Assembly (NCBI RefSeq): GCF_003201475.1
Contig: NZ_QJJK01000013.1
Location: 1 to 64,000 of the forward strand
Length of the DNA: 64,000 nt
Direction: 5' to 3'
Source of the DNA: Chelatococcus asaccharovorans
GTDB lineage: Bacteria > Pseudomonadota > Alphaproteobacteria > Rhizobiales > Beijerinckiaceae
Numbering within the stretch: position 1 is the stretch's first letter; each line of letters starts with the position of its first letter. Made by a program: the position numbers and the translations under genes. Shown here one piece after another: positions 1-64,000 of this stretch. The notes below the pieces were generated by a model. That model was not told where the DNA came from, did no database searches, and was given only the letters and a program-made list of their open reading frames with translations.

Positions 1-1
1 C

Positions 2-100
2 TCCTGGATCGACGCCTACAACACCCGACGACCCCACTCGGCCCTCAACGGCATCCCGCCATTCCAGAGGCTGAACAACCTTCTTGGAAACGACACCTAG
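2..100 (+). CDS. Transposase C-terminal fragment (DDE integrase-core, IS481/IS3-like), cut by the window edge
   Basis: The first 99 bases read open to a TAG stop and encode about 32 residues containing AYNTRRPHSAL followed by a short Pro- and Asn-rich tail. The YN..RPH.AL block is the typical C-terminal signature of rve-type transposases of the IS481 and IS3 groups. The gene begins outside the window, so subfamily and intactness cannot be judged. A palindromic repeat follows 25 bases after the stop. I see no convincing terminal inverted repeat. The call to transposase is firm, the IS family is only likely. Confidence 0.75.
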   Translation, partial: SWIDAYNTRRPHSALNGIPPFQRLNNLLGNDT

Positions 101-124
101 AGCACGTTGCGTTTGGATGGAATC

Positions 125-174
125 CCACGGTCATTCCGGGGCGTTGCGCAGCAACGAGCCCGGAATGACACCGT
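125..174. repeat. Palindromic repeat (REP-like)
   Basis: The arms CCACGGTCATTCCGGG and CCCGGAATGACACCGTGG are nearly reverse complementary, with a second nested stem (CGTTGC / GCAACG) in the middle. It lies between the transposase stop and the end of the SDR gene on the other strand. The CATTCC..GGAATGA arms recur in looser form near 13.7 kb, which suggests a dispersed intergenic repeat family. It may also act as a terminator. Confidence 0.7.
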
Positions 175-197
175 GGTTCCCTATAAAGTCAGCATCT

Positions 198-959
198 CTA
201 AAGGTGCCTGCCCTCATCCACCGGCACGACAATCCCTGTCGAACTGGTCAGATTGACGATGCAGGCGACAACCGCCCTCGCCACGTCGTCGGGCCCGGTG
301 ATATGGGCGAGCGGCAGCTTCTCCGCCGTCTTCTGCAATTGCTCGCGCGTTCGTCCCGGCACGAAATCCGTATCGACGCCTGCGGGAGACACCGAGAACA
401 CGCGGATGTCGGGGGCAAGCACCTTCGCCAGCGCAACGGTCAAAGCATCGACCCCTGCCTTCGCAGCCAGATAGGCGAGACTGCTGCCCAGCCCCGTCCG
501 CGCTGCGATGGAGGAGATGTTGACGATGGACGCGCCTGAACCGCGCTCCAGAAGCGGCCGGAATGCACGGACCATCGCAAACGGCCCACGAAGATTGACG
601 GTGACCGTCCGGCTGAAGATTTCATCGGTGAGGCCGGCAAGGTCGTTTGCTGGAACCGGCGTCGTTGCGCCGCCGCAGTTCACCAGCGCATCGAGCCGAC
701 CGTATTCTCTCTCAACCGCGGTCGCGGCCGCATCGATGGAAGCGGTATCGTCGATGGCGATGCGCAAGGCGCGGTGCCCGTCGCCATGGAGGCTGCGCAC
801 AACAGCTTCGGCTGCCGCGGCACGGCTGTTGTAGCCAACCACCACAGCCGATCCCATGGCCGCAAGGCGCATCGCCGTCGCCATGCCGATGCCGCTGCTG
901 GCGCCGGTCACGAGGCTGACCTTCGGCACCGCCAACGGAGGAACCCCTCCCACGTTCAT
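198..959 (-). CDS. SDR family oxidoreductase (FabG-like)
   Basis: A 253-residue classical short-chain dehydrogenase/reductase, expected to reduce or oxidise a keto/hydroxy group with NAD(P)H in the cytoplasm. The cofactor motif TGASSGIG lies at about residues 18-25, NCGG replaces the usual NNAG near residue 95, and the catalytic Ser and YLAAK (Tyr about 163, Lys about 167) are present. The ATG at 959 overlaps the TGA of the upstream acyl-CoA ligase as ATGA, so it is the last gene of a coupled six-gene operon. In a ligase/hydratase context it may act on 3-hydroxyacyl-CoA, which is inference. A longer reading upstream is open but runs through the ligase gene. Confidence 0.88.
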   Translation of the reverse strand: MNVGGVPPLAVPKVSLVTGASSGIGMATAMRLAAMGSAVVVGYNSRAAAAEAVVRSLHGDGHRALRIAIDDTASIDAAATAVEREYGRLDALVNCGGATTPVPANDLAGLTDEIFSRTVTVNLRGPFAMVRAFRPLLERGSGASIVNISSIAARTGLGSSLAYLAAKAGVDALTVALAKVLAPDIRVFSVSPAGVDTDFVPGRTREQLQKTAEKLPLAHITGPDDVARAVVACIVNLTSSTGIVVPVDEGRHL

Positions 960-2476
960 CTCTGCGTCTCCCAATAGGGCTGGCGAAGCACCTGCTTGAG
1001 GACCTTGCCGACGCTCGACCGCGGCAGGTCTTGCCTCAGTTCCACCGCAGCGATCCGCTGCATCTTGCCGAGGCGCGCATTCGTCCATGCCAGCACCTCG
1101 GCCGGGTCGAGGGCGGCCCCCGCCCGCGCCACCACCAGGCCCAGAGGCATCTCTCCCCAGCGTTCGCTCGGCACCGCGATGACGGCCGCGTCGGCGATGC
1201 CGGGATGCTCGAGCAGCTTTTCTTCCAGATCGGCCGCGTAGATGTTGAACCCGCCGGAGATGATCATGTCTTTCTTGCGGTCGAGAAGGACGAGGAAGCC
1301 ATCCGCGTCGAACATGCCGATATCACCGGTGCGGTGGAACGTGGTGCCCTCCGCATCCGTCCAGTAGAAGGCGTCGTTTGCCGCCTTGTTGCGGAAGTAG
1401 CCCGACATCATGGTCGGCGAGCGCCCGACGATCTCGCCGCGCGCGCCGGCGGGAAGGAACCGCCCGTCCTCATCGATGATCCTGATGTCGTTGCCGGCGG
1501 CTGGCCGGCCGACCGTGTGCGCCTTGTGCGGGAACGCGACGACGTCGAGGATAGAGGTGCACCCGCCCTCGGTGAGGCCATAGATCTCCAGGAAGCCCCC
1601 CGGCCACGTCTCCACCACCGCCCGCTTGACTGTCGGAGACAGCGGCGCGCCGGTGCTTTGCTTCATCCGGAAGGAGGTGAGGTCGCGCGTCCGGAAACTG
1701 GCCGCGTCCGCGATGCGCTGATACTGCACGGGCACCAGCATCGTATGCGTCGCGCGCTCCGATTCAGCGAGATCGAGGTAGTGCTCGGCGTCGAACTTCG
1801 CCATCAAGATGACCCGGCCGCCATGAAACAGCGTGGCCAGCAAGGGCATCAGCGTCGTGTTTGAATAGAGCGGCGTGGCGAGCAGCATGGTGGAACGGGG
1901 ATCGATGCCGAACAGGCTCCGCGCCGCCTGGCGGTAGCGCATCGCATGCGCATGGACGATGCCCTTGGCGCGGCCCGTCGTCCCCGAACTGTAGATGATG
2001 TTGAAGGCGGCCGCGGGATCGGCGACTTCGGCCTCCTCCAGAGGAAACTTGCCCCGCAGAGCATCCGGCAGGCCCTCACCGGGGTCGACCGCAACGATCG
2101 GCATGGCATCGAGATCATGCAGCATCGGCAGGCTGTCACGATGCGCAACAATGAGGTCGGGGGTACTGTCGGCGATCATGCCGGCAAGCGCATCACGATG
2201 GGCCGAAACCGGCAGCGGCACCGCGCATCCGCCGGCCGCGATGGTGGCGAGATAGGCGATCACGAGTTCGACGCTGGCGCCTCCCAGAAGGCCGATGCGC
2301 CCGCTTCCGTCCTTGAGCGCCGGCGCCAGACTTGCGGCGGTGGCGAGCACCCTCTCCCGCAGGTCTCCCCAGCTCACCCCCGTCCCGTCGCAGCGCAGGG
2401 CCTCGTCGTGAGGACGCTGCAACGCATGGGCGAGCACGGTCGCGACGAGGCTGCCTTCATGTCCGGCTGCGGTCAT
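956..2476 (-). CDS. Class I adenylate-forming acyl-CoA ligase
   Basis: A 506-residue AMP-dependent synthetase that should activate a carboxylic acid as acyl-AMP and transfer it to CoA. The P-loop YSSGTTGRAKG is at about residues 162-172, the A5 motif YGLTEGG follows, then TGDIGMFD and the hinge DRKKDMIISGG, and the C-terminal Lys of SSVGK (about 491). All core motifs are intact and the length is normal. It resembles benzoate/cyclohexanecarboxylate- or medium-chain acyl-CoA ligases, but the substrate cannot be read from sequence. ATGA overlaps join it to MaoC upstream and the SDR downstream, so the three probably act successively on the same CoA thioester. Confidence 0.9.
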   Translation of the reverse strand: MTAAGHEGSLVATVLAHALQRPHDEALRCDGTGVSWGDLRERVLATAASLAPALKDGSGRIGLLGGASVELVIAYLATIAAGGCAVPLPVSAHRDALAGMIADSTPDLIVAHRDSLPMLHDLDAMPIVAVDPGEGLPDALRGKFPLEEAEVADPAAAFNIIYSSGTTGRAKGIVHAHAMRYRQAARSLFGIDPRSTMLLATPLYSNTTLMPLLATLFHGGRVILMAKFDAEHYLDLAESERATHTMLVPVQYQRIADAASFRTRDLTSFRMKQSTGAPLSPTVKRAVVETWPGGFLEIYGLTEGGCTSILDVVAFPHKAHTVGRPAAGNDIRIIDEDGRFLPAGARGEIVGRSPTMMSGYFRNKAANDAFYWTDAEGTTFHRTGDIGMFDADGFLVLLDRKKDMIISGGFNIYAADLEEKLLEHPGIADAAVIAVPSERWGEMPLGLVVARAGAALDPAEVLAWTNARLGKMQRIAAVELRQDLPRSSVGKVLKQVLRQPYWETQR

Positions 2477-2934
2477 CTCTCGTCCTCGATCAGGATGATG
2501 CTGCGTGCCACGAGCGCGGGCTTGTCCGATCCTTCGATCTCGACCGTCGAATCGATCTCGATGCGCGTGCCCGATGCCTGGCTGGTCGCCTGAACGGGTG
2601 TCATCGTCAGGCGGACGCGACTGCCCACCGGAACCGGCGCAAGGAAGCGCACCCGCTCGTAGCCATAGTTGAAGCCGCGTCCGCGCCTGCGGATCTCAAA
2701 AATCTCGCGTTGCAGCCATGGAATGAGCGACAGGATGTAGACGCCATGCGCGATGGTCCTGCCGCCGGGCATATCGCGCCCGGCCCGCACAGGGTCCGTA
2801 TGCATCCAGTTGTCGTCACCCGACAGCCGCGCGAAATCGTCGATGTTCTTCTGCGTGATGGCGAACCACTGGGACGACCCGATCGGCCGGCCGGCATGCG
2901 CGTTGAAATCCATCGCGTGGTCGACCGTCAGCAC
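2473..2934 (-). CDS. MaoC-like (hot-dog) enoyl-CoA hydratase
   Basis: A 153-residue single hot-dog protein of the MaoC/(R)-specific enoyl-CoA hydratase family. The hydratase signature is visible as the acidic stretch SGDDNWMHTD (about residues 38-47) followed by PGGRTIAHG. It probably adds water to an alpha,beta-unsaturated acyl-CoA. Translation appears to start at GTG (2932-2934), seven bases inside the end of the quinone oxidoreductase gene and preceded by AGGAAG. Its TGA overlaps the ligase ATG. A second, unlinked MaoC gene lies at 6916-7374, so the locus has two hydratase-type enzymes. Confidence 0.88.
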   Translation of the reverse strand: MLTVDHAMDFNAHAGRPIGSSQWFAITQKNIDDFARLSGDDNWMHTDPVRAGRDMPGGRTIAHGVYILSLIPWLQREIFEIRRRGRGFNYGYERVRFLAPVPVGSRVRLTMTPVQATSQASGTRIEIDSTVEIEGSDKPALVARSIILIEDER

Positions 2935-3959
2935 GGGACGGCTTCCTGGCCATGAGGGATCGCTTCAGCCGATTGTGGATCGACCGCGAGGACCACCTTG
3001 CCGATCTGCTCGTTGCGATCGAGCAGCGCATGCGCGGCGCGCACCTCCTGCCAGGGAAAGACGGCATGGATGCGCGTCACCATGCGTCCCTGTTCCAGAA
3101 GCGGCCAGACATGCCGCACGAGTTCCTCGGCGATGGCGCCCTTGTAGGAAGCAGGCCGCGGCCGCAGCGTCGATCCGGTCAGCGTCAGCCGGCGCCGGAC
3201 GACGGCACGAATATTGACCTCCGCGGTCTCGCCGAGGTGGCTCGCTATGAACACGAGCCGCCCATCGGGCCTGAGAAGGTCGAGCTGCTTTTGGGTATAG
3301 GGACCGGCCTGCGCGTCCAGCACGACATCGACGCCCTCGCCCTCCGTCAGCCGCCTGACGTCACCCTCCCAGTCGCCGCGATAGTCGATGGCGTGGTGCG
3401 CGCCCGTCTCCACGCAGACCCGGCGCTTCTCCTCCGTCCCCGCCGTGGCGATGACGGTGGCGTCACGGAGGTGGCGGGCGATCTGGATGCCGGCGAGGCC
3501 GACACCACTCGTCCCTCCCTGGATGAGGAGGGTCTCGCCTCTGGCGAGCCGGGCCAGCCATATGATGTTGTTCCAGGCGGTGAAGTAGACCTCCGGCAAC
3601 GACGCAGCCTCGACGAATGTCAGGCCACGCGGGACGGGCAGGCATTGGAGAGCCGGAACCGCGCAATATTCGGCATAGCCACCGCCGTTCGCGAGTGCGC
3701 ACACGCTGTCGCCCGGCTCCAGCCTGTCGACGCCCTCCCCCACCTCTTCCACGATCCCGGCAATGTCCAATCCGGGAAGCGGCGAGGCCCCGGGCGGCGG
3801 TGGATAGAGGCCGCGCCGTTGCTGGATATCCGGGCGGTTGACGCCGGCGGCAATGACCCGGACGACCACCTCGCCCGCCGCGGCCCGCGGGCGCGGAAGA
3901 GCGATCATCCGCAACACCTCGGGGCCGCCCGGACGCTCGATCTCGATCGCCTTCATCAT
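2928..3959 (-). CDS. Zinc-independent quinone oxidoreductase (MDR, PIG3-like)
   Basis: A 343-residue medium-chain dehydrogenase/reductase of the NAD(P)H:quinone oxidoreductase type. The nucleotide-binding motif GGTSGVGLAGIQIA is at about residues 148-161, and no structural or catalytic zinc ligand cluster is seen. The end RIHAVFPWQEVRAAHALLD matches the PIG3 branch. The ATG at 3959 is preceded by GGGAGGAGG; an upstream in-frame ATG at 3998 would overlap the preceding gene and lacks this site. It sits 26 bases after the FAH-family gene. It may reduce a quinone or enone produced by the pathway, which is inference. Confidence 0.88.
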   Translation of the reverse strand: MMKAIEIERPGGPEVLRMIALPRPRAAAGEVVVRVIAAGVNRPDIQQRRGLYPPPPGASPLPGLDIAGIVEEVGEGVDRLEPGDSVCALANGGGYAEYCAVPALQCLPVPRGLTFVEAASLPEVYFTAWNNIIWLARLARGETLLIQGGTSGVGLAGIQIARHLRDATVIATAGTEEKRRVCVETGAHHAIDYRGDWEGDVRRLTEGEGVDVVLDAQAGPYTQKQLDLLRPDGRLVFIASHLGETAEVNIRAVVRRRLTLTGSTLRPRPASYKGAIAEELVRHVWPLLEQGRMVTRIHAVFPWQEVRAAHALLDRNEQIGKVVLAVDPQSAEAIPHGQEAVPC

Positions 3960-3985
3960 GCCTCGGCCTCCTCCCGCCAATCGCT

Positions 3986-4972
3986 TCAGCGTACCCAATC
4001 GTGGACGATGGGATTGGATAGCCGGCCAAGTCCATCGATTTCCACGTCCATGACGCCCGTCAGCTTATGCATGTTGACGGAACGATGCCCGTTGGGGAAC
4101 TTGCCGACACCTTTGGCGGATGTGCCGAAGCAGATCACGTCTCCGGGCTCCAGCGTGAAATAGGCGCTCGCCTCGGCCACCACCTCCTCGACCTTGAAGC
4201 GGTAGCTGGCCGTCGAATCGACCGCGAAGGGCTCTCCGTCCAGCCAGCCCTTGACGGTCAGGTTGTTCGGATCGGCGACCTCATCGGCCGTCGTCAGCCA
4301 GGGTCCCATCGGGCCGAAGGTGTCGCTCGCCTTCGAGCGCGTGTGATAGACGAAATAGACATCGCGATCGTCGTCGCCGTGGCGGTTGCGCCAGCCGAGG
4401 TGGTGCGGGCGGATAAGGTCCGGCTCCCGCGTGGTGGCGATCGAATCCAGCCCGAACTTCAGGCCATGCGAGGTCACGTCGTTGACGATCGTGTAGCCGA
4501 AGATCGCCGAGCGCGCCTCCTCGACGCTGATCTTGCGCGCACGGCGGCCGATGACGGCCGCCAGTTCCAATTCCGGTATGGTTTCGCCGTAATGCTCTTC
4601 GATGATCACCGGCTTGTTGTGCCCCGTCAGGCAGGACGGCGCCTTCAGGAAGAAGTTGGGAACGCCGGGGTCGCGATGCGCTGCCTTGCGAATGCCCATA
4701 TTGTTGAAGGCAACGCCGAGAACCTTCGTGGGACGCGGCTGGGCCGGCAGCCAATCGATTGACGCCTCATCGAGAGCGGCGGCGGATCCCTTCGCAAGGG
4801 CCGTGCGCGCGCGCTCAAGCTCCTCCTCTCCGCCTTCGATCAGCGCGTTGAGCGACGCTGGCGCCTCGCCGAGATCGGCGCTGGCATAGAGCTCCGCGAG
4901 AGGAACCACGCCCGCCCCGGTCAGCGTGACAAGCGTCGGCTTGTTCTCATGGTTGATGGTGCCAAACTTCAC
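3986..4972 (-). CDS. Fumarylacetoacetate hydrolase family protein
   Basis: A 328-residue FAH-superfamily enzyme, a metal-dependent hydrolase, decarboxylase or isomerase of beta-diketo or 2-oxo acids. The C-terminal FAH domain begins at VLGVAFN (about 84) and holds the metal-ligand ELE (about 134-136), then DVTSHGLKFG and the EPGDVICFGTS strand near the end. Translation probably starts at GTG (4970-4972) behind AGGAG at normal spacing. The nearest ATG-like starts upstream give an improbable Pro-rich leader. The gene follows DUF6282, consistent with ring-cleavage product breakdown. The substrate is not determinable here. Confidence 0.88.
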   Translation of the reverse strand: MKFGTINHENKPTLVTLTGAGVVPLAELYASADLGEAPASLNALIEGGEEELERARTALAKGSAAALDEASIDWLPAQPRPTKVLGVAFNNMGIRKAAHRDPGVPNFFLKAPSCLTGHNKPVIIEEHYGETIPELELAAVIGRRARKISVEEARSAIFGYTIVNDVTSHGLKFGLDSIATTREPDLIRPHHLGWRNRHGDDDRDVYFVYHTRSKASDTFGPMGPWLTTADEVADPNNLTVKGWLDGEPFAVDSTASYRFKVEEVVAEASAYFTLEPGDVICFGTSAKGVGKFPNGHRSVNMHKLTGVMDVEIDGLGRLSNPIVHDWVR

Positions 4973-5107
4973 GGGTGTCTCCTGAGTTCCGGTTTTGACG
5001 GGCGCCGGCGGCCGACGCGGTTGGGCCAAGGCCTCCCGCGCGCGGGGCGCGTTTGCAGGCGGCCCGAATTTGCTCGGTCTGCCGCTGTCAGCGCGCCTGC
5101 GACGCGA

Positions 5108-6043
5108 TCAGCTCTCCAACCCGACCAATCTGGCGGGATTGTCCTTGACCATGGTTCGGACATCGTCTTCCGAGAAGCCGAGCGCCAGACACAGCTTGAT
5201 CGCCTGCCGCATGCCCTCGACAGGCGTCGGATTATCCACCTGGCCGAGATCCGAACCGATCGAGGAATGCTTCACGCCGGCAGCGAGGACGTGCTCCTTC
5301 AGTTCCTGCGGCGAAAACACGTTGAAGCGGGAATCGATATAGAGGCAGGCCGACTGTTCGATCAGCGCACCGAGCTCGGCAAGCTGCGTGATGTCCTCAT
5401 AGGTAAAATGAAGCCCGTACATGGGGTGGTTGACGAGAAGCCGCTTCACACCGCGTCGCTTGGCTTCCTCGAACAGCGTCCAGATCTCCGAAATATGGAG
5501 ATGGCCGGAGGACAGAATGGCATCGAATTCGGCGACGGAATCGAGGATCTCTTTCACCTCGTCCAGGAGTTCGCCATAGGCGTCCACGACGGATAGCCCG
5601 GGCGAGGGCTTCAGCGCCACATTCGACGCGAGCCGCGACTTGCGGCGCGAGCTGCGGATATGATTGGCCGACTGCGCCGTCGGCATCCAGATCAGCTTTG
5701 CGCCCATCTTGAGCTGAGCGTCCACGACGAAAGGGTTCAGCCCGCCGACCGAGTTGTTGAGGACAAGGCCGCTGTACATCGCGACGCCGAGATGGCCGAT
5801 CATCCGGTCCATGATCGGAATGAAGGGCGCGACGGAATAGTGATGATCCTTGAAGAGAATGCCGCGCATGCCGGCGGCGGCCGCCTCTTCCGTCGCCTGA
5901 AAGTGGTCTACCTGGCGGGGCATGGTCGACGGTCCGGAATGCACATGCAGGTCCACCGCGCCTTTGAGCAGGGCATCCGCAGCCGCATCGTCAATCGTCT
6001 CGATCAACGCGCGTGCCTCATCCCGATAAGTCCCCGAAGCCAT
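5108..6043 (-). CDS. DUF6282 family protein (metal-dependent amidohydrolase-like)
   Basis: A 311-residue protein with a DLHVHSGPS motif at about residues 31-39, FKDHHYS at about 64-70, SSGHLHISE in the middle and NHPMYG later. This His pattern is typical of TIM-barrel amidohydrolase-like proteins annotated as DUF6282. No reaction is established for the family as far as I know. The ATG at 6043 follows GGGAGG; the open frame continues upstream through the antisense of the IclR gene and is not used. It is the first gene of the operon, read from the divergent promoter shared with IclR. It probably hydrolyses an amide, lactone or ester, which is inference. Confidence 0.82.
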   Translation of the reverse strand: MASGTYRDEARALIETIDDAAADALLKGAVDLHVHSGPSTMPRQVDHFQATEEAAAAGMRGILFKDHHYSVAPFIPIMDRMIGHLGVAMYSGLVLNNSVGGLNPFVVDAQLKMGAKLIWMPTAQSANHIRSSRRKSRLASNVALKPSPGLSVVDAYGELLDEVKEILDSVAEFDAILSSGHLHISEIWTLFEEAKRRGVKRLLVNHPMYGLHFTYEDITQLAELGALIEQSACLYIDSRFNVFSPQELKEHVLAAGVKHSSIGSDLGQVDNPTPVEGMRQAIKLCLALGFSEDDVRTMVKDNPARLVGLES

Positions 6044-6115
6044 TCTTGTCCTCCCTGTGTCGTGCAAAACCATAGAGGTTGACACTTCGCGGCCACAACG
6101 TGAGGATCGGCCGCG

Positions 6116-6130
6116 TTCCGTGCAGCGGAA
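6116..6130. promoter_or_regulatory. Candidate IclR operator
   Basis: The inverted repeat TTCCG-TGCAG-CGGAA lies in the 99-base divergent intergenic region, immediately before the IclR start. IclR-family operators are often short palindromes with GGAA/TTCC half-sites. Its position would allow autoregulation and control of the operon starting at 6043. The site is seen in the sequence, its function is inferred. Confidence 0.4.
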
Positions 6131-6142
6131 TGGGGGAGTAAT

Positions 6143-6919
6143 TTGGCAATCCGATCGATAGAGCGCGCCATGACGGTGCTGCAGGAAATGAACATGCAGC
6201 CCTACACGTCGATCGCCCATCTGCACGCGCGCACGGGACTGCCCAAGGCGACGTTGGTGCGCATCCTGCAGACGCTGGAGGGACTGGGCTATGTTGAAAA
6301 CGATCCCCGGCTCGGCGGCTATCAGGTCAGCGCGCTGGTGGGGTCGCTCAGCTCGGGTTTCCACAAGGAGCCGATGGTCGTCGAGGCGGGCCGGCCGTGG
6401 GCGGTGGCGATCACGCGCAAGTATCAGTGGCCCGTTTCGATCTCGCTTCTCGACCGCGATGCCGTCGTGGTCCGCTTCAGCACCGTGCCCGACAGTTCGA
6501 TGTCGCCCTTCCACAAGACGGTGAACATGCGGCTTGCCCTGCTGACGCGCGGCATGGGACTGGCCTATCTGGCCTTCACGCCAAAGGAGGAGTTCGACCT
6601 TATCATCGAGATCCTGCGCCGTTCGCAGGATCCGGAGGACAGCCTGGCGCATAATCCGGCGAGGCTGAACCAGCTGATCGAAAAGGTGAGGCAGCGTGGT
6701 TATGCCTCGCGGGTCCGGCATGTGGAGCCGAGGAACTCCAACACCATCGCCGTGCCGATCATGAACGATGCTGGCCGTGTCGTCGCAAGCCTCGGGCTGA
6801 CCTATTTCACCGCCGCCTTCTCCGAAGCAGAGGCGTGCGAGCGCTACGTGGCGGTTCTCAAGTCCACCTCCGCGGAGATCACGCGGGATCTCACCCGGAT
6901 CAGAAATTCATTCATTTAG
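6143..6919 (+). CDS. IclR family transcriptional regulator
   Basis: A 258-residue regulator with an N-terminal winged helix-turn-helix (about residues 1-60, containing SIAHLHARTGLPKATLVRIL) and a C-terminal IclR effector domain ending in PRNSNTIAVPIMNDAGRVVAS-type sequence. The start is TTG, supported by GGGGGAG four bases upstream; no ATG is suitably placed. It is divergent from the six-gene operon and its 3' end overlaps the convergent MaoC gene by four bases. It probably senses an aromatic or organic acid and controls the neighbouring catabolic operon. Confidence 0.9.
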   Translation: MAIRSIERAMTVLQEMNMQPYTSIAHLHARTGLPKATLVRILQTLEGLGYVENDPRLGGYQVSALVGSLSSGFHKEPMVVEAGRPWAVAITRKYQWPVSISLLDRDAVVVRFSTVPDSSMSPFHKTVNMRLALLTRGMGLAYLAFTPKEEFDLIIEILRRSQDPEDSLAHNPARLNQLIEKVRQRGYASRVRHVEPRNSNTIAVPIMNDAGRVVASLGLTYFTAAFSEAEACERYVAVLKSTSAEITRDLTRIRNSFI

Positions 6920-7374
6920 ACGCGGGCCGGCACCGGGCGGCGGGGTACCCGGCCGAGGGAGACCATCGTCATGACCACCTCGTCATCCTGGTTGGTCACG
7001 CTGACCTGCGTGCGCACGACGCCAAACCCTGGCCGCGTCTTGCTGCGATCGGTCTCCACGACGGTGCGGACCACGCGCAACCTGTCGCCCGGCCGGACCG
7101 GGCGACGCCAGCGCAGCTCATCGATGCCCATGCCCACCACGGGCGTTTCGCCGTAGCCGCCGGCCTCGACGAAAACGCGCATGCTCAGCGCGGCAATCTG
7201 CCAACCGCTGGCGATGACGGAGCCGAAAGGCCCGTCTGCGGCCTTTTCCGGATCGATATGGATCGGCTGCGGATCGTAGTCCCGCGCATAACCGATGATT
7301 GCGTCCTGGCTGAGCGTGAACGGCTCGCTCGCCCAGGTTTCGCCGATTGCGAAATCCTCGAAATAGCGTCGCAC
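6916..7374 (-). CDS. MaoC family dehydratase (second copy)
   Basis: A 152-residue hot-dog hydratase-like protein. The signature ARDYDPQPIHIDPEKA is at about residues 30-45 and is followed by GSVIASGWQIAAL, equivalent to the G.IASG helix of MaoC domains. The GTG start (7372-7374) sits eight bases after AGGAGAG; the open frame extends upstream without coding character. It is convergent with IclR, with a four-base overlap. It differs strongly from the MaoC gene at 2473-2934, so it is not a recent duplication. It probably acts on an enoyl-CoA in the same or a linked pathway. Confidence 0.85.
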   Translation of the reverse strand: MRRYFEDFAIGETWASEPFTLSQDAIIGYARDYDPQPIHIDPEKAADGPFGSVIASGWQIAALSMRVFVEAGGYGETPVVGMGIDELRWRRPVRPGDRLRVVRTVVETDRSKTRPGFGVVRTQVSVTNQDDEVVMTMVSLGRVPRRPVPARV

Positions 7375-7943
7375 GCTGTTGTCTCTCCTTTGTCCTGGAA
7401 TGAAGGGCCGGGTGACCGTCATTCCCCTCCCCGCCGGCCCATCCACCGTGTCGGCTTTCCAAAGTGGAGGTTGAACGGCCGCGCGGACCGCGCGCAAGCG
7501 ACTGACCGCATCCGTTCCGGTTGGCGGAACGAAGACACAACAGGGTTTGATCGAAATCGACTTATCCGCCATCCCTTCAAGCCGGTCCGTGGGCGTGGCT
7601 GACAGCGACGGGAAGAGGATTGCGGGATCCGCCGATCGGGCAAGGATCCTTGAGCGATCGCGGCCCCTGACGCAGGGCCCTCGTCCAACGTCTTCGCCCA
7701 TCGTCTTTCCTATGGCGACGCGCGTAGCGGACGCGGGAAAGAGCCAGTCTGCGGAATAGCACGGTGAGGCCGCTCGCCGGTAAGATCACACCGCCGGCGT
7801 CTGTCTTGCAGGATGGCCCGGCTCACGACTATGCATTCCGGCAACGGTCAGACATTGGTTTCGGCGAGGGATTTCGCCACAGGTCGTAAAACAAGATCGG
7901 GAGGATAAATCTTGAACCACCAGTTTGAAGACAGGCCGGCGGC
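7375..7943. other. Gene-free divergent region upstream of tctBA
   Basis: This 569-base stretch separates MaoC from TctB. Open frames here have no recognisable protein similarity. A TTG-started 12-codon frame (7912-7947) preceded by GGGAGGAT ends in a TGA that overlaps the TctB ATG, so it could be a coupled leader peptide. No operator palindrome stands out. Promoters for both neighbours must lie here. Confidence 0.5.
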
Positions 7944-8405
7944 ATGACGATCAACTCGGAACTGCTGGCAGCTCTGCTGTTTCTCGTCTTCGGCGCGGCC
8001 GCCGTGCTGCTGGGATGGGGGTATGGGCTCGGAACCCCCTCGCGGCTGGGCACCGGTGCGATGCCGGTGCTGGTCGGCGGCGTGCTGTGTGTTCTCGGTA
8101 TCGCCCAATTCGCCAACGCCACGAAGGCCGCCCGCGCCCGCCAGCGACTCCCCAGGGCCTTCTCGCGCGCGGAGGTCCGGCCGCTGCTGCTCGTGCTGGG
8201 CGCGGTGCTGGCCTTCGCCGCGCTCGTGATCCCGGCGGGCCTCATCCCAGCCTTGGTTGTCCTGATCGCCATCGCCTGGTCCGCCCAAAGCGGCGGACAG
8301 AGGTGGGAGATCGCGGGTGCCATGGTCACCGTGATTGCCCTCATCATCGCCATCTTCAAGCTTGGCCTTGGTCTTCCGATCAGGCTCTTCCCCGCAGGGT
8401 TTTAA
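7944..8405 (+). CDS. tctB: Tripartite tricarboxylate transporter TctB family protein
   Basis: A 153-residue small membrane subunit of a TctABC secondary transporter. Four hydrophobic segments are visible, at about residues 7-27, 40-58, 75-110 (two close segments) and 122-140, matching TctB. A PSRLGTGAMP motif after the first segment is typical of the family (G.GxxP). It precedes tctA by three bases. The transporter imports carboxylates with a periplasmic TctC protein; a TctC candidate lies at 11493-12467. The ATG overlaps the stop of a possible 12-codon leader. Confidence 0.85.
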   Translation: MTINSELLAALLFLVFGAAAVLLGWGYGLGTPSRLGTGAMPVLVGGVLCVLGIAQFANATKAARARQRLPRAFSRAEVRPLLLVLGAVLAFAALVIPAGLIPALVVLIAIAWSAQSGGQRWEIAGAMVTVIALIIAIFKLGLGLPIRLFPAGF

Positions 8406-8408
8406 GCC

Positions 8409-9908
8409 GTGGATTTCTTTTCGCTTCTCGCCCTCGGGATGCAGGTCGCCCTCAACCCGGTGAACCTCCTTTACTGCCTCATGGGCGTCACCCTCGGCAC
8501 CGCCATCGGCGTGCTGCCGGGCGTCGGCCCCATCATCACCATCGCCCTATTGCTGCCGCTCAGCTTCGGCCTGCCCCCCGAAGCGTCAATCATCCTGCTC
8601 GCGGGCATCTACTATGGGGCCGCCTATGGCGGTTCGACCACCTCGATTCTCGTCAATCTGCCGGGCGAGGCCTCCTCGGCGGTGACCTGCATCGACGGCC
8701 ACCAGATGGCCAAGCAGGGTCGCGCGGGAGCCGCGCTTGCCGTGGCGGCGCTCGGCTCGTTCTTCGCCGGCACCGTGGGCACCATGCTGATCGCGCTGGC
8801 CGGACCGCCGCTTGCGGCCATCGCCAAGCGCTTCGGTGCCGCCGAATATGCCGCGCTCGTGTTCGCCGCGCTGCTGATGGTCGCTGCCATGACGCGCGGC
8901 GGCGTCATCAAGGGCATCGGGGTTGCTCTCCTCGGCATCATCTTCGGGCTGGCGGGATCGGACATCCTGACCGGCACCTTCCGTTTCACATTCGGCGTCC
9001 GTGAGTTGCGGGACGGCATCGACTTCGCCGTCCTCGCCGTCGGGCTGTTCGCGATCGCCGAGATCGTCGGCAACATCGCCTCTGGTGATCAGGGAACGGT
9101 GACGACCAGCAAGATCGGCAGCCTCTGGCCGACCCGCGATGATTTTCGCCGGTCCTGGCCTGCCGTTCTGCGCGGCACCGGTGTCGGTTCATTGCTCGGT
9201 GTCCTGCCCGGCGCGGGCATGGCGATGAGTTCGTTTTCGGCCTATATGGTCGAGAAAAGCATCGCCAAGGAGCCCGAGCGTTTCGGCACGGGTGCCGTCG
9301 AAGGTGTGGCAGCGCCGGAGGCCGCCAACAACGCCGCGTCTCAAACCAGCTTCATCCCGACGCTGCTTCTGGGTATTCCCGGCAGTCCGGTGATGGCGCT
9401 GATGCTGGGCGCCTTCATGATCCACGGTGTACAGCCGGGCCCACGCATGATGGGCGAGCACGCGCCGCTGTTCTGGGGCCTCATCGTCTCGATGTGGATC
9501 GGCAATCTTTTCCTCGTCATCCTCAACCTGCCGTTGATCGGCCTCTGGGTGCGGCTGCTCAAGGTGCCTTACCACTGGCTGTACGTATTCGTGCTCGCTT
9601 TCGCCTGTGTCGGCGTGTTCACGATGGGCTCCTCGCCCTTCCAGGTCTACGCGCTCGTCTTCTTCGGCGTGCTCGGCTACCTGCTCAGGGCCGCAGGTCT
9701 AAGCCCCGCCCTGTTCATCCTAGGGTTCATCCTCGGCCCGATGTTCGAGGAGAACTTCCGGCGGGCGATGGCGATTTCACGCGGCAACGCGATGGTCTTC
9801 GTGGAACGCCCGATCAGCCTGATCTTCATCCTGCTCGGTCTCGCGGTCGTGCTGCTCGCCACGACCTCCTTCATCCGGCGCGGACGCGAGGAGGCCACGG
9901 CCGATTAA
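8409..9908 (+). CDS. tctA: Tripartite tricarboxylate transporter permease TctA
   Basis: A 499-residue large membrane subunit with about 12 hydrophobic segments. The family motifs GVLPGVGPIITIALLLP (about residues 37-53) and YYGAAYGGSTTSILVNLPG (about 73-91) are intact, and a second GVLPGAGMAMSSF repeat occurs near 262, as expected from the internal duplication. Start is GTG directly after the TctB stop. It carries out sodium- or proton-driven uptake of a carboxylate delivered by TctC. The substrate is unknown; the neighbouring MmgE/PrpD protein hints at a tricarboxylate or methylcitrate-like acid. Confidence 0.93.
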   Translation: MDFFSLLALGMQVALNPVNLLYCLMGVTLGTAIGVLPGVGPIITIALLLPLSFGLPPEASIILLAGIYYGAAYGGSTTSILVNLPGEASSAVTCIDGHQMAKQGRAGAALAVAALGSFFAGTVGTMLIALAGPPLAAIAKRFGAAEYAALVFAALLMVAAMTRGGVIKGIGVALLGIIFGLAGSDILTGTFRFTFGVRELRDGIDFAVLAVGLFAIAEIVGNIASGDQGTVTTSKIGSLWPTRDDFRRSWPAVLRGTGVGSLLGVLPGAGMAMSSFSAYMVEKSIAKEPERFGTGAVEGVAAPEAANNAASQTSFIPTLLLGIPGSPVMALMLGAFMIHGVQPGPRMMGEHAPLFWGLIVSMWIGNLFLVILNLPLIGLWVRLLKVPYHWLYVFVLAFACVGVFTMGSSPFQVYALVFFGVLGYLLRAAGLSPALFILGFILGPMFEENFRRAMAISRGNAMVFVERPISLIFILLGLAVVLLATTSFIRRGREEATAD

Positions 9909-9916
9909 GCCCGGAT

Positions 9917-9940
9917 GGCCCCGTCATTCCTGCCGGGGCC
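9917..9940. terminator. Hairpin between convergent tctA and MmgE/PrpD genes
   Basis: GGCCCC and GGGGCC form a stem around an 11-12 base loop eight bases after the TctA stop. There is no T-run, so it is either a weak terminator or part of a REP-like element; CGTCATTCC within the loop resembles the arms of the repeats at 125-174 and 13721-13843. Confidence 0.45.
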
Positions 9941-9993
9941 ACCTGGTAACAGGGGATCTTGCAGATCCTCTCTCCTCCCCTCCGGGACGGCTG

Positions 9994-11391
9994 CTATCGC
10001 GTCGATGCCGCCTCCCGTCTCAGCCGGGCGACCATGCCGCCGACATCATCGAGCCGTTCCAATGCGAGGATCGAGCCCATGATGTCTTCCGCCATACCGA
10101 CCGGGATGACGCCATCGACATTGGCCCGGAACTTGTCGACGTAGACCGCTTCGGTCGCCGGGTTTCGTGCGGTTCCGATCATGTCCTCGACCGTGTGGCA
10201 CAACTCCCGGCCATCGTTGAAGACGATGGTGACCTCCCCGCGCGATCGGCTCAGATCCCCCGCGGCGATCGGATCGGCGACATGGACGACCTTGTCGGCC
10301 AGCGCATTGATGAGGGGGTTGCGCAGGCTCTCCTCCGCATAGCTGTTCTTGTCGAAGCGCCCCAAGGCCAAGGCCTCGGCCACCGTGTGCTGGAGGCTGA
10401 TGCGGCCATGCCAGGATGTCAGCGGCCGGCGCTTTTCCTCCAGCGGCTCGCATACCGTGCGGAAGGAGCGCGGCATGATCGCGCATCGTATCTCGCGGAT
10501 CTCAGCCGGATCGATCGCACATTGCTTGCGCAGCGCGAGCGCGGCCGTGATGAACGGCATCAGCGTATAGGCGCAAGGATAAAGCTTCGTGGCGATATCG
10601 AGGGAATGCCAGTGTTCACCCAGGCCGTCGGTCAGCGCCGCAAAGCGGAAATCGGGCCGCGATTGGATATAGCTGCCATACCAGCCGAATTTGCCCTCGA
10701 ACACGCGCGCCGGGCCGGATATGCCCTCTGCGGCGAGCGCAACAGCCCGCACCGCGGACGCAGCGGCGAATCCGACATGCAAGGTCTTGGTCGCGGTTCC
10801 GTCCTCGAAGGATGCGATGGAGCCGGCCGAAAGGCTCGCAGCCGTTCCGACCGCATCGGCCATTGTCTGCGCATCGAGTTGCCGCAGCTTCGCCACCGCG
10901 TAGGCCGCACCGAAGACGCCATAAACGCTTGTCGGATGCAGGCCCACCTCATGCATGCGCACGGGCGAGACCAGCCCGAGCCGGCACAGGATCTCCGAGC
11001 CCACGATCACCGATTCCAGCCATTGCCGGCCGGTGAGGCCGCGCGCCTGGGCAATGGGCAGCGTCGCGGCCACGATCACGCCCGTCGGGTGAATGTTGGT
11101 GGCGATATGCGTATCGTCGAATTCGAGCACCGCGGAGGCGACGCCGTTGATGAAGGCAGCCCCCGCGATGGAGGTTTCATCCCCGTCGAGAAGCGGCCGG
11201 ACGCCCCGTCCACCATCGGCCTCGGCCTGCGCACGCCGCGCCGCCGCGACGGTCTCATGCGCGGCGGAGGCGATCATGACGCCCATGATGTCGAGTATCC
11301 GGAGCCGGGCGTCGGCGACCACCTCCTGCGGTGCGTCGTCCAACGTGAAGCCCTCGGCCCATTCAGCCAGATGCGCGCTGAGACCGCCCAT
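9994..11391 (-). CDS. MmgE/PrpD family protein
   Basis: A 465-residue member of the 2-methylcitrate dehydratase (PrpD)/MmgE family, which also includes cis-aconitate decarboxylase and iminodisuccinate epimerase. Typical elements are LEFDDTH (about residues 88-94), HPTGVIVAATLPIAQA, a GLHPTSVYGVFGAA block near 150, and TLHVGFAAASAVRA. It is an all-helical N-terminal plus alpha/beta C-terminal enzyme of normal length. It lies between TctA (convergent) and TctC (same strand, upstream), suggesting it isomerises or dehydrates the acid taken up by this transporter. The exact reaction cannot be assigned. Confidence 0.9.
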   Translation of the reverse strand: MGGLSAHLAEWAEGFTLDDAPQEVVADARLRILDIMGVMIASAAHETVAAARRAQAEADGGRGVRPLLDGDETSIAGAAFINGVASAVLEFDDTHIATNIHPTGVIVAATLPIAQARGLTGRQWLESVIVGSEILCRLGLVSPVRMHEVGLHPTSVYGVFGAAYAVAKLRQLDAQTMADAVGTAASLSAGSIASFEDGTATKTLHVGFAAASAVRAVALAAEGISGPARVFEGKFGWYGSYIQSRPDFRFAALTDGLGEHWHSLDIATKLYPCAYTLMPFITAALALRKQCAIDPAEIREIRCAIMPRSFRTVCEPLEEKRRPLTSWHGRISLQHTVAEALALGRFDKNSYAEESLRNPLINALADKVVHVADPIAAGDLSRSRGEVTIVFNDGRELCHTVEDMIGTARNPATEAVYVDKFRANVDGVIPVGMAEDIMGSILALERLDDVGGMVARLRREAASTR

Positions 11392-11492
11392 TCATACCTC
11401 GTCGGAAAACAACAATGCGAGGCCACAGCCCCTGGACATGACGACCCGGCAGGCATCCCTGCCTGCGGGGGCGATGGGTTCGATAGCCCGGC

Positions 11493-12467
11493 CTATTTCT
11501 TCAGCCCCATGTCGGCCAGAAGTGTTTCGTAGTGCTGGTATTCCTGGCTCAATGCCTGGTTCAGTTCATTGCGACCCATGAACCGCGCCTTGACACCGGC
11601 GCGAGACAGGAGATCGTTGAATTCAGCGGACTCGCTCGCATTTTTCAGCGCAGCTTCAAGGGCGCCAAGCACGTCAGCCGGCGTCGCCGCGGGCGCCATG
11701 ACCATCTGCAGCCCGGTTCCGCGGATCGAGGCGTAACCGAGTTCGGCAAGCGTCGGGACGTCGGGCAATTCGCTCAGGCGCTCGTTGCCGGGGACCGCCA
11801 GCGGCGTGACCGCGTCCTGCTTGACCTGTGCGATGGCGGCTGCGTCGAGCATGAACTCGATGTCCCCCGAAAGCACGGCCTGCACAACCTGCGCCGCGCC
11901 TGGATAGGGAATGTGGTTGGCATCGACGCCGATGGCGCGCAGCATGTCGACGGTCGCGATATGCCCGGTCGACCCCACGCCAACCGTGCCGTAGTTCAGT
12001 TCCCCGGGATGCTTCTTGCCATAGGCGACGAACTCTTCGAAGGTCTTCACCGGAAGCGTCTTCGATGCCACCAGAACGCGCGGCGCCTCGCTGACATTGG
12101 CCACGGCAGTGAGATCGCGAAGGGGATCGAAGCCGACCGAGGCGAGATGCGGCGCCGTGGTAATGATGGCATTGCCTGCCAGGAGCAGCGTCGACCCATC
12201 TGCGGCCGCCCGCGCGGCGCGCTCCGCCCCGATGGAACCGCCGCCGCCGCCGACATTCTCGACCACGAACGTGGCCGCGAAACGCTTTCCAAGCTCGCTT
12301 GCGACAATGCGTCCGACGGTGTCGCCCGCGCCGCCTGCTGCATAGGGCACGATCAAGGTCACCGTGTCCGCCGGATAGGCGTCCTTCGCTGACGGCGTCG
12401 CGACCATAGCCGCAACCATCAGAGCGGACCCGACAACTGTGCCACAGGTCCTGAGAATTAGGTTCAT
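11493..12467 (-). CDS. tctC: Tripartite tricarboxylate transporter substrate-binding protein (TctC/Bug)
   Basis: A 324-residue periplasmic binding protein. The N-terminus has a signal peptide with probable cleavage after TPSAKDA (about residue 30). Bug-family features are VTLIVPYAAGGAGDTVGRI, VENVGGGGGSIGAE and the LNYGTVGVGSTGH carboxylate loop. The ATG at 12467 is preceded by GGGAGGGG; the longer frame to 12548 is less likely. It is on the opposite strand from tctBA, upstream of MmgE/PrpD, an unusual but seen arrangement. It captures an organic acid and presents it to TctAB. Confidence 0.92.
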   Translation of the reverse strand: MNLILRTCGTVVGSALMVAAMVATPSAKDAYPADTVTLIVPYAAGGAGDTVGRIVASELGKRFAATFVVENVGGGGGSIGAERAARAAADGSTLLLAGNAIITTAPHLASVGFDPLRDLTAVANVSEAPRVLVASKTLPVKTFEEFVAYGKKHPGELNYGTVGVGSTGHIATVDMLRAIGVDANHIPYPGAAQVVQAVLSGDIEFMLDAAAIAQVKQDAVTPLAVPGNERLSELPDVPTLAELGYASIRGTGLQMVMAPAATPADVLGALEAALKNASESAEFNDLLSRAGVKARFMGRNELNQALSQEYQHYETLLADMGLKK

Positions 12468-12873
12468 TGCGCCCCTCCCGAAGCATGCTTGAATCACATT
12501 ATCTGGAATAGTGGCAGCCATACGCGACCCGCGCACTTTTATGATCATACCGTTTCGCCTGTCGGAATGGCGTGCGTTGAGATGCGCGTGATACAGGCGA
12601 CATCCTCCCGCCGGCTGTCCCTATCGTGTGGCTGCAGAAGCGGCCTTGCGCAACTGGCGAACGTGCTGCGGTTCAAAATTGAGTATTCTATGCGGGATGC
12701 TGGTTTCTCCTCCCCGCAGCATGCGGCGACATTCTGTGAATATAAAGACAGACGACGCGCCGCAAACCGCACCTGCCTTTACAAAAAGATGCATTCATGG
12801 CTACTTGTGATTCTTGAAGGATGACTGTGGTTTCGAATATTATACATGACCTCCGGTCGGAAGGATTCATCCC
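12468..12873. other. Gene-free divergent region
   Basis: This 406-base region lies between tctC (minus) and the outer-membrane protein gene (plus). It is AT-richer than its surroundings, especially 12660-12860, consistent with promoters. Short frames here show no protein features. I see no strong palindrome or riboswitch-like structure. Confidence 0.5.
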
Positions 12874-13692
12874 GTGGCAGGATATTTGCGTGGGCTGGTC
12901 GGCATCCTCGGCCTGGCGTTGTTGGCACAACCGGCTTCCGCGGCCGATCCAGCACGCCCTAGTCCAGCGCCCACTGCGCCACCGTCGATTCCTGCAGGCT
13001 GGACCTTCCAGGCGACATTCTATGGCTGGGCCACGGCCCTTAACGGCACGGTGGGGGTGCGCAACCTCCCGCCAGTGAAGGTGGATGCATCCTTCGGCGA
13101 TATCCTGGAGCATTTCGACGGCGCCTTGATGGGCGCTTTGCTCGCCAAGAACGGCGACTGGATGATCCTGACCGATCTCGTCTGGGCACAGCTCACCGAC
13201 GATGCCAAACTGAAGATCGCCAACGACCCGGCGCTCAAGGTCAAGCAGCGCCTTCTGATTGCTTCCGCCATCGCCGGCTACCGCCTGCCGCTCGGCAATC
13301 CCGATCTCGATCTCAGTGTCACGGCCGGCCTGCGCTACCAGCGGCTCACCTTGGATGCGACGCTTACCCCCGGGACCTTGCCCTTCATCGACCTGAAGAG
13401 CAATCAGACCAAAGCCTGGCTCGATCCCGTCGTCGGCCTGGTCCTGCAATACCGCATCAACGAGCGTTGGTTCTTCAATGCGCTCGCCGATATCGGTGGT
13501 TTCGGCGTCGGCTCTCAACTGACGTCGCAGGGCGTCGTGTCGGTCGGCTACAATTGGACGGAGACGATATCCACGGCCATCGGCTATCGCGCGCTTTATA
13601 CGGATTACAAGGGCAGCGGCGTGCGCACCGGCACCTTCCGCTATGACACGACCATGCATGGCCCGTTCCTGAGTCTCGGGGTCCACTTCTGA
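12874..13692 (+). CDS. Outer-membrane beta-barrel protein, function unknown
   Basis: A 272-residue protein with a signal peptide (cleavage probably after AQPASA, about residue 23), a short Pro-rich linker, then amphipathic beta-strands such as WTFQATFYGWATAL, LDLSVTAGLRYQRL and VVSVGYNWTETISTAIGYRALY. It ends LSLGVHF, a terminal aromatic typical of Bam-assembled barrels. GTG start behind GGAAGGA. Similar barrels occur widely in alphaproteobacteria without known function. It stands alone, with long intergenic spaces on both sides. A porin or surface-structure role is possible but not shown. Confidence 0.72.
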   Translation: MAGYLRGLVGILGLALLAQPASAADPARPSPAPTAPPSIPAGWTFQATFYGWATALNGTVGVRNLPPVKVDASFGDILEHFDGALMGALLAKNGDWMILTDLVWAQLTDDAKLKIANDPALKVKQRLLIASAIAGYRLPLGNPDLDLSVTAGLRYQRLTLDATLTPGTLPFIDLKSNQTKAWLDPVVGLVLQYRINERWFFNALADIGGFGVGSQLTSQGVVSVGYNWTETISTAIGYRALYTDYKGSGVRTGTFRYDTTMHGPFLSLGVHF

Positions 13693-13720
13693 TCCGAGGG
13701 CGGACAGCATCATCCGCACC

Positions 13721-13843
13721 CGTCATCCCCGGCGAGATCGGCGAAGCCAATCGCGGGAAGGGGATCCAGCAGGATCAAAAACTTAACGCATTTCTCTGGA
13801 TTCCCTACCCCTCGGGCCTTGCGGCGCTTGGCCGGGAATGACA
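13721..13843. repeat. Long imperfect inverted repeat (REP-like)
   Basis: The left side CGTCATCCCCGGCGA ... GGGGATCCAGCAG faces the right side CTGGATTCCCTACCCC ... GGCCGGGAATGAC. The outer and inner arms pair imperfectly over about 120 bases. The GTCATCCC/GGGAATGAC ends and GGATCCA/TGGATTCC interior are typical of intergenic palindromes seen across Hyphomicrobiales. It lies between the barrel gene and the ATPase gene; nothing else is evident in this 330-base gap. Confidence 0.65.
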
Positions 13844-14022
13844 CCGCCCGGAAACTGCATGGCGCGGGCGGCGGCCAGCCGCATCGGCGCCTGGAACCGG
13901 TTTGGGTGGCGGCCTGCGCTCCGCCGCCCCCCTCATCCGAGCCATCATCTGTGGGAATCCCTGCCACAATGCTTAGCGTTGCGCGGCGGCGGATGCTAAG
14001 GCGATGGCTGAAAGGGTATCCG

Positions 14023-15519
14023 ATGAAGGTCAACATCGACATGGGCGCTGCGACCAACGGCGCCGTGGCGGCCATGGATCTCGAAGAGCTGCTCGCGACC
14101 CGCCTGCTGGTGCAGGGCAATTCCGGGTCCGGCAAGTCGCATCTGCTGCGCCGTCTGCTGGAACAGAGCGCGCCCTGGGTCCAACAATGCATCGTCGATC
14201 CCGAAGGTGATTTCGTCACGCTGGCAGAAAAATTCGGCCACCAGGTGGTCGACGCTGCCCGCACCGAGGCGGAACTCACGCGCATCGCCGGCCGGGTGCG
14301 CCAGCACCGCGTCTCCGTCGTGCTCAATCTCGAAGGGCTCGACGTCGAGCAGCAGATGCGTGCGGCCGCCGCTTTCCTCGGCGGCATGTTCGATGCGGAG
14401 CGCGACCATTGGTATCCGGTGCTCGTCGTCGTCGACGAAGCGCAGCTTTTCGCTCCCGCCGTTGCCGGCGAGGTCTCGGACGATGCCCGAAAGCTCTCGC
14501 TCGGCGCCATGACCAATCTGATGTGCCGCGGCCGCAAGCGCGGCCTGGCCGGCGTCATCGCCACCCAGCGCCTGGCCAAGCTGGCGAAGAACGTCGCGGC
14601 GGAAGCCTCCAATTTCCTGATGGGCCGCACCTTTCTGGACATCGACATGGCACGCGCGTCCGACCTGCTCGGCATGGACCGTCGCCAGGCTGAAATGTTC
14701 CGCGATCTTTCGCGCGGAAACTTCGTCGCACTGGGTCCGGCTCTGTCGCGCCGCCCCCTGGCGATCACCATCGGCCCCGTTGAAACCGCCGCGCGCTCCG
14801 CGAGCCCGAAGCTCATGCCGTTGCCGGAGGCGCCGGAGGATGCCCGCGACCTGATCTTCACACCCGGGCCCGAGGAAGCCTCTCCGGTGGTGCGCAGACC
14901 GCCCCCCAAACCGGTTCCGACCGCCGACATTCTGGCGCAACTGTCGCGGCCGAGGCCTGCCCCGGACCAGCCGGCCGAGCCGGTCTTCGCCGTCATCGAC
15001 GAGGCCGAGCGCGAGGCGGGCATCGACGCGGTGCTGCGGGAGATTCTCGAAGACCCCGATGCGGCCTTCCGCTCCGACGCCGTGCTCTACCAGGACTTCC
15101 TGGTACGCAGCCGCATTCGCCGCGTGCCCGGAGAGCCGCTGCCGCTGTCCGCCTTTCGCCGGCGGCTGGCTGTCGCTCGCGCCGGGGTCGATGAAAGCAC
15201 CGGTGGCGAAGCCTGGGTTACCGCGCTGTCGCTCTCGGAGGGATTGCCCGACGATCTCCAGGGCATGTTCCTGATGATCGCCCGCGCCGCCTTGAACAAG
15301 GATCCCTGTCCGTCCGACGCCACTTTGGCGCGCGCCTATGGGAGCCACTCGCCGCGGCGGGTACGGCGCCTCATCGCCTATTTCGAGGAGCGCGGCCTCA
15401 TTGTGGCGCGCACCGACTTCCACGGGAGACGCGTGCTCGCCTTCCCGGACCTCGGCTGCGAGACCGCCCCCGGCCATCCCGACGCACCGGACGAGACCGA
15501 ACGCGACGCAGCCGAGTAG
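14023..15519 (+). CDS. HerA-like (DUF87) ATPase
   Basis: A 498-residue ATP-binding protein of the HerA/FtsK superfamily. Walker A GNSGSGKSH is near residues 32-40, a conserved DPEGDF follows (as in the DPHGD of HerA), and Walker B VLVVVDEAQ is at about 135-143, then RGRKRGLAGVIATQR, the sensor region. The C-terminal 230 residues form a separate region with a Pro-rich linker (about 290-310) and a predicted winged-helix-like end (YGSHSPRRVRRLIAYFEERGLI). I chose ATG 14023 because the upstream frame runs through a repeat. No NurA nuclease or partner gene is adjacent, so it is not evidently part of a defence pair. Role unknown, probably DNA-acting. Confidence 0.78.
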   Translation: MKVNIDMGAATNGAVAAMDLEELLATRLLVQGNSGSGKSHLLRRLLEQSAPWVQQCIVDPEGDFVTLAEKFGHQVVDAARTEAELTRIAGRVRQHRVSVVLNLEGLDVEQQMRAAAAFLGGMFDAERDHWYPVLVVVDEAQLFAPAVAGEVSDDARKLSLGAMTNLMCRGRKRGLAGVIATQRLAKLAKNVAAEASNFLMGRTFLDIDMARASDLLGMDRRQAEMFRDLSRGNFVALGPALSRRPLAITIGPVETAARSASPKLMPLPEAPEDARDLIFTPGPEEASPVVRRPPPKPVPTADILAQLSRPRPAPDQPAEPVFAVIDEAEREAGIDAVLREILEDPDAAFRSDAVLYQDFLVRSRIRRVPGEPLPLSAFRRRLAVARAGVDESTGGEAWVTALSLSEGLPDDLQGMFLMIARAALNKDPCPSDATLARAYGSHSPRRVRRLIAYFEERGLIVARTDFHGRRVLAFPDLGCETAPGHPDAPDETERDAAE

Positions 15520-15597
15520 GGTTCCCCCCCCCCTCCCACCGCCTTGCCAGCGTCCCGTGCTCTAACGAGATGCGGAATGTCGGTTGTCGTTCCGGGG

Positions 15598-16248
15598 TCA
15601 ACCGGCCGATGCGGCGGTGAAAACCGCCAGCTGCGCGGCGAAAGCGCGCTTGAAGGCGGGTCGGGCTTCGCCGCGTGCGACATAGGCCGCGAGGTTCGGA
15701 TATTCCTCCAGCAAACCCGAGCCGTGCAACCTTCGGAGCACCGTGACCATCAGGAGGTCACCCGCACTGAATGCGCCATCGAGCCAGTCGGCATCGCTCA
15801 GGCGACTGGAAAGGTCGCGTAGACGGCGCCGGATGCTGTCGTCGAGGGACTTGAGACGCTGCTCGTACCAGGGCTCATCGCGCTCGAGAATCTGGACGAG
15901 GTTACGATCGAAGATCGGCGGCTCCACCGTGTTGAGCGCCGCAAACATCCATGTGATGGCACGCGCCCGGGCATTCGCATCGCTCGGGAGCAGGCCGGCA
16001 TGGCGCTCCGCGATATGAAGCACGATCGCCCCGGACTCGAACAGGACGAGGTCGCCTTCCTCATAGCTCGGGATCTGCCCGAAAGGCTGAAGTGCGCGAT
16101 GCTCGGGCTCCTTCATCGCTTTGAACGTGACAAGGCGAACGTCGTAAGGCTGGCCTACTTCCTCGAGCGCCCAGCGAACGCGCATGTCGCGCGCATGTCC
16201 CTTGCCGCGATCTGGCGACCGTTCAAACGCGGTAATCGTGGGGGTCAT
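15598..16248 (-). CDS. Glutathione S-transferase family protein
   Basis: A 216-residue protein with an N-terminal thioredoxin-like domain (about residues 1-80, with FGQIPSYEEGDLVLFESGAI holding the cis-Pro and the glutathione-binding E-S pair) and an all-helical C-terminal domain (about 90-216). The ATG at 16248 follows GAGGAG. The usual N-terminal Tyr/Ser/Cys is not obvious; the region reads FERSPDRGKGHARD, where Ser12 could serve. It is convergent with the ATPase gene and apparently monocistronic. Detoxification is the general expectation. Confidence 0.85.
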   Translation of the reverse strand: MTPTITAFERSPDRGKGHARDMRVRWALEEVGQPYDVRLVTFKAMKEPEHRALQPFGQIPSYEEGDLVLFESGAIVLHIAERHAGLLPSDANARARAITWMFAALNTVEPPIFDRNLVQILERDEPWYEQRLKSLDDSIRRRLRDLSSRLSDADWLDGAFSAGDLLMVTVLRRLHGSGLLEEYPNLAAYVARGEARPAFKRAFAAQLAVFTAASAG

Positions 16249-16454
16249 GGGTGCGCTCCTCGAGCAAATCCGACCTGAACGGACTCGTCTGGCGCCGTCC
16301 AAATCGCAGAATTTGCACGTCATTATTCGAATGAGCCGATCTGCAAAAGACGGACCCGCTCTCGTCTTGGCGCGGGCGCCGAGCGAGTGGCATGGCCGCG
16401 CTCCTTCCTCCTGTCGGTCGAGCCCCCCACCCGAGCCGTTCCGGAATCTCAGCC

Positions 16455-16898
16455 TTACGGGTTGATTTCGGGCTCGACGAGTTTCGCGAGCTTGCGGAGG
16501 GATTCCTGCCAGCCAAGATAGCAGGCCTCGGCGGGAATCACGTCCGGCACGCCCTCCTGCTCGATATTGACGTCCGTGCCGACGGACACGGCCTTCAGAT
16601 GGACCGTGACCTTCATCTCACCCGGCAGGTTCGGATCATCAAACCTGTCCGTGTAGACGAGGCGCTCGCCGGGAACGAGCTCCAGATAGGTACCGCCAAA
16701 GGAGTGACTGTCACCGGTTGTGAAATTCCGGAATGACATCCTGTGATGGCCACCAACCTTCGCGTCCAGCTCATGGATGGTGCAGGTAAAACCGTAGGGT
16801 GGAAGCCAGCTGGCCATTGCATCGGGTTCGACGAAGGCGCGATAGACTTTTTCGGGCTTGGCGGCGATGACGCGATGAAGACGGATCGTGCTGGGCAT
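16455..16898 (-). CDS. SRPBCC/AHSA1 domain protein
   Basis: A 147-residue START-like protein of the activator-of-Hsp90-ATPase (AHSA1) group. The fold shows in HRVIAAKPEKVYRAFVEPDAMASWLPP at the N-terminus, FTTGDSHSFGGTYLEL in the middle and the closing helix YLGWQESLRKLAKLVEPE. Such proteins bind hydrophobic ligands; no enzymatic motif is visible. The ATG at 16898 follows AGGGAGA. It is single, separated by 206 bases from the GST start... and 150 bases from the next gene. No specific role can be assigned. Confidence 0.82.
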   Translation of the reverse strand: MPSTIRLHRVIAAKPEKVYRAFVEPDAMASWLPPYGFTCTIHELDAKVGGHHRMSFRNFTTGDSHSFGGTYLELVPGERLVYTDRFDDPNLPGEMKVTVHLKAVSVGTDVNIEQEGVPDVIPAEACYLGWQESLRKLAKLVEPEINP

Positions 16899-17048
16899 GG
16901 ATTTCTCCCTTTGGCTCTGTGTCATAGAGGTTGTTGCGCTCTAACCCGGCCCCCCTGCCTCCGACATAGTAACGACGAACGGGCGTGCAGGAAGCCGATA
17001 TCGCGCTCGAATAAATCCGCAGCACCGGCCCGACCCGGCACCGGTTCG

Positions 17049-17669
17049 CTATCGCCTCGGATACACGAGCTGCAGGGCGACGACGTCGGTAGTCCGCTCA
17101 CCGTAGCGGACCGTGATCGCGTCGAGCGCGAGATCGAGAGCCCCGGCGGGCTTGTGGTCAGGAAAGGTCAAAACGCACCGGTCCTCCGGCCATTCCCTCT
17201 CCGGCAGGTCGGGAATGATGCGCACGCCGTTGCCGCTCTTCACCGCCTCCATCGAGGTGGTCGCGCTTGTCACATGCAACCGGTAGGTTCGCGAGCACGC
17301 ATCGGCGACCAGCGCGAGTGATCCCTCGCCCATGCCCGGCTCGAGACGCGCGCCGAGTTCTTCCCGCTTCCAGAGGGCGCGGCGCAGAACATCCGTCGGC
17401 ACCAGGTGGCCGGTGGTTTCCTTGGCGTCGTCGATGCCGATGACCGCGACCAGCGGGCGCGCGCGTTTAGCGGGCTCGAGCGAAGCGAGCATGGCATCCG
17501 TCTCCTCCCGCGGGATCGCCTGTCCGGTCGGGGACGCCTGGGACTCGACGGTTGCAGCGGTCCTCACCAGCCGATCGCCCCTGGAGCGTGCCCAGACAAG
17601 GGCGGTCGCGAGGTGAACGTCGAAGACGCACCGATGCTGAAGCCTGCCGGCCGGACAACTGACCCGCAA
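17049..17669 (-). pseudogene. Internally deleted DJ-1/PfpI (GlxA-like) protein
   Basis: The 206-residue frame joins two blocks familiar from much longer (about 340-residue) membrane-anchored DJ-1/PfpI proteins. KRARPLVAVIGIDDAKETT..LVP.DVL (about 72-103) belongs to the first strand and helix. The stretch from about 104 on (ALVADACSRTYRLHV, NGVRIIPDLPE, ALDLALDAI..RYG) belongs to their C-terminal region. The central part, including the nucleophile elbow with its Cys, is absent, with the junction near residue 104. The first 50 residues also lack the usual membrane segment. It may still be translated from TTG 17669, but no catalytic function is expected. Recognition rests on remembered family sequence. 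Confidence 0.55.
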
Positions 17670-17697
17670 ACTGCCCTGCGCTGAGGAACGATAGGAT

Positions 17698-18426
17698 TCA
17701 GAATGTCGGCGGGGTATTGATCCACACGATCACGGCTTCGTCCGGGCCCGGGTTGAAGAACGAATGGGGGGCCTCGGACCGGAAGCAAAAGGAATCGCCA
17801 CGCCCCAGCACGTGCGTCTGCTTGTCGATCGTAAGTTCCACAAAACCCTCGATTACGAAGCCCGCCTCCTCCCCTATATGAGAATAATCGCCAGCTGATC
17901 CGTGCCCGGCCGCTATGGAAATGAGGTTTCCTTGCAGCATCCGGTCAGGTGAATGCGGAATAATCTGCTCGATGCGCAATCCCTGTTGCAAGGCCCCCAG
18001 GTAATCGAGGGTCACTTCCTTCCGATCACTGGCTCTCACCACCATGCAACTCTCAGTTTCAGATCCCGATAAGAACGATGCCATACTTGTTCCCAAGCCC
18101 GCCACGAGCTTGTGAAGGACCGAGAGTGACGGCAGGAGGCGCCCGTTCTCGATGCGCGAGACCAGGCTCGCGGAACATCCCGCCTTTGCCGCCAGTTCGA
18201 CCAGCGTGAACCCTTGCGCTCTGCGCATCGTCTGCAGGCGCCGACCAATCCGTGCAGCCTCCAGCGTGGGTTCAACGGCTGCTTGAGACGCGATGCCGTT
18301 GGAACTGATGGGCTCCACGGAGGCCGGCGCCTTGCGTTTCACGCCGAGCTCCGATGCTGTCGCGTCCACGCGTCTTCCCGCCGGGGTAAGAGACACCTGA
18401 GCCGTCGCTTTTGACCTATTTTTCAT
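17698..18426 (-). CDS. XRE-type HTH regulator with C-terminal cupin
   Basis: A 242-residue regulator. After a low-complexity N-terminus (about 1-55) comes an HTH_XRE domain (about 60-118, with FTLVELAAKAGCSASLVSRIENG), then a cupin_2 domain (about 145-240, with GEEAGFVIEGFVELTID and APHSFFNPG). This architecture (PuuR/SutR-like) usually senses a small amine, amino acid or sugar derivative. ATG 18426 is preceded by TTGGAGTG. It lies 34 bases downstream of the ABC binding-protein gene, so it may be the last gene of the importer operon and its feedback regulator. Confidence 0.9.
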   Translation of the reverse strand: MKNRSKATAQVSLTPAGRRVDATASELGVKRKAPASVEPISSNGIASQAAVEPTLEAARIGRRLQTMRRAQGFTLVELAAKAGCSASLVSRIENGRLLPSLSVLHKLVAGLGTSMASFLSGSETESCMVVRASDRKEVTLDYLGALQQGLRIEQIIPHSPDRMLQGNLISIAAGHGSAGDYSHIGEEAGFVIEGFVELTIDKQTHVLGRGDSFCFRSEAPHSFFNPGPDEAVIVWINTPPTF

Positions 18427-18459
18427 GACACTCCAAATATCAGATCAGGATGCCGATGT

Positions 18460-19443
18460 TTATGGGCGCCATCCAGCCGGCGGCCGGAGATGAGCCTTAT
18501 CCACCGTCTTCAAGTTATCGGGCGTAATGGCGATCAGTGGGACATTAATGACCTTGGGTTCAGGCTTCTTCCCCTCCAGAAGATCCGAGACCACACGAAC
18601 CTCAGTGCGACCGATCAACACGGGTTGCTGTGCGACCACATAATCCGCGCAGCCAGCATTCATCATGTCCTCGGCCTCTTCGCCCAGCACGGAAAAGATG
18701 ATGCGTGTTCTCCCGCAACGATCCGCGGCCTGCGCAGCTCGCGCCGCGCCTACGCCATAGACGTCATCCGCGCCATATATCATGTCCAGCTTCGGGTGCC
18801 GTTGCAGGATCTCGCTGGCCCGTGTCAGCGAGGTCGCGGCGTCCTGCTCGCTCGTTGTCTCCGCAACGATCTTGATATTCGTCCCGGCGATGTCCTCCTT
18901 GAAGCAGCGAAGCCGCTCCGTCGCCCAGAATGATCCCGGCGGGCCGGCGAGGACGCCGAGGCTTCCGCCATCCGGCAACAAGGCCTTGGCCCCCTTGGCA
19001 AGTTCGCGGCCGATATTGCAGTGGCTCGACGACACGGCCGCATCCGGCTCCACGGCACTTGCGACCACATTGACGCCAGCACCAACGAGCAAGATTCCGG
19101 CGTCCCGCGCCTGCTGCACAACACCGTTTAACGCTGCAGGATCACTCGGATCGATCAAGATCGCCGAAACTTTCTTGATGGCCAGATTTGAGATCTGGTC
19201 GAGTTGCTTGTCGATATTGGCATATCCACCCGCATCCTGCACAATAACCGTAAAGCCGCGTGCTTTGGCCTCGTCAAGAATTCCGTATAGCTCAGCGGTC
19301 GGATAGGGCCCCTTCAGGTTGGGCTTTGACAGCCCGATGACTTTCTTGGGTTGTTGCGCCTGAACTGCGGGGACATAGAGCGTATATAAGGCAAGGACCG
19401 ATGCGATTCCGGCTATAGATGTACGAATAGTATGACCTATCAT
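18460..19443 (-). CDS. Sugar-type ABC importer, periplasmic binding protein (RbsB-like)
   Basis: A 327-residue periplasmic binding protein of the Peripla_BP_4 type. It has a signal peptide ending near YVPAVQAQQ (about 27), a first lobe starting KVIGLSKPNLKGPYP and a second lobe with IYGADDVYGVGAARA. The ligand site is atypical: hydrophobic/aromatic sugar-stacking residues are not obvious, so the ligand may not be a sugar. I prefer ATG 19443, which has GGGG at suitable distance; ATG 19455 is an alternative. Together with the permease and ATPase upstream it forms a complete CUT2-type importer. Confidence 0.88.
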   Translation of the reverse strand: MIGHTIRTSIAGIASVLALYTLYVPAVQAQQPKKVIGLSKPNLKGPYPTAELYGILDEAKARGFTVIVQDAGGYANIDKQLDQISNLAIKKVSAILIDPSDPAALNGVVQQARDAGILLVGAGVNVVASAVEPDAAVSSSHCNIGRELAKGAKALLPDGGSLGVLAGPPGSFWATERLRCFKEDIAGTNIKIVAETTSEQDAATSLTRASEILQRHPKLDMIYGADDVYGVGAARAAQAADRCGRTRIIFSVLGEEAEDMMNAGCADYVVAQQPVLIGRTEVRVVSDLLEGKKPEPKVINVPLIAITPDNLKTVDKAHLRPPAGWRP

Positions 19444-19494
19444 TTTCAACCCCATTCTGGATTATTGATTTGTGTGTTTAGCCAAAGCGTGGAT

Positions 19495-20496
19495 TCAATG
19501 GCCTTGCTTTCTCCGGATATTGGCCTGGTCGAGCGCGACAGCGGCGATCAAGGACAGTCCTATGATCATCATCTGCGTATAGGATGAAATGTTGAGAAGG
19601 TTGAGGCCGTTCGCGAGGATGCTGATGAAGGCGACCCCGAAGGCCACATTCACGATGGAGCCGCGCCCGCCGGCGAGTGAAACGCCTCCGAGGACCACGG
19701 CGGCAATCGACTCGAGCGGCAGTGTCGCCCCCAGGGTCGGTTGCCCCGACGAGACACGCGCGGTCAGAATGATCGCGCCGATGGCGGCGGTCACCCCGCA
19801 GATGGCGTAGGCAATCACGCGCACCCGCTCGACATGGATCCCGGACAGTCTGGCCGCTTCCTCATTCCCGCCGACGGCGCAGATATGCCGACCCAATCGC
19901 GTATAGCGCAGCGTCAGTTCGGCGATGACGAGTGTCACGCCGGCAACGAGCACTGGAATGGGCAGGCCAAGCCAGTATTGATAGGCAACCCGGCCAAATG
20001 CCGGCGGCAGGCCCAGTATCGGAACGCCACCAGCAAGATTAAGCGCGAGCCCGGCGGTCACCGACAACATGGCGAGTGTGGTGATAAAGGCCGAGATGCG
20101 AAATCGGGTTATGATCAGGCCGTTCACGATACCGACCACGGCGCCGCATAGGAGCCCGGCGACAATTCCCGGCACAAGGCCAAATTCGCGCATGACGAAG
20201 GCAAGCACCACGCTGACCAGGGCCACGGTCGAGCCGACGGACAAATCGAGGCCAGCGGTCAGAATGACAAATGTCTGGCCGAATGCGACCGCGGCGAGCG
20301 CAGCTGCGGCGATGCCGATGTTCCGGAAGTTCGAACCCGTCAGGAAGACGTCGGACAACAATGAAAACACGATGACGAGACCGAGTGTCACCACGGGCAA
20401 CGCGATTTCCATGGCGCGTTCGCGCACGATGCGTCCAAATCCTGCTTTCCATTCCTCCCTGTCAAAGACGTGAAGCCTTTCACCATAAGACTGCAT
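19495..20496 (-). CDS. CUT2-type ABC importer permease (RbsC-like)
   Basis: A 333-residue inner-membrane permease with 8-10 hydrophobic segments. RbsC family features are FVILTAGLDLSVGSTVAL (about 77-94), NGLIITRFRISAFITTLAM, the cytoplasmic coupling loop RYTRLGRHICAVGGNEEAARLSGI and the C-terminal IAAVVLGGVSLAGGRGS. It follows the ATPase by 11 bases in the same operon. A homodimer would form the channel. Substrate is unknown; context with FAH and GGT-like enzymes suggests a small organic acid derivative rather than ribose. Confidence 0.92.
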   Translation of the reverse strand: MQSYGERLHVFDREEWKAGFGRIVRERAMEIALPVVTLGLVIVFSLLSDVFLTGSNFRNIGIAAAALAAVAFGQTFVILTAGLDLSVGSTVALVSVVLAFVMREFGLVPGIVAGLLCGAVVGIVNGLIITRFRISAFITTLAMLSVTAGLALNLAGGVPILGLPPAFGRVAYQYWLGLPIPVLVAGVTLVIAELTLRYTRLGRHICAVGGNEEAARLSGIHVERVRVIAYAICGVTAAIGAIILTARVSSGQPTLGATLPLESIAAVVLGGVSLAGGRGSIVNVAFGVAFISILANGLNLLNISSYTQMMIIGLSLIAAVALDQANIRRKQGH

Positions 20497-20507
20497 GGAA
20501 TGTTCCC

Positions 20508-22079
20508 CTATTCATTATTGCGGCGCTCTTGCGCCGGACCCACCGCTGACCTGTCGTGTCCCTTGAAAGCCGCGGCCAGGATACGGTGTTCGTCGAACTG
20601 CTCTTCAGGAATTTCGTCCTGGATCGTGCCTGCCGAGACCACCAGGATGCGATGGCAGAGATGAAGCAGTTCCGCGTTCTCCGATGAAACGACGATGACG
20701 GCCGCTCCGCGCGCGGCGAGATCCTGTATCAGCCTGTATATTTCCGCCTTGGCGCCGACATCTATGCCGCGCGTCGGTTCATCGAAGATATAAACATCCG
20801 CGTTCGTGAGCATCCATTTGCCGATGACGATCTTTTGCTGATTGCCGCCGGAGTTCGTACGGGCTGGCCTTGAAAGTTGCCCCCGGAACTGCAGCTTCTG
20901 CGCCATGGTCGTCGCTGCCTGGCACGCGTGCCGCCACGCGATCAGTCCGCCGCGGCAATGGTCGGCGAGAGAGGCCATTAATAAATTTTCATAGCCGGAA
21001 AGGCCCGTGACGAGCCCCTGATCCTTCCGGTCTTCGGGAATATAGGCAAGGCCGCTGCGGATGGCATCGGCGGGCGCCTTGATGGTCAAGCGACGTCCAT
21101 CTTTGCGGATCTCGCCACCATCCCGGGGATCCGCCCCAAAGACGCTGCGCATGATTTCCGTGCGGCCCGCGCCCACAAGCCCCGCGAATCCAAGGACTTC
21201 CCCGGCCCTCACGTCGAAACTGATGTCTTCGAAGACATCCTTGCGCGTCAGCCCGGACACCGACAGGCGGATATCGCCGATCGTACGATTGCGCGGAGGA
21301 AACAGCTCGGTCAGCGGCCGCCCGACCATGAGCTCGATGAGCTCCCCGGTTCCGCGCAGGCTCGAGGTTTCAAGTGTCTCGATATGACGGCCGCCACGCA
21401 GGACCGTAATGCGATCGGCAAGGCCCATGACCTCCGTCAGCCGATGCGACACGTAAAGGATCGTCGTACCTTCGGCGCGCAGGCGCCGCAGAATGCGAAG
21501 CAGGGCATCCGCCTCCTTGTCGGAAAGGGAGGCGGTCGGCTCGTCCAGAATGATGATCGGCGCCTTCAGCGCCAAGGCACGCGCGATCTCGACGATCTGC
21601 TTGTGGCCGGTCGACAAGGACGACGCCCGCGCGCCCGGATCGATCTCATCCGCGCAATCAAGAGCCTCGAGCATGTCGGAAGCGATCGCTTTCGCCTGAC
21701 GGCAGCTGACGATGTGGCGTCCGGCTCTCGAGGCGGGCTCGTTGCCGAGTACGATGTTCTCGGCGACCGTCATCCCGGGAACGATCATGAGCTCCTGGAA
21801 GATCGTGACAATGCCGTTGCGCCGCGCCGCGCCCGGCGTGTCGAGCATGATCGGCTTGCCCTCAAGCAATACGCGGCCCGCCGAGGGCCGTGCATCCCCT
21901 GATAAGATGCGGATGAGGGTCGACTTGCCCGCGCCGTTCTCGCCGACAAGGGCATGCACTTCTCCCCGCCGGATGACCATGCTGAGATTGCTCAGCGCCC
22001 GCACGCCCGGGTAGTCCTTGCCGATGGCCTCGGTGGCGAGAATTGCGTTGTCTTCACCCGCAGAATGCGTCGCGATCAT
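20508..22079 (-). CDS. CUT2-type ABC importer, double ATPase (RbsA-like)
   Basis: A 523-residue protein with two ABC cassettes. The first has Walker A GENGAGKST (about 44-52), signature LSTGHKQ and Walker B IIILDEPT. The second has the degenerate Walker A GLVGAGRTE, signature NSGGNQQK and FDEPTRGIDVGAK, the standard RbsA asymmetry in which the second site is poorly catalytic. ATG 22079 overlaps the stop of the RidA gene (ATGA). The longer frame to 22205 is antisense to nothing but overlaps RidA and is unlikely to be used. It energises the importer of this operon. Confidence 0.93.
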   Translation of the reverse strand: MIATHSAGEDNAILATEAIGKDYPGVRALSNLSMVIRRGEVHALVGENGAGKSTLIRILSGDARPSAGRVLLEGKPIMLDTPGAARRNGIVTIFQELMIVPGMTVAENIVLGNEPASRAGRHIVSCRQAKAIASDMLEALDCADEIDPGARASSLSTGHKQIVEIARALALKAPIIILDEPTASLSDKEADALLRILRRLRAEGTTILYVSHRLTEVMGLADRITVLRGGRHIETLETSSLRGTGELIELMVGRPLTELFPPRNRTIGDIRLSVSGLTRKDVFEDISFDVRAGEVLGFAGLVGAGRTEIMRSVFGADPRDGGEIRKDGRRLTIKAPADAIRSGLAYIPEDRKDQGLVTGLSGYENLLMASLADHCRGGLIAWRHACQAATTMAQKLQFRGQLSRPARTNSGGNQQKIVIGKWMLTNADVYIFDEPTRGIDVGAKAEIYRLIQDLAARGAAVIVVSSENAELLHLCHRILVVSAGTIQDEIPEEQFDEHRILAAAFKGHDRSAVGPAQERRNNE

Positions 22080-22531
22080 CACGCGTCGCCTGAGGGTGGC
22101 AGTGACGCAGGGTTGGACGGGATCGCTGCAATCATGTCGAGCTCGACCCGTGCACCCGGCGCACTCAGGTTGTTGACCGCGACAAGCGTTCCCGCCGGAC
22201 GCCAATCGCCGAAATGTTCGGAAAGCACGGCATACATGTCGTCCATGTCGCGCATGTCCGTGATGTATTTCGTGAGCTTGACCACGTTGCGCCAGGTCAA
22301 ACCGCGCGCGTCCAGGACCAACTTGATATTGGCCAGAGCCAGCCGCGTCTGCTCGCGCATGTCGTGGGGCAGCACATGCTCCTCCGCGACATGCGGGTGT
22401 CTGTGATAGAGCGGCGACGCCGTGGCGCCTGCGATGAACAGGAGACTGCCCATGCCGGAGACCTCGACGGCCGGCGCATAGGGCATGTTGGCGGCTTCCT
22501 CAGGGCGTGGATGAACGGGCTGAATAGTCAT
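22079..22531 (-). CDS. RidA family protein
   Basis: A 150-residue YjgF/YER057c/UK114 (RidA) protein. The core shows FIAGATAS, LANIKLVLDARGLTWRNVVKLTKYI and the C-terminal ARVELDMIAAIP. Archetypal RidA hydrolyses reactive enamines/imines and needs an Arg near the C-terminus; here the Arg of GARVELDMI is present. Two ATGs occur in tandem at 22534 and 22531; the second has the better distance from GGAGG. Its coupling to FAH and importer genes suggests that a pathway intermediate is an enamine or that it is a dedicated hydrolase/deaminase, which is inference. Confidence 0.87.
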   Translation of the reverse strand: MTIQPVHPRPEEAANMPYAPAVEVSGMGSLLFIAGATASPLYHRHPHVAEEHVLPHDMREQTRLALANIKLVLDARGLTWRNVVKLTKYITDMRDMDDMYAVLSEHFGDWRPAGTLVAVNNLSAPGARVELDMIAAIPSNPASLPPSGDA

Positions 22532-22554
22532 CATGGCCTCCCACCTGTGTTGGA

Positions 22555-23637
22555 TCAGGCTGCGCTGCGATGCCTGCGCCACGCGACCGTGGCGTCACGT
22601 GGCGGCGTTATGCGATTGCGGAGCACGCCGAGCCCGGCAGCCTCCAGTTCAACCACATCACCGGCAGAAATCCATCGATCGAGCTCGAAGCCGCATCCGT
22701 GGTTCACGGTGCCGGAGCCGAGCACGTCACCGACGTTGAGCGTTTCATCCTGGGAGGTATAGGAAATCATTTCCTCAAAGCTCCATTGCATCTCGCCCGG
22801 GGTCGATTCGGCCCAGACCTCCCCGTTGATCAGCACGCGCATCGGCGTCCGTGCCACATCCGGCAGTTCGTCCGGTGTCACGATCCACGGTCCGAGCCCC
22901 CAGGCGAAATCCTTGCCCTTGAACGGTCCGGTGTTGTTCGCCATCTCGCCGCGCTGGGTGTCGCGCGCCGAGAAATCATTAAGAAGCGTGTAGCCGAGGA
23001 TATGCGCGCCGGCCTCAGTCACGTCCACGTTGCGCGCCGGCAACCCCACCACGGCGGCGATTTCAAGCTCGAAATCGAGTTTGCGCGTGTATGCGGGCCA
23101 CTGCACATCCTGGTCATGCCCGACCATGGAGGTCGGATTGGCCTTGAAAGCGAACGGGCGCTCATACCATTCGGCCGGCAATGTCAGGCCCATCTTGCCG
23201 AAGGTCGACAGCAGATGGTCCTCGAATGCCGCAAAATCCCGCAACACGGGCACGCGCACCGGCGGCCTGAGCTGCACGTCGCCGAGCCGGTGGGCGAGAA
23301 CCTCCCCCTGGGGACCGCGAAGCTGTCCGCTCGCGACAGCCTCCCCTTGCTCGACGAGCCAGGCGGAGACCTCCTGCACGGGATCGAGCGCCGGCCCGTA
23401 GAGGGCAGCGCAAGCGTTGAGGTCTGCCGGCGCGAATGCATTGGCGCGCAGCGTGGGCGCGGGCTTGCGTTGCTGCGCGGAAAGCGCCGCAAAGGCAGCA
23501 TTGACATCGACCACCCAGCCGCCGCCGGTCCGTGCGACCGTCACCGCGTCGGCCTGTGCATCGGTGCCCGCCCAGATGATGCCGAAGCGATCGACAGGGC
23601 CGAGCGGCGTATTGATGCGGAAGGTTGCGAGTTTCAT
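22555..23637 (-). CDS. Fumarylacetoacetate hydrolase family protein (second)
   Basis: A 360-residue FAH-superfamily enzyme with an N-terminal domain (about 1-120) and the FAH catalytic domain (from about 150), containing the metal ligands in KLDFELEIAAVVG (ELE), LLNDFSARDTQ and GKDFAWGLGPWIVTPDEL. The Asp-Phe-Ser-Ala-Arg-Asp block and the Lys-rich FKGKDF are characteristic of hydrolases acting on acylpyruvate-like compounds. ATG 23637 overlaps the stop of the upstream cupin-like gene (ATGA). It is unlike the FAH gene at 3986-4972, so the window encodes two distinct FAH enzymes for different modules. Confidence 0.9.
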   Translation of the reverse strand: MKLATFRINTPLGPVDRFGIIWAGTDAQADAVTVARTGGGWVVDVNAAFAALSAQQRKPAPTLRANAFAPADLNACAALYGPALDPVQEVSAWLVEQGEAVASGQLRGPQGEVLAHRLGDVQLRPPVRVPVLRDFAAFEDHLLSTFGKMGLTLPAEWYERPFAFKANPTSMVGHDQDVQWPAYTRKLDFELEIAAVVGLPARNVDVTEAGAHILGYTLLNDFSARDTQRGEMANNTGPFKGKDFAWGLGPWIVTPDELPDVARTPMRVLINGEVWAESTPGEMQWSFEEMISYTSQDETLNVGDVLGSGTVNHGCGFELDRWISAGDVVELEAAGLGVLRNRITPPRDATVAWRRHRSAA

Positions 23638-24185
23638 CGTGTCACCTCTGCAATATCGACCTTGTCGTCCGCATCTGTCCCGGGAAATGGCCCTTGCTTT
23701 ATCTCGATCAGTCGGGTTTTCGGCTCGAGAAATTCGACCTCGTGTCCTTCGATCATCAGGAGCAGATCGTTTTGCACGAGTTGGACGTCGCCGAGCCACA
23801 CGCCTTGACGTGTATAGATCGCGACGCGCGCCCGTCCGCTTTGGCAAATGAGGATTTGATGCCGCGTTGGCCAAGCCGGAAGCTCTTCGCGCGGCACATG
23901 ATAATGCGGCAGGGTGGTGGCCCCTGGCTGACGCTCGAGCATGATGATCTGGAGCGGCCACCCGTTGTCCGTCACATGGGCCTTTGTCGTGCGCTCCAGA
24001 GTTGGGTCGGCGACGCGGTAGGCCGCCTGCACGTGGCGCACCTCTTCCTCACTCTCCATGAACGGAGGAAAGCGCTCGAATGCAGAAAACTGCGCACCGA
24101 TATGAATGGCAATCGTGCGATTATCATCCGGCGCCCGAAAGAAGCGCACATGTTCGACGTCGTCATGAGGCTGCGAATGAGACAT
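23634..24185 (-). CDS. Cupin-like protein of unknown function
   Basis: A 183-residue protein with no clear named family. The segment PGATTLPHYHVPREELP (about 90-106) has two His and a Glu in cupin spacing, followed by beta-rich sequence (RHQILICQSGRARVAIYT, DLLLMIEGHEVEFLEP) that fits a jelly-roll barrel with the second His near GHEVEF. It could be a metal-dependent isomerase or dioxygenase-like enzyme, or a ligand-binding protein. It is the first gene of the seven- or eight-gene minus-strand operon and its TGA overlaps the FAH start. Fold inference is moderate, function open. Confidence 0.6.
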   Translation of the reverse strand: MSHSQPHDDVEHVRFFRAPDDNRTIAIHIGAQFSAFERFPPFMESEEEVRHVQAAYRVADPTLERTTKAHVTDNGWPLQIIMLERQPGATTLPHYHVPREELPAWPTRHQILICQSGRARVAIYTRQGVWLGDVQLVQNDLLLMIEGHEVEFLEPKTRLIEIKQGPFPGTDADDKVDIAEVTR

Positions 24186-24495
24186 GCCTTTGCCCGCGTA
24201 AAGGTTGTGAAGGGTTCGGATACCCGGGCCGGCAGAGCCTGACCGCGAGCACTTCAGGCTGTCAGGGTACAGGCGTGACGGCGCACCAACAGTTCGAAAA
24301 ATCGAAACATAACGTTTCCAATATGATCACATGTCCGCATTTCTTGCAATCGGAAAACATTCCGCATGGCTATTGCGTTTTATGAAAAAAACTGCACAAT
24401 TTTGCATGACCGGTTGCGTAGGGCCAAGCCAGGTGGCGCCGCCAGCTCAGGAGCCCGCCTGCTCGCGTCATAGAACAATCAAAAGGGGAAATTCA
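24186..24495. other. Divergent promoter region of the LysR locus with palindrome
   Basis: This 310-base gap separates the cupin-like gene (minus) from lysR (plus). It contains GAAAC-ATAAC-GTTTC at 24304-24318, a 15-base inverted repeat in an AT-rich part, of the size and placement of a LysR-type box, about 120 bases upstream of the cupin-like gene. The open frame before the LysR start has no helix-turn-helix sequence and is probably untranslated. Confidence 0.5.
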
Positions 24496-25485
24496 TTGAT
24501 CGACTTCAATGAATACTACTACTTTGCCCATGTGGTGGAGAGCGGGGGGATCACACAGGCCAGCAAATGCCTCAATCAACCAAAATCAAAGCTCAGTAAA
24601 AGAATATCTGAATTGGAGAGACGCCTTGGCGTCCGGCTCATTCAGAGAACGTCGCGCCAATTCGCCGTGACTGATCTCGGTGAAGAAGTCTATACGCATG
24701 CGAAGAAAATGCTTGCGGAGGCGCGTGCTGCCGAACGTGTCATAAAAGCCCGCTTGTGCGATGAGAGCGGAACGATCCGGGTGATGAGTTCGGCCCAGAT
24801 CGCGCGGGCCTGTCTTGCCAAGGTCTTGCCGCACTTCTTACAGCGCTTCCCGCAGATTCAGGTTCAGCTCGACGTTCTGAATGGCCCCACCGATCTGACA
24901 CATCGCATGTCCGATCTCTTTCTCGTCGCCCATGACAGGGAACTCGGCGACTCCAGCATGATCCAGCGGAGGATCGCGGTGGAACCGTCGCTGATGGTCG
25001 CGAGCCGCCCCTATCTCGCTGGCAGACCCGCGATCGCGGCGCCCGCCGAACTCTCCGCCCACAGCTTGCTTGGCCTCGCGGAGCCCTGTGCAAAGCCGCG
25101 ATGGGAGATCTTGCATCGACGGACTGGCGAACAGGTGGCTGTCACGCTCGATGCGCAACTGGCCAGCAGTGACGTGCTTGCACTTGCCGCGGCGGCCCGT
25201 GAGGGAGCCGGGATTGCGGCCCTTCCCGCCTCTGCCTGCGCTGAAGACATCCGCGCAGGACGGCTCGTGCATGTTCTCCCTGAATGGACGGCCGGTTCGA
25301 CGACCATCAGCGTTCTTTTGCCGTCGCGGGAAGGCGTCCTTCCTGGCGTGCGCGCCCTGTTCAAGCACTGCATCGAGCATTTCCCGGCAGCAATGGCCGC
25401 TGCCGAGGAACGTTATCCGGAGCGGCTCCCGATCAACGCAAACATTGACGCCTCCTCGCTGGAACCTTGCTGCCATGATCTATGA
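24496..25485 (+). CDS. LysR family transcriptional regulator
   Basis: A 329-residue regulator with an N-terminal winged HTH (about residues 1-60: FNEYYYFAHVVESGGITQASKCL...SKLSKRISELERRLGVRLIQR) and a LysR substrate-binding domain (about 90-295). The TTG start follows AAGGGGAAA at good spacing and places the HTH at the usual position; a 55-residue upstream extension is unlikely. It is divergent from the importer operon and overlaps the NIPSNAP gene by 11 bases. It probably activates the divergent operon when a pathway metabolite is bound. The C-terminal extension after about 300 is longer than usual and Pro/Asn-rich. Confidence 0.9.
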   Translation: MIDFNEYYYFAHVVESGGITQASKCLNQPKSKLSKRISELERRLGVRLIQRTSRQFAVTDLGEEVYTHAKKMLAEARAAERVIKARLCDESGTIRVMSSAQIARACLAKVLPHFLQRFPQIQVQLDVLNGPTDLTHRMSDLFLVAHDRELGDSSMIQRRIAVEPSLMVASRPYLAGRPAIAAPAELSAHSLLGLAEPCAKPRWEILHRRTGEQVAVTLDAQLASSDVLALAAAAREGAGIAALPASACAEDIRAGRLVHVLPEWTAGSTTISVLLPSREGVLPGVRALFKHCIEHFPAAMAAAEERYPERLPINANIDASSLEPCCHDL

Positions 25486-25843
25486 ACTCAGACAATACGA
25501 GTGCCTGCCAGGAAAACTGGCTGGTGTCGTCGAACGCTTTCAACGGGATGTCGTCCCGCTTTGGCAGGAAATGGAGATCCACTGCCTGGGCTTTTGGACG
25601 ACGATGGTCGAGCCGAGCGATGAGATGCTTCACTATATCCTGGTCTGGCAGAGCCTCGCCGATCGCGACGCCAAATGGCAGACTTTCGCGCAGGACCCGC
25701 GTTGGCTGGCCGCGAAAGCCCATACGGAGCAGGCAGGCCCGTTGGTGGCGCGCATCTCCAGCACGCTGATGCGGCCGGCGTCTGGCATGGCGATTGCGGA
25801 GCCAGCCGGGTGGGTTTCATACGCCCCCCCGGCCAACAGGTGA
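25475..25843 (+). CDS. NIPSNAP family protein
   Basis: A 122-residue ferredoxin-like (dimeric alpha-beta barrel) protein starting MIYELRQYECLPGKLAGVVERF, the characteristic NIPSNAP beginning, with the second strand EIHCLGFWTTMVEP and HYILVWQSLADRDAKW. Such small proteins accompany catabolic enzymes, but their reaction is generally unknown. Its ATG lies inside the end of lysR (11-base overlap), and the next gene follows after four bases, so regulator, NIPSNAP and GGT-like genes form one plus-strand operon. Confidence 0.88.
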   Translation: MIYELRQYECLPGKLAGVVERFQRDVVPLWQEMEIHCLGFWTTMVEPSDEMLHYILVWQSLADRDAKWQTFAQDPRWLAAKAHTEQAGPLVARISSTLMRPASGMAIAEPAGWVSYAPPANR

Positions 25844-25847
25844 TGCA

Positions 25848-27440
25848 ATGCTGAATACGGTCAGGTCGCAACGCGGAATGGTCACGGCGCCGCATCATCT
25901 TGCCAGCGAGGCAGGGTTGCGTGTCCTGCGCGACGGCGGGAACGCGATCGAGGCAGCAATTGCCATGGCAGCCACCCTCGCCGTCGTCTATCCGCATATG
26001 ACGGGGATCGGCGGGGACGGCTTCTGGATCATCGCCCCTCCCGGTGGTGATCCCATCGCGATCGATGCGTGCGGCCGCGCAGCCCGTGCCGCCACGCCCG
26101 ATCTGTATAATGATGCGGGACTGTCGCTCGTCCCGACGCGCGGTCCTCTTGCCGCCAATACGGTCGCGGGGACCGTGTCTGGCTGGCGTGAGGCGCAGCA
26201 GTTGAGCACGACGCTCGGCGGCGGTCTGCCGCTTGGGCGCATCCTGGAAGATGCGATCTGGTACGCCGAGAACGGCTTCCCGGTGTCGGCAAGCCAGGCC
26301 GAACTCACGCAGGCCAAGCTTGCTGAGCTCCGCAACGCTCCGGGATTCGCCGCGACCTTTCTCCCGGACGGGCGGCTGCCAACGACCGGCGAATTCATGC
26401 GCCTGCCCGCCTTGGCCGCAACCCTTCGCCGCCTGGCGGCGGCAGGCTTCGATGACCTCTATCGCGGTGAACTCGGCCGCCGGCTTGCATCCGACCTTGC
26501 CGCCATCGGGGCGCCGCTGACACAGCTCGACCTCGCGGACCATCACGCCATAACGGCCTCGCCGTTGGCCACGACGCTGCGCGGAGGCATTCGGCTGGTG
26601 AATTGTCCGCCGCCCACGCAGGGGGTGGCGTCGCTCATGATCCTGGCGATCTTCGATCGTTTGCAGGTAACGGCGGATGCCGAGACCTTCGGTCACGTGC
26701 ACGGCCTGGTGGAGGCGACCAAGCGGGCGTTCGTCCTCCGCGACAGGCTTGTCGGAGATCCCGCCAGCATGGCGGAGACGGCACAGGATCAGTTGCAGCC
26801 GGAGCGGCTCGACAGCCTCGCCGCCGCCATCGATATGCGCCAAGCGATGCCTTGGCCGGCAGAGCCCTCCGGCGGAGATACGGTCTGGCTTGGCGCCATC
26901 GACGCAAACGGCGTCGCCGTGAGCTTCATCCAAAGCATTTTCTTTGAGTTCGGATCGGGATGCGTGCTGCCGGAAACAGGTGTGCTCTGGCAGAACCGAG
27001 GCTCTAGCTTCTCGTTGTCGGATGGCATTCGCCAACTCGGCCCGGGCCGAAAGCCGTTTCACACGCTCAATCCGGCAGCCGCCTCTTTTCCGGACGGTCG
27101 GGTCATGGTTTACGGAACCATGGGGGGAGAGGGGCAACCGCAGACGCAGGCCGCCATCTTCACGCGCTACGGGATCTATGGCCAGGATCTCCAGTCGGCA
27201 ATCACAGCGCCGCGCTGGCTCCTCGGCAAGACCTGGGGCGAAGACAGCGTCACGCTCAAAGTCGAGAACCGGTTCTCGGACAGTCTGATCGCAGACTTGC
27301 GCGGCGCCGGCCATGACGTTGCATTGGTCGACGCCTTCACGAGCACGATGGGGCACGCCGGTGCGATCGTCCGCCATGCCAACGGCCTGCTCGAGGGTGC
27401 AAGTGATCCGCGCAGCGACGGCGCAGCCATAGGCTATTAG
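25848..27440 (+). CDS. Gamma-glutamyltransferase-family Ntn hydrolase, oxamate hydrolase (HpxW)-like
   Basis: A 530-residue GGT-superfamily proenzyme without a signal peptide, so cytoplasmic. The autocleavage/nucleophile Thr is probably Thr345 in SGGDTVWLGAID; classic GGTs have TTH there, and the downstream VAVSFIQSIFFEFGSG matches the FGSG/N-terminal beta-chain region. The D-T-V-W-x-G form and lack of export resemble HpxW, the oxamate amidohydrolase of the allantoin pathway, more than periplasmic GGT; this is from memory. It would self-cleave into two chains and hydrolyse an amide bond. AGGTGA precedes ATG 25848. Substrate is uncertain. Confidence 0.8.
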   Translation: MLNTVRSQRGMVTAPHHLASEAGLRVLRDGGNAIEAAIAMAATLAVVYPHMTGIGGDGFWIIAPPGGDPIAIDACGRAARAATPDLYNDAGLSLVPTRGPLAANTVAGTVSGWREAQQLSTTLGGGLPLGRILEDAIWYAENGFPVSASQAELTQAKLAELRNAPGFAATFLPDGRLPTTGEFMRLPALAATLRRLAAAGFDDLYRGELGRRLASDLAAIGAPLTQLDLADHHAITASPLATTLRGGIRLVNCPPPTQGVASLMILAIFDRLQVTADAETFGHVHGLVEATKRAFVLRDRLVGDPASMAETAQDQLQPERLDSLAAAIDMRQAMPWPAEPSGGDTVWLGAIDANGVAVSFIQSIFFEFGSGCVLPETGVLWQNRGSSFSLSDGIRQLGPGRKPFHTLNPAAASFPDGRVMVYGTMGGEGQPQTQAAIFTRYGIYGQDLQSAITAPRWLLGKTWGEDSVTLKVENRFSDSLIADLRGAGHDVALVDAFTSTMGHAGAIVRHANGLLEGASDPRSDGAAIGY

Positions 27441-27499
27441 CGCATCTTCGGGCGAAATGGACACCGCTTCGCGTGAAGACAATGCTTGGAAATAAGGAC

Positions 27500-27543
27500 C
27501 TGGAGCCTATCCGGTGAACTGGAGTTCACTGGATAGGCTCCAG
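27500..27543. repeat. Near-perfect 21-bp hairpin
   Basis: The left arm CTGGAGCCTATCCGGTGAACT and the right arm AGTTCACTGGATAGGCTCCAG (one mismatch) are separated by GG, forming a very strong stem 59 bases after the GGT-like stop. No T-run follows on either strand, so it may be a repeat-derived element that also blocks transcription. The arms contain CTGGAGC/GCTCCAG, reminiscent of the inverted repeat at 28541-28619. Confidence 0.7.
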
Positions 27544-27689
27544 CCATCGACCGGATCGCGGTGCTCCTGCCGAACCCGGCGGAATAATCCATCCCGGGTC
27601 TTTGCTTCGCCCCCGCGGCAGGCTACTTCAGCACCGACATGGCGGAAACTCCAACCGCTTCCAACACATCGCTCTCGTGGATCACCCGC

Positions 27690-28544
27690 ATGTATGGAAT
27701 ACCGTTGAACGACCTCGCCTGGTTGGTGGTCTCGCTGCTGTGCGCGGGCGCTGTCACGGGTCTCCTTGCCGGCGTATTCGGCGTCGGCGGCGGCGCGGTG
27801 GCAGTGCCCGTCCTCTACGAGCTTTTCCGTGTGACGGGCGTGCCGGAGGAGGTGCGCATGCCGCTCTGTATCGGCACCTCGCTGGCCATCATTATCCCGA
27901 CGTCCATCCGCTCCTTCAACGCGCATAGGGCGCGCGGCGCCGTCGACATGACGATCCTGCGGCAATGGGCCATACCCGTCGTCGTCGGTGTCTGCATGGG
28001 CAGTCTCGTGGCGCGTTATGCGCCGGAGGCCCTCTTCAAATCGGTCTTCGTCGTGGTCGCCGGTGTCTCTGCCGTCCGCCTGCTGTTCGGCAAGGACTCG
28101 TGGAATCTCGGCCTCGAGATGCCGCGCAAGGCCGTCATGACGGTCTATGGCTGGCTCATCGGCGTGCTGTCGAGCCTCATGGGCATCGGCGGGGGACAGT
28201 TGTCCAATCTCTTCATGACGTTCTACGGCCGGCCGATCCACCAGGCCGTGGCGACGTCATCGGGTCTGGGCGTCCTCATCTCGATACCGGGCACGCTCGG
28301 CTATATCTACGCCGGCTGGCCGCGCGCTGCGGAATTCCCGCAGGTCGCCGCGCTCCAGCCACCACTGGCCCTCGGCTATGTGTCGCTCGTCGGCCTCATC
28401 CTGTTCATTCCGACCAGCGTGCTCACCGCACCGCTCGGCGTCAGACTTGCCCACGCCATGCCCAAACGCCGGCTGGAGATCGCTTTCGGCCTTTTCCTGC
28501 TATTGGTGAGCGCCCGCTTTCTCATGAGCCTCCTCCCCCTCTAG
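27690..28544 (+). CDS. TauE/SafE family sulfite/organosulfonate exporter-like permease
   Basis: A 284-residue membrane protein with eight predicted segments and the internal duplication typical of TauE/SafE: GLLAGVFGVGGGAVAVPVL (about 21-39) and GVLSSLMGIGGGQLSNLFM (about 155-173). These G(V/I)GGG motifs are diagnostic. Family members export sulfite or sulfonates or act as general small-anion permeases. The start is uncertain: ATG 27690 matches the usual N-terminus, while ATG 27639 would add 17 residues; neither has a good Shine-Dalgarno. It is separated from the GGT-like gene by a strong hairpin. Confidence 0.85.
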   Translation: MYGIPLNDLAWLVVSLLCAGAVTGLLAGVFGVGGGAVAVPVLYELFRVTGVPEEVRMPLCIGTSLAIIIPTSIRSFNAHRARGAVDMTILRQWAIPVVVGVCMGSLVARYAPEALFKSVFVVVAGVSAVRLLFGKDSWNLGLEMPRKAVMTVYGWLIGVLSSLMGIGGGQLSNLFMTFYGRPIHQAVATSSGLGVLISIPGTLGYIYAGWPRAAEFPQVAALQPPLALGYVSLVGLILFIPTSVLTAPLGVRLAHAMPKRRLEIAFGLFLLLVSARFLMSLLPL

Positions 28545-28619
28545 TGGAGCGAATTTGACATTTGAGTCCCGCCTGACATCAAGCTCCAGATCAAATGTCA
28601 GATTCAAAAGCTCCACTAG
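28541..28619. repeat. Imperfect inverted repeat between convergent genes
   Basis: CTAGTGGAGC (28541-28550) pairs with GCTCCACTAG (28610-28619), and TGACATTTGA (28556-28565) pairs with TCAAATGTCA (28591-28600). The structure overlaps the TauE/SafE stop codon and lies before the end of the minus-strand permease operon. It may work as a bidirectional terminator. The remaining 100 bases up to 28719 hold nothing recognisable. Confidence 0.65.
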
Positions 28620-28719
28620 AACCAATAGCTTGCTAGTCGAACCACTAGCGGCCGTCCTGCCCGCGTCGGTGCAACGACTTTATGAGCCGAAACGGGGCCG
28701 AACGACGGTCCGGCCCGGA

Positions 28720-29553
28720 TCAGCTCTTGACGGCACCGGCGGTGAGGCCAGCGATCAGAAAGCGCTGGAGAGCCAGCACGATCAACACGACGGGCACAAG
28801 TTGGATCGTCGCCGCCGCGAAGACGGCGCCCCACTGCACGCCCTCGGCGGTGCTCAACATCTCACCGATAACGACAGGCGCGGTGCGGGCGTTGCTCGTG
28901 GTGAAAATCATGGCGAAGACATATTCGTTCCAGGCGAAGACGACGACGAACAGCGTCAGCGCGACGAGCCCTTGAGCCGCGAGAGGCAGGATGACCAGCC
29001 GCAGGATCTGCCAGAGGGACGCCCCGTCGAGCGCAGCCGCCTCTTCAAGCTCGATCGGGATCTGCGCCACGAAGGAGCGCATCATCCAGGACCCGAGACT
29101 GACGTAGAATGCTGCGTAGAGCAGGATGAGAATAAGATGACTGTCATTCAGCGCGAGCCAGTTGACCACCGGAAACAGCGGGACCGTCACAACGATCGGC
29201 GGTAACATCCTGACGACCAGCATGAAGACCGCTGAAACCTTGTAAGCAGTCTCCTTCGTCCGCGCGTAGACATAACCCGCGGCAAAAGACGCACAAAGTG
29301 TCAGAAGCACTGTAAAAAGCGTGACGATGATACTGTTGCGCAGGCTTGAGAAGAATTCAGGGTTGAGCCGCGCGAGAGTTGTGAAATTCTCAGCGGTTGG
29401 GATGAAGAACATCCGAAAGGGAACCTCGAAGATCTGGCGCGGCTCCTTGAAGGACGATGTCACGACGAGCAGGATGGGCACCAGGCTCCAGGCCAGCACG
29501 GCCATGACGGCAGCCGCGCGCAACAGACGTGTCAGCGGGCGGTCGTCATGCAT
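28720..29553 (-). CDS. Carbohydrate ABC importer permease (MalG-like, CUT1)
   Basis: A 277-residue inner-membrane permease with six hydrophobic segments. The EAA loop EEAAALDGASLWQILRLVILPL (about 180-201) is the ATPase-docking motif. It starts at GTG 29556 or ATG 29553, both served by AAGGAGGT, and overlaps the end of the MalF-like gene. The two permeases and the binding protein at 33147-34412 make an incomplete CUT1 system: no ATPase gene is present in this stretch, so it must borrow a shared MsmK/UgpC-type ATPase from elsewhere. Substrate is unknown. Confidence 0.9.
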   Translation of the reverse strand: MHDDRPLTRLLRAAAVMAVLAWSLVPILLVVTSSFKEPRQIFEVPFRMFFIPTAENFTTLARLNPEFFSSLRNSIIVTLFTVLLTLCASFAAGYVYARTKETAYKVSAVFMLVVRMLPPIVVTVPLFPVVNWLALNDSHLILILLYAAFYVSLGSWMMRSFVAQIPIELEEAAALDGASLWQILRLVILPLAAQGLVALTLFVVVFAWNEYVFAMIFTTSNARTAPVVIGEMLSTAEGVQWGAVFAAATIQLVPVVLIVLALQRFLIAGLTAGAVKS

Positions 29554-30490
29554 CACGGCGCACCTCCTTGGCCATCCTGTAGAGATAGGGTAGCGCTATC
29601 AGGAGCGACAACAACAGCATACAGACACCGGAAGCTGAGGCCAAGCCGAAGTTCCGAAACTGGAAGGTTTCGCGATAGAGATAGATCGCCAATACTTCGG
29701 TGAGCCGTGCCGGACCGCCGCGCGTCAAGAGCCAGACCTCGCCGAAGAGCCTGATGGCGAAGATATAGCGAAACAGGATGGCGACCAGGATGGCGGGCAT
29801 GATGATCGGCACCTCGACCTTCCAGAACCGCTGCCACGCCGTGGCGCCATCGATGGCTGCCGCTTCCTGGGTCTCTTTTGGCACGCTCAGGAGCGCCGCA
29901 TAGAGAATGAGGAAGGTGAAGGGCATGTGGTGCCAGATGGCGATGATGCAGGCCAGCGCGAGCCCCGCCCACGGCTCGGAATCCCATGGCAGCACCAGGC
30001 CGAGCCCGTCGAGAAGGCGTGACGCAACGCCGACGTCGGGTTCCATCATGAACCGCCACATCACGATGCCGCTGCTCTCTGTGATGGCATAGGGCGCGAT
30101 GATCGCGGCAATGATCAGCTTGCGACCCGTCTCGACGCGCCTCAAGAGAACGGCCACCGCCAATCCGAAGGCGAGTTCGCCATAGACGATCACATTCACG
30201 ACCGCGAAGGTGTTCCAAGCCGCCCGCCAGAAAGCGCCGTCGGTGACAAGCGCCGCGTAATTGGCAAGGCCCACGAAGGCCGGATCCTGGCCAAGCGTCG
30301 ATTTCTGAAAACTCAGCCAGACGATGTAGACGGCGGGCGTTGCCAGCAGGCCGACAAGAAGCAGCATGGCCGGCAGAAGCAGCAGGATATAGAAGCCGTG
30401 GCGCGTCTGAGGACGATGCTGGCGATCCCGCGCTGACGCATCGCGCCGCAGCGGCCTGATGTCGATCCGTCGGGCGATCTGCGCGATCAT
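29546..30490 (-). CDS. Carbohydrate ABC importer permease (MalF-like, CUT1)
   Basis: A 314-residue permease with six hydrophobic segments after a basic N-terminus. The coupling helix QEAAAIDGATAWQRFWKVEVPII (in two parts, about 216-238) is the EAA motif. ATG 30490 is preceded by GGGGAAAA. It is divergent from the FAD oxidoreductase gene across a 231-base region carrying a strong palindrome. With the MalG-like protein it forms the membrane pore of an importer probably feeding the oxidoreductase and hydroxyacid dehydrogenase. Confidence 0.9.
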   Translation of the reverse strand: MIAQIARRIDIRPLRRDASARDRQHRPQTRHGFYILLLLPAMLLLVGLLATPAVYIVWLSFQKSTLGQDPAFVGLANYAALVTDGAFWRAAWNTFAVVNVIVYGELAFGLAVAVLLRRVETGRKLIIAAIIAPYAITESSGIVMWRFMMEPDVGVASRLLDGLGLVLPWDSEPWAGLALACIIAIWHHMPFTFLILYAALLSVPKETQEAAAIDGATAWQRFWKVEVPIIMPAILVAILFRYIFAIRLFGEVWLLTRGGPARLTEVLAIYLYRETFQFRNFGLASASGVCMLLLSLLIALPYLYRMAKEVRRDA

Positions 30491-30649
30491 GGTCGCTTTT
30501 CCCCTATGGCGTCATGGCCTGAATCAGGACACCGGGCGTGCCGCATTGCGCATTCTCCCTCCAATTCCGCCCTCTTGATCGGGTCTTGACTGCGAAAGCA
30601 GCCACGAAAACGTCTAGGGGGCCCTTGCGTTTCTGTCAAGGATGTAAGA

Positions 30650-30674
30650 TTGAATTACATATTTGTAATTTCAA
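30650..30674. promoter_or_regulatory. Candidate GntR operator in the divergent promoter
   Basis: TTGAATTACA-TATT-TGTAATTTCAA is an almost perfect inverted repeat 48 bases upstream of the FAD oxidoreductase ATG. An overlapping TGTAA-N7-TTACA palindrome lies at 30643-30659. The FadR-type regulator at 34470-35255 is the obvious candidate ligand. Its own upstream region (35311-35340) has two TGTAA words around a TGATCA centre. Binding is inferred. Confidence 0.5.
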
Positions 30675-30721
30675 CGAACGAACCTCGGGCGCAGCTCGAG
30701 CGCAGGCAAGGGAGCGACGTT

Positions 30722-32140
30722 ATGGCGAAAGTGGTTGTGGTCGGCGGCGGAACGAGCGGCTTCGCCGCGGCTATTGCTGCAGCGCGGGCGGGGGCGGATG
30801 TCACGCTTCTCGAGCAATCGAGCTATCTCGGCGGCACCATGACGGGCGGCCTTGTCCCGGGCATCGTCTCCTTGCGGCACCAGCCCTGGCGGGATCAGGA
30901 AACCCTCGTCGAGATGGAGACCTCGCATGCCGGCGACCAGGTGGTGCAAGGGATTGCCCAGGAGATGATCGATCGGCTGATCGACGCCGGCGGCGCTTAC
31001 GGCATCCCGGGTCAAGCGACGATCCGCGTGAGCTTCGACCCCGAGATCATGAAGGTGGTCATCGACAAGATGTGCCGCGAGGCGGGTGTTGCCGTCGAAT
31101 ACCACACGAAGGTCACGGCGGTGCTGCGGGAGAACGGGCGCGTCGTCGGGGTGAAGGCCAATTTCGGCGACGAGATCGTTGCAGACCATGTGATCGACAC
31201 CACCGGCGACGGCCATGTGGCCTGGCTTGCCGGCGCTCGCTATGAACAGGGCGAGAAGGGAGACCCGACCTATGTCCAGCCCATCTCGATGTATTTCCTG
31301 ATGGGTGGCGTCGCGCTCGACAAGACGATCGACTACGCGTGCAGCGGACGGGAGGACTTCTCGGAGGGCTATCTGAGGAAGCTGCGCAAGCTCTACGAGG
31401 AGGGCAAACCGCTCACGATCCCGGGGCTCCCGCGCCTGCGGGAGGTGGCTGCGCAGGCGGGCGACTATCCCGGCGCATTTGGCTCAACGACCCTTAACCC
31501 ACGGGCACACAACAATATTTTGCGCCCGATCTTTCGCAATGGGAGAGTCGTCTACGATATCACCATGCACAATGTGGACATGGCCTATCGCGTCGATGCC
31601 ACGGACAACAAGACGCTCAGCGAGGCCATCGGATCGATGCGGGACTTCACGCTGAAGATCGGCGAGTTCTACCGCAAATATGTCCCCGGCTATGAAAACG
31701 CCTATGTCCTGCAGATCGCCGACAACATCGGCATTCGCGAGACGCGGCGTGTGGTCGGTGCGTATATGTTGACGGGTGAAGACGTGCTTGAAGCCCGTTC
31801 GTTTCCCGACAGCATCGGCTATTGCGGCGCGACGGTCGACGTCCACAACATCGATGGCAGCGAGAGCACGCGCATGACCGCTATTCGCGGCGGCCGGCTC
31901 TATCAGATCCCGTACCGCATTCTCGTCCCCGAGGCGATTGACGGTCTGCTGGTCGCGGGACGTTGCGTCTCGGCGGATCGCGTGGCCTGCGGCTCCATCC
32001 GCCAGCAGGCTGGCTGTATCGTGACCGGCCAGGCGGCGGGGGTGGCCGCCGCCTTGGCGACTGATCAGGGCGTTGAAGCCCGTCACCTCCCCATCGGCCT
32101 CCTCCAGCAGGCGCTCAAAGACCAGGGAGCCCAGCTCTGA
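30722..32140 (+). CDS. FAD-dependent oxidoreductase (FAD_oxidored family)
   Basis: A 472-residue flavoprotein. The dinucleotide-binding motif VVVGGGTSGFAAAIAAARAGA is at the N-terminus (split here: VVVGGGTSG, about 4-12), followed by LLEQSSYLGGTMTGG and, near the end, the second FAD contact DGLLVAGRCVSADRVACGSIRQQ. The family is usually annotated FAD_oxidored (pfam12831) and has few defined substrates. ATG 30722 follows AGGGAG. It is first in a plus-strand pair with a D-2-hydroxyacid dehydrogenase, so successive oxidations of an imported sugar acid or polyol are plausible. Confidence 0.88.
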   Translation: MAKVVVVGGGTSGFAAAIAAARAGADVTLLEQSSYLGGTMTGGLVPGIVSLRHQPWRDQETLVEMETSHAGDQVVQGIAQEMIDRLIDAGGAYGIPGQATIRVSFDPEIMKVVIDKMCREAGVAVEYHTKVTAVLRENGRVVGVKANFGDEIVADHVIDTTGDGHVAWLAGARYEQGEKGDPTYVQPISMYFLMGGVALDKTIDYACSGREDFSEGYLRKLRKLYEEGKPLTIPGLPRLREVAAQAGDYPGAFGSTTLNPRAHNNILRPIFRNGRVVYDITMHNVDMAYRVDATDNKTLSEAIGSMRDFTLKIGEFYRKYVPGYENAYVLQIADNIGIRETRRVVGAYMLTGEDVLEARSFPDSIGYCGATVDVHNIDGSESTRMTAIRGGRLYQIPYRILVPEAIDGLLVAGRCVSADRVACGSIRQQAGCIVTGQAAGVAAALATDQGVEARHLPIGLLQQALKDQGAQL

Positions 32141-32199
32141 CGGCCCTTGTCGACACATCCTGCGCGGATCCATCGCGACGCCTTGCCGTCGGCTTCGCG

Positions 32200-33093
32200 A
32201 TGGAGTGGGCATCCAAGCAGGGCCAACATGTCCGGCGCGGCTGCCCTCCTGGGATCGAGCCGACATTTCTCGGTCCCGCACCAACGGATCGCCTCAAACT
32301 CGCGAGACTGGATGTGCTCGTCGTCGGCACGGAGCCCGTTTCAAACGCGCTCCTTGCCGCCTGTCCCCGGCTGAAACTCGTCCAGCGCTGGGGTACGGGG
32401 CTCGACAATATCGACAGAGACTATGTGGCAGGCCGTGGCATCGCCACGGCCGAGCTGCCCGGCGTCAACGCCCGCAGCGTCTCGGAATTCATCCTGCTTG
32501 CCATGCTCGCGCTTCTGCGGCAGCTACCCGATGTCACCGTGTCATGGTCGCGCGGTCGGTGGGAAACAGGCCGGCCCGGGATGGTCTCACGAAGGCTTCA
32601 GGGCAAGACCGTGGGCCTCCTGGGATACGGCGCAATAGGGCGCGATCTCACCAGGCTTCTGCATTCCCTCGACGTCGACATTCTCTACCATGATGTAACT
32701 GCGGCGGAGGTTGCGGGTGTCTCCGCCCGCTACGTCGCGAAGGAGGAACTCCTCGCACGTTCGGACATCGTGACCGTGCAACTCCCGTTGACCCCATCGA
32801 CCCTTTGCGAGATCGGGGCGCCGGAAATCGCCGTGATGAAGCGTTCGGCAATCCTCATTTCGGTCTCGCGGGCCGGGGTCGTCGATGAGGCGGCCGCGCG
32901 CCTTGCCGTGGCAGAAGGCCATCTGGCAGCGGCGAGCTTCGACAATTTCGCGATCGAGCCGCTGCCCGCCGACCAGATCGGTCACACGCCGGGGATATTG
33001 GCCACGCCGCATATCGGCGGGGCGGCCATCGAGGGCTTCGAGGCGCTCGTTGACGCCTGTTTCAAGAGCATTTCCAGTCACTTCGACCTATAG
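32200..33093 (+). CDS. D-2-hydroxyacid dehydrogenase
   Basis: A 297-residue (from ATG) NAD-dependent 2-hydroxyacid dehydrogenase. The Rossmann motif GLLGYGAIGRDL is at about residues 131-142, the catalytic Arg is in SVSRAGVVDE, the Glu probably in AIEPLP, and the acid/base His in ATPHIGG. The N-terminus from ATG 32200 seems clipped: the frame stays open upstream and encodes RRLAVGFAMEW, which looks like the first beta-strand. Translation might begin at CTG 32137, which overlaps the previous stop. It ends at a strong terminator. It likely interconverts a 2-oxo and 2-hydroxy acid. Confidence 0.87.
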   Translation: MEWASKQGQHVRRGCPPGIEPTFLGPAPTDRLKLARLDVLVVGTEPVSNALLAACPRLKLVQRWGTGLDNIDRDYVAGRGIATAELPGVNARSVSEFILLAMLALLRQLPDVTVSWSRGRWETGRPGMVSRRLQGKTVGLLGYGAIGRDLTRLLHSLDVDILYHDVTAAEVAGVSARYVAKEELLARSDIVTVQLPLTPSTLCEIGAPEIAVMKRSAILISVSRAGVVDEAAARLAVAEGHLAAASFDNFAIEPLPADQIGHTPGILATPHIGGAAIEGFEALVDACFKSISSHFDL

Positions 33094-33097
33094 AAAA

Positions 33098-33127
33098 GCC
33101 TGCCGGGAGACGCATCCCGGCAGGCTC
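33098..33127 (-). terminator. Intrinsic terminator
   Basis: AGCCTGCCGGG and CCCGGCAGGCT form a perfect 11-bp stem with an eight-base loop. Read on the minus strand the stem is followed by TTTTC, so it terminates the GntR/binding-protein transcript; it lies five bases after the dehydrogenase stop and may also stop that transcript. Confidence 0.85.
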
Positions 33128-33146
33128 ACATTCATCGGATCAGGCG

Positions 33147-34412
33147 TCAGGCCGCGACCAACGGCACAACCCGCGCCTTCGCGTCGCTCATCGCGGCCTG
33201 AGGATCCTTGCGGCCGAGCAGAGCAAGGCCCACTTCTTCCATCAGCACGCTCATGGCCTGCTGGGCATTGGGGAAGCTCGGCGTGATGAGTCTTGCCGTG
33301 GCGAGTGCCGTCTTGTCGGCGGCCGCGTAGGGCAGGAGCTGCTGCACCCGGGCGTCGTTGTAGGCGGAAGGTCGCACCGGCCCGTTGCCGTTGAGCGTGG
33401 CGAGGATTGTTGCTTCCGGTGTACTCAGATGCCGGATCAGGCTCCAGGCCAGTTCCTTGTTGCGGCCACTACGCGGAATAGCCATCGCCCAGACCGAGGT
33501 CTTGGCGGGAGACGGTTTGCCATCGGCCCCGACGGGCAGGGCCACAGCCTGAACCTTGCCCGGGAATTTGCTGGCCTTCGGATCGTTGAAGGTGAAATAG
33601 CGGCCGAATGGACTGTTGGTCATCGCCGCGCGGCCCTGCTGCATATAGTTGATCACGTCCTCGTTCTTGAAATTCATGATGTTGCGCGGCATCACGTTCG
33701 TCTTGACGAGCTCGCGCATCGTCGTGATCGCCTCAACTGCCGCTGGCTGGTCGATGATGACTTTGAGATCGGGCGTGATGAAATCGCCGCCAAAAGCGCG
33801 AACGATGTCGAGCGTGCAGGCGAGATCTTCCATAGACACGATCAACCCGTAGACTTTCGTGCCATCCTGACGGTCGTAGGTCAGCTTTTCGGCCATCGCG
33901 ATCATGTCGTTGATCGTAGCCGGCGGGCTGGAAAATCCGCGTTCGGCGAAGAGATCGCTATTGTAATGGAGCCCGGTCGTCGCGTGACGATAAGGAATAG
34001 CGGTGACTTTGCCGCTGTAACGATGTGTCTCGAGCATCGCGTCGGGGATCTCGTCGAAGGCCGGTATGGGGTCCTTGGCTTGCCATTCGCGCAGATCCTC
34101 GAAGAGCTGCGCATATTGCGGCCCAACCAGCCCGTTCAGGACGAAGGCCACATCGACGCCGCCCTGGCTGAGACTGGCCTCGCGCAGTGCCCTTTCATTG
34201 GTGGCTTCGACGCCGAAGGTCAGCCAATCGATGGTCGCGCCGTTTTTCTCACGCCAAGCGGCCGTGATGTCGCCCCCCTTGCCCGTCGTCGCCGCAGCCT
34301 TGTGAACGGCATGGGCGACAATGGTGAGCTTTTTGTCCTGCGCAAAGGCTGGCACCGCCTTTGCCATCGAACTGCCCGCAAGCCCGGCCAAGGCTGCGCG
34401 TCGTGTCAGCAT
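33147..34412 (-). CDS. Carbohydrate-type ABC importer, periplasmic binding protein
   Basis: A 421-residue extracellular solute-binding protein (SBP family 1). It has an N-terminal twin-arginine-like TRRAALAGLAGSS leader with cleavage after VPAFAQ (about 24). The mature part begins KKLTIVAHAVHKAA, and the hinge region with VEAITTMRELVKTNVMP and GKVQAVALPVGADG matches maltose-type binding proteins. GGGAGGA precedes ATG 34412. It lies 57 bases after gntR on the same strand and far from its permeases at 28720-30490, with the enzyme genes between. It should recognise the imported compound; identity unknown. Confidence 0.88.
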   Translation of the reverse strand: MLTRRAALAGLAGSSMAKAVPAFAQDKKLTIVAHAVHKAAATTGKGGDITAAWREKNGATIDWLTFGVEATNERALREASLSQGGVDVAFVLNGLVGPQYAQLFEDLREWQAKDPIPAFDEIPDAMLETHRYSGKVTAIPYRHATTGLHYNSDLFAERGFSSPPATINDMIAMAEKLTYDRQDGTKVYGLIVSMEDLACTLDIVRAFGGDFITPDLKVIIDQPAAVEAITTMRELVKTNVMPRNIMNFKNEDVINYMQQGRAAMTNSPFGRYFTFNDPKASKFPGKVQAVALPVGADGKPSPAKTSVWAMAIPRSGRNKELAWSLIRHLSTPEATILATLNGNGPVRPSAYNDARVQQLLPYAAADKTALATARLITPSFPNAQQAMSVLMEEVGLALLGRKDPQAAMSDAKARVVPLVAA

Positions 34413-34469
34413 GCTATCTTCCTCCCATGCGTGGTTCTTGTCGGGCCGGCTGTTGCCGTGCCGTGATCG

Positions 34470-35255
34470 TCATGTCGTCCGGTCGTCGATCTCGACGTTG
34501 GCGAGCAATGACTGCCGGTTCAGCACCACATCGCGCGCGGCAAGGATGTGTCGCTGCATTTCCGCGCGCGCACGCACGCCGTCCGCCGCCGCGATCGCCT
34601 CGAAGATCGCGATGTGCTCGTGATAGATGCGCCAGAGATAGGAGTCGCTGCTGTTCTGGCGGGAGACCACGAGATCGAGTTGATTGCGACCGATGAAATT
34701 CGGCATCATTTCCAGGGTGCGGACGTAGAAAGGATTGCGCGTCGCCTGCGCGACGGCCCGGTGAAATGCGAAATTCGCGTCGGCCAGCAGCTGATGCTCG
34801 CCCTGTCGCAGCATCTCTTCCGCACCAGCCAGGACCTTGCTGATCTCCGCGATATCGTCGGCCGTGCGCCGCTCGGCGGCGAGCCCGGCCGTCGCGGCCT
34901 CGACATCGATGCGGTATTCGTAATAGCGCAACAGATCGGCAAGCGTTTTGATCTGCGGCAGAGCAGCCGCGCTTGGAAGCATCCCCCGGATGACGAAAGT
35001 CCCGGAGCCCTGCTGGGATCTGACGATCCCCTCCTCCCGCAGCCGCGCCAAGGCCTCCCTGACGACGGGCCTGGATACCCCAAAGCGCCGTGCGAGCTCG
35101 GATTCCGGCGGCAGCTTGACCCCCTTGGGAAACTCGCCGCGACGGATGAGCCGCTCGATCTGCTCATAGACGGCTATCGCAAGACGACCGCTGAGGGCGA
35201 CCGCGTCTCCGGTTGTCGCGTCGTTGGCAAAGTCTGTCACAGGGATCGGCTCCAT
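34470..35255 (-). CDS. FadR-type GntR regulator (GntR-FCD)
   Basis: A 261-residue regulator: winged HTH at about residues 25-90 (PPESELARRFGVSRPVVREALARLREEGIV) and an FCD ligand-binding domain at about 110-240 with metal-ligand-like residues (ADANFAFHRAVAQAT, RIYHEHIAIFEAI). I chose ATG 35255; the frame is open to TTG 35309 but that leader is unlikely. It is upstream of and probably co-transcribed with the binding-protein gene. FCD regulators of sugar acid or carboxylate catabolism usually repress their operon until the acid binds. Confidence 0.9.
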   Translation of the reverse strand: MEPIPVTDFANDATTGDAVALSGRLAIAVYEQIERLIRRGEFPKGVKLPPESELARRFGVSRPVVREALARLREEGIVRSQQGSGTFVIRGMLPSAAALPQIKTLADLLRYYEYRIDVEAATAGLAAERRTADDIAEISKVLAGAEEMLRQGEHQLLADANFAFHRAVAQATRNPFYVRTLEMMPNFIGRNQLDLVVSRQNSSDSYLWRIYHEHIAIFEAIAAADGVRARAEMQRHILAARDVVLNRQSLLANVEIDDRTT

Positions 35256-35800
35256 TGGCCCGGCAAGGACCCTCTCCGCACATGATGCGCTGAACGGCGA
35301 AAATGTCAACGTTGTAAATTAATGATCAATGATGTAATAAATCGGCCCCTTGTCCGGGAGGAGTTGTATCTTGGATTGCCCCATGCCGTTCGACGATCTC
35401 ATCGGCGGCGGCTCGGCCGGACGCGTCCACACCAACGGCCGAGGTCCCCGACCCCGTCGCCTATGAAGGCGACGTTCCGGTCTTTGCGCCGACTGTCGCT
35501 TTTGCGCCGATCCGATCGTCCATCGCGATCCGGCCGGCAGACGCTCGGCAGCGGAGATGCAGCCGGCGCGACGTGCTGGCCCGTGTCATGGCCCGTGTCA
35601 TCGCCGCAACGACGGGATGCATGGAGCGAAAACCGTGCGACGGGCGAGTATTGCCTTCAGTATTCCCCTAACGATCCATTCGCCGCGCGCGTTCAACGCG
35701 CCATCGACCGGCAATCCGCCTCACCCCTAGCGACTGCCCGATGGCGACTGCCCGATGGCGACCGCCCGATGGCGTCGACGTCGATCTGACGAATGCAGAG
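35256..35800. other. Gene-free region between two GntR genes
   Basis: About 545 bases without a convincing gene. 35300-35345 is AT-rich with TGTAA words and a TGATCA centre, a probable promoter/operator of the first gntR. ATGCCGTTCGACGATCTCATC at about 35381 opens a short frame whose FDDLIGGGSAGRV beginning resembles the start of GMC oxidoreductases, but the frame stops after about 25 codons, so at most it is a degraded remnant. A 14-base tandem repeat lies at 35731-35772. Confidence 0.45.
35731..35772. repeat. 14-base tandem repeat, three copies
   Basis: The unit CGACTGCCCGATGG occurs three times head to tail, the last copy with one change (CGACCGCCCGATGG). It ends 29 bases downstream of the minus-strand gntR stop, so it lies in its 3' untranslated region. 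Confidence 0.85.
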
Positions 35801-36535
35801 CTAAAGTGGGAACTCCGGTTTTCCAAACACGCCGAGCATGTCGAAGGCAACAGGCCGCCGCCGATCGAGTATCAGGGAATCCTGGAGCTCGATGATATGG
35901 TCGCGCATCAGACTGACGGCAGCCGCAACGTCGCCGTTGGCGCAATGGCGAATGAGATCATCATGGTGGTCATGCCAGCCCGCCAGGCCCGCCTGATTGT
36001 CGAACAGGTTGACGATGAGGCTGGTGCGAGCAACCAGCAGGCGCACCTGCTCGGCCAGGATCCGGTTTCCCGACAGTTCCGCCATCAGCACATGAAATCC
36101 TCCTGAGAGGTGGATGGCTTCACGGATGTGGCCCTGCTCGCGCAGCCGGTTCTCCTGGTCGATATTCTCCTGTAGCTGCGCGATCGCCGCGGGATCGGCC
36201 GCCCGGGCCACGGCTTCCGTTGTCCCCGCCTCCACGGCGATGCGGGCGGCAAACACCTGCCGCGCCTCCTCCGCATCCGGTGCCGCAACAAACGCGCCCC
36301 GCTTCGGGAAAAAGACGACCAGCTTCTCCCAGGTCAGGCGTTGCAACGCCGTCGCAACTGTACGTCGGCCGACGCCGAACGCCTCGACGAGGGCCATTTC
36401 CGTCAACTTGGTGCCGGGCAGCAGGCGCTGGTCCACGATCGCCGAAAACAGGTGCTCATAGGCATCCTCGGCATCTTCGACCTGCGGGCGGTTGCGGTCG
36501 TTCATCACGCCGACAAGGCGCTTGTCCCGCTGCAT
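35801..36535 (-). CDS. GntR-FCD transcriptional regulator (second)
   Basis: A 244-residue regulator with winged HTH at about residues 20-85 (PGTKLTEMALVEAFGVGRRTVATALQRL) and an FCD domain at about 105-225 containing HLSGGFHVLMAELSGN and the GWHDHHDDLIRH cluster. That His-rich stretch is richer in potential metal ligands than usual. ATG 36535 has GGTGAG upstream. It is divergent from the hydantoinase/ABC operon, and a strong palindrome lies 24 bases upstream of its start. It probably represses that operon until a pathway ligand binds. Confidence 0.9.
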   Translation of the reverse strand: MQRDKRLVGVMNDRNRPQVEDAEDAYEHLFSAIVDQRLLPGTKLTEMALVEAFGVGRRTVATALQRLTWEKLVVFFPKRGAFVAAPDAEEARQVFAARIAVEAGTTEAVARAADPAAIAQLQENIDQENRLREQGHIREAIHLSGGFHVLMAELSGNRILAEQVRLLVARTSLIVNLFDNQAGLAGWHDHHDDLIRHCANGDVAAAVSLMRDHIIELQDSLILDRRRPVAFDMLGVFGKPEFPL

Positions 36536-36558
36536 TGTTGCTCACCCTCGTCCAAACC

Positions 36559-36580
36559 TTGCACAACGAATTGTGCGCAA
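36559..36580. promoter_or_regulatory. Candidate GntR-FCD operator
   Basis: TTGCACAA-CGAA-TTGTGCGCAA is an inverted repeat (TTGCACAA against TTGTGC.CAA) in the 134-base divergent region between gntR and the ABC binding protein gene. FCD regulators commonly bind TTGT..ACAA-like palindromes. Position and symmetry are seen, the function is inferred. Confidence 0.55.
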
Positions 36581-36669
36581 TCCATAGCACATCATTGTTT
36601 TCATTCAAGTTCGCAGATTGGCACGCGGGTTGCTCTCTCCTCCTCAGGCATCAACGCAAGAGGACGATC

Positions 36670-37704
36670 ATGACAAACCTGACCATGAGCCGGCGCGGCT
36701 TCATCACGACGGCCATTGCTGCACCCCTCGTGCTGAAAGCGGGGTCTTCGAGCGCCGCCGCTCCTGTCAAATTCTCTCTTGCGGCACCGTTTGACGGCTC
36801 CAACGCCGCCTTTTTTCTCGCCCAGCAGAACGGCTGGTACAAGGAAGCGGGGCTCGATTGCCAGTTCGACACCGGCGCCGGCTCCGGCGAGGCGGTGTCG
36901 CGGGTCGGCTCTGGCGTCTATGACGCCGGTATCGCCGACATCAATACGATGGCGGAGTTCAATGCCAGGAACGCCAGCGCCGCCATCCGCAACGTCTATA
37001 TGGTCTATTTCCGCAGCCCGCTCTGCGTCGCGACGCTCACCAAATCCGGCATCGCCAAACCCGCCGATCTCGTCGGCAAGACCATCGGCGCGGCCGCACC
37101 CGACGGCGCGTATCGGCTGTTCAAAACCTACGCCAAGGCCGTGGAGATCGATCCCGCGGCCGTGAAATGGAACATGGTCGGCCTGCAGTTGCGTGAAGCC
37201 GTTCTTGCCGGCGGCGACGCCGACGCCATTCTGGGCTTCGATTCCACCATGTATTTCGGACTGATGAAGGCGGGTATCAAACCTGGAGATATCCGCTTCC
37301 TGTATTATTCCGATGCCGGGCTTGACCTTTATGGCAACGGCATCATCCTGTCCGACAAGTTCCGCACGCAGAATGCGCCGGCCGCCCGGGCGCTTGTGGA
37401 GGCGAGCGCACGGGGCTGGCAGGCCGCCGCCAAGGATCCCAAGGCGGCGATCGCCGCGCTCAAAGCCCATGCTCCGCTGATCAATGCCGATCTGGAGGAA
37501 CAGAAGCTCCTCTGGCTCATCAAGAACCAGATGACGACCGCGGAATCGCGCGCCAACGGCCTCGGCACAGTCGATGCCGGCCGGCTGGCGAAGAGCCTCG
37601 AAGCCGTGGCCGCCGGGTTCGGCCTGTCCTCCGTGCCCAAGCCGGACGAGGTGTTCGATCCGTCCTTCCTCCCCGCCGCGGCCGTCCGGAAGCTGCCCGC
37701 ATGA
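36670..37704 (+). CDS. Tau/Ssu-type ABC importer, periplasmic binding protein (NMT1-like)
   Basis: A 344-residue binding protein with a twin-arginine-like leader (SRRGFITTAIAAP, cleavage near GSSSAAA, about 30). The NMT1/TauA fold shows in FSLAAPFDGSNAAFFLAQQNGWYKEAGLD and the LVGKTIGAAAPDGA block. Proteins of this group bind thiamine-pyrimidine precursors, sulfonates, hydroxypyrimidines or hydantoins. ATG 36670 is preceded by AGAGGA. Its TGA overlaps the hydantoinase ATG, so the ligand is probably the hydantoinase substrate or a related cyclic amide. It opens a six-gene coupled operon. Confidence 0.88.
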   Translation: MTNLTMSRRGFITTAIAAPLVLKAGSSSAAAPVKFSLAAPFDGSNAAFFLAQQNGWYKEAGLDCQFDTGAGSGEAVSRVGSGVYDAGIADINTMAEFNARNASAAIRNVYMVYFRSPLCVATLTKSGIAKPADLVGKTIGAAAPDGAYRLFKTYAKAVEIDPAAVKWNMVGLQLREAVLAGGDADAILGFDSTMYFGLMKAGIKPGDIRFLYYSDAGLDLYGNGIILSDKFRTQNAPAARALVEASARGWQAAAKDPKAAIAALKAHAPLINADLEEQKLLWLIKNQMTTAESRANGLGTVDAGRLAKSLEAVAAGFGLSSVPKPDEVFDPSFLPAAAVRKLPA

Positions 37705-39140
37705 GCTTCGATCTCGTCATCCGGGGCGGCACAGTCGCCACGGGAGCCGACGTGTTCAAGGCGGATATCGGCATCCGCAACGAACGCGTCGTCGCGATTG
37801 CGGACAGGATCGTCGATGGCCGCCGGGTCATCGATGCCACGGGAAAGATCGTGCTTCCCGGCGGCATCGATGCCCATTGCCATCTCGACCAGTCACAGGC
37901 GCCGGGCCTTGCCTCCAAGGGCGCGCGGATGGCCGACGGTTTCCGCTCGGGCAGCATCAGCGCGGCTTTCGGCGGGACCACCACCATCGTGCCGTTCTGC
38001 GTGCAGCATCGCGGCCAGTCGCTCACGGCCGCCGTCGCCGACTATCACGAACGGGCGGCAGGACAGACTGTCGGCGACTACGCCTTCCATCTCATCATCA
38101 GCGACCCGACGCCTGCGGTGCTCGGACAGGAACTGCCGGCGCTGATCCGCCGCGGGCACACGAGCCTCAAGGTCTACATGACCTATGAGGCCATGCAGCT
38201 CAGCGACCGGCAGATCCTCGACGTCTTCGAGATCGCCCGGCAGGAGAAAGCGATCATGCTGATCCATGCCGAAAATCACGAGATCATCGGCTGGCTCGCG
38301 GACCGGCTGGAACGCTCCGGGCGCACAACCCCGGTGGCCCACGCCCAGTCCCGTCCGCTGCCGGTGGAGCGGGAAGCGACGCACAGGGCCGTGACGCTCG
38401 CGGAGATCGCCGGCGTCCCGCTTGTCGTCGTCCATGTCAGCGGCGGCGATCCGCTGGAGGAAATCCGCCGCGCAAGAACGCGCGGTCACACCGTCCTGGC
38501 CGAGACCTGTCCGCAATATCTCCTCCTGACCGCGCAGGACCTCGATCAGCCGGATATGCTGGGGGCAAAGGTGATGTGCAGCCCGCCGCCACGGGACACG
38601 GCGGCGCAGGCCGCGCTGTGGCGCGGCATCGAGGACGGAACCGTCGACATCGTCAATTCGGACCACGCGCCCTATCGCTTCGATGCGGAGGGAAAGCTGA
38701 AGGCCGGGCCCAATCCCTCCTTCAGGGGTATCGCCAACGGCATCCCGGGGCTCGAGACGCGCCTGCCGATCCTGTTCAGCGAAGGGGTTGTGAAGGGGCG
38801 GATCGATCTGCCCCGCTTCGTGGCGCTGACCGCGACCAACAATGCCAAGCTTTACGGGCTCTATCCGCGCAAGGGAACGATCGCGATCGGCAGCGATGCG
38901 GACATCGTGGTGTGGGATCCGGAGCGGCGCACGACCATCACCAACGACCTGCTGCACCACAACGTCGACTACACGCCGTTCGAAGGCCTCGCTATCGAGG
39001 GTTGGCCAGAGACGGTGATCAGTCGCGGCGAAGTCATCGTCCAGGGCGGAACGTTGACTGGCACGCCCGGAAGGGGACGGTTCCTGACGCAGCAGACCTC
39101 CTCCGCCTGGAACACACGGGAGATCAGGGCATGGATCTAG
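37701..39140 (+). CDS. Hydantoinase/dihydropyrimidinase-family amidohydrolase
   Basis: A 479-residue cyclic amidohydrolase. Metal ligands are visible: HCH (residues 59 and 61), the carboxylated Lys157 in SLKVYMTY, His189 in HAEN, His245 in VHVSG and Asp321 in SDHAPY. The set is complete for a binuclear zinc site. Cys60 replaces the more common Thr or Val between the two His. It hydrolyses a cyclic amide such as a dihydropyrimidine, hydantoin or similar ring. It overlaps the binding-protein stop (ATGA) and is overlapped by the SDR start. A D-hydantoinase-like role is likely; an allantoinase role cannot be excluded. Confidence 0.9.
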   Translation: MSFDLVIRGGTVATGADVFKADIGIRNERVVAIADRIVDGRRVIDATGKIVLPGGIDAHCHLDQSQAPGLASKGARMADGFRSGSISAAFGGTTTIVPFCVQHRGQSLTAAVADYHERAAGQTVGDYAFHLIISDPTPAVLGQELPALIRRGHTSLKVYMTYEAMQLSDRQILDVFEIARQEKAIMLIHAENHEIIGWLADRLERSGRTTPVAHAQSRPLPVEREATHRAVTLAEIAGVPLVVVHVSGGDPLEEIRRARTRGHTVLAETCPQYLLLTAQDLDQPDMLGAKVMCSPPPRDTAAQAALWRGIEDGTVDIVNSDHAPYRFDAEGKLKAGPNPSFRGIANGIPGLETRLPILFSEGVVKGRIDLPRFVALTATNNAKLYGLYPRKGTIAIGSDADIVVWDPERRTTITNDLLHHNVDYTPFEGLAIEGWPETVISRGEVIVQGGTLTGTPGRGRFLTQQTSSAWNTREIRAWI

Positions 39141-39889
39141 GGATTACGGGGAAGCGTGCGCTGGTCCTCGGCGGCAATCGCGGCATGGGACTGTCGATCG
39201 CCCGGGCCCTTGCGGCGGAGGGGGCAAAGCTCGCCATCGCGGCGCGGGACGAGACGGCATTGGCCAATGCGGCGGTGGAACTCGGGGCGGCTCAGGTCCG
39301 TCTCGACCTGTCCGATACGGCATCTCTTCCCGCCTTCGCCGCGGCCGTCGGCGAGATCGACATCCTGGTGAACAACACCGGCGGCCCTCCCTATGGCAGC
39401 GCGCTCGGCCGCGATCCGGCTGACTGGGAGGAGAGCTTCCGAAGCATGTCTTTGGCAGTGATCCGCCTGACCGATCTCTTCCTGCCGGCCATGCGCCAAA
39501 ACCGCTGGGGCCGCATCATCACCGTGGTCAGCACCGGCGCGGTGCAGCCGATCCCCGTGCTCGGCATCTCCAATACCCTGCGCGCCGGGTTGATCGCCTG
39601 GTCCAAATCCCTCGCGCCGGAGGTCGCCGGCGACGGTGTGACCGTGAACATCCTGATGCCCGGCCGCATCGGCACGGAGCGCGTGCACCTGACAGACGCG
39701 GCCACGGCCGAACGCGAACAGGTGGATGTCGAGACGATCCGGCAGCGCTCCTGGGCGCAGATTCCCATGGGCCGATATGGCACGCCGGAGGAGGTGGCGG
39801 CCGTCGCGGCTTTCCTCTGCAGCCAGGCGGCGTCCTACGTCACGGGCAGCATCTATCGTGTGGATGGGGGGTATGTGCGCCATGTCTGA
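39131..39889 (+). CDS. Atypical SDR lacking the catalytic Tyr
   Basis: A 252-residue SDR. The cofactor loop GGNRGMG is at residues 14-20, NNTGG replaces NNAG at 81-85 and the catalytic Ser is in VVSTG (134). At the YxxxK position the sequence reads SNTLR (147-151), so both Tyr and Lys are replaced. This belongs to a known divergent SDR branch with L.LSN..R sequences whose chemistry is unclear. The C-terminal YVTGSIYRVDGGY is normal. It overlaps the hydantoinase end by ten bases. It may act on a ring-opened product or be a non-reductase enzyme. Confidence 0.85.
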   Translation: MDLGITGKRALVLGGNRGMGLSIARALAAEGAKLAIAARDETALANAAVELGAAQVRLDLSDTASLPAFAAAVGEIDILVNNTGGPPYGSALGRDPADWEESFRSMSLAVIRLTDLFLPAMRQNRWGRIITVVSTGAVQPIPVLGISNTLRAGLIAWSKSLAPEVAGDGVTVNILMPGRIGTERVHLTDAATAEREQVDVETIRQRSWAQIPMGRYGTPEEVAAVAAFLCSQAASYVTGSIYRVDGGYVRHV

Positions 39890-39923
39890 CGCTCGCGACC
39901 AGCCTGGAGAAGGAGTTTCACCG

Positions 39924-40358
39924 GTGAATATTGTTCGTCCCGCGCTCAAACTGACCCATGACGGCGCCCTGGCGGTGATGCAGGCTGCGCTTGCCACTGC
40001 GACCGCGATGGGCGCGCCGCAATGTATCGCGATCGTCGACGAGGGGTGCAACCTGCTCGCCTTCGTGCGCATGGACGGCGCCCGTGTCCTCTCGGTCGAG
40101 AGCGCGACGCGCAAGGCAATGACCGCCGCCACCACGGGCGAACCAACGGGACACATGCCTCCCGAGAAGGCGTCGGCCCTCGCTGCCGCGACGAGCGGGC
40201 GGATGACCAATCTGCTTGGCGGCCTGCCTCTCAAGGTGGACGGCCAGATCGTCGGCGGCATAGGCGTGGGGTCAGGAACCGGCGAGCAGGATCTCGAGGT
40301 CGCAAGGGCGGCGGTCGCCGCTTTTGCACGCCACATCGGCAACATGGACGTGGCGTGA
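39924..40358 (+). CDS. GlcG/HbpS family heme-binding-like protein
   Basis: A 144-residue protein of the GlcG/HbpS (DUF336) family, recognised by LTHDGALAVMQAALATATAMG, CIAIVDEGCNLLAFVRMDGA and the C-terminal VGGIGVGSGTGEQDLEVARA. Family members are found in many catabolic operons; HbpS binds heme, but most members have no assigned role. I prefer GTG 39924, eight bases after AAGGAG; an ATG at 39882 would add 14 residues and overlap the SDR. Its TGA overlaps the start of the ATPase gene. Confidence 0.85.
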   Translation: MNIVRPALKLTHDGALAVMQAALATATAMGAPQCIAIVDEGCNLLAFVRMDGARVLSVESATRKAMTAATTGEPTGHMPPEKASALAAATSGRMTNLLGGLPLKVDGQIVGGIGVGSGTGEQDLEVARAAVAAFARHIGNMDVA

Positions 40359-41194
40359 TGGAAGCGGGCCTCACGTCAGCCATGCCGACGAGCCGGATCG
40401 CCCAACTCGAGAACGTGAATGTGCGCTTCGGCAAAGGCAGCAATGCGTTCCTGGCGCTCGACCGAACCAACCTCACCGTCCATCCCGGCGATTTCGTCGC
40501 CATGGTGGGACCGTCCGGCTGCGGGAAGTCGACGATCCTGAAGCTTGTCGCCGGCCTGCTGCGGCCGACGGAAGGCCATGTCTTCGTCGCCGGCCGCGAG
40601 GTGGGCGCCGAGCGCATCGGCATCGGCATGGCTTTCCAGAACCCGACCATGCTGCCCTGGCTGACGATCCGCGAGAACATCATGCTGCCGCTCAAGATCG
40701 TGCAGCCTTACGCCGCCACCTTCCGGCGGGACAAGCGCACGGTCTTCTATGACCGCGCGGAGGGCCTGCTCGCAAAGGTCGGCCTCACCGGCTTCGGCGA
40801 CCGGCGGCCATGGGAATTGTCAGGCGGCATGCTGCAGCGGGCCAATCTGTGCCGCGCGCTCGTGCATTCTCCGAAACTGCTGATGCTCGACGAACCCTTC
40901 GGCGCGCTCGACCAGTTCACCCGGGAGGAGTTGTGGTCGATCCTCCAGGAGCTCTGGATGGAGACCCGGCCCACGGTGTTCCTGGTGACCCACGACTTGC
41001 GGGAGGCTGCGTTTCTCGCCAGCCGCATTCTCGTGATGAGCGCCCGCCCGGGGCGTGTGACCGAGGACAGGCAGGTCGATCTCGCTCGCCCAAGGACCCT
41101 GGAAACGACGTTCCAGCCTGAATTTACCGATCTGACGAATGATCTCCGGCGACTGATCGTCGAAGCGCGACAAGCGAAGGAGCCGGCTCAATGA
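40358..41194 (+). CDS. Tau/Ssu-type ABC importer ATPase
   Basis: A 278-residue ABC ATPase. Walker A GPSGCGKST is at about residues 50-58, the Q-loop in AFQNPTMLPW, signature LSGGMLQ, Walker B LLMLDEPFGALD and the switch His in VTHDLREA. The signature has MLQ in place of the usual QQQ, common in the SsuB/TauB branch. ATG 40358 overlaps the GlcG stop as TGATG; ATG 40382 is an alternative. It energises the importer with the permease that follows and the binding protein at the head of the operon. Confidence 0.93.
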   Translation: MEAGLTSAMPTSRIAQLENVNVRFGKGSNAFLALDRTNLTVHPGDFVAMVGPSGCGKSTILKLVAGLLRPTEGHVFVAGREVGAERIGIGMAFQNPTMLPWLTIRENIMLPLKIVQPYAATFRRDKRTVFYDRAEGLLAKVGLTGFGDRRPWELSGGMLQRANLCRALVHSPKLLMLDEPFGALDQFTREELWSILQELWMETRPTVFLVTHDLREAAFLASRILVMSARPGRVTEDRQVDLARPRTLETTFQPEFTDLTNDLRRLIVEARQAKEPAQ

Positions 41195-41970
41195 CGCTGT
41201 CCCAACGCTCTTTGGATCACGTCAAATCCGCAAGCTTTATCGTTCTTCTCTTCCTCGCCTGGGAGGTATCCTGCGTTCTGTTCGGGATCAGCCCGATCGT
41301 GCTTCCACCGCCGAGCACGGTTATCTCGACCCTTATCGTACAGATGCCGGCGCTCTGGCCGCATATCCTGCAGACGCTTCTCACCACGATGGTCGGCTTC
41401 CTCCTGGGCATGGTGATCGGCGTGGCGCTCGGCGCCATCGTCGGCGTCTCGCGCACCGCCTATAACGTGGCCTATCCCTTGCTGGTGGGGTTTTCCTCCA
41501 TTCCGAAAGTGGCGGTGGTGCCGATCTTCGTTCTCTGGTTCGGTTCCGGCACGCTGCCGGCCATCCTCACCGCGCTCACCACCTGCATCTTCCCGATCGT
41601 CGTGAATGTCGCGACCGGCCTGGCCACGACCGAACCGGAGATGGAGGACGTGCTGAAGGCCCTGGGAGCCAACCGCTCGCAGGTGTTCTGGAACGTGAGC
41701 CTGCCGCGCACCATGCCCTACTTCTTTGCGTCGCTGAAAGTCGCGGTGACCCTCGCCTTCGTGGGAACGGTGCTGTCCGAGACCGTCGCCGCCAATCGCG
41801 GCATCGGCACGGTGATGATGATGGCGACGGCGAGCTTCGACGTGCCGCTGGCCTTTGCCGGGCTCCTCGCGCTCGCGCTTCTCGGCATCCTTCTCTACGC
41901 GGTTTTCGCCGTCATCGAGCAGCGCATCTGCGGCTGGGCAAACCGCAAGCAGGAATTCGCCATGGGCTGA
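41191..41970 (+). CDS. Tau/Ssu-type ABC importer permease
   Basis: A 259-residue inner-membrane permease with six hydrophobic segments. The coupling loop is EPEMEDVLKALGANRSQVFWNVSLP (in two parts, about 150-174), matching the EAA motif of SsuC/TauC/ThiX. It starts on ATGA at the end of the ATPase gene. It is the last gene of the operon; no clear terminator follows in the 158-base gap before the helicase gene. Confidence 0.93.
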   Translation: MTLSQRSLDHVKSASFIVLLFLAWEVSCVLFGISPIVLPPPSTVISTLIVQMPALWPHILQTLLTTMVGFLLGMVIGVALGAIVGVSRTAYNVAYPLLVGFSSIPKVAVVPIFVLWFGSGTLPAILTALTTCIFPIVVNVATGLATTEPEMEDVLKALGANRSQVFWNVSLPRTMPYFFASLKVAVTLAFVGTVLSETVAANRGIGTVMMMATASFDVPLAFAGLLALALLGILLYAVFAVIEQRICGWANRKQEFAMG

Positions 41971-42128
41971 ACCCGGCGGATACCTTGGCCAATGTGGGGC
42001 GTCGCCTTGGCCGCCTTCGAGAGACGTTTGTCCAGCCGACGACCGGCTGTCGTCGTCGCGCCCATCAGCGGGCATTAGGTGCCTGTGAGGTTGCCGTGCT
42101 ATGCGGCGTCGACTGAAAGGCCGCTATC

Positions 42129-44033
42129 ATGACGACTATCGACGATCAGGCATCCTTGCCGGATACCATCCATCCTGCCCTGGCCTCCGCCCTCGCGGCG
42201 CGCGGCTACAGCCAGCTGACGCCGGTCCAGCTGGAGATGGCGACGGGGGGCCACGGCCATGCCGATCTCCTGGTGTCGGCGCAGACCGGATCCGGGAAAA
42301 CCGTGGCCTTCGGCATTGCGATCGCATCGACGTTGCTTGGACAGGCGGACCATTTCGCGCCCGCGGGGCAGCCTCTCGGCCTGATCATCGCGCCGACGCG
42401 CGAACTCGCGATTCAGGTGCAGCGTGAACTCGACTGGCTTTACGGCACGACGCGGATGCGCACCGCCACCTGCGTCGGCGGCATGGATATGCGCATGGAA
42501 CGCCGCGCGCTGGAGCGCGGCGCCCATCTCGTCGTCGGCACGCCGGGGCGCCTGCGCGACCACATCACGAAGGGCGTGCTGGACCTCAGCGCGCTCCGCG
42601 TGGTCGTGCTCGACGAGGCCGACGAAATGCTCGACCTCGGCTTCCGCGACGACCTCGAATTCATCCTGGGCGCAGCGCCGGAGCAGCGCCGGACGCTGCT
42701 GTTCTCGGCGACGGTGCCGCGCGGCATCGCTGAACTGGCCAAGACCTTCCAGAAGGACGCCGTGCGCATCGCGGCGACCGCCGCCACCGAGCAGCACGCC
42801 GACATCGACTACCAATTGGTGCTGGTGCGGCGCGACGAGCGCGAGCATGCCGTCATCAACACGCTGCTCGAATCCGAAAGCGCAAGCGCGCTGGTGTTCT
42901 GCCACACGCGCGAGGCGGTGCGCCATCTGACCGCGCGGCTCGCCAATCGCGGCTTCTCGGTCGTCTCGCTGTCTGGCGAGATGGCGCAATCAGAGCGTTC
43001 CAACGCGCTGCAGTCGATGCGCGACGGGCGCGCCCATGTCTGCGTGGCGACCGACGTCGCGGCGCGCGGCATCGATCTGCCGAACCTCGACCTCGTGATT
43101 CACGCGGATGTGCCGAGCAACCCCGCGACCTTGCTCCACCGCTCCGGCCGGACGGGCCGCGCCGGGCGCAAGGGGGTCTGCGTCCTCATCGTTCCCGAAA
43201 ACCGACGCAGCGCTGCCCTGCGCGTTCTGGCTCTGGCCAGGCTGACCGCCACCCTACGCGCCGCGCCGGGCATTGCCGAGATCGAGGCCCGCTACCACCG
43301 GCAAATCCTCGACGCTGCGCTCTCCGCCGCGCCGCCTGACGAAAGCGAAGCGGCGTTCGTGGCGGAATTGCTCGCGGAGGTGCCCCCGGAACGCATCGCG
43401 GCCGCCTTCCTGCGCCAGCAACGCGCAGCCCGCCCCGTGCCGGAGGACCTCTCTCCGCTGCCGGTCGCCGACATGCAGGCCGGAAAGCCGAGGCGCGACA
43501 GGGGGAGTGAGGACAGGCGCGGCCCGATGCCGGCGCGCGAGCCGCGCGGACCGGACATGGAGGGCGGCGTCTGGTTCACGCTCTCCCTCGGCCGCAGGCA
43601 GCGGGCCGACCCCAAGTGGCTGCTGCCGATGATCTGCCGAGCCGGCGGCGTGACGAAGCGTGACGTCGGCTCGATCAGGATCGACGACCTGGAAACGCGC
43701 TTCGAAATCTCTTCCGAGAAGGCGGCCGGCTTCGCGGAGCAGATCGCGCGTGCGGGCACGATCGAGAAAGGTGTCGTCATCACGCCGGCCGGCGGATCGT
43801 CGTCGGCCAGAGGATCGCGGGACATTGCGCGGCCGGGCCAGCCGAAGTTCGGCAAGGGCGGCAAGGGCGGGATGGGCGGCAAGGGCGGGATGGGCGGCAA
43901 GGGCGATATGGGTGGCAGGGACGGCACAGGCGGAAAAGGCGGAAAGCCGCCAAGGAAGCCGGCGCACCGCGGCAAGGCGGCACCCGCAGATCAGGCCCCT
44001 GCCCGCAAGCACAAGGGCAAGGCAAAGCCTTAG
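42129..44033 (+). CDS. DEAD-box ATP-dependent RNA helicase with DbpA-like RNA-binding domain
   Basis: A 634-residue helicase of the DeaD/CsdA-DbpA group. Motif I AQTGSGKT (51-58), PTRELA, TPGRL, DEAD in VVVLDEADEM, SAT, and the C-terminal motifs ATDVAARGIDLP and HRSGRTGR are all present. A DbpA-type RNA-binding domain occupies about 475-545 (VWFTLSLGRRQRADPKWLLPMICR). The last 65 residues are a Gly/Lys-rich tail with a repeated GGKGGM unit and a basic end. It is expected to remodel rRNA or mRNA, for example in ribosome assembly or cold adaptation. It is a core-type gene in the middle of accessory modules. Confidence 0.93.
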   Translation: MTTIDDQASLPDTIHPALASALAARGYSQLTPVQLEMATGGHGHADLLVSAQTGSGKTVAFGIAIASTLLGQADHFAPAGQPLGLIIAPTRELAIQVQRELDWLYGTTRMRTATCVGGMDMRMERRALERGAHLVVGTPGRLRDHITKGVLDLSALRVVVLDEADEMLDLGFRDDLEFILGAAPEQRRTLLFSATVPRGIAELAKTFQKDAVRIAATAATEQHADIDYQLVLVRRDEREHAVINTLLESESASALVFCHTREAVRHLTARLANRGFSVVSLSGEMAQSERSNALQSMRDGRAHVCVATDVAARGIDLPNLDLVIHADVPSNPATLLHRSGRTGRAGRKGVCVLIVPENRRSAALRVLALARLTATLRAAPGIAEIEARYHRQILDAALSAAPPDESEAAFVAELLAEVPPERIAAAFLRQQRAARPVPEDLSPLPVADMQAGKPRRDRGSEDRRGPMPAREPRGPDMEGGVWFTLSLGRRQRADPKWLLPMICRAGGVTKRDVGSIRIDDLETRFEISSEKAAGFAEQIARAGTIEKGVVITPAGGSSSARGSRDIARPGQPKFGKGGKGGMGGKGGMGGKGDMGGRDGTGGKGGKPPRKPAHRGKAAPADQAPARKHKGKAKP

Positions 44034-44205
44034 GTTCTCTCGACATTCAGCGTTCCCGGCTGCCAGGACCAGGCTCGCAGCGCTTGCCGCGGAGCGTTGA
44101 CGGCCCCGCACGCCGCAGCCATGAACGTCGCAGTGGACTCGAGGCGAAATTCTCGGAAGCGAAGGATTCGGGGCGAAGGACTTTGGGGGGCCGGGAGGGC
44201 GGATC

Positions 44206-45528
44206 ATGGACGCAACAACGGGAATGACCGCGAAAGAACGGCGAACTTTCGCGAAGGTGGCGCGCCGGCTCATCCCCTTCATGATGCTGCTTTATCTGGT
44301 CAGCTTCCTTGACCGGGTGAATGTGGGATTCGCCGCCCTCACCATGAATGCCGATCTCGGCTTTTCCCCGGAGATCTATGGCTGGGGCGCCGGAATCTTC
44401 TTCATCGGCTATTTCCTGTTCGAGGTGCCATCCAATCTGGTGCTGGAAAAGGTGGGCGCGCGGCTGTGGATCTGCCGCATCATGATCACCTGGGGCCTCA
44501 TCTCCGCCGCGACGGCCTTCGCGACCGGCCCCACCTCCTTTTTTATCCTGCGCTTCCTGCTGGGCGCGGCCGAAGCCGGCTTCCTGCCGGGGATGATCCT
44601 TTATCTCGGCTACTGGTTCCCGCTCGCCATGCGGGCGCGTTACATCGCCCTGTTCATGGCGGCGGTGCCCATCGCCAGCGCGGTCGGCTCGCCGCTCTCG
44701 GCGCTGATCATGGAGACCCACGGCCTTTTCGGATTGGCCGGCTGGCAGTGGCTGTTCATCCTGGAGGGGCTGCCCGCTACCCTGCTCGGCCTCGTGGTGC
44801 TGATCCTGCTGCCGAACGGCCCTGCCGATGCGCGCTGGCTGGACGCGGATGAACGGCGGATCATCGCGGCGCGGCTCACCGCCGACCACGCGGGCAGCGG
44901 CAGAACGACCCGTCACAGCCTGTGGCCGGCGCTGGGTGACGCGCGCGTGCTGATGCTCAGTCTCATCTATTTCGGGTTGGTTGTGGGGCTCTACGGCATC
45001 GGCCTGTGGCTGCCGCAGATCATCCACGCCATGGGCTACGAGACCCGCCAGGTCGGGCTCATCCTCATCCTGCCCTATGCGCTCAGCGCGCTCGCCATGC
45101 TCGTCTGGGGCCGCCACAGCGACCACAGCGGCGAGCGGGTGTTGCATGTGGCAGGAGCGGCCTTTCTCGGCGCCGTGGGATTGGTGGCAAGCGTGCACGC
45201 CCCCTCGCATGTCCTCGCCATCGCGGCGGTGACCTGTGCCTCGGTCGGCATCTATGCGGCACTCGGACCGTTCTGGGCGGTGCCCCCGCTTTTCCTGCGC
45301 GGCACGGCGGCCGCGGGAGGCATCGCCCTGATCAACTCCATCGGCAATCTGGGCGGCTTCGTCGGACCCTATACGGTCGGCTTCATCAAGCAGCATACGG
45401 ACCGATTCACGGCCGGCTTCGAGGTGCTGGCGGGCGTCGTCTGCGCTGCGGGCCTGCTGGCCCTGACGCTGCGCGCCATGCTGCGGCGGCGCGGCAACCT
45501 GCCCGCCCCACGTTCGCCAGCGTTATAG
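44206..45528 (+). CDS. MFS transporter, anion:cation symporter (ACS) family
   Basis: A 440-residue transporter with 12 predicted membrane segments. The ACS (phthalate/tartrate/glucarate) signatures are LVSFLDRVNVGFAALTMN (about 32-49), GYFLFEVPSNLVLEKVGAR and FLLGAAEAGFLPGMILYL. Family members import aromatic acids, tartrate, hexuronates and allantoate. ATG 44206 is preceded by GGGAGGG. The gene is 172 bases after the helicase and convergent with the disulfide oxidoreductase. No enzyme gene is adjacent on the same strand, so the substrate is open. Confidence 0.9.
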   Translation: MDATTGMTAKERRTFAKVARRLIPFMMLLYLVSFLDRVNVGFAALTMNADLGFSPEIYGWGAGIFFIGYFLFEVPSNLVLEKVGARLWICRIMITWGLISAATAFATGPTSFFILRFLLGAAEAGFLPGMILYLGYWFPLAMRARYIALFMAAVPIASAVGSPLSALIMETHGLFGLAGWQWLFILEGLPATLLGLVVLILLPNGPADARWLDADERRIIAARLTADHAGSGRTTRHSLWPALGDARVLMLSLIYFGLVVGLYGIGLWLPQIIHAMGYETRQVGLILILPYALSALAMLVWGRHSDHSGERVLHVAGAAFLGAVGLVASVHAPSHVLAIAAVTCASVGIYAALGPFWAVPPLFLRGTAAAGGIALINSIGNLGGFVGPYTVGFIKQHTDRFTAGFEVLAGVVCAAGLLALTLRAMLRRRGNLPAPRSPAL

Positions 45529-45536
45529 GCGATCCC

Positions 45537-46916
45537 TCACGTCGCCGGCTGCATCTCCGCGAGAAGGGTCGGAATCAATTCCGATACCGTCGGGTGAATC
45601 GGCACGGCGCGCTGGAAGACGGTGTAGGGCACGTCCGCATTGACGATGTCGATGAGGCCGTGGATCGCCTCGTCGCCCCCGGTGCCGAGGATTGCGGCGC
45701 CCAGGATGCGCTTGCTCTCGGCGTCGACGATGGCCTTCATGAAGCCGAAGGTCTCACCCTTTTCCACCGCACGTCCGACCCGCGTCATCGGTCGCTTGCC
45801 GATCAGCAGCGGCCGGCCGGTGGCGCGGGCCTGGCCCTCCGTCATGCCCACGCGGCCGAGCGGCGGATCGACATAGAGCGCATAGGCGGGCACGCGCTCG
45901 CTCACTTTCCAATCCTGCCCGTCGAGCAGGTTGGCGGCGACGATCTCGAAATCGTTGTAGGCGGTGTGGGTGAAGGCACCGCGACCGTTGCAGTCGCCCA
46001 GCGCATAGACGCCCGGCACGCTGGTCTCGAGATGGTCGTCGACCGTGATGTAGCCGCGCGGGTCGGTCTTGATCGTCGCCTGTTCCAGGCCAAGATCATC
46101 GGTGTTCGGCTGCCGCCCCACGGCAACCAGGACATGCGAGCCGATGACCTCGGGCGCGCCCTCTGTGCAGTCGACACCCACGGCAACGCCGCGCGCATGG
46201 CTGGCGAAGCGAATGCATTCGGCATCCGTGCGGATATGGACGCCTTCCGCCTCCAGTATCTCGCGGATGGTGGCCGAGACGTCCTCATCCTCCCGGCCGA
46301 CAAGCCGCGGTCCCTTCTCGACCACGGTGACGTCGGCGCCGAAACGCCGGAACATCTGCGCGAATTCGAGACCGATATAGGAGCCGCCGACAATCACCAG
46401 ATGCTCGGGCACGGCTTTCAGCGCGACCATATCGCTGTTGGTGAGATAGGGCACCGCGTCGATGCCCGGCATGTCGGGTATCGCAGCGCGCCCGCCGACA
46501 TTGATGAAGATGCGATCGGCAGTCAGGATCTCGCCGTTGACCTCCACGGCGTGCGGACCGGTGAAGCGCGCATGGCCGCGGAAGACGGAGCAGCCGTCCA
46601 TGCCCGCAAGCCAGCGCGCGATGCCGGCCCGCCCATCCTGGATGATCGTCTCCGCGCGCGCCTGCACCCGCACCATGTCGATGCCGGGTTCGCCTTTCAG
46701 CACCACGCCATAGTCGGCGGCGCGCTGCGCCATGCGCGCGGCATAAGCGCTGGCCACCAGCGTCTTGGTCGGTTTGCAGCCGGTGTTCACGCAGGTGCCG
46801 CCGAAATGCAGCCGCTCGATCACGGCCACCGTCATGCCGGCGGCGGTGAGCCGCCCGGCCATGGACGGGCCAGCCTGGCCGGCGCCGATGATGATGGCGT
46901 CGAACGCGCGCGCCAT
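45537..46916 (-). CDS. FAD-dependent pyridine nucleotide-disulfide oxidoreductase (MerA-like)
   Basis: A 459-residue flavoprotein of the mercuric reductase/lipoamide dehydrogenase family. The FAD motif IIIGAGQAGPSMA is at about 8-20, the redox pair GGTCVNTGCKPTK gives Cys42 and Cys47, the NAD(P) motif VIVGGSYIGLEFA is in the middle, VYALGDCNGRGAFTHTA follows, and the dimer-interface HPTVSE supplies the active His. No N-terminal HMA domain or C-terminal Cys pair is present, so it is not a mercury-specific MerA. ATG 46916 overlaps the DUF4126 stop (ATGA). It may reduce a disulfide or quinone. Confidence 0.9.
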   Translation of the reverse strand: MARAFDAIIIGAGQAGPSMAGRLTAAGMTVAVIERLHFGGTCVNTGCKPTKTLVASAYAARMAQRAADYGVVLKGEPGIDMVRVQARAETIIQDGRAGIARWLAGMDGCSVFRGHARFTGPHAVEVNGEILTADRIFINVGGRAAIPDMPGIDAVPYLTNSDMVALKAVPEHLVIVGGSYIGLEFAQMFRRFGADVTVVEKGPRLVGREDEDVSATIREILEAEGVHIRTDAECIRFASHARGVAVGVDCTEGAPEVIGSHVLVAVGRQPNTDDLGLEQATIKTDPRGYITVDDHLETSVPGVYALGDCNGRGAFTHTAYNDFEIVAANLLDGQDWKVSERVPAYALYVDPPLGRVGMTEGQARATGRPLLIGKRPMTRVGRAVEKGETFGFMKAIVDAESKRILGAAILGTGGDEAIHGLIDIVNADVPYTVFQRAVPIHPTVSELIPTLLAEMQPAT

Positions 46917-47374
46917 CACAGCACCATGACGATGACGAGGGCGCCGATGATCGCAACGGCATCCTCGATGAGGGCGGCCGGCGGGTCCTTGCCAAAGGAG
47001 GCCGCAAGACTGCCGCGGACTGATCGTCCGCCGAGCGTGCCGACCACGGCGCCAACAGCGCCGCAGATGGCACCGATGGCGAGATTGCCACCGGCCACGC
47101 CGAGGCAGGCACCGCACAGGGCGCCGCTGATAATGCGCGTACCGAACTGCACCGGTACGGTGCGGCTGGGGGTGGTGGGCAACTGGTCTGCGACGAGCTC
47201 GAGGAGGGCGAGCACCGTGAAGATCCACGGCGTCCAGGCGTAGCCCATGAAGGCCAGCGGGGTGGTGGAGAGGTTCAGCCAGCCGAGATAGGCGGCCCAG
47301 GCGATCGCGGCCGGGGCGGTCATGGCCCGGAGCCCGGCGATGACGCCGATCAAAAGGGCAAGCAGATACAGCAT
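46916..47374 (-). CDS. DUF4126 family membrane protein
   Basis: A 152-residue integral membrane protein with about four hydrophobic segments, starting MLYLLALLIGVIAGLRAMTAPAA; the GLR-T-PAA beginning is characteristic of DUF4126. The C-terminal part is Gly-rich (GAICGAVGAVVGTLGG). Function is unknown. ATG 47374 has TGGAGA at good spacing; the longer frame to 47506 is not supported. It is translationally coupled to the MerA-like oxidoreductase, a pairing seen elsewhere in proteobacteria to my memory, suggesting a membrane redox or stress role. Confidence 0.82.
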   Translation of the reverse strand: MLYLLALLIGVIAGLRAMTAPAAIAWAAYLGWLNLSTTPLAFMGYAWTPWIFTVLALLELVADQLPTTPSRTVPVQFGTRIISGALCGACLGVAGGNLAIGAICGAVGAVVGTLGGRSVRGSLAASFGKDPPAALIEDAVAIIGALVIVMVL

Positions 47375-47689
47375 GCACGGTCTCCAGACGCTTGAGCCAA
47401 TCCGGCGAGGCTGGAATCGTGTGATCCCCTCCAGGCCGATGACTTGGCTCCTCTCCAGATGACTTGACTCCTCTCCATGGGAGCGAAGCAAGTCCGCTGC
47501 AGACAAGCCAGGATCATGGGGCAGAGGTTCGAAAACGCAATGAAAATGAATTCCCGAAGCTGGAATTGACTGACCCTTCCTCTGACGCCGAAGGATGACC
47601 GCCGGCGCGGGAACCTGTTGCGGCCGGTGATAACAAAGGAGTATCTGACCTCAGACCGCGATCCCGATAACAGCGTTTGAGCAATAGCT

Positions 47690-48742
47690 TTGACCCATTC
47701 CTCCCCATACGAAGGCCTCGCCGTTCCGTTTCCGGTGCCACCCGCCCCGGGGGAAATGATCGAGATCGCACCGGGCGTCTTGTGGCTGCGCCTGCCGCTG
47801 CCCTTTCGCCTGAACCACGTCAATATTTACCTGATCCACGATGGAGACGGGTGGGCGGTCATCGACGCCGGCATTGCAGACGCTGTCTCGCGCCAAGCCT
47901 GGGAAGCCTTGATGGCCGGGCCGCTCGCCGGGCAAAAACTGACCCGGCTCTTCGTCACGCATTTCCATCCCGACCATATCGGTCTGGCCGGCTGGCTGGT
48001 GGAGCGTTTCGACATACCGCTGCTGTGCAGCCAGACGACCTATCTCATGGCGCGCAACATCGCGCTCGATCCGCTTTCGCTCGATGCGCAATTCTACCGC
48101 GACTTCTATCTGCGCCATGGGATGGATCGCGATGTGGTCGATCTGGTCGTGACACAAGGTCATTCCTATCTCAGGATGGTCGAAAGCCTGCCGCCGGCCT
48201 TCCGTCGCCATGTCGCGGGAGATGTCCTGCACATCGGGAGCCGCATGTTCGAGGTGCTCGGCGGCGAAGGTCATGCCCCCGAGCAGCTGATGCTGTACTG
48301 CCGCGACGAGCGTCTCCTGCTGGCGGCCGACCAGGTCATCGCGCGGATCACACCGAATGTCAGCGTGTCCGCGCTCGATCCGGACGGAGATCCATTAGGT
48401 CTCTATATCAGGACGTTGCGCACACTCGGCGCGGATATCCATCCGGAAACGCTCGTGCTGCCGGGCCATGAGCTGCCCTTCGTCGGGCTCGGGACGCGTG
48501 GCGAGCAAATCGTGGACCATCACGCCGAGCGATGCGCGCTCATTGCAGCCGCCTGCGCGATCAAACCCTGTTCGGTGGCCGATCTCGTTCCGGTCCTGTT
48601 CACGCGTCCGCTCGATCCTCACCAGTGGAGCTTCGCGTTCAGCGAGGCCCATGCCCATGTCAATTACATGATCCATCGCGGAGACCTGGCCTGCGTCGTC
48701 GACGCCGGCACGGTCCGGTTTACCTCAACGTCCGTTCGGTAG
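47690..48742 (+). CDS. Metallo-beta-lactamase-fold hydrolase
   Basis: A 350-residue MBL-fold protein. The metal motif THFHPDH gives His91, His93, Asp95 and His96, a further His lies in GEGHAPEQ, Asp in LLAADQ and the last His in VLPGHELPF. All binuclear zinc ligands are present. The C-terminal 90 residues form a helical winged-helix-like domain (VADLVPVLFTRPLDPHQW), as in LACTB2/glyoxalase II-like proteins with a C-terminal HTH. The TTG start at 47690 is chosen because the family usually has about 20 residues before EIAPGVLWLR; the Shine-Dalgarno is weak. Probable thioester or phosphodiester hydrolase. Confidence 0.85.
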   Translation: MTHSSPYEGLAVPFPVPPAPGEMIEIAPGVLWLRLPLPFRLNHVNIYLIHDGDGWAVIDAGIADAVSRQAWEALMAGPLAGQKLTRLFVTHFHPDHIGLAGWLVERFDIPLLCSQTTYLMARNIALDPLSLDAQFYRDFYLRHGMDRDVVDLVVTQGHSYLRMVESLPPAFRRHVAGDVLHIGSRMFEVLGGEGHAPEQLMLYCRDERLLLAADQVIARITPNVSVSALDPDGDPLGLYIRTLRTLGADIHPETLVLPGHELPFVGLGTRGEQIVDHHAERCALIAAACAIKPCSVADLVPVLFTRPLDPHQWSFAFSEAHAHVNYMIHRGDLACVVDAGTVRFTSTSVR

Positions 48743-49100
48743 AGCACATCCTGCATGATGAACATCGTCGGAAGCGCGTCACGGCGATGGAATTGGCTCG
48801 TCCCCGCTTGAGCGAGCGCGTCCGCAACAGACGGACTTGACGCAGGCGCCTGCGCCGCAACGACGTCCTCCAGCACCTGTTGCCCCCGAACGGGCGCCCG
48901 TCTGGCGAGGGCCGCCCGAGCACCATAATCATCCATCACGCCCCCCCGCGCCTTGCCGGAGGCCCGTCTGCAGCGCCCTGCCCGTCGACCCTGTGCGGCG
49001 ACCATCTGGAATGTTAATTTTCATTCATTGACATAATGAATGGTTTTATACATAAAAGCGAGACTCCGATATTCCTATTCAGACCATCCGAGGAGGCTCA
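48743..49100. other. Gene-free region with promoter-like palindromes
   Basis: 358 bases before the cyclophilin-like gene. The first 270 bases are GC-rich and hold nothing recognisable. The last 90 bases are AT-rich: CATTCATT-GACAT-AATGAATG is an inverted repeat at 49022-49042, and AATTTTCATTCA (49016-49027) recurs exactly upstream of the ABC binding protein at 54985-54996. TTGACA (49029-49034) could be a -35 element. This looks like the regulated promoter of the next two genes. Confidence 0.6.
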
Positions 49101-49523
49101 ATGTCGTCATCCGCAATCCTGCAATTCGACGCGCCCAGCGTCGGCCTGTCCTTCCGGGCCAGACTTCTTGCCGAAGAGAACCCCGATGTCGTCGCGCAGG
49201 TGCTGGCCCAGTTGCCCTTGAAGAGCGTGCTCGGCCATGTCGTCGTCTCCGGCGAAGCGATCTGGATGCCGACACGCATCGTCCATCTCGGCCGCAACAA
49301 CATGGTCCAGCGCCATCCCGGCGCGGTCTACCTCTATGCGCCCGGCCAGTCGATCTGCCTGACCTACGGCAAGATCACCGAAAGCGCCAACGTCAACAAA
49401 TTTGCCGAAGTATTCGGCGAGGACCTGCCGAAACTCCATGAGCTCGGCACGCAGGTGTATGAGCAGACCGTGGCCCAGCCGCGTCGCAACATCGTCGAGA
49501 TCAATGTCCGGAGGGCCGCATAA
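49101..49523 (+). CDS. Cyclophilin-like fold protein (DUF3830-like)
   Basis: A 140-residue protein with the beta-rich pattern of the DUF3830/cyclophilin-like group: VGLSFRARLLAEENPDVVAQVLAQLP at the start, GHVVVSGEAIWMP in the middle (residues about 50-62), then GAVYLYAPGQSICLTYG. No peptidyl-prolyl isomerase function is implied. AGGAGG precedes ATG 49101. The final adenine is shared with the next ATG, so the two are tightly coupled. The pair resembles the two halves of cucumopine synthase (cyclophilin-like plus helical bundle), an enzyme that makes an opine from histidine and 2-oxoglutarate. That comparison is from memory and is the main hypothesis for this locus. Confidence 0.65.
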   Translation: MSSSAILQFDAPSVGLSFRARLLAEENPDVVAQVLAQLPLKSVLGHVVVSGEAIWMPTRIVHLGRNNMVQRHPGAVYLYAPGQSICLTYGKITESANVNKFAEVFGEDLPKLHELGTQVYEQTVAQPRRNIVEINVRRAA

Positions 49524-50068
49524 TGTCCGCGATCACGAGGTTCACCGGAGACTGGCGGGAGGCCAAGGCCATCATCGAGAAGGAGATCGACCGCGTCTGG
49601 TTCGATGAGCCCGAGGAGATCCAGAAGATCCGCTGGGGCGTGATCGACAGCGGGGCAGGAAGCGGCGAGCAGTCCTTCTCGGTTCTGGTCCATCTCGAAG
49701 CCTATATGATGCTCGTCGGCGCCGATGTGATGTACCGCTTCCTGAAGATCTCGCAATATGAGGATATGGAGCTCGCGACGCTGAACCGCATGACCCGCGA
49801 ATTCCTGACCGGTACCTTCAACGTATTCGAGTTCATGACCGATCTCGGCCTCACGAATATGCATCAGGTCGGACAGATGTATTCGGACGCACTGGATAGG
49901 CTGACGACAAAGGATGACTATGTCGAGCTGACCGGCGCGATGATGACATACGTTGTCCGCATGCATCGCTGGATCCATTTCATCTTTCCGTGGAACCTCG
50001 GCGTCGCCTTTCCGCACCGCAAACCGGCTGAAATCCAGGCGTTCTCCAAGGTCGTCGCGGCGGCCTGA
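49523..50068 (+). CDS. Helical-bundle protein (cucumopine synthase C-domain-like?), unknown function
   Basis: A 181-residue, almost all-helical protein with no named motif. It begins with an amphipathic helix (WREAKAIIEKEIDRVWFDEPEEIQ), then FSVLVHLEAYMMLVGADVMYRFL, YEDMELATLNRMTREFL and MMTYVVRMHRWIHFIFPW, rich in Met, Tyr, His and Trp that could line a pocket. The ATG overlaps the stop of the cyclophilin-like gene by one base. Its partnership with that gene suggests a heteromeric enzyme; a helical bundle following a cyclophilin-like domain is the architecture I recall for cucumopine synthase. A terminator follows. Confidence 0.55.
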   Translation: MSAITRFTGDWREAKAIIEKEIDRVWFDEPEEIQKIRWGVIDSGAGSGEQSFSVLVHLEAYMMLVGADVMYRFLKISQYEDMELATLNRMTREFLTGTFNVFEFMTDLGLTNMHQVGQMYSDALDRLTTKDDYVELTGAMMTYVVRMHRWIHFIFPWNLGVAFPHRKPAEIQAFSKVVAAA

Positions 50069-50094
50069 GACAACGCGCTGCCCTCACCTTCGCA

Positions 50095-50127
50095 GGCCAG
50101 GGTCCGGCATCGCCGGCTCTGGCCTTT
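50095..50127 (+). terminator. Probable intrinsic terminator
   Basis: GGCCAGGGTCCGGC and GCCGGCTCTGGCC pair almost completely around a three-base loop, followed by TTT. It lies 27 bases after the helical-bundle gene and before rpiR, so the enzyme pair and the regulator are probably separate transcripts. Confidence 0.7.
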
Positions 50128-50194
50128 CCCATGCGCAAAAATTTATGCGCGCACCCGTTGCCTGAATATAATAATACAGACTTGAGATTGGCCA

Positions 50195-51118
50195 GTGCGC
50201 ATCGGGGTGACAGACGTGGCGGCGAGCAAGACAACAGAAGACGGCGCGGCCTTGGGCGCCAACGCCCAGCCGGCGGATCGACAGTCTTTGCGGGCGGAGC
50301 TTGATCGGCGCACGGCCGGCCAAAGGCTGACGCCCGGCCAGCGCCGCATCGCCCAGTGCATGATCGAGAACAGCGCCCAGCTCGGTTTTCTCTCAAGCAT
50401 GGAACTGGCTGAACTGGCCGATGTCAGCCAACCGTCGGTGACGCGCTTCGCTGTTGCGCTCGGCTTCGACGGCTATCTGGAAATGCGGCGTTTCCTGCGC
50501 GCCAATCATTCCGGAGAAGGTACCGCCCCGGAGCCGTGCGAAGCCAACCGCTACCAGACGGCCGTGCTGGCCGAGGCCAGCAATCTGACCGAACTCGCAC
50601 AATCCCTGGCCGACACTGGCCTCATTGAGCGTTTCGGCGAGGCTCTGGCGAAATCAAAGCCGCTCGCCGTGCTCGGCCTGCGCGCTTCGGCGGGCCTTGC
50701 CACCCAGTTCGCCTATTTCGCCGCGAAGGTGCATCCAGATGTCAGGCTGCTCGCCGGCGGCGGATCCTTCGTCGAGGACCAGGTCGAGCAATGCGCCGCG
50801 GCCGGTGGGCGAACCATGCTCGTCTTCATGATGCCGCTCCATCCGCGCGAGACGATCCGCGCGATCGAATGCGCGCGCCACGCCGGCATGCGCATCGCGC
50901 TCGTCACGGACGCGAGCTTCAACAACCACGATGGCCTCGCCGACATCCTGCTCACATCGCGGGTCAGCAACCGCCTGCTGTTCGATTCCTACGCCGGCTC
51001 GGCGATACTCGTCTCCGTACTGCTCGATGCCCTTTGCACCAGCATGAAGGGCGATGCCCAGAAGCGGCTCGACGCGGTCGATCGTTCCTCGAAACGGCGC
51101 AAGGTCTTCATGAGTTGA
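50195..51118 (+). CDS. RpiR/MurR family transcriptional regulator
   Basis: A 307-residue regulator with an N-terminal HTH_6 domain (about 40-110, including FLSSMELAELADVSQPSVTRFAVALGFDGYLEMRRFL) and a SIS phosphosugar-like domain (about 135-275). Classical RpiR proteins sense sugar phosphates; others control amino acid or opine-like catabolism. GTG 50195 is the most likely start. Its promoter contains TGAATATAATAATA (50163-50176), and a close variant, TGAATTTATAATAATA, lies on the minus strand at 54962-54977 upstream of the ABC binding protein. It is convergent with the importer operon. Confidence 0.88.
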   Translation: MRIGVTDVAASKTTEDGAALGANAQPADRQSLRAELDRRTAGQRLTPGQRRIAQCMIENSAQLGFLSSMELAELADVSQPSVTRFAVALGFDGYLEMRRFLRANHSGEGTAPEPCEANRYQTAVLAEASNLTELAQSLADTGLIERFGEALAKSKPLAVLGLRASAGLATQFAYFAAKVHPDVRLLAGGGSFVEDQVEQCAAAGGRTMLVFMMPLHPRETIRAIECARHAGMRIALVTDASFNNHDGLADILLTSRVSNRLLFDSYAGSAILVSVLLDALCTSMKGDAQKRLDAVDRSSKRRKVFMS

Positions 51119-51916
51119 TCAATCGCGCTTGCGCACGGCCCCTAATCCGACCGTCCTGTCGACGATGAGCAGCAGCACGATCGAGGCCACGATCAATATC
51201 GTCGACATCGCCGCAACGAACGGCTCGTATTCGTATTGCAGATAGGCGCGCAACTGCAGCGGCAGCGTCGTCCAGTTCTTGTTCGCAAGGAAGATCGATA
51301 CCGTATAGTTGTTCCAGGACAACACGAAAACGATGATCAGCGACGGAATGATGCTGGCCTTGAGCAGGGGCAGTGTGACGCGCCAGAGCGCCTGCCGGGG
51401 CGTCGCGCCGACAGTGAGGGCCGCTTCCTCGAGCCGCACGTCGAAGCCTTCCATTTGCGCCATCACATTGCGCAAAGGATAGGGCAGCGTGACCACCACA
51501 TGCGCCGCGAGCAGCGTCCAGATGGTGTTCACCAGCCCCATCATGAAGATGATCTGGAACAGGGCGAGCGCCACGATGACAGCGGGAATGAACAGGGGCG
51601 ACATCAGGAGCGATGAGACAAAGGCTCTCGCCGCGCCACGCTGACGCTGCAAGCCGATGGCGGCGAGAACGCCGAGGCCGGTGCTGAGAAGCGCGGTGGC
51701 GACTCCGAGGATGGTGCTGGCCCAGGCGGCCTGCAGGAAATCCGGTTTGTCGAGAATCGTCGCATACCATTTCAGCGTAAAGCCTTGCGGCGGAAAGACC
51801 ATCGCGACAGGATTGAAGGAGACGACAATCAGGATGGCCAGCGGCGCCAAGAGAAAGGCGAAGAACAGCGCGGCCCCCCCATACCAGAGACTGCTGCCGA
51901 GAAGCGTTTTCTGCAT
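51119..51916 (-). CDS. Spermidine/putrescine-type ABC importer permease (PotC-like)
   Basis: A 265-residue permease with six hydrophobic segments. The coupling loop FDVRLEEAALTVGATPRQALWRVTLPLL (in two parts, about 148-175) is a well-conserved EAA motif. It is the last gene of a four-gene importer operon and its stop abuts rpiR on the other strand with no gap. PotC-like permeases transport polyamines, but also opines and modified amino acids in Rhizobiaceae. Confidence 0.9.
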   Translation of the reverse strand: MQKTLLGSSLWYGGAALFFAFLLAPLAILIVVSFNPVAMVFPPQGFTLKWYATILDKPDFLQAAWASTILGVATALLSTGLGVLAAIGLQRQRGAARAFVSSLLMSPLFIPAVIVALALFQIIFMMGLVNTIWTLLAAHVVVTLPYPLRNVMAQMEGFDVRLEEAALTVGATPRQALWRVTLPLLKASIIPSLIIVFVLSWNNYTVSIFLANKNWTTLPLQLRAYLQYEYEPFVAAMSTILIVASIVLLLIVDRTVGLGAVRKRD

Positions 51917-51926
51917 GGCGCTCTCC

Positions 51927-52784
51927 TCAAGCGGCTTGAATGGCCGTCGCCGGACGGCCCGCGGATCGCACCGCCCATTGATAGACTCCCAGCATCACCA
52001 TGGTGACGATCAGGAGGATGACGCCGATGGTCGCGGCAAAGGGCAGATTGTTCGACACCGTCGCCGTCTCGTAGGCGGCTACGCTCATGAAGCGCACCCG
52101 GCCGCCGCCGAGCAGGATCGGCACGACGAAGGATTCCACGTTGATGCCGAAGGCCAGCACGCTGCCGGCGAGAATCCCCGGCACGCTGAGCGGCAAGGTC
52201 ACACGGCGGAAGGCGGCAAGCGGCGTGGCACCCACCGTCATCGCCGCCTGTTCGAGCTGACGCGGGATGGCCTGGAGGACACCGAATACCGACAGAACGA
52301 CGAACGGCACCGCCACCTGCACCATGCCGATGACGACGGCCGTCTCGTTGTAGAGGAGCGGCAGCGGACGCGCGGTGATACCGAGCCCGACCAGGATCTG
52401 GTTGACCGGACCGTTGCGGCCGAGAACCACCATCAGGCTCAGCGTGCGCACCACGAGGTTCACCCAGAGCGGCAGCATGACGAGCAGGATCATCCAGGTC
52501 TGCGTCGTCGGCGCGGCCCGTGCGATCACGAAGGCGCCGAGATAGCCGATCACCACCGAAAACACGGTCGCAATCGCCGCGAGCCGGATGGTGCGCAGAA
52601 GAAGATCGTTGACGTAATAACTGTCGGTGAGAAAGCGGACGTAGTTGCCCAGCGTGAAGGCGTGCTGCACCTCGCCGGTCGGCCCTGCGCCGAGAAAACT
52701 CAGAATGACCACCCAGATCAGTGGGACGACGAAAAAGGCGCCGAGAATGACGACCGCCGGAAGGACAAGGGCGGATGTCTTCAT
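51927..52784 (-). CDS. Spermidine/putrescine-type ABC importer permease (PotB-like)
   Basis: A 285-residue permease with six hydrophobic segments starting MKTSALVLPAVVILGAFF. The EAA loop is AIPRQLEQAAMTVGATPLAAFRRVTLPL (about 180-207). ATG 52784 overlaps the ATPase stop (ATGA); the longer open frame upstream is antisense-free but includes the ATPase end. Follows the ATPase directly and precedes the PotC-like gene by ten bases. Confidence 0.9.
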   Translation of the reverse strand: MKTSALVLPAVVILGAFFVVPLIWVVILSFLGAGPTGEVQHAFTLGNYVRFLTDSYYVNDLLLRTIRLAAIATVFSVVIGYLGAFVIARAAPTTQTWMILLVMLPLWVNLVVRTLSLMVVLGRNGPVNQILVGLGITARPLPLLYNETAVVIGMVQVAVPFVVLSVFGVLQAIPRQLEQAAMTVGATPLAAFRRVTLPLSVPGILAGSVLAFGINVESFVVPILLGGGRVRFMSVAAYETATVSNNLPFAATIGVILLIVTMVMLGVYQWAVRSAGRPATAIQAA

Positions 52785-53872
52785 GGCGCAGATGCCGCGT
52801 TTGGCAGCAGGCGGGCCTGGCAACGCAGGATCACCGTGTCGCCGGCCCGGAACTTCGGCGCGTCCGGGCGCCGCTTCACGCGCATCTGGCGGTTGCCGAG
52901 CGTAACGAGATAGTCGCTCGACTGGCCGAAGAACATCAGGCGGTCGACGACGCCGCGCGGGAGCTCAACGTCGCCATGCGGCTGGGGTGTATCGAGCGTG
53001 ACCCATTCCGGGCGCACGAAGGCCACGCCGTCCCGGCCCGCACGCTGCCCGGCGCCTTCGACCGGGATCACCATATCCTCAGCCAGGCGCATGCCCTGGG
53101 TCGCCCCGCGTTCCTCGACCCGTCCGCGGAAAAAGAACGCCTCGCCGACAAAACGCGCGACATATTCGGAAACGGGACGGTTGTAGATGGCGTCGGGCGT
53201 ATCGAGTTGCTCGATGACGCCCTTGTTCATCACGACAACACGATCAGACAGCGACAGCGCCTCTTCCTGATCATGCGTCACGAAGACTGTTGTCAGCCCC
53301 AGCGTCTGCTGCAGGGTCTTGAGCTCCACCTGCATATCCTGACGCAAATTCTTGTCGAGCGCACTGAGCGGTTCGTCCAGCAACAGCACCTCAGGCTTCA
53401 GCACGATGGCGCGTGCCAGCGCCACGCGCTGTTGCTGCCCGCCCGAAAGCTGGGAGGGCAGGCGATCGGCGAGCGCTTCGAGTTGAACCATGGCGAGTGC
53501 GTCGTTGACCCGCTTGCGCAGCTCGGCGGCCGGCGTGCGCCGCAACTCGAGCCCCATCGAGACATTGCGGAAGACGCTGAGATGGGGCCACAATGCGAAA
53601 TTCTGGAAGACGAAGCCGATCCGCCGTTTCCAGACCGGATCCCGCGTGACGTTGCGCCCGGCGAGGTGGATCTCTCCGCCGCTGGGCGCCTCGAGCCCGG
53701 CAATGATCCGCAGAAGCGTGCTCTTGCCACAGCCGCTCGGACCGAGAACGGAGAGAAATTCTCCTTCGCGTACGTCAAGATCGATGCTGTCGAGGGCGAC
53801 GAAGCTCCCCCAGCTCTTCGAGACGCGGTTGACGCTAATCTGCCCCATCGGCGACGGTTCCTTGCTACTCAT
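52781..53872 (-). CDS. Spermidine/putrescine-type ABC importer ATPase (PotA-like)
   Basis: A 363-residue ATPase with Walker A GPSGCGKST (about 44-52), Q-loop VFQNFALWPH, signature LSGGQQQR, Walker B LLLDEPLSALD, switch His in VTHDQEEA, and a C-terminal TOBE_2 regulatory domain (about 270-355, VAFVRPEWVTL and MFFGQSSDYLVTLG). All motifs are intact, so this importer is complete by itself, unlike the CUT1 system at 28.7-34.4 kb. It lies 45 bases downstream of the binding-protein gene. Confidence 0.93.
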   Translation of the reverse strand: MSSKEPSPMGQISVNRVSKSWGSFVALDSIDLDVREGEFLSVLGPSGCGKSTLLRIIAGLEAPSGGEIHLAGRNVTRDPVWKRRIGFVFQNFALWPHLSVFRNVSMGLELRRTPAAELRKRVNDALAMVQLEALADRLPSQLSGGQQQRVALARAIVLKPEVLLLDEPLSALDKNLRQDMQVELKTLQQTLGLTTVFVTHDQEEALSLSDRVVVMNKGVIEQLDTPDAIYNRPVSEYVARFVGEAFFFRGRVEERGATQGMRLAEDMVIPVEGAGQRAGRDGVAFVRPEWVTLDTPQPHGDVELPRGVVDRLMFFGQSSDYLVTLGNRQMRVKRRPDAPKFRAGDTVILRCQARLLPNAASAP

Positions 53873-53917
53873 CCAGACCCGGCACGGGCGCTTATGCCGG
53901 GCGCATCGATCCGGTCG

Positions 53918-54913
53918 TCAGCGCGCGACGACTTCCTTTTCCCAACGCTCTTTCCAGGCGTCCATCTTGGGAACGATCTTCTTCCAGTCGGCGATCAGAA
54001 GCGACCCGACCACCTCCTCCCCGTACGGAACCTTGACGCCCTTGAGATCGAGCCCGGCGCGCGCGGGTGTATAGCCGAGATCCGATGCGTAGGCCGTCTG
54101 GCTGTCCACGCTGAGAAGATGGTTGACGAATTTCTGCGCGAGCTCCGTATTCGGGCGCCCTTTGACGACATGCACCGTCGAGACGAGCCCGATGGCGCCT
54201 TCCTTGGGGACCGCGAAGCCAAGACTGACACCCTGCTTGTTGGCCCAGTCGACCCGCCCGCGCAGCCAACGCGCGATGACGACCTCATTATTGCGGAAGA
54301 GGTCGAGCAACTGCGGGTGTTGGCTGTAGAAGACGGTGATGTGCTTGCCGAGTTCGGCCATCTTCTTGAAGCCGGGATCAATATTGTCTTCGTTACCGCC
54401 ATTGAGCTTGGCCATCAGCACCAGAAGCTCGATATTCGCCGCATCAAAGCCCGCCGTACTCACCGCACCGTCGTATTTTGCGTCCCACAGATCGAGCCAG
54501 GATGACGGCGCGGGTGACACCTCCTTCGGATTATAGGCGATGCCATATTCTCCGAAATTCGTAATGACGCCATACTCTGAAAAGCGCGCCTTCGGATAAA
54601 GCTTATCGAGATTGGTGACAATATTAGGATCGAGCTTCTCGAATGCACCCTGCGCTTCGCCGCGGTATGCCCAGGCCATATCGGCGTGAACAACGTCAAT
54701 TTCCTTGGCCATCGCCTTCGCAAGACCATCGGCACCAGACGCGGGAACGAATGTCACCTTGACATCATTATCCTTTTCGAACCGGGCGATGTTCTTCTTC
54801 AAGGCGTCCGTATAGGCGCCGCCGAAGGCAGCGACCACGAGCTCTTTTGTTTGGGCCTGCGCGGACAGGGTCGTGGCCAGCGCAATGGCCATGGCTGCCA
54901 GAAACTTTCCCAT
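53918..54913 (-). CDS. Spermidine/putrescine-type ABC importer, periplasmic binding protein (PotD-like)
   Basis: A 331-residue binding protein with a signal peptide (cleavage after LSAQAQ, about residue 21). The mature N-terminus KELVVAAFGGAYTDALKKNIARFE and the SWLDLWDAKYDGAVS, NEVVIARWLRGR segments match the PotD/PotF group. Key acidic residues that hold polyamine ammonium groups are not evident, so a different ligand such as an opine or amino acid conjugate is possible. It heads the importer operon; its promoter shares a 12-base word with that of the cyclophilin-like gene. Confidence 0.88.
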   Translation of the reverse strand: MGKFLAAMAIALATTLSAQAQTKELVVAAFGGAYTDALKKNIARFEKDNDVKVTFVPASGADGLAKAMAKEIDVVHADMAWAYRGEAQGAFEKLDPNIVTNLDKLYPKARFSEYGVITNFGEYGIAYNPKEVSPAPSSWLDLWDAKYDGAVSTAGFDAANIELLVLMAKLNGGNEDNIDPGFKKMAELGKHITVFYSQHPQLLDLFRNNEVVIARWLRGRVDWANKQGVSLGFAVPKEGAIGLVSTVHVVKGRPNTELAQKFVNHLLSVDSQTAYASDLGYTPARAGLDLKGVKVPYGEEVVGSLLIADWKKIVPKMDAWKERWEKEVVAR

Positions 54914-54979
54914 CGTGTTCCCCTTGCTGGAAGGCTTCTCTTACCGCGCAATGTATTGGATTATTATTATAAATTCAAC

Positions 54980-54996
54980 ATGAAAATTTTCATTCA
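54980..54996. promoter_or_regulatory. Candidate RpiR operator upstream of the importer
   Basis: ATGAAAATTTTCAT (54980-54993) is a perfect palindrome and is part of AATTTTCATTCA (54985-54996), identical to 49016-49027 in front of the enzyme pair. Both copies lie 72-74 bases upstream of the respective ATG. The neighbouring TGAATTTATAATAATA (minus strand 54962-54977) resembles a word in the rpiR promoter. A common regulator, most likely the RpiR protein, is inferred. Confidence 0.5.
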
Positions 54997-55130
54997 CTCT
55001 CAGGCCACGCGGACGCCGTAACCCATCATGCGGGAGGGCATGCGGGGGGAACCCTTACGGAAAGAACCATTGGATCAACGGGTCAGAGGCCGCCCGCACA
55101 GGCAACGGGCGCAATGCGGGCTCGGCGCAC

Positions 55131-56474
55131 CTATTCCCCTGCGGCGTCGAGAACGATCGGTCCGACCGCCTCCAGGCGCACGCGGCCTCTCCCGATGCGA
55201 ACGATCTGGACGGGGGCCTTCTTTTCCGCGAGCCGGCGCCGCAGCAGCAAGAGGCGGGTTTCCAGATTGTCCTTGATCTCCGGCATCCGGGCGCCCGCCG
55301 CGAGCCGCATCTCCCGGTTCGTGAACTCGCTTCGGCCCTCGCTCAGGTGCCATTCAAGCATCAGGCGCAGCAGCGTGCCGGCAACGCCCTTCACGATATA
55401 GGTGCCGTCGACGAATATGCTGTCGTCGAAGCGGTGATGGACGATGTGGATCTCCCGCCCGGCTGCGGCAGGGACGGATTGCTCTGGCGCACGTCGTGGT
55501 TCGGCCGCAGCGGCCTCCAACTCGTTTGCGCGCAGCGCGCTGGCGGCTTGGCCGGCCAGGATTTCGAGAACCGCCTCGTCGTCTTCACGGAAGGCCAGCC
55601 TCTCCTGGCTTTCGATGAACAGGACACCTGAGACCGTGCCGTGGGCTGTCATGGGAACGGCGATCTGGCTCAGCGCCGTAGCCAACTGCGGGAAGGCCAC
55701 ACGACGCGTCATGTCTTCCGTGGCCTCCGCCTCACGGCCGATCGCCTCGCCGAACCGGCGCACCCGGCTCATGTCATTGACTTTGATCGTCTGGCCGCTC
55801 GTCACCGACGCGCCGATCAGCCCATCGCTGCCGGCAACCTCCGATCCCAATCCCGATTGCGGGTAGCCGATGCTGCCGGTCGTGATGAGACAGCCGCGAT
55901 GCCTGTCGTAGATAAGAACGAGCGCGTGGTCGTAGCCGAGCACGCGCTGCACGCCGCCGAGCAGACTGTCGATGATGTCTTCCGCCTCTGCCTGCCGCTC
56001 AATGGCCTTGATCGCCTCCGACAAAGCGGGAAGACTGACGGGATCGCGGGCGGCCGCGGCCGGCGCCGTTTCCACGGGGCAAGGAACCTTCTCTATTCCA
56101 TGCACGCGAAAGATATCGGCGCTGCGCAGCCGCATGATGTCCGCCATGCCGACCTGCGCGCTGCTCGCCTTGAGCTGGCGCGCGATCTTCTCGAACAGGG
56201 GGCCGGTATCGACTGAACGGACGAACCCGATGTCGAGCAGGAACTGGTCGCCCGTGAAGCCATCGACGAGGATCAGCGTGACGTGGGGATTGGCGCGTAC
56301 ATTCGCTGCCGTCTTGGCGAAGAACTGGTTCGAGAGCGCGACATGGTCATCGTCGACGCGCACCACATGGGAGAGATAGGAGATGTTAGGCATGCCATCG
56401 GCCGAGGCGGTGGCGATGATCGAGGGGATGACGCCCTCGAAGCAGGCGGAAAGATCCGAAAGGCGGAGCCTCAT
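55131..56474 (-). CDS. Flavin split-barrel (PNPOx-like) - GAF - winged-helix-like fusion protein
   Basis: A 447-residue three-part protein. Residues about 1-130 are a pyridoxamine-phosphate-oxidase-like FMN-binding split barrel (GVIPSIIATASADGMPNISYLS and LSNQFFAKTAANVRANPHVTL). Residues about 165-320 are a GAF domain (DHALVLIYDRHRG, IAVPMTAHGTVSGVLFIES). The last 90 residues are a winged-helix-like unit with an RSEFTNREMRLA, IKDNLETRLLLLRRRL pattern. The whole looks like a redox- or ligand-sensing regulator. ATG 56474 overlaps the stop of the upstream split-barrel gene (ATGA). DNA binding is plausible but not shown. Confidence 0.8.
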   Translation of the reverse strand: MRLRLSDLSACFEGVIPSIIATASADGMPNISYLSHVVRVDDDHVALSNQFFAKTAANVRANPHVTLILVDGFTGDQFLLDIGFVRSVDTGPLFEKIARQLKASSAQVGMADIMRLRSADIFRVHGIEKVPCPVETAPAAAARDPVSLPALSEAIKAIERQAEAEDIIDSLLGGVQRVLGYDHALVLIYDRHRGCLITTGSIGYPQSGLGSEVAGSDGLIGASVTSGQTIKVNDMSRVRRFGEAIGREAEATEDMTRRVAFPQLATALSQIAVPMTAHGTVSGVLFIESQERLAFREDDEAVLEILAGQAASALRANELEAAAAEPRRAPEQSVPAAAGREIHIVHHRFDDSIFVDGTYIVKGVAGTLLRLMLEWHLSEGRSEFTNREMRLAAGARMPEIKDNLETRLLLLRRRLAEKKAPVQIVRIGRGRVRLEAVGPIVLDAAGE

Positions 56475-56956
56475 GACAACCTCGTGCCGGCGAGCATGCC
56501 GGCCAGCGAACCGGGTGTCTGGACATAGGTTTCGCTGACCGCGAGCTGGACGACCTTGGCCTCGCGGACGGTCAGCCAGGGGGCGATCAGACGCCGGGGT
56601 ACGCCGAGCGATTCGAGCTCGTTGGTCGCGGCCGTTATGAAGCGGTCGGCACGGCCGATGTCGAGCGCCTCCGTGTCGCGCAGGGTGGCGCGCCCCTTGA
56701 GCTGGAAGCTGACGTAGTCCGAGGGGCTGACGAAGGTCGCCGCGAGCTTTCCTGTCTGCCGGATATCGGCTTCGAGGCGCGGCCATTGCCAGGCGGAGAA
56801 AATGATCTCGATCGCTTCGCGGTCTTCCAAGATGTGGAAGCCGACGCCGCGCCCCGCGGATGGACGCCCGGACGCGTCGGCCGCGGCGATGATGCACATC
56901 AGCGGCTGCCTGAAAAATTCAAGAAGGTCGTCGTCGAGCCGCACCGCCGTCCCCAA
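56471..56956 (-). CDS. PNPOx-like flavin split-barrel protein
   Basis: About 161 residues of the pyridoxamine 5'-phosphate oxidase-like family. The barrel begins LDDDLLEFFRQPLMCIIAAADASGRPSAGRGVGF and continues with IIFSAWQWPRLEADIRQTGKLAATF and DYVSFQLKGRA. The start is uncertain: TTG 56956 or GTG 56944 give a normal-length protein, whereas the open frame to 57178 runs through an AT-richer, divergent promoter region. It is coupled to the fusion protein downstream and divergent from the arylamine N-acetyltransferase. It may bind FMN, F420 or heme; enzymatic role unknown. Confidence 0.75.
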   Translation of the reverse strand: MGTAVRLDDDLLEFFRQPLMCIIAAADASGRPSAGRGVGFHILEDREAIEIIFSAWQWPRLEADIRQTGKLAATFVSPSDYVSFQLKGRATLRDTEALDIGRADRFITAATNELESLGVPRRLIAPWLTVREAKVVQLAVSETYVQTPGSLAGMLAGTRLS

Positions 56957-57218
56957 TCGCCCGTCAGAAGCTCCTTTTAGCAAAGTTTTAGGATCTGCGG
57001 CACGCCTTGCACATTCATTTAGGAATCCGTGTTGTTCCAGCGCGCTATAGAGGCTCGGCACGGCGGGACGGCCTGAGCACCAATAATTCTCAGTATTGGC
57101 GAATGCAACGGCTCTGGTGCATTCGCTCCCGTAAAGTCGTCGGACCGGCGACGGCCGCTTCGGCAGAAAAAGAAGCATCGAGATTGCAACAACGGCTCAT
57201 TCAAAAGGAGACCGAAGG

Positions 57219-58064
57219 ATGACACACGCGCCTTCAAACGAGAACGCAATGGTCCTGAACGCAGATCAGCTCGACACCTATCTCGCGCGGATCGGCGTCG
57301 AGCGGCCGGCTTCCCTCGACATCCACAGCCTGTCGCGGCTGCATCGTGCTCATCTCATGGCCTTCACCTGGGAGGCGCTGGACGCTTTCATGGGATGGCC
57401 GTCCGCGATCACCCCCGCGTCCGCCTTCACGAAGATGGTGGAAGGCAGGCGTGGCGGCTGGTGCTACGAAATGAACGGCCTTTTCGGTGCCGCGCTCGCC
57501 GCGCTCGGCTTCCGGGTGACTCGCCTGTGCGGCGGTGTCAACCGGGAGATCCTCGGCGACATCGCCATCGGCAACCACCTCACGCTGCGTGTCGATCTCG
57601 ATCGCCCGTATCTCGCCGAAGTCGGCGTGGCTGATGCCATCGTCGAGCCGGTCCCGATCGCCGTCGGGCCGATCCGGCAGCGCGGCTTCGACTTCTCGAT
57701 CACGCTGGCGGAGGGCGGCTGGCTGCGCCTGAACAATCATGAGAGAGGCATCGCCAAGAGCTTCGATTTCCGCCCCGACCACAGCGACGAAGCGACCATG
57801 GCGGCCACGCATGGCTGGCTGATGCAGGATCCTGGCTCGCCGTTCACGAATGCGCTCGCGGTCCTGCGGCATACGACGGACGGCTATGTCGCGCTGCAGA
57901 ATGATGCCCTGCGCCACGTGACGGCAACGGGCGTGAGCGAGCAGCGGATCACCAGTGCCGAGCATCTCGCCGAAACGCTTGAAACCGTTTTCGACCTCGA
58001 CATTCCCGAGCCCGCACGCGTCTGGGGCAGGATCCTGTCGATCGGCCGCGACAAGGCCGCCTGA
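57219..58064 (+). CDS. nat: Arylamine N-acetyltransferase-like protein
   Basis: A 281-residue NAT, transferring an acetyl group from acetyl-CoA to arylamines or hydrazines. The nucleophile is Cys82 in RGGWCYEMN, the His is His120 in GNHLTLRVDL. The third triad residue, normally Asp in LVDVGFG, aligns with Glu134 in YLAEVGVAD, an unusual substitution. The rest of the fold (RVTRLCGGVNR, FTNALAVLRHTTDGY) is normal and the length is typical. AAAGGAGA precedes the ATG. It is divergent from the two split-barrel genes, which may regulate it or process its product. Confidence 0.88.
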   Translation: MTHAPSNENAMVLNADQLDTYLARIGVERPASLDIHSLSRLHRAHLMAFTWEALDAFMGWPSAITPASAFTKMVEGRRGGWCYEMNGLFGAALAALGFRVTRLCGGVNREILGDIAIGNHLTLRVDLDRPYLAEVGVADAIVEPVPIAVGPIRQRGFDFSITLAEGGWLRLNNHERGIAKSFDFRPDHSDEATMAATHGWLMQDPGSPFTNALAVLRHTTDGYVALQNDALRHVTATGVSEQRITSAEHLAETLETVFDLDIPEPARVWGRILSIGRDKAA

Positions 58065-58176
58065 TCAGCGCCTTCCCATTTGCCGTTTCAAGGAAACACC
58101 CATGCTGCGGAGAGCTGCATTCTCCCTCGGTCTTGCAGCGGGCACGACGCGCGCGTTTCACGACGGTCGATGCGCG

Positions 58177-58229
58177 GCTCGTCGGTCGCGGCCGTTATGA
58201 AGCGGCCGGCACGGCCGATGTCGAGCGCC
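58177..58229. repeat. 53-base segment duplicated from the PNPOx-like gene
   Basis: 58177-58229 matches 56617-56669 with only two differences, in the same orientation, 1,560 bases apart. The original lies inside the PNPOx-like gene on the minus strand and encodes ALDIGRADRFITAATNE; the copy would encode ALDIGRAGRFITAATDE but its flanks do not continue the gene. It lies in a gene-free 520-base stretch between nat and the phosphatase, next to a transposase relic. Confidence 0.75.
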
Positions 58230-58257
58230 GTCGTCAACGGCCACCTCAACAGCCGCA

Positions 58258-58545
58258 TCAACGTCCTCGAGCCATCGGCCTGTCCGGCGCAGCCGTCTTC
58301 AGCAACGTGGCCTGTAGAGGACGGTTACGTTTAGTATAGGAGTTTGATTTATTGCGTAAAGTACGCATGGCTCTGGCTTGGATGTCGAACATTTGCGGAC
58401 GAATTCGTAGGATGAGGCCCTCGAGTGTCTTCAAGGGTCGGTCGACATTGTAGGCTGGGACGGTGCCCTGCAGGTGGCGTTCGAGCCGATCTTGGCAGGC
58501 GTAGTGGTAGCGTTTGACGGTGGCGTCCTTGATCACGCGGTTCAT
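58258..58545 (-). pseudogene. IS481-family transposase remnant
   Basis: A 95-codon frame starts MNRVIKDATVKRYHYACQD and continues VPAYNVDRPLKTLEGL, clearly similar to the C-terminal part of IS481-family transposases (MNRTIKDATVKRYHY...AYNFARRLKTLKGL). The catalytic Asp residues of the DDE triad would lie upstream and are missing, and after LEGL the frame loses the family's PYE end. It is a dead fragment. Its presence explains the disturbed gene-free area around 58.1-58.55 kb. Confidence 0.82.
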
Positions 58546-58584
58546 TCCGCGCCGTGACGGGTTCTAAAAGCAGGGGATATCAGG

Positions 58585-59931
58585 ATGCGATTGGGTCAAT
58601 TGGCCATCGCCGCGGGGCTCGCGGCAGGGTTCGGCTTGACGGTCTGCGGCACCGGCGCGCTCGCCGCCGATGCGACCGCCACTCAGCCGGTGATGGGAAC
58701 CGCGCCCGAGCCCATGCCGGCCGGCTGGACGCTCAAGGGCGTCGTCGTCCTGAGCCGCCACGGCATGCGCGGGCCGACCTACGCCGTCGATTGCGACCAG
58801 GCGAAGGGCAACCCGGACGGCTGTCTCGACGCGGTCGGGCAGCAGCCGTGGCCGACGCTCGGCGTCGTCGCCGGCCACCTGCTGCCGGCGGCCTACGCGC
58901 GCGTCCGCTCGATGGGCCGCTATTACCGCCTGCGCTATGCCGAGGACGGCATCCTGCCGAAGACCGGATGCCCGGTTCCGAAGAGCGTCTATTTCATCGC
59001 CGACACGGACGAGCGCGTCGTCATGACAGCGGGCGCCGTGATGGACGGCATGTTCCCCGGTTGCGACATCGACGACCTCGTGGTCCAGGGCGATATCTAT
59101 CGCGGACCATCCTGCGGCTATTCGAAGACGAAGTCGGCCGAATCGGCTCAGCACTTCGCCGGCGGCTCGTGGGAGAAGGCGGCCAAGGGTGAGCTTGCCG
59201 GCTCGATCGCGGCGCTCGACAAGGTCATCGGCCCGCTGAAGCCGGAGGTCTGCACCGCGCTCGGCCTCAAGTCGCCGTGCACCGCCGCCGACGTGCCGAC
59301 CACCGATTCAAAGCCCGGCGTCATCAATTTCCTGAGCCAGCCGGCCGAACAGCTCATCATGCAGTACGGATCGGGCCTGCCGACCTCGGAGGTCGGCTGG
59401 GGCCGCGTCGCCGAAGCCACCGGCATGTCCACCGCGGAAGGCATCGGCTACATCAACAAGATCCACGCCTTCAGCGATTGGGTCGCCAATTCCTCGCCCT
59501 ACGATGCGGCGCATAAGGGGTCGCAGGTGCTCGACGTCGTGAAGAGCAATCTGAAGGATGTCGTCGCGGGGAAAGGGGCGACGTTCCGCTTCCTGTCGAG
59601 CCACGACAACTACATCCTGCATGTCGGCGGGCTGCTCGGCCTGACCTGGAAGCTGCCGAGTTATCCCGCGCATCAGGTTCCGCTCGGGGGGTCGATCGCG
59701 TTCGAGGTTTGGCAGCCGCCGGCGGGCGCCCCGGTTGTCCGGCTGGTCTATGCGGCGCAGAGCATCGATCAGATCCGCGACAACCCGGATCTGACGCCCG
59801 CGTCGCCGCCGGGCCTCCAGGCCCTTCCGATGAAGGATTGCAAGCCGGGACCCTCGGGGAGCTGCGCCTGGCCCGCCTTCGAGAAGATCGCCGACCGCGC
59901 GATGATCAAGGCCTGCGTGCGCAAGTCGTGA
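58585..59931 (+). CDS. Histidine acid phosphatase (AppA/Agp-like)
   Basis: A 448-residue exported phosphatase. The signal peptide is cleaved probably after GTGALA (about 27). The catalytic motif RHGMRGP is at residues 58-64 (nucleophile His59), and the proton donor pair HD is in SSHDNYI (about 337). The length and Cys content match periplasmic glucose-1-phosphatase/phytase enzymes, which release phosphate from sugar phosphates or phytate. ATG 58585 has a weak upstream AGGGGA. It ends before a pair of strong hairpins and is convergent with the PfkB kinase. Confidence 0.9.
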   Translation: MRLGQLAIAAGLAAGFGLTVCGTGALAADATATQPVMGTAPEPMPAGWTLKGVVVLSRHGMRGPTYAVDCDQAKGNPDGCLDAVGQQPWPTLGVVAGHLLPAAYARVRSMGRYYRLRYAEDGILPKTGCPVPKSVYFIADTDERVVMTAGAVMDGMFPGCDIDDLVVQGDIYRGPSCGYSKTKSAESAQHFAGGSWEKAAKGELAGSIAALDKVIGPLKPEVCTALGLKSPCTAADVPTTDSKPGVINFLSQPAEQLIMQYGSGLPTSEVGWGRVAEATGMSTAEGIGYINKIHAFSDWVANSSPYDAAHKGSQVLDVVKSNLKDVVAGKGATFRFLSSHDNYILHVGGLLGLTWKLPSYPAHQVPLGGSIAFEVWQPPAGAPVVRLVYAAQSIDQIRDNPDLTPASPPGLQALPMKDCKPGPSGSCAWPAFEKIADRAMIKACVRKS

Positions 59932-59993
59932 TGTCATGCGGGTCCGGCGCGCGGGCGGGCGTCACCCGCCGGCGGGGCCGGCCGGCTTCGCTA

Positions 59994-60093
59994 GAGCAAG
60001 TCCGTCTTTTGCGGACTTGCTCCACTCAAAAAATGGCGAGCAAATTCATCGGCTTAGATGGCATCAAACGATTCCATCTAAGCCGGATTTGCT
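59994..60093. repeat. Two consecutive strong hairpins between convergent genes
   Basis: Hairpin 1: GAGCAAGTCCG (59994-60004) with CGGACTTGCTC (60012-60022). Hairpin 2: CGGCTTAGATGG (60050-60061) with CCATCTAAGCCG (60074-60085), extended by AGCAAAT/ATTTGCT outside (60039-60045, 60087-60093). The second overlaps the stop codon of the PfkB gene. The run of A between them could serve as a terminator tract on the minus strand. They probably form a bidirectional terminator of repeat origin. Confidence 0.75.
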
Positions 60094-61036
60094 AGGGCCG
60101 CGCCGGCACCGTGTTCATGAAGGCCCATGTGTGGTCGAACGACTGGACGCCGGCCTGCGAGCCGAGCCCCGTCGCATTCAGGGCCGACGTCGCCTGGGCG
60201 AAGCGCACCGCGACATCCGGGGCCATTCCATGGCAGAGCGCGACCGCCATGCCCGCATTGAACGCATCGCCACAGCCGCAGGTGCATTTGACCGGGACAT
60301 CAAAGGCCGGAACGCGGAAGCGCGTGCCGTCCGCGTGATGGTAGGATGCCCCGTCGGCGCCGAGCGTGAAGATGCAGCAGCGCGCCCCGAGGTCGAAGAA
60401 CTGGCGGGCCATTTCGGATAGATCCGTGCCGCCGGTCAGCGCCATCGCCTCCTCGACGGACGGCATGAAATAGTCGGTAGAGGGCAGGACGCGCGCAACC
60501 GCCGGCAAATCGGCCGGCGACCCGGCGAAAACATCGACGGTCGTCACGGCACCACCGCGCTTCGCACGCTCCAGCAGCCGCGCGTTCTGATGGGCGTCCA
60601 TCCGGTCCATCAGCCCGACGCCGCCGAGATGCACGACGCGTGCGTCGCACACCGTATCGAACAATGCATCCTCCACGAAGAAGTCGGCCGTGGCGCCTTT
60701 CATGTGCAGGGCGGGACGCGAGCCGTCCCGGCGCGTCGTGACGATCGAGGACGACGTCCTGCCGCCGGCGATCTGCTGCATGCCGGAGATGTCGACGCCG
60801 AAATCATGGAGGCGCTGCAGCACCCAATGGCCCATCAGGTCGTCACCGACGCCGCCGACCGCGAGGCACGACAGCCCCATCTTGGCCGCGGCGATGGCGG
60901 CCGTGCCGGCGGCACCCGACACCGCGAGCGTCAGCTCGTCAAGGAAAGCGGTCCCGCCGCCATCCGGTATGCCCTCGAAGGGCCAGCCGAGACAATCGAA
61001 GGTATAAAAGCCGATCGACGCATAGTCGTAGGTCAT
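60092..61036 (-). CDS. PfkB family carbohydrate kinase
   Basis: A 314-residue ribokinase-like kinase. The family features are AVGGVGDDLMGHWVLQRLHDFGVD (N-terminal signature, about 58-81) and the catalytic/anion-hole loop CGCGDAFNAGMAVAL (about 261-275), in which Cys replaces the usual Ala of GAGD but the catalytic Asp is present. GGGAGGA precedes ATG 61036. It probably phosphorylates a sugar or nucleoside. It lies 180 bases after SurE on the same strand, so a nucleotidase-then-kinase salvage or sugar pathway controlled by the SorC regulator is plausible. Confidence 0.9.
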   Translation of the reverse strand: MTYDYASIGFYTFDCLGWPFEGIPDGGGTAFLDELTLAVSGAAGTAAIAAAKMGLSCLAVGGVGDDLMGHWVLQRLHDFGVDISGMQQIAGGRTSSSIVTTRRDGSRPALHMKGATADFFVEDALFDTVCDARVVHLGGVGLMDRMDAHQNARLLERAKRGGAVTTVDVFAGSPADLPAVARVLPSTDYFMPSVEEAMALTGGTDLSEMARQFFDLGARCCIFTLGADGASYHHADGTRFRVPAFDVPVKCTCGCGDAFNAGMAVALCHGMAPDVAVRFAQATSALNATGLGSQAGVQSFDHTWAFMNTVPARP

Positions 61037-61216
61037 TGTTTTCCTCCCGGCGTCGTTCTTGGCGCGCCTATTTCCTTGCCTCCCGCGTGGCGATGCACGA
61101 GCGCCGTCCGAAGGTGAAGCCTTCCGCTTGCGGTGCGAAGCCGGATGTCGCGAGCGGAGCGAACCGCCACGGCACACCGTCATCCGCTCGGACGCCTCGG
61201 TCAGGTCTATGGGTCG

Positions 61217-61972
61217 TCAGGCCGGCTCGGCCGCCATCTCCTTCAAGGTGCTGGAGGGGACCTCGGCCTGCCCCATCCAGTTGAAGCAGATCACGGACGC
61301 GATGCCGGAATCGATGAGATGGTTCTCGTCGCCCGGGGTCGAGGCGTAGCTGCGGTCCGCCAGCGGCTCGATCACCGCGTGATCCTCGGTCTCCCGATGA
61401 ATGATCACGCGGTTCGCCACCTTATCGCGGCCGATCCGCGCCATCCGCATATGCGCCGGCACCTGCCGCGGCAGGTTGACGCTCAACCAATGGCCGTCGC
61501 GTGCCCATTCGGCTCGCGATTGCCAGAAGGCCTCGATGCGCTCGGCAAGCCAGCGGTTGCCGGCCACGTCCAGCCTCTGGCCATCGCGCGGGCGGGACAG
61601 CGCAATGCCCGGGATTCCGCGCAGGGCCGCTTCGCGCGCCACCGCCATCGTCCCGGAATAGGAGACATCCTCCGCGACATTGCGACCTTCGTTGATACCC
61701 GAAAGCACCATGTCGGGGAGCGTCGCATCGCGAAACACCCAGCTCATCGCGCCGATCACGCAATCCGCCGGCGTGCCGGAGCAGACGTAGCGGCCCGGCG
61801 CGAGTTTCGTGATATCGAAGCCTTTGCGCAGGGTAATGCCATGCGCAAAGCCGCTGCGATTGCTATCCGGCGCGACGATCCACACGTCGTCGCTCAGAAG
61901 CCTCGCCGCGCTCTCGAGCTCGGCCAATCCCAGAGCGTCAATACCGTCGTCGTTCGAAATCAAGATTCGCAT
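61217..61972 (-). CDS. surE: 5'/3'-nucleotidase SurE
   Basis: A 251-residue SurE phosphatase. Metal-binding motifs are intact: ILISNDDG (Asp8, Asp9), the Ser in PDSNRSG, and SGINEGRN; GTPADCV is the substrate-loop signature. SurE hydrolyses nucleoside 5'- and 3'-monophosphates and polyphosphate. Housekeeping surE normally sits by pcm or a tRNA synthetase gene; here it pairs with a PfkB kinase under a divergent SorC regulator, so it is probably a second, specialised copy. AGGGAC precedes the ATG. Confidence 0.93.
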   Translation of the reverse strand: MRILISNDDGIDALGLAELESAARLLSDDVWIVAPDSNRSGFAHGITLRKGFDITKLAPGRYVCSGTPADCVIGAMSWVFRDATLPDMVLSGINEGRNVAEDVSYSGTMAVAREAALRGIPGIALSRPRDGQRLDVAGNRWLAERIEAFWQSRAEWARDGHWLSVNLPRQVPAHMRMARIGRDKVANRVIIHRETEDHAVIEPLADRSYASTPGDENHLIDSGIASVICFNWMGQAEVPSSTLKEMAAEPA

Positions 61973-62037
61973 GGTCGTCCCTATGAGGCCGCGGCTCGCC
62001 GACGGCGACGGAAAATATGCACTTTTCTGTCATAATA

Positions 62038-62059
62038 AGATAATATGTTCAAATATCAT
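62038..62059. promoter_or_regulatory. Candidate SorC-type operator
   Basis: GATAATAT and ATATCATC flank a six-base spacer, an imperfect inverted repeat in the only AT-rich part (62010-62070) of the 273-base region between surE and the SorC regulator. It is well placed to control both divergent genes. Binding is inferred. Confidence 0.4.
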
Positions 62060-62245
62060 CAGCGACGAATCCCGTCGGGTTGCGCCGCCTGTGGCATTCC
62101 CATCACGTTGTTCGATGCGGTAAAGGAATGCCGGCGGAGGGAAAAGCCGGAGTTTCGCACAACGACGAAGCAGAGCGAGCCGGTCGCGTGGCGGATCGGA
62201 ACGGCTCCCACGACATCAGCCGCAACCGGCATGAACGGAGAAACG

Positions 62246-63226
62246 ATGGCCAGGAACGCGCGCCCCAAGTCCACGAAATTCCAGGCCGACCAGAACGAGC
62301 TCAAGCTCAAGGCGGCCTGGCTCTACTTCGTCGAGGGCCACACGCAGGAACAGGTTGCCGAACAGATCGGCATCAGCCGGATCAAGGCCCTGCGCCTGCT
62401 GGCGGCAGCGCGGGAAGACGGCACGGTCAACATCTCGATCAATTCCCAGGCGGAATCGATTTTCGCGCTGCAACGCCAGCTCGAGCAGCATCTCAAATTG
62501 ACCGAGGCGATCGTGGCGCCGGCCAGCGCCCAGAGCGAAATCAGCGTCGCTGCCGTCGTCGGCCACGCGACCGGGCAGTATATCTCGCAGCAGCTCTTCC
62601 CCGGCGCCACGATCGGCGTCGGCTGGGGCGCGACCCTCAAGGTCTGCATGCAGGCGCTGACCTGGCGCGAAATCGACGACATGACCGTCGTTTCCCTGCT
62701 CGGCGGGCTGACAAACGCCACCGCTGACAATCCATCGGCCGTGTCATGGCGGCTGGCCGACTTCTACAAGACGAAGCTCTATCAGATCGCCGCGCCGGTT
62801 TTCGTGCCGAGTTCCGATCTCGCCCGGCAGCTCTGGGACATCGCGGGGCTACGGGAGTTGCGGGAACGGGCGCGGACCATCGACATCGCGCTGATCAGCG
62901 TGGGCAGCCTCGACGAGGAAGCGTCGATCTTCCGCCGCGGCATTCTCGACAAGTCCGAATTGAAGAGCCTCGCCGCGGCGGGAGCGGTCGGCGACGTGCT
63001 CTGTCATTTCGTCGATGCCGAAGGGCGGCTTGTCGATCACCCCATCAATCGGCGCGTGATGGCGATTGGTCCGCGCGACCTGCACAGTGTCGGCAACGTT
63101 GTGATCTCATCCGGCGGAGAACGGAAGGCCCGGGCGATCCGGGCCGGAATCGCGGCCACCAAGGCCTCTGTCCTGATCACCGATACATCAGCGGCGAAAG
63201 CGTTGTTGGAGCTCCCGCCGCTGTAG
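62246..63226 (+). CDS. SorC/DeoR-type sugar-binding transcriptional regulator
   Basis: A 326-residue regulator. The HTH is at about residues 18-60 (AAWLYFVEGHTQEQVAEQIGISRIKALRLLAAAR) and the C-terminal sugar-binding domain at about 70-325, with GVGWGATLKVCM, VSLLGGLTNA and the final VLITDTSAAKALLEL. Effectors are typically phosphorylated sugars. ATG 62246 has GGAG at five bases; the open frame upstream to 62045 covers the promoter. It is divergent from surE and pfkB, whose kinase product could be the effector. Confidence 0.9.
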   Translation: MARNARPKSTKFQADQNELKLKAAWLYFVEGHTQEQVAEQIGISRIKALRLLAAAREDGTVNISINSQAESIFALQRQLEQHLKLTEAIVAPASAQSEISVAAVVGHATGQYISQQLFPGATIGVGWGATLKVCMQALTWREIDDMTVVSLLGGLTNATADNPSAVSWRLADFYKTKLYQIAAPVFVPSSDLARQLWDIAGLRELRERARTIDIALISVGSLDEEASIFRRGILDKSELKSLAAAGAVGDVLCHFVDAEGRLVDHPINRRVMAIGPRDLHSVGNVVISSGGERKARAIRAGIAATKASVLITDTSAAKALLELPPL

Positions 63227-63332
63227 AGCGAACTGATTCTGCGCGGGGAGCACCGGGGTCATTCGGGGTCGGGCCGACAGGCCCGAACCCGGTTCCCGCG
63301 CGAACGGAGCTGCCCGACAGCAAGCCCCGCTC

Positions 63333-64000
63333 TCACACCAGCATCGTCATGGGCTTTTCGATATAGCCCTTGAAGGCCCGCAGCAGCTCGGCGCCCAGCG
63401 CGCCATCGACAGCGCGATGATCGGTCGAGAGGGTCACCGACATCACGGTGGCGATGGCGAGCTGGCCCGCCTTGACCACCGGGCGCGGCTCGCCTGCGCC
63501 GACCGCAAGGATCGTCGCATGCGGCGGGTTCACGATCGCGGCGAAATCCTTCACCCCGAACATCCCGAGATTCGAGACCGCCGTCGTGCCGCCCTGATAT
63601 TCCTCGGGCTTCAGCTTCTTCGCCTTGGCGCGGGCGGCGAGGTCCTTCATCGCATTGGAAATCTCAGACAGCGTCTTGCCGCAGGCACCGCGCACGATCG
63701 GCGTGATCAGCCCGCCGGGGATTGAGACGGCGACGCCGACATCCGCCTGCTTGTGCTTCAGCATGGCGCCCTCGGTCCAGGACACATTCGCATCCGGAAC
63801 CGCCTTCAGCGCCAAAGCGAGCGCCTTGATCACCATGTCGTTGACGGAGAGCTTGTAGGCCGGCTGGCCATCTTTCTCGGGCGCGTCCGCGTTCAGCTCC
63901 GCGCGCAGTTTCAGGAGCGCATCGAGTTCGCAATCCACCGTGACGTAGAAATGCGGGATGGTCTGCTTGGCCTCCGTCAGGCGGCGCGCGATCGTCATGC
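63333..64000 (-). CDS. pdhC: Dihydrolipoamide acyltransferase (E2), catalytic domain, cut by the window edge
   Basis: At least 221 C-terminal residues of a 2-oxoacid dehydrogenase E2 component. The visible part opens TIARRLTEAKQTIPHFYVTVD, continues with VGVAVSIPGGLITPIV and ends with the catalytic STDHRAVDG (His and Asp of the acetyltransferase). The lipoyl and peripheral-subunit-binding domains must lie beyond base 64000. The sequence fits the alphaproteobacterial pyruvate dehydrogenase E2, hence pdhC, though another 2-oxoacid complex is possible. It is convergent with the SorC regulator and marks the return to core metabolism at the right edge. Confidence 0.88.
   Translation of the reverse strand, partial: MTIARRLTEAKQTIPHFYVTVDCELDALLKLRAELNADAPEKDGQPAYKLSVNDMVIKALALALKAVPDANVSWTEGAMLKHKQADVGVAVSIPGGLITPIVRGACGKTLSEISNAMKDLAARAKAKKLKPEEYQGGTTAVSNLGMFGVKDFAAIVNPPHATILAVGAGEPRPVVKAGQLAIATVMSVTLSTDHRAVDGALGAELLRAFKGYIEKPMTMLV

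Follow-up and report, generated by a model that had tools for sequence, protein, structure and literature searches.

A two-gene relative of mikimopine synthase with its own regulator and importer in Chelatococcus asaccharovorans: a probable histidine-opine utilisation locus

Introduction

Two plasmids, pRi2659 and the mikimopine plasmid pRi1724, carry systems that are among the closest known to the locus reported here. On pRi2659 the T-DNA gene cus and a near-identical gene of the opine region have in common a stretch of 837 bp with 99.6% identical bases, and this second gene sits between importers and hut genes in a region that also holds oxoprolinases and hutC, H, I, G and U. Genes like those of the present locus may already have been described for the octopine-cucumopine plasmid pAtAg67 (Hooykaas 2022). 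On pRi1724, two genes of the non-T-DNA part, riorf22 and riorf23, are called homologs of the mikimopine synthase gene mis in PMC4242671. The catabolic area of the succinamopine plasmid pTiEU6 contains a putrescine-like ABC transporter together with oxoprolinase A/B, and PMC6733357 discusses these with respect to lactam opines.

Here we analysed a window of 64,000 nucleotides from C. asaccharovorans (contig NZ_QJJK01000013.1), in which an initial annotation had suspected opine chemistry: a split cucumopine-synthase-like enzyme, coupled to uptake, that would either make or degrade its compound in a new kind of metabolism.

Results

The two overlapping genes of that proposal were recovered as open reading frames joined by a 1-base overlap (TAATG). 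The first (49101..49523, + strand) encodes a cyclophilin-like barrel subunit of 140 aa, which the ORF, phmmer, Foldseek and alignment results present as kin of the McbB/KslB barrel domain and of mikimopine synthase in its N-terminal half, and the second (49523..50068, +) a helical-bundle subunit of 181 aa. They are followed by a gene for an RpiR-type regulator of 307 aa (50195..51118, +) with an HTH_6 and a weak SIS domain, and then by convergent importer genes on the minus strand that encode a PotC-like permease (51119..51916), a PotB-like permease (51927..52823), a PotA-like ATPase with a TOBE domain (52781..53872) and a PotD/PhnS-like periplasmic binding protein (53918..54913). Pfam and NCBIfam back the regulator and all four subunits, so that the PotABCD-type importer is complete, as first read. 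The polyamine equivalog scores all fall short (PotA 365 of 482, PotB 162 of 348 and PotC 151 of 326 bits), and the binding protein is far under the cut-offs for PotD (45.5 of 582 bits) and PotF (26.9 of 636 bits); its solved relatives include the mannopine-binding protein 5l9s and MotA. The regulator is likely to be ligand-responsive. Its start is unsure, most relatives aligning only from residue 16-31 and two (L019 and pRi1724) from residue 1-5. The locus is among the smallest seen, consisting of pair, regulator and importer without hut or oxoprolinase genes close by. Neither of these two kinds of gene was matched near the pair, which counts against histidine-opine utilisation, and no exporter was found among the proteins scanned around it.

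The bundle belongs to Cucumopine_C (PF18631, 94.5 bits; cut-off 27), whereas the barrel reaches 24.7 bits against DUF3830 (PF12903), under the cut-off of 26; no NCBIfam model matches either subunit, and DUF3830 was not mentioned in the literature searched. The barrel sequence matches KslB 9ns6 by phmmer (2.9e-6) and its model matches KslB 9k0a by Foldseek (7.4e-9, TM 0.83). KslB and McbB were the top Foldseek matches for both subunit models, which were built singly with moderate confidence (pLDDT 69 and 76). As modelled, barrel and bundle thus match the Pictet-Spenglerases McbB and KslB domain for domain, which agrees with the cucumopine-synthase architecture recognised at the outset and argues against unrelated folds. 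The window barrel Glu94 aligns with the catalytic Glu of McbB, which we take to be Glu97. A Glu occupies this position in 44 of 47 aligned rows, these being 45 of the 47 systems described below and two PDB enzymes, with the damaged L027 and L028 left out. The split systems L013 and L014 lack it, which counts against histidine-opine utilisation. The other three DUF3830 proteins of the same genome stand alone and have no Glu at this position. When both genes were compared with those of six relatives, dN/dS was 0.04-0.15 in nine of 12 comparisons, dS being saturated in the other three, and these values point to purifying selection on both genes.

The fetched loci contained 47 distinct systems, 33 split and 14 fused, so the splitting noted in the window is common and a single chain seems not to define the family. 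Barrel and bundle genes were adjacent in all 12 loci found with the bundle, although in L027 and L028 the pair looks damaged. Such co-occurrence, together with the fold matches, rules out a chance pairing of two unrelated small genes. For four of the 67 bundle matches the stretch contained no partner; their positions make them probable ends of fused genes that were cut by the locus edge and are counted elsewhere. The tree was midpoint-rooted, L027 and L028 (damaged) being left out before alignment and L057 (truncated) before tree building, and has long branches for mis, McbB and one further row. In it mis clusters with 18 barrel-first split pairs, that of the window among them (support 100/99), but its placement outside these 18 has a support of only 81/84. 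Window-type loci occur in Phyllobacterium, Sinorhizobium, Paraburkholderia, Pseudomonas, Sodalis and others, and most of these hosts are, to our knowledge, not recognised as plant transformers.

The locus is orthologous to the non-T-DNA region of pRi1724. Identity to the pRi1724 proteins is 84% for the barrel, 84% for the bundle, 72% for RpiR, 84% for the PotC-like and 80% for the PotB-like permease, 72% for the ATPase and 86% for the binding protein over residues 178-331, the part present in locus L029. The T-DNA protein mis is 53% (barrel) and 39% (bundle) identical to the window pair. On pRi1724 a T-DNA border-like site separates mis from the pair, which sits 0.63 kb outside it and is probably riorf22/23, judging from the wording of PMC4242671 and from position, the record that we analysed having other locus tags. 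No hutH was found in the 28.5 kb listed of pRi1724, which counts against histidine-opine utilisation. The proposal of a new kind of metabolism has to be abandoned because the same pair, regulator and importer are present in this orthologous region, which at the same time supports the suspected opine chemistry and the coupling to uptake.

We compared the surroundings of the pair in 17 window-type loci with those of 20 control stretches, hand-chosen at round coordinates in seven genomes; these controls all come from the window's own order and therefore correspond to the hosts of only some of the case loci. RpiR (14/17 versus 0/20), oxoprolinase A/B (10/17 versus 0/20) and HAL/hutH or HAL-like genes (9/17 versus 0/20, with 7/20 in other family stretches) clearly separate window-type loci from controls. 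Separation was weak for a window-like binding protein (5/17 versus 0/20, Fisher p 0.014) and a window-like permease (6/17 versus 1/20, p 0.026), and hutU/I/G/F alone gave none (3/17 versus 0/20, p 0.09). These Fisher values overstate independence because the pair itself served to find the case loci, which are also mutually related, L037 and L038 even overlapping by 5 kb. A nearby ABC ATPase was discarded as proof, 9 of the 20 control stretches having one too. Eight of the 17 window-type loci have no HAL gene in the available stretch, which again counts against histidine-opine utilisation; among these eight, the contigs of L021 and L022 are short, and the pair is damaged in L027 and L028. In the other family stretches, some HAL matches share only about 45-50% identity with one another or with hutH and may lack specificity for histidine.

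The host genome holds seven bundle genes, a pRi2659-like locus on contig C2, hutH on contig C7 and 19 Hydantoinase_A matches elsewhere, and looks like that of an opine scavenger. It was searched for T-DNA borders with at most 2 mismatches, a threshold that a weak border could escape; the border-like site beside cus on pRi2659 needed 3 mismatches.

Discussion

The near gene-for-gene match with the opine-use region of pRi1724 makes a histidine-opine importer and degrader the most likely reading, and we consider it probable that the window carries a locus in which an opine is imported and then cleaved to histidine and 2-oxoglutarate by a two-subunit enzyme. The substrate would be mikimopine or a close diastereomer or lactam, and cleavage would be the synthase reaction run backwards. 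The opine would come from a transformed or naturally transgenic plant and enter through the importer. Barrel and bundle would then act as one Pictet-Spenglerase-type enzyme in the degrading direction, the conserved barrel Glu assisting in protonation and reopening of the tetrahydroimidazopyridine ring by a retro-Pictet-Spengler reaction, and hydrolysis of the resulting imine would yield L-histidine and 2-oxoglutarate. The histidine could feed the Hut route, whose hutH is on C7 here and in many relatives adjoins the pair. The equilibrium of Pictet-Spengler ring closure is usually well on the product side, and an enzyme working backwards would therefore need product removal.

A variant that keeps the import-and-cleave part, and whose odds therefore overlap with those of the preferred reading, is that the locus handles another Pictet-Spengler adduct, formed from a different keto acid or amine, such as a plant histidine alkaloid, rather than mikimopine or cucumopine. 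The family does contain several clades with differing neighbours, including sets of HAL-like plus amidohydrolase genes, and binding-protein specificity cannot be read from sequence, but identity to the region of the mikimopine plasmid is 72-86% across all seven genes, above what would be expected after a change of substrate, and we regard this variant as rather unlikely. It is improbable that the pair alters an opine without cleaving it, by lactam opening or by C4 inversion between mikimopine and cucumopine, another enzyme doing the cleavage. C4 is the sole difference between the two compounds according to PMC9103826, and oxoprolinase genes in 10 of 17 loci suggest that opine use may take several steps; however, neither the hut set nor oxoprolinase A/B lies near the pair in the window and in L018 (annotated in part), and the hutH that neighbours the pair in relatives presupposes free histidine.

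Of the two directions initially left side by side, degradation is now clearly favoured because of the importers, the histidine ammonia-lyase and oxoprolinase genes and the near-identical cus copy in the pRi2659 opine region. It is improbable that the pair makes a histidine-2-oxoglutarate opine-like compound in the free-living cell, with the importer recovering it as a scavenged store, signal or metallophore: its closest characterised relatives by fold and sequence (McbB, KslB, mis and cus) are synthetic and the presumed catalytic Glu is retained, but the scanned surroundings contain no exporter, the importer has its orthologue on an opine plasmid, the histidine-degrading hutH found beside the pair in relatives would be an odd companion for a synthetic enzyme, and the pRi1724 synthase is a separate T-DNA gene.

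Returning to import and cleavage, we give an even chance to the broader proposal that a two-subunit retro-Pictet-Spenglerase cleaves the C-C bond of histidine opines and that the plant-expressed synthases are late copies of bacterial degraders. If so, mis would have arisen by fusion of two ancestral genes into a single chain, a step required in plants, where operons are not read, and cus by near-identical duplication of a catabolic gene that was already fused. The subunits would have been joined in opposite orders in different lines, and bacteria without T-DNA, like this host, would retain several versions with which to scavenge a range of related adducts. The locus itself ties the plant-expressed synthases to bacterial opine-use genes. 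No named histidine-opine-cleaving enzyme was found in the literature searched, most subscription papers being beyond that search. Because the locus is among the smallest of its kind, the cleavage question is open to a direct test with two small proteins.

Among known systems, McbB (3x27) and KslB (9ns6, 9k0a) share the fold of both subunits and the Glu at the presumed catalytic site but, unlike the window pair, are single-chain biosynthetic enzymes acting on tryptophan, and we know of no importer for them. Mannopine catabolism offers a parallel in mocC, reportedly an enzyme that degrades the opine and is akin to the T-DNA enzyme for its synthesis. The mannopine-system binding proteins MotA and 5l9s are of the same class as that of the window; the chemistry differs from the histidine-opine case. 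pRi2659 has the same two domains and a PotABCD-type importer, accompanied there by oxoprolinase and hut genes, but cus is fused with the bundle first, whereas the window form is split with the barrel first. The non-T-DNA region of pRi1724 has in common with the window the two-gene enzyme, RpiR and the convergent PotABCD-type importer; it adjoins T-DNA and has an amino-acid-type importer, oxoprolinase A/B and a GntR gene between pair and RpiR, whereas the window has neither these genes nor T-DNA alongside. Finally, mikimopine synthase has the same two domains in the same order as the window pair, but is one fused protein expressed in the plant, where the window encodes two bacterial proteins.

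Genes of the locus and predicted folds

All the open reading frames claimed in the initial annotation were found at their places. The barrel gene (49101-49523, + strand) and the bundle gene (49523-50068, + strand) have one base in common between the stop of the first and the start of the second (TAATG). Pfam assigned the 181-residue bundle protein to Cucumopine_C (94.5 bits, cut-off 27), and the 140-residue barrel protein matched three cyclophilin-like families, all below threshold, the best being DUF3830 (24.7 bits, cut-off 26). The regulator carries HTH_6 together with a weak SIS domain; Pfam assignments are clear for all four importer subunits. In NCBIfam the permeases came closest to PotC and PotB, the ATPase to PotA and the binding protein to PhnS and PotD, each with a score below its cut-off. 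The GC content of the pair (0.62 and 0.58) is somewhat lower than that of the window (0.64), which fits a transfer without proving it.

When compared with the PDB using phmmer, both barrel and bundle retrieved 9ns6 and 9k0a (KslB), 3x27 (McbB, labelled Cucumopine synthase), 9uwa and 9uwb. AlphaFold2 models were built from 11 sequences each, taken from the window and from the loci found with the bundle (10 out of 12, the damaged L027 and L028 being excluded), with a pLDDT of 69 for the barrel and 76 for the bundle. In Foldseek the barrel model matched KslB (E 7.4e-9, TM 0.83) and McbB (4.6e-8), and the best matches of the bundle model were McbB (2.6e-4) and KslB (3.1e-4). Each subunit, modelled alone, is thus predicted to adopt the cucumopine-synthase type of fold initially proposed. 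The substrates of KslB are tryptophan and 2-oxoglutarate, according to the available text of PMC12513458 and the PDB entry titles.

Distribution of the barrel-bundle family

The 67 bundle matches in the loci compared represent 47 distinct barrel-containing systems, which answers the question of co-occurrence in other genomes raised at the outset. These comprise 27 split barrel-first (L027 and L028 included), 6 split bundle-first, 9 fused bundle-first and 5 fused barrel-first systems; both orders therefore occur as separate genes and as fusions, the T-DNA mikimopine synthase of pRi1724 (mis) being barrel-first and the T-DNA cucumopine synthase of pRi2659 (cus) bundle-first. Four of the 67 matches have no partner in their stretch and, judging from their positions, were taken for edge-cut pieces of fused genes. 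The pair seems damaged in Cupriavidus sp. UYMMa02A and Paracoccus sp. MKU1 (L027, L028), with barrel or bundle incomplete, which is either real or an assembly error. The family is rare: a bundle match was found in 13 of the 397 genomes sampled from the order, in 4 of 385 from the class and in 1 of 398 from the phylum, our genome being counted in all three samples.

A midpoint-rooted tree of 44 systems plus two PDB enzymes (46 rows in all) requires 3 changes of domain order and 3 between the split and fused states. On this tree mis clusters with 18 barrel-first split pairs (support 100/99) and is placed outside them (81/84). This grouping fits the fusion of a two-gene ancestor, although mis is a long branch and the root a midpoint.

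The active-site residues of McbB, which we take to be Glu97, Arg72 and His87, agree in spacing with the 3x27 segment. Glu97 aligns to Glu94 of the window, and no counterpart of Arg72 or His87 is kept at the aligned window positions. The alignment has 47 rows, made up of two PDB enzymes and 45 of the 47 systems; 44 of these rows have Glu in this column, the others being L057, which is truncated, and L013 and L014, the two systems below the Pfam cut-off. Our genome encodes three further, stand-alone DUF3830 proteins, which show Gly, a gap and Asp at this position. Stand-alone DUF3830 genes of our genome lacking the bundle and the Glu (L001/L041 and L003/L039) adjoin further PotABCD-type importer genes, and such sets are possibly another import-and-convert family.

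Gene neighbourhoods

We compared about 10 kb of DNA flanking the pair in each direction; most of the 12 loci found with the bundle contributed 8 kb, short contigs less, and pRi1724 as much as 14.5 kb on one side. The 17 window-type loci are the window, L017-L028, pRi1724, pMl1, pHS1 and G056, amongst which L021 and L022 are short contigs and L027 and L028 have damaged pairs. These loci contain histidine ammonia-lyase (HAL/hutH) in 9 cases out of 17, oxoprolinase in 10, RpiR in 14, a PotABCD permease in 6 and a window-like binding protein in 5. In the 20 other family stretches the counts were 7, 2, 1, 6 and 6, respectively. The 20 control stretches contain a permease once and an ABC ATPase nine times, and none of them has HAL, oxoprolinase, RpiR or the binding protein. 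The enrichment of HAL in window-type loci over controls (one-sided Fisher 2e-4) is support and not a clean probability, because the loci are related to one another and every control was taken from the order to which the window belongs. Among the carriers are Phyllobacterium, Mangrovicella, Sinorhizobium, Sodalis, Paraburkholderia, Trinickia, Pseudomonas and Cupriavidus.

Immediately upstream of the window pair lies an MBL-fold hydrolase gene (47690-48739); among the matches listed, none was found in the other 16 window-type loci. An arylamine N-acetyltransferase gene lies at 57219-58064, in a stretch that, with its GAF-domain neighbours, has about 79% DNA identity to a Roseateles plasmid. On Sinorhizobium medicae pMl1 (L031 6859-12579) the importer part seems interrupted, a short permease being followed by a recombinase gene, and elsewhere in the record a group II intron maturase lies among other importer genes.

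The C. asaccharovorans genome has seven Cucumopine_C matches, window included (contigs C2, C8, C12, C13 and C18), at least four with ABC importer genes alongside. On C18 a split pair is accompanied by PotABCD, a HAL-like gene and an amidohydrolase; the same contig has a fused bundle-first gene adjoining an amino-acid-type importer. C2 has two divergent fused genes with a binding protein and a HutC 77% and 80% identical to their pRi2659 counterparts, C12 a fused gene with oxoprolinase A/B within the same 20 kb, and C8 a split pair with no importer match nearby. hutH lies on C7 (59%), the HAL-like gene on C18 (45%). The genome also has 19 Hydantoinase_A/oxoprolinase matches, seemingly many, which were compared with 14 controls. 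No border-like site was found in it at up to 2 mismatches.

Comparison with opine systems

On pRi1724 a pair 84%/84% identical to that of the window lies at 27055-28022. Downstream, an ABC importer of amino-acid type and oxoprolinase A/B are encoded on the opposite strand; GntR and RpiR come next, in the orientation of the pair, and then a convergent PotABCD-type importer. Between mis and the pair is a border-like site with 2 mismatches (L029 12926-12947), where 0.04 sites would be expected when up to 3 mismatches are allowed. We infer that this pair is riorf22 and riorf23, the 'mis homologs' of the non-T-DNA part named in the available text of PMC4242671.

Outside its T-DNA, pRi2659 carries an amino-acid-type importer, oxoprolinase A/B, hutC, hutH, a PotABCD-type importer, hutI, hutG and hutU, together with one fused barrel-first and one fused bundle-first gene. 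The latter shares 837 bp with cus at 99.6% DNA identity (L043 47236-48195, L044 11998-12942), and the proteins are 92% identical across 308 aligned residues, differing at their ends. This near-identity would reflect either recent duplication or gene conversion between a plant-expressed and a bacterial copy.

Reading the locus as catabolic accounts for its importer, for the HAL neighbours and oxoprolinases, and for the position of synthase relatives outside T-DNA. The putative opine-degrading step would be a synthase-type reaction run backwards. The oxoprolinases fit this catabolic reading because opines derived from 2-oxoglutarate can close to a pyroglutamate-like gamma-lactam. A lactam proposal for pTiEU6, in the available text of PMC6733357, offers a comparison for them. 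The purified Mis enzyme converts histidine and alpha-ketoglutarate into mikimopine (PMC4127661, available text), and the family therefore handles these substrates. In the accessible histidine-opine and retro-Pictet-Spengler literature, which includes few subscription papers, we found no assay or naming of an enzyme that cleaves histidine opines. Going by its title, the 1996 work of Kim, Chilton and Farrand reportedly describes a mannopine-degrading enzyme related to the T-DNA enzyme that makes mannopine, and by analogy the mannopine system would be a precedent for the catabolic reading.
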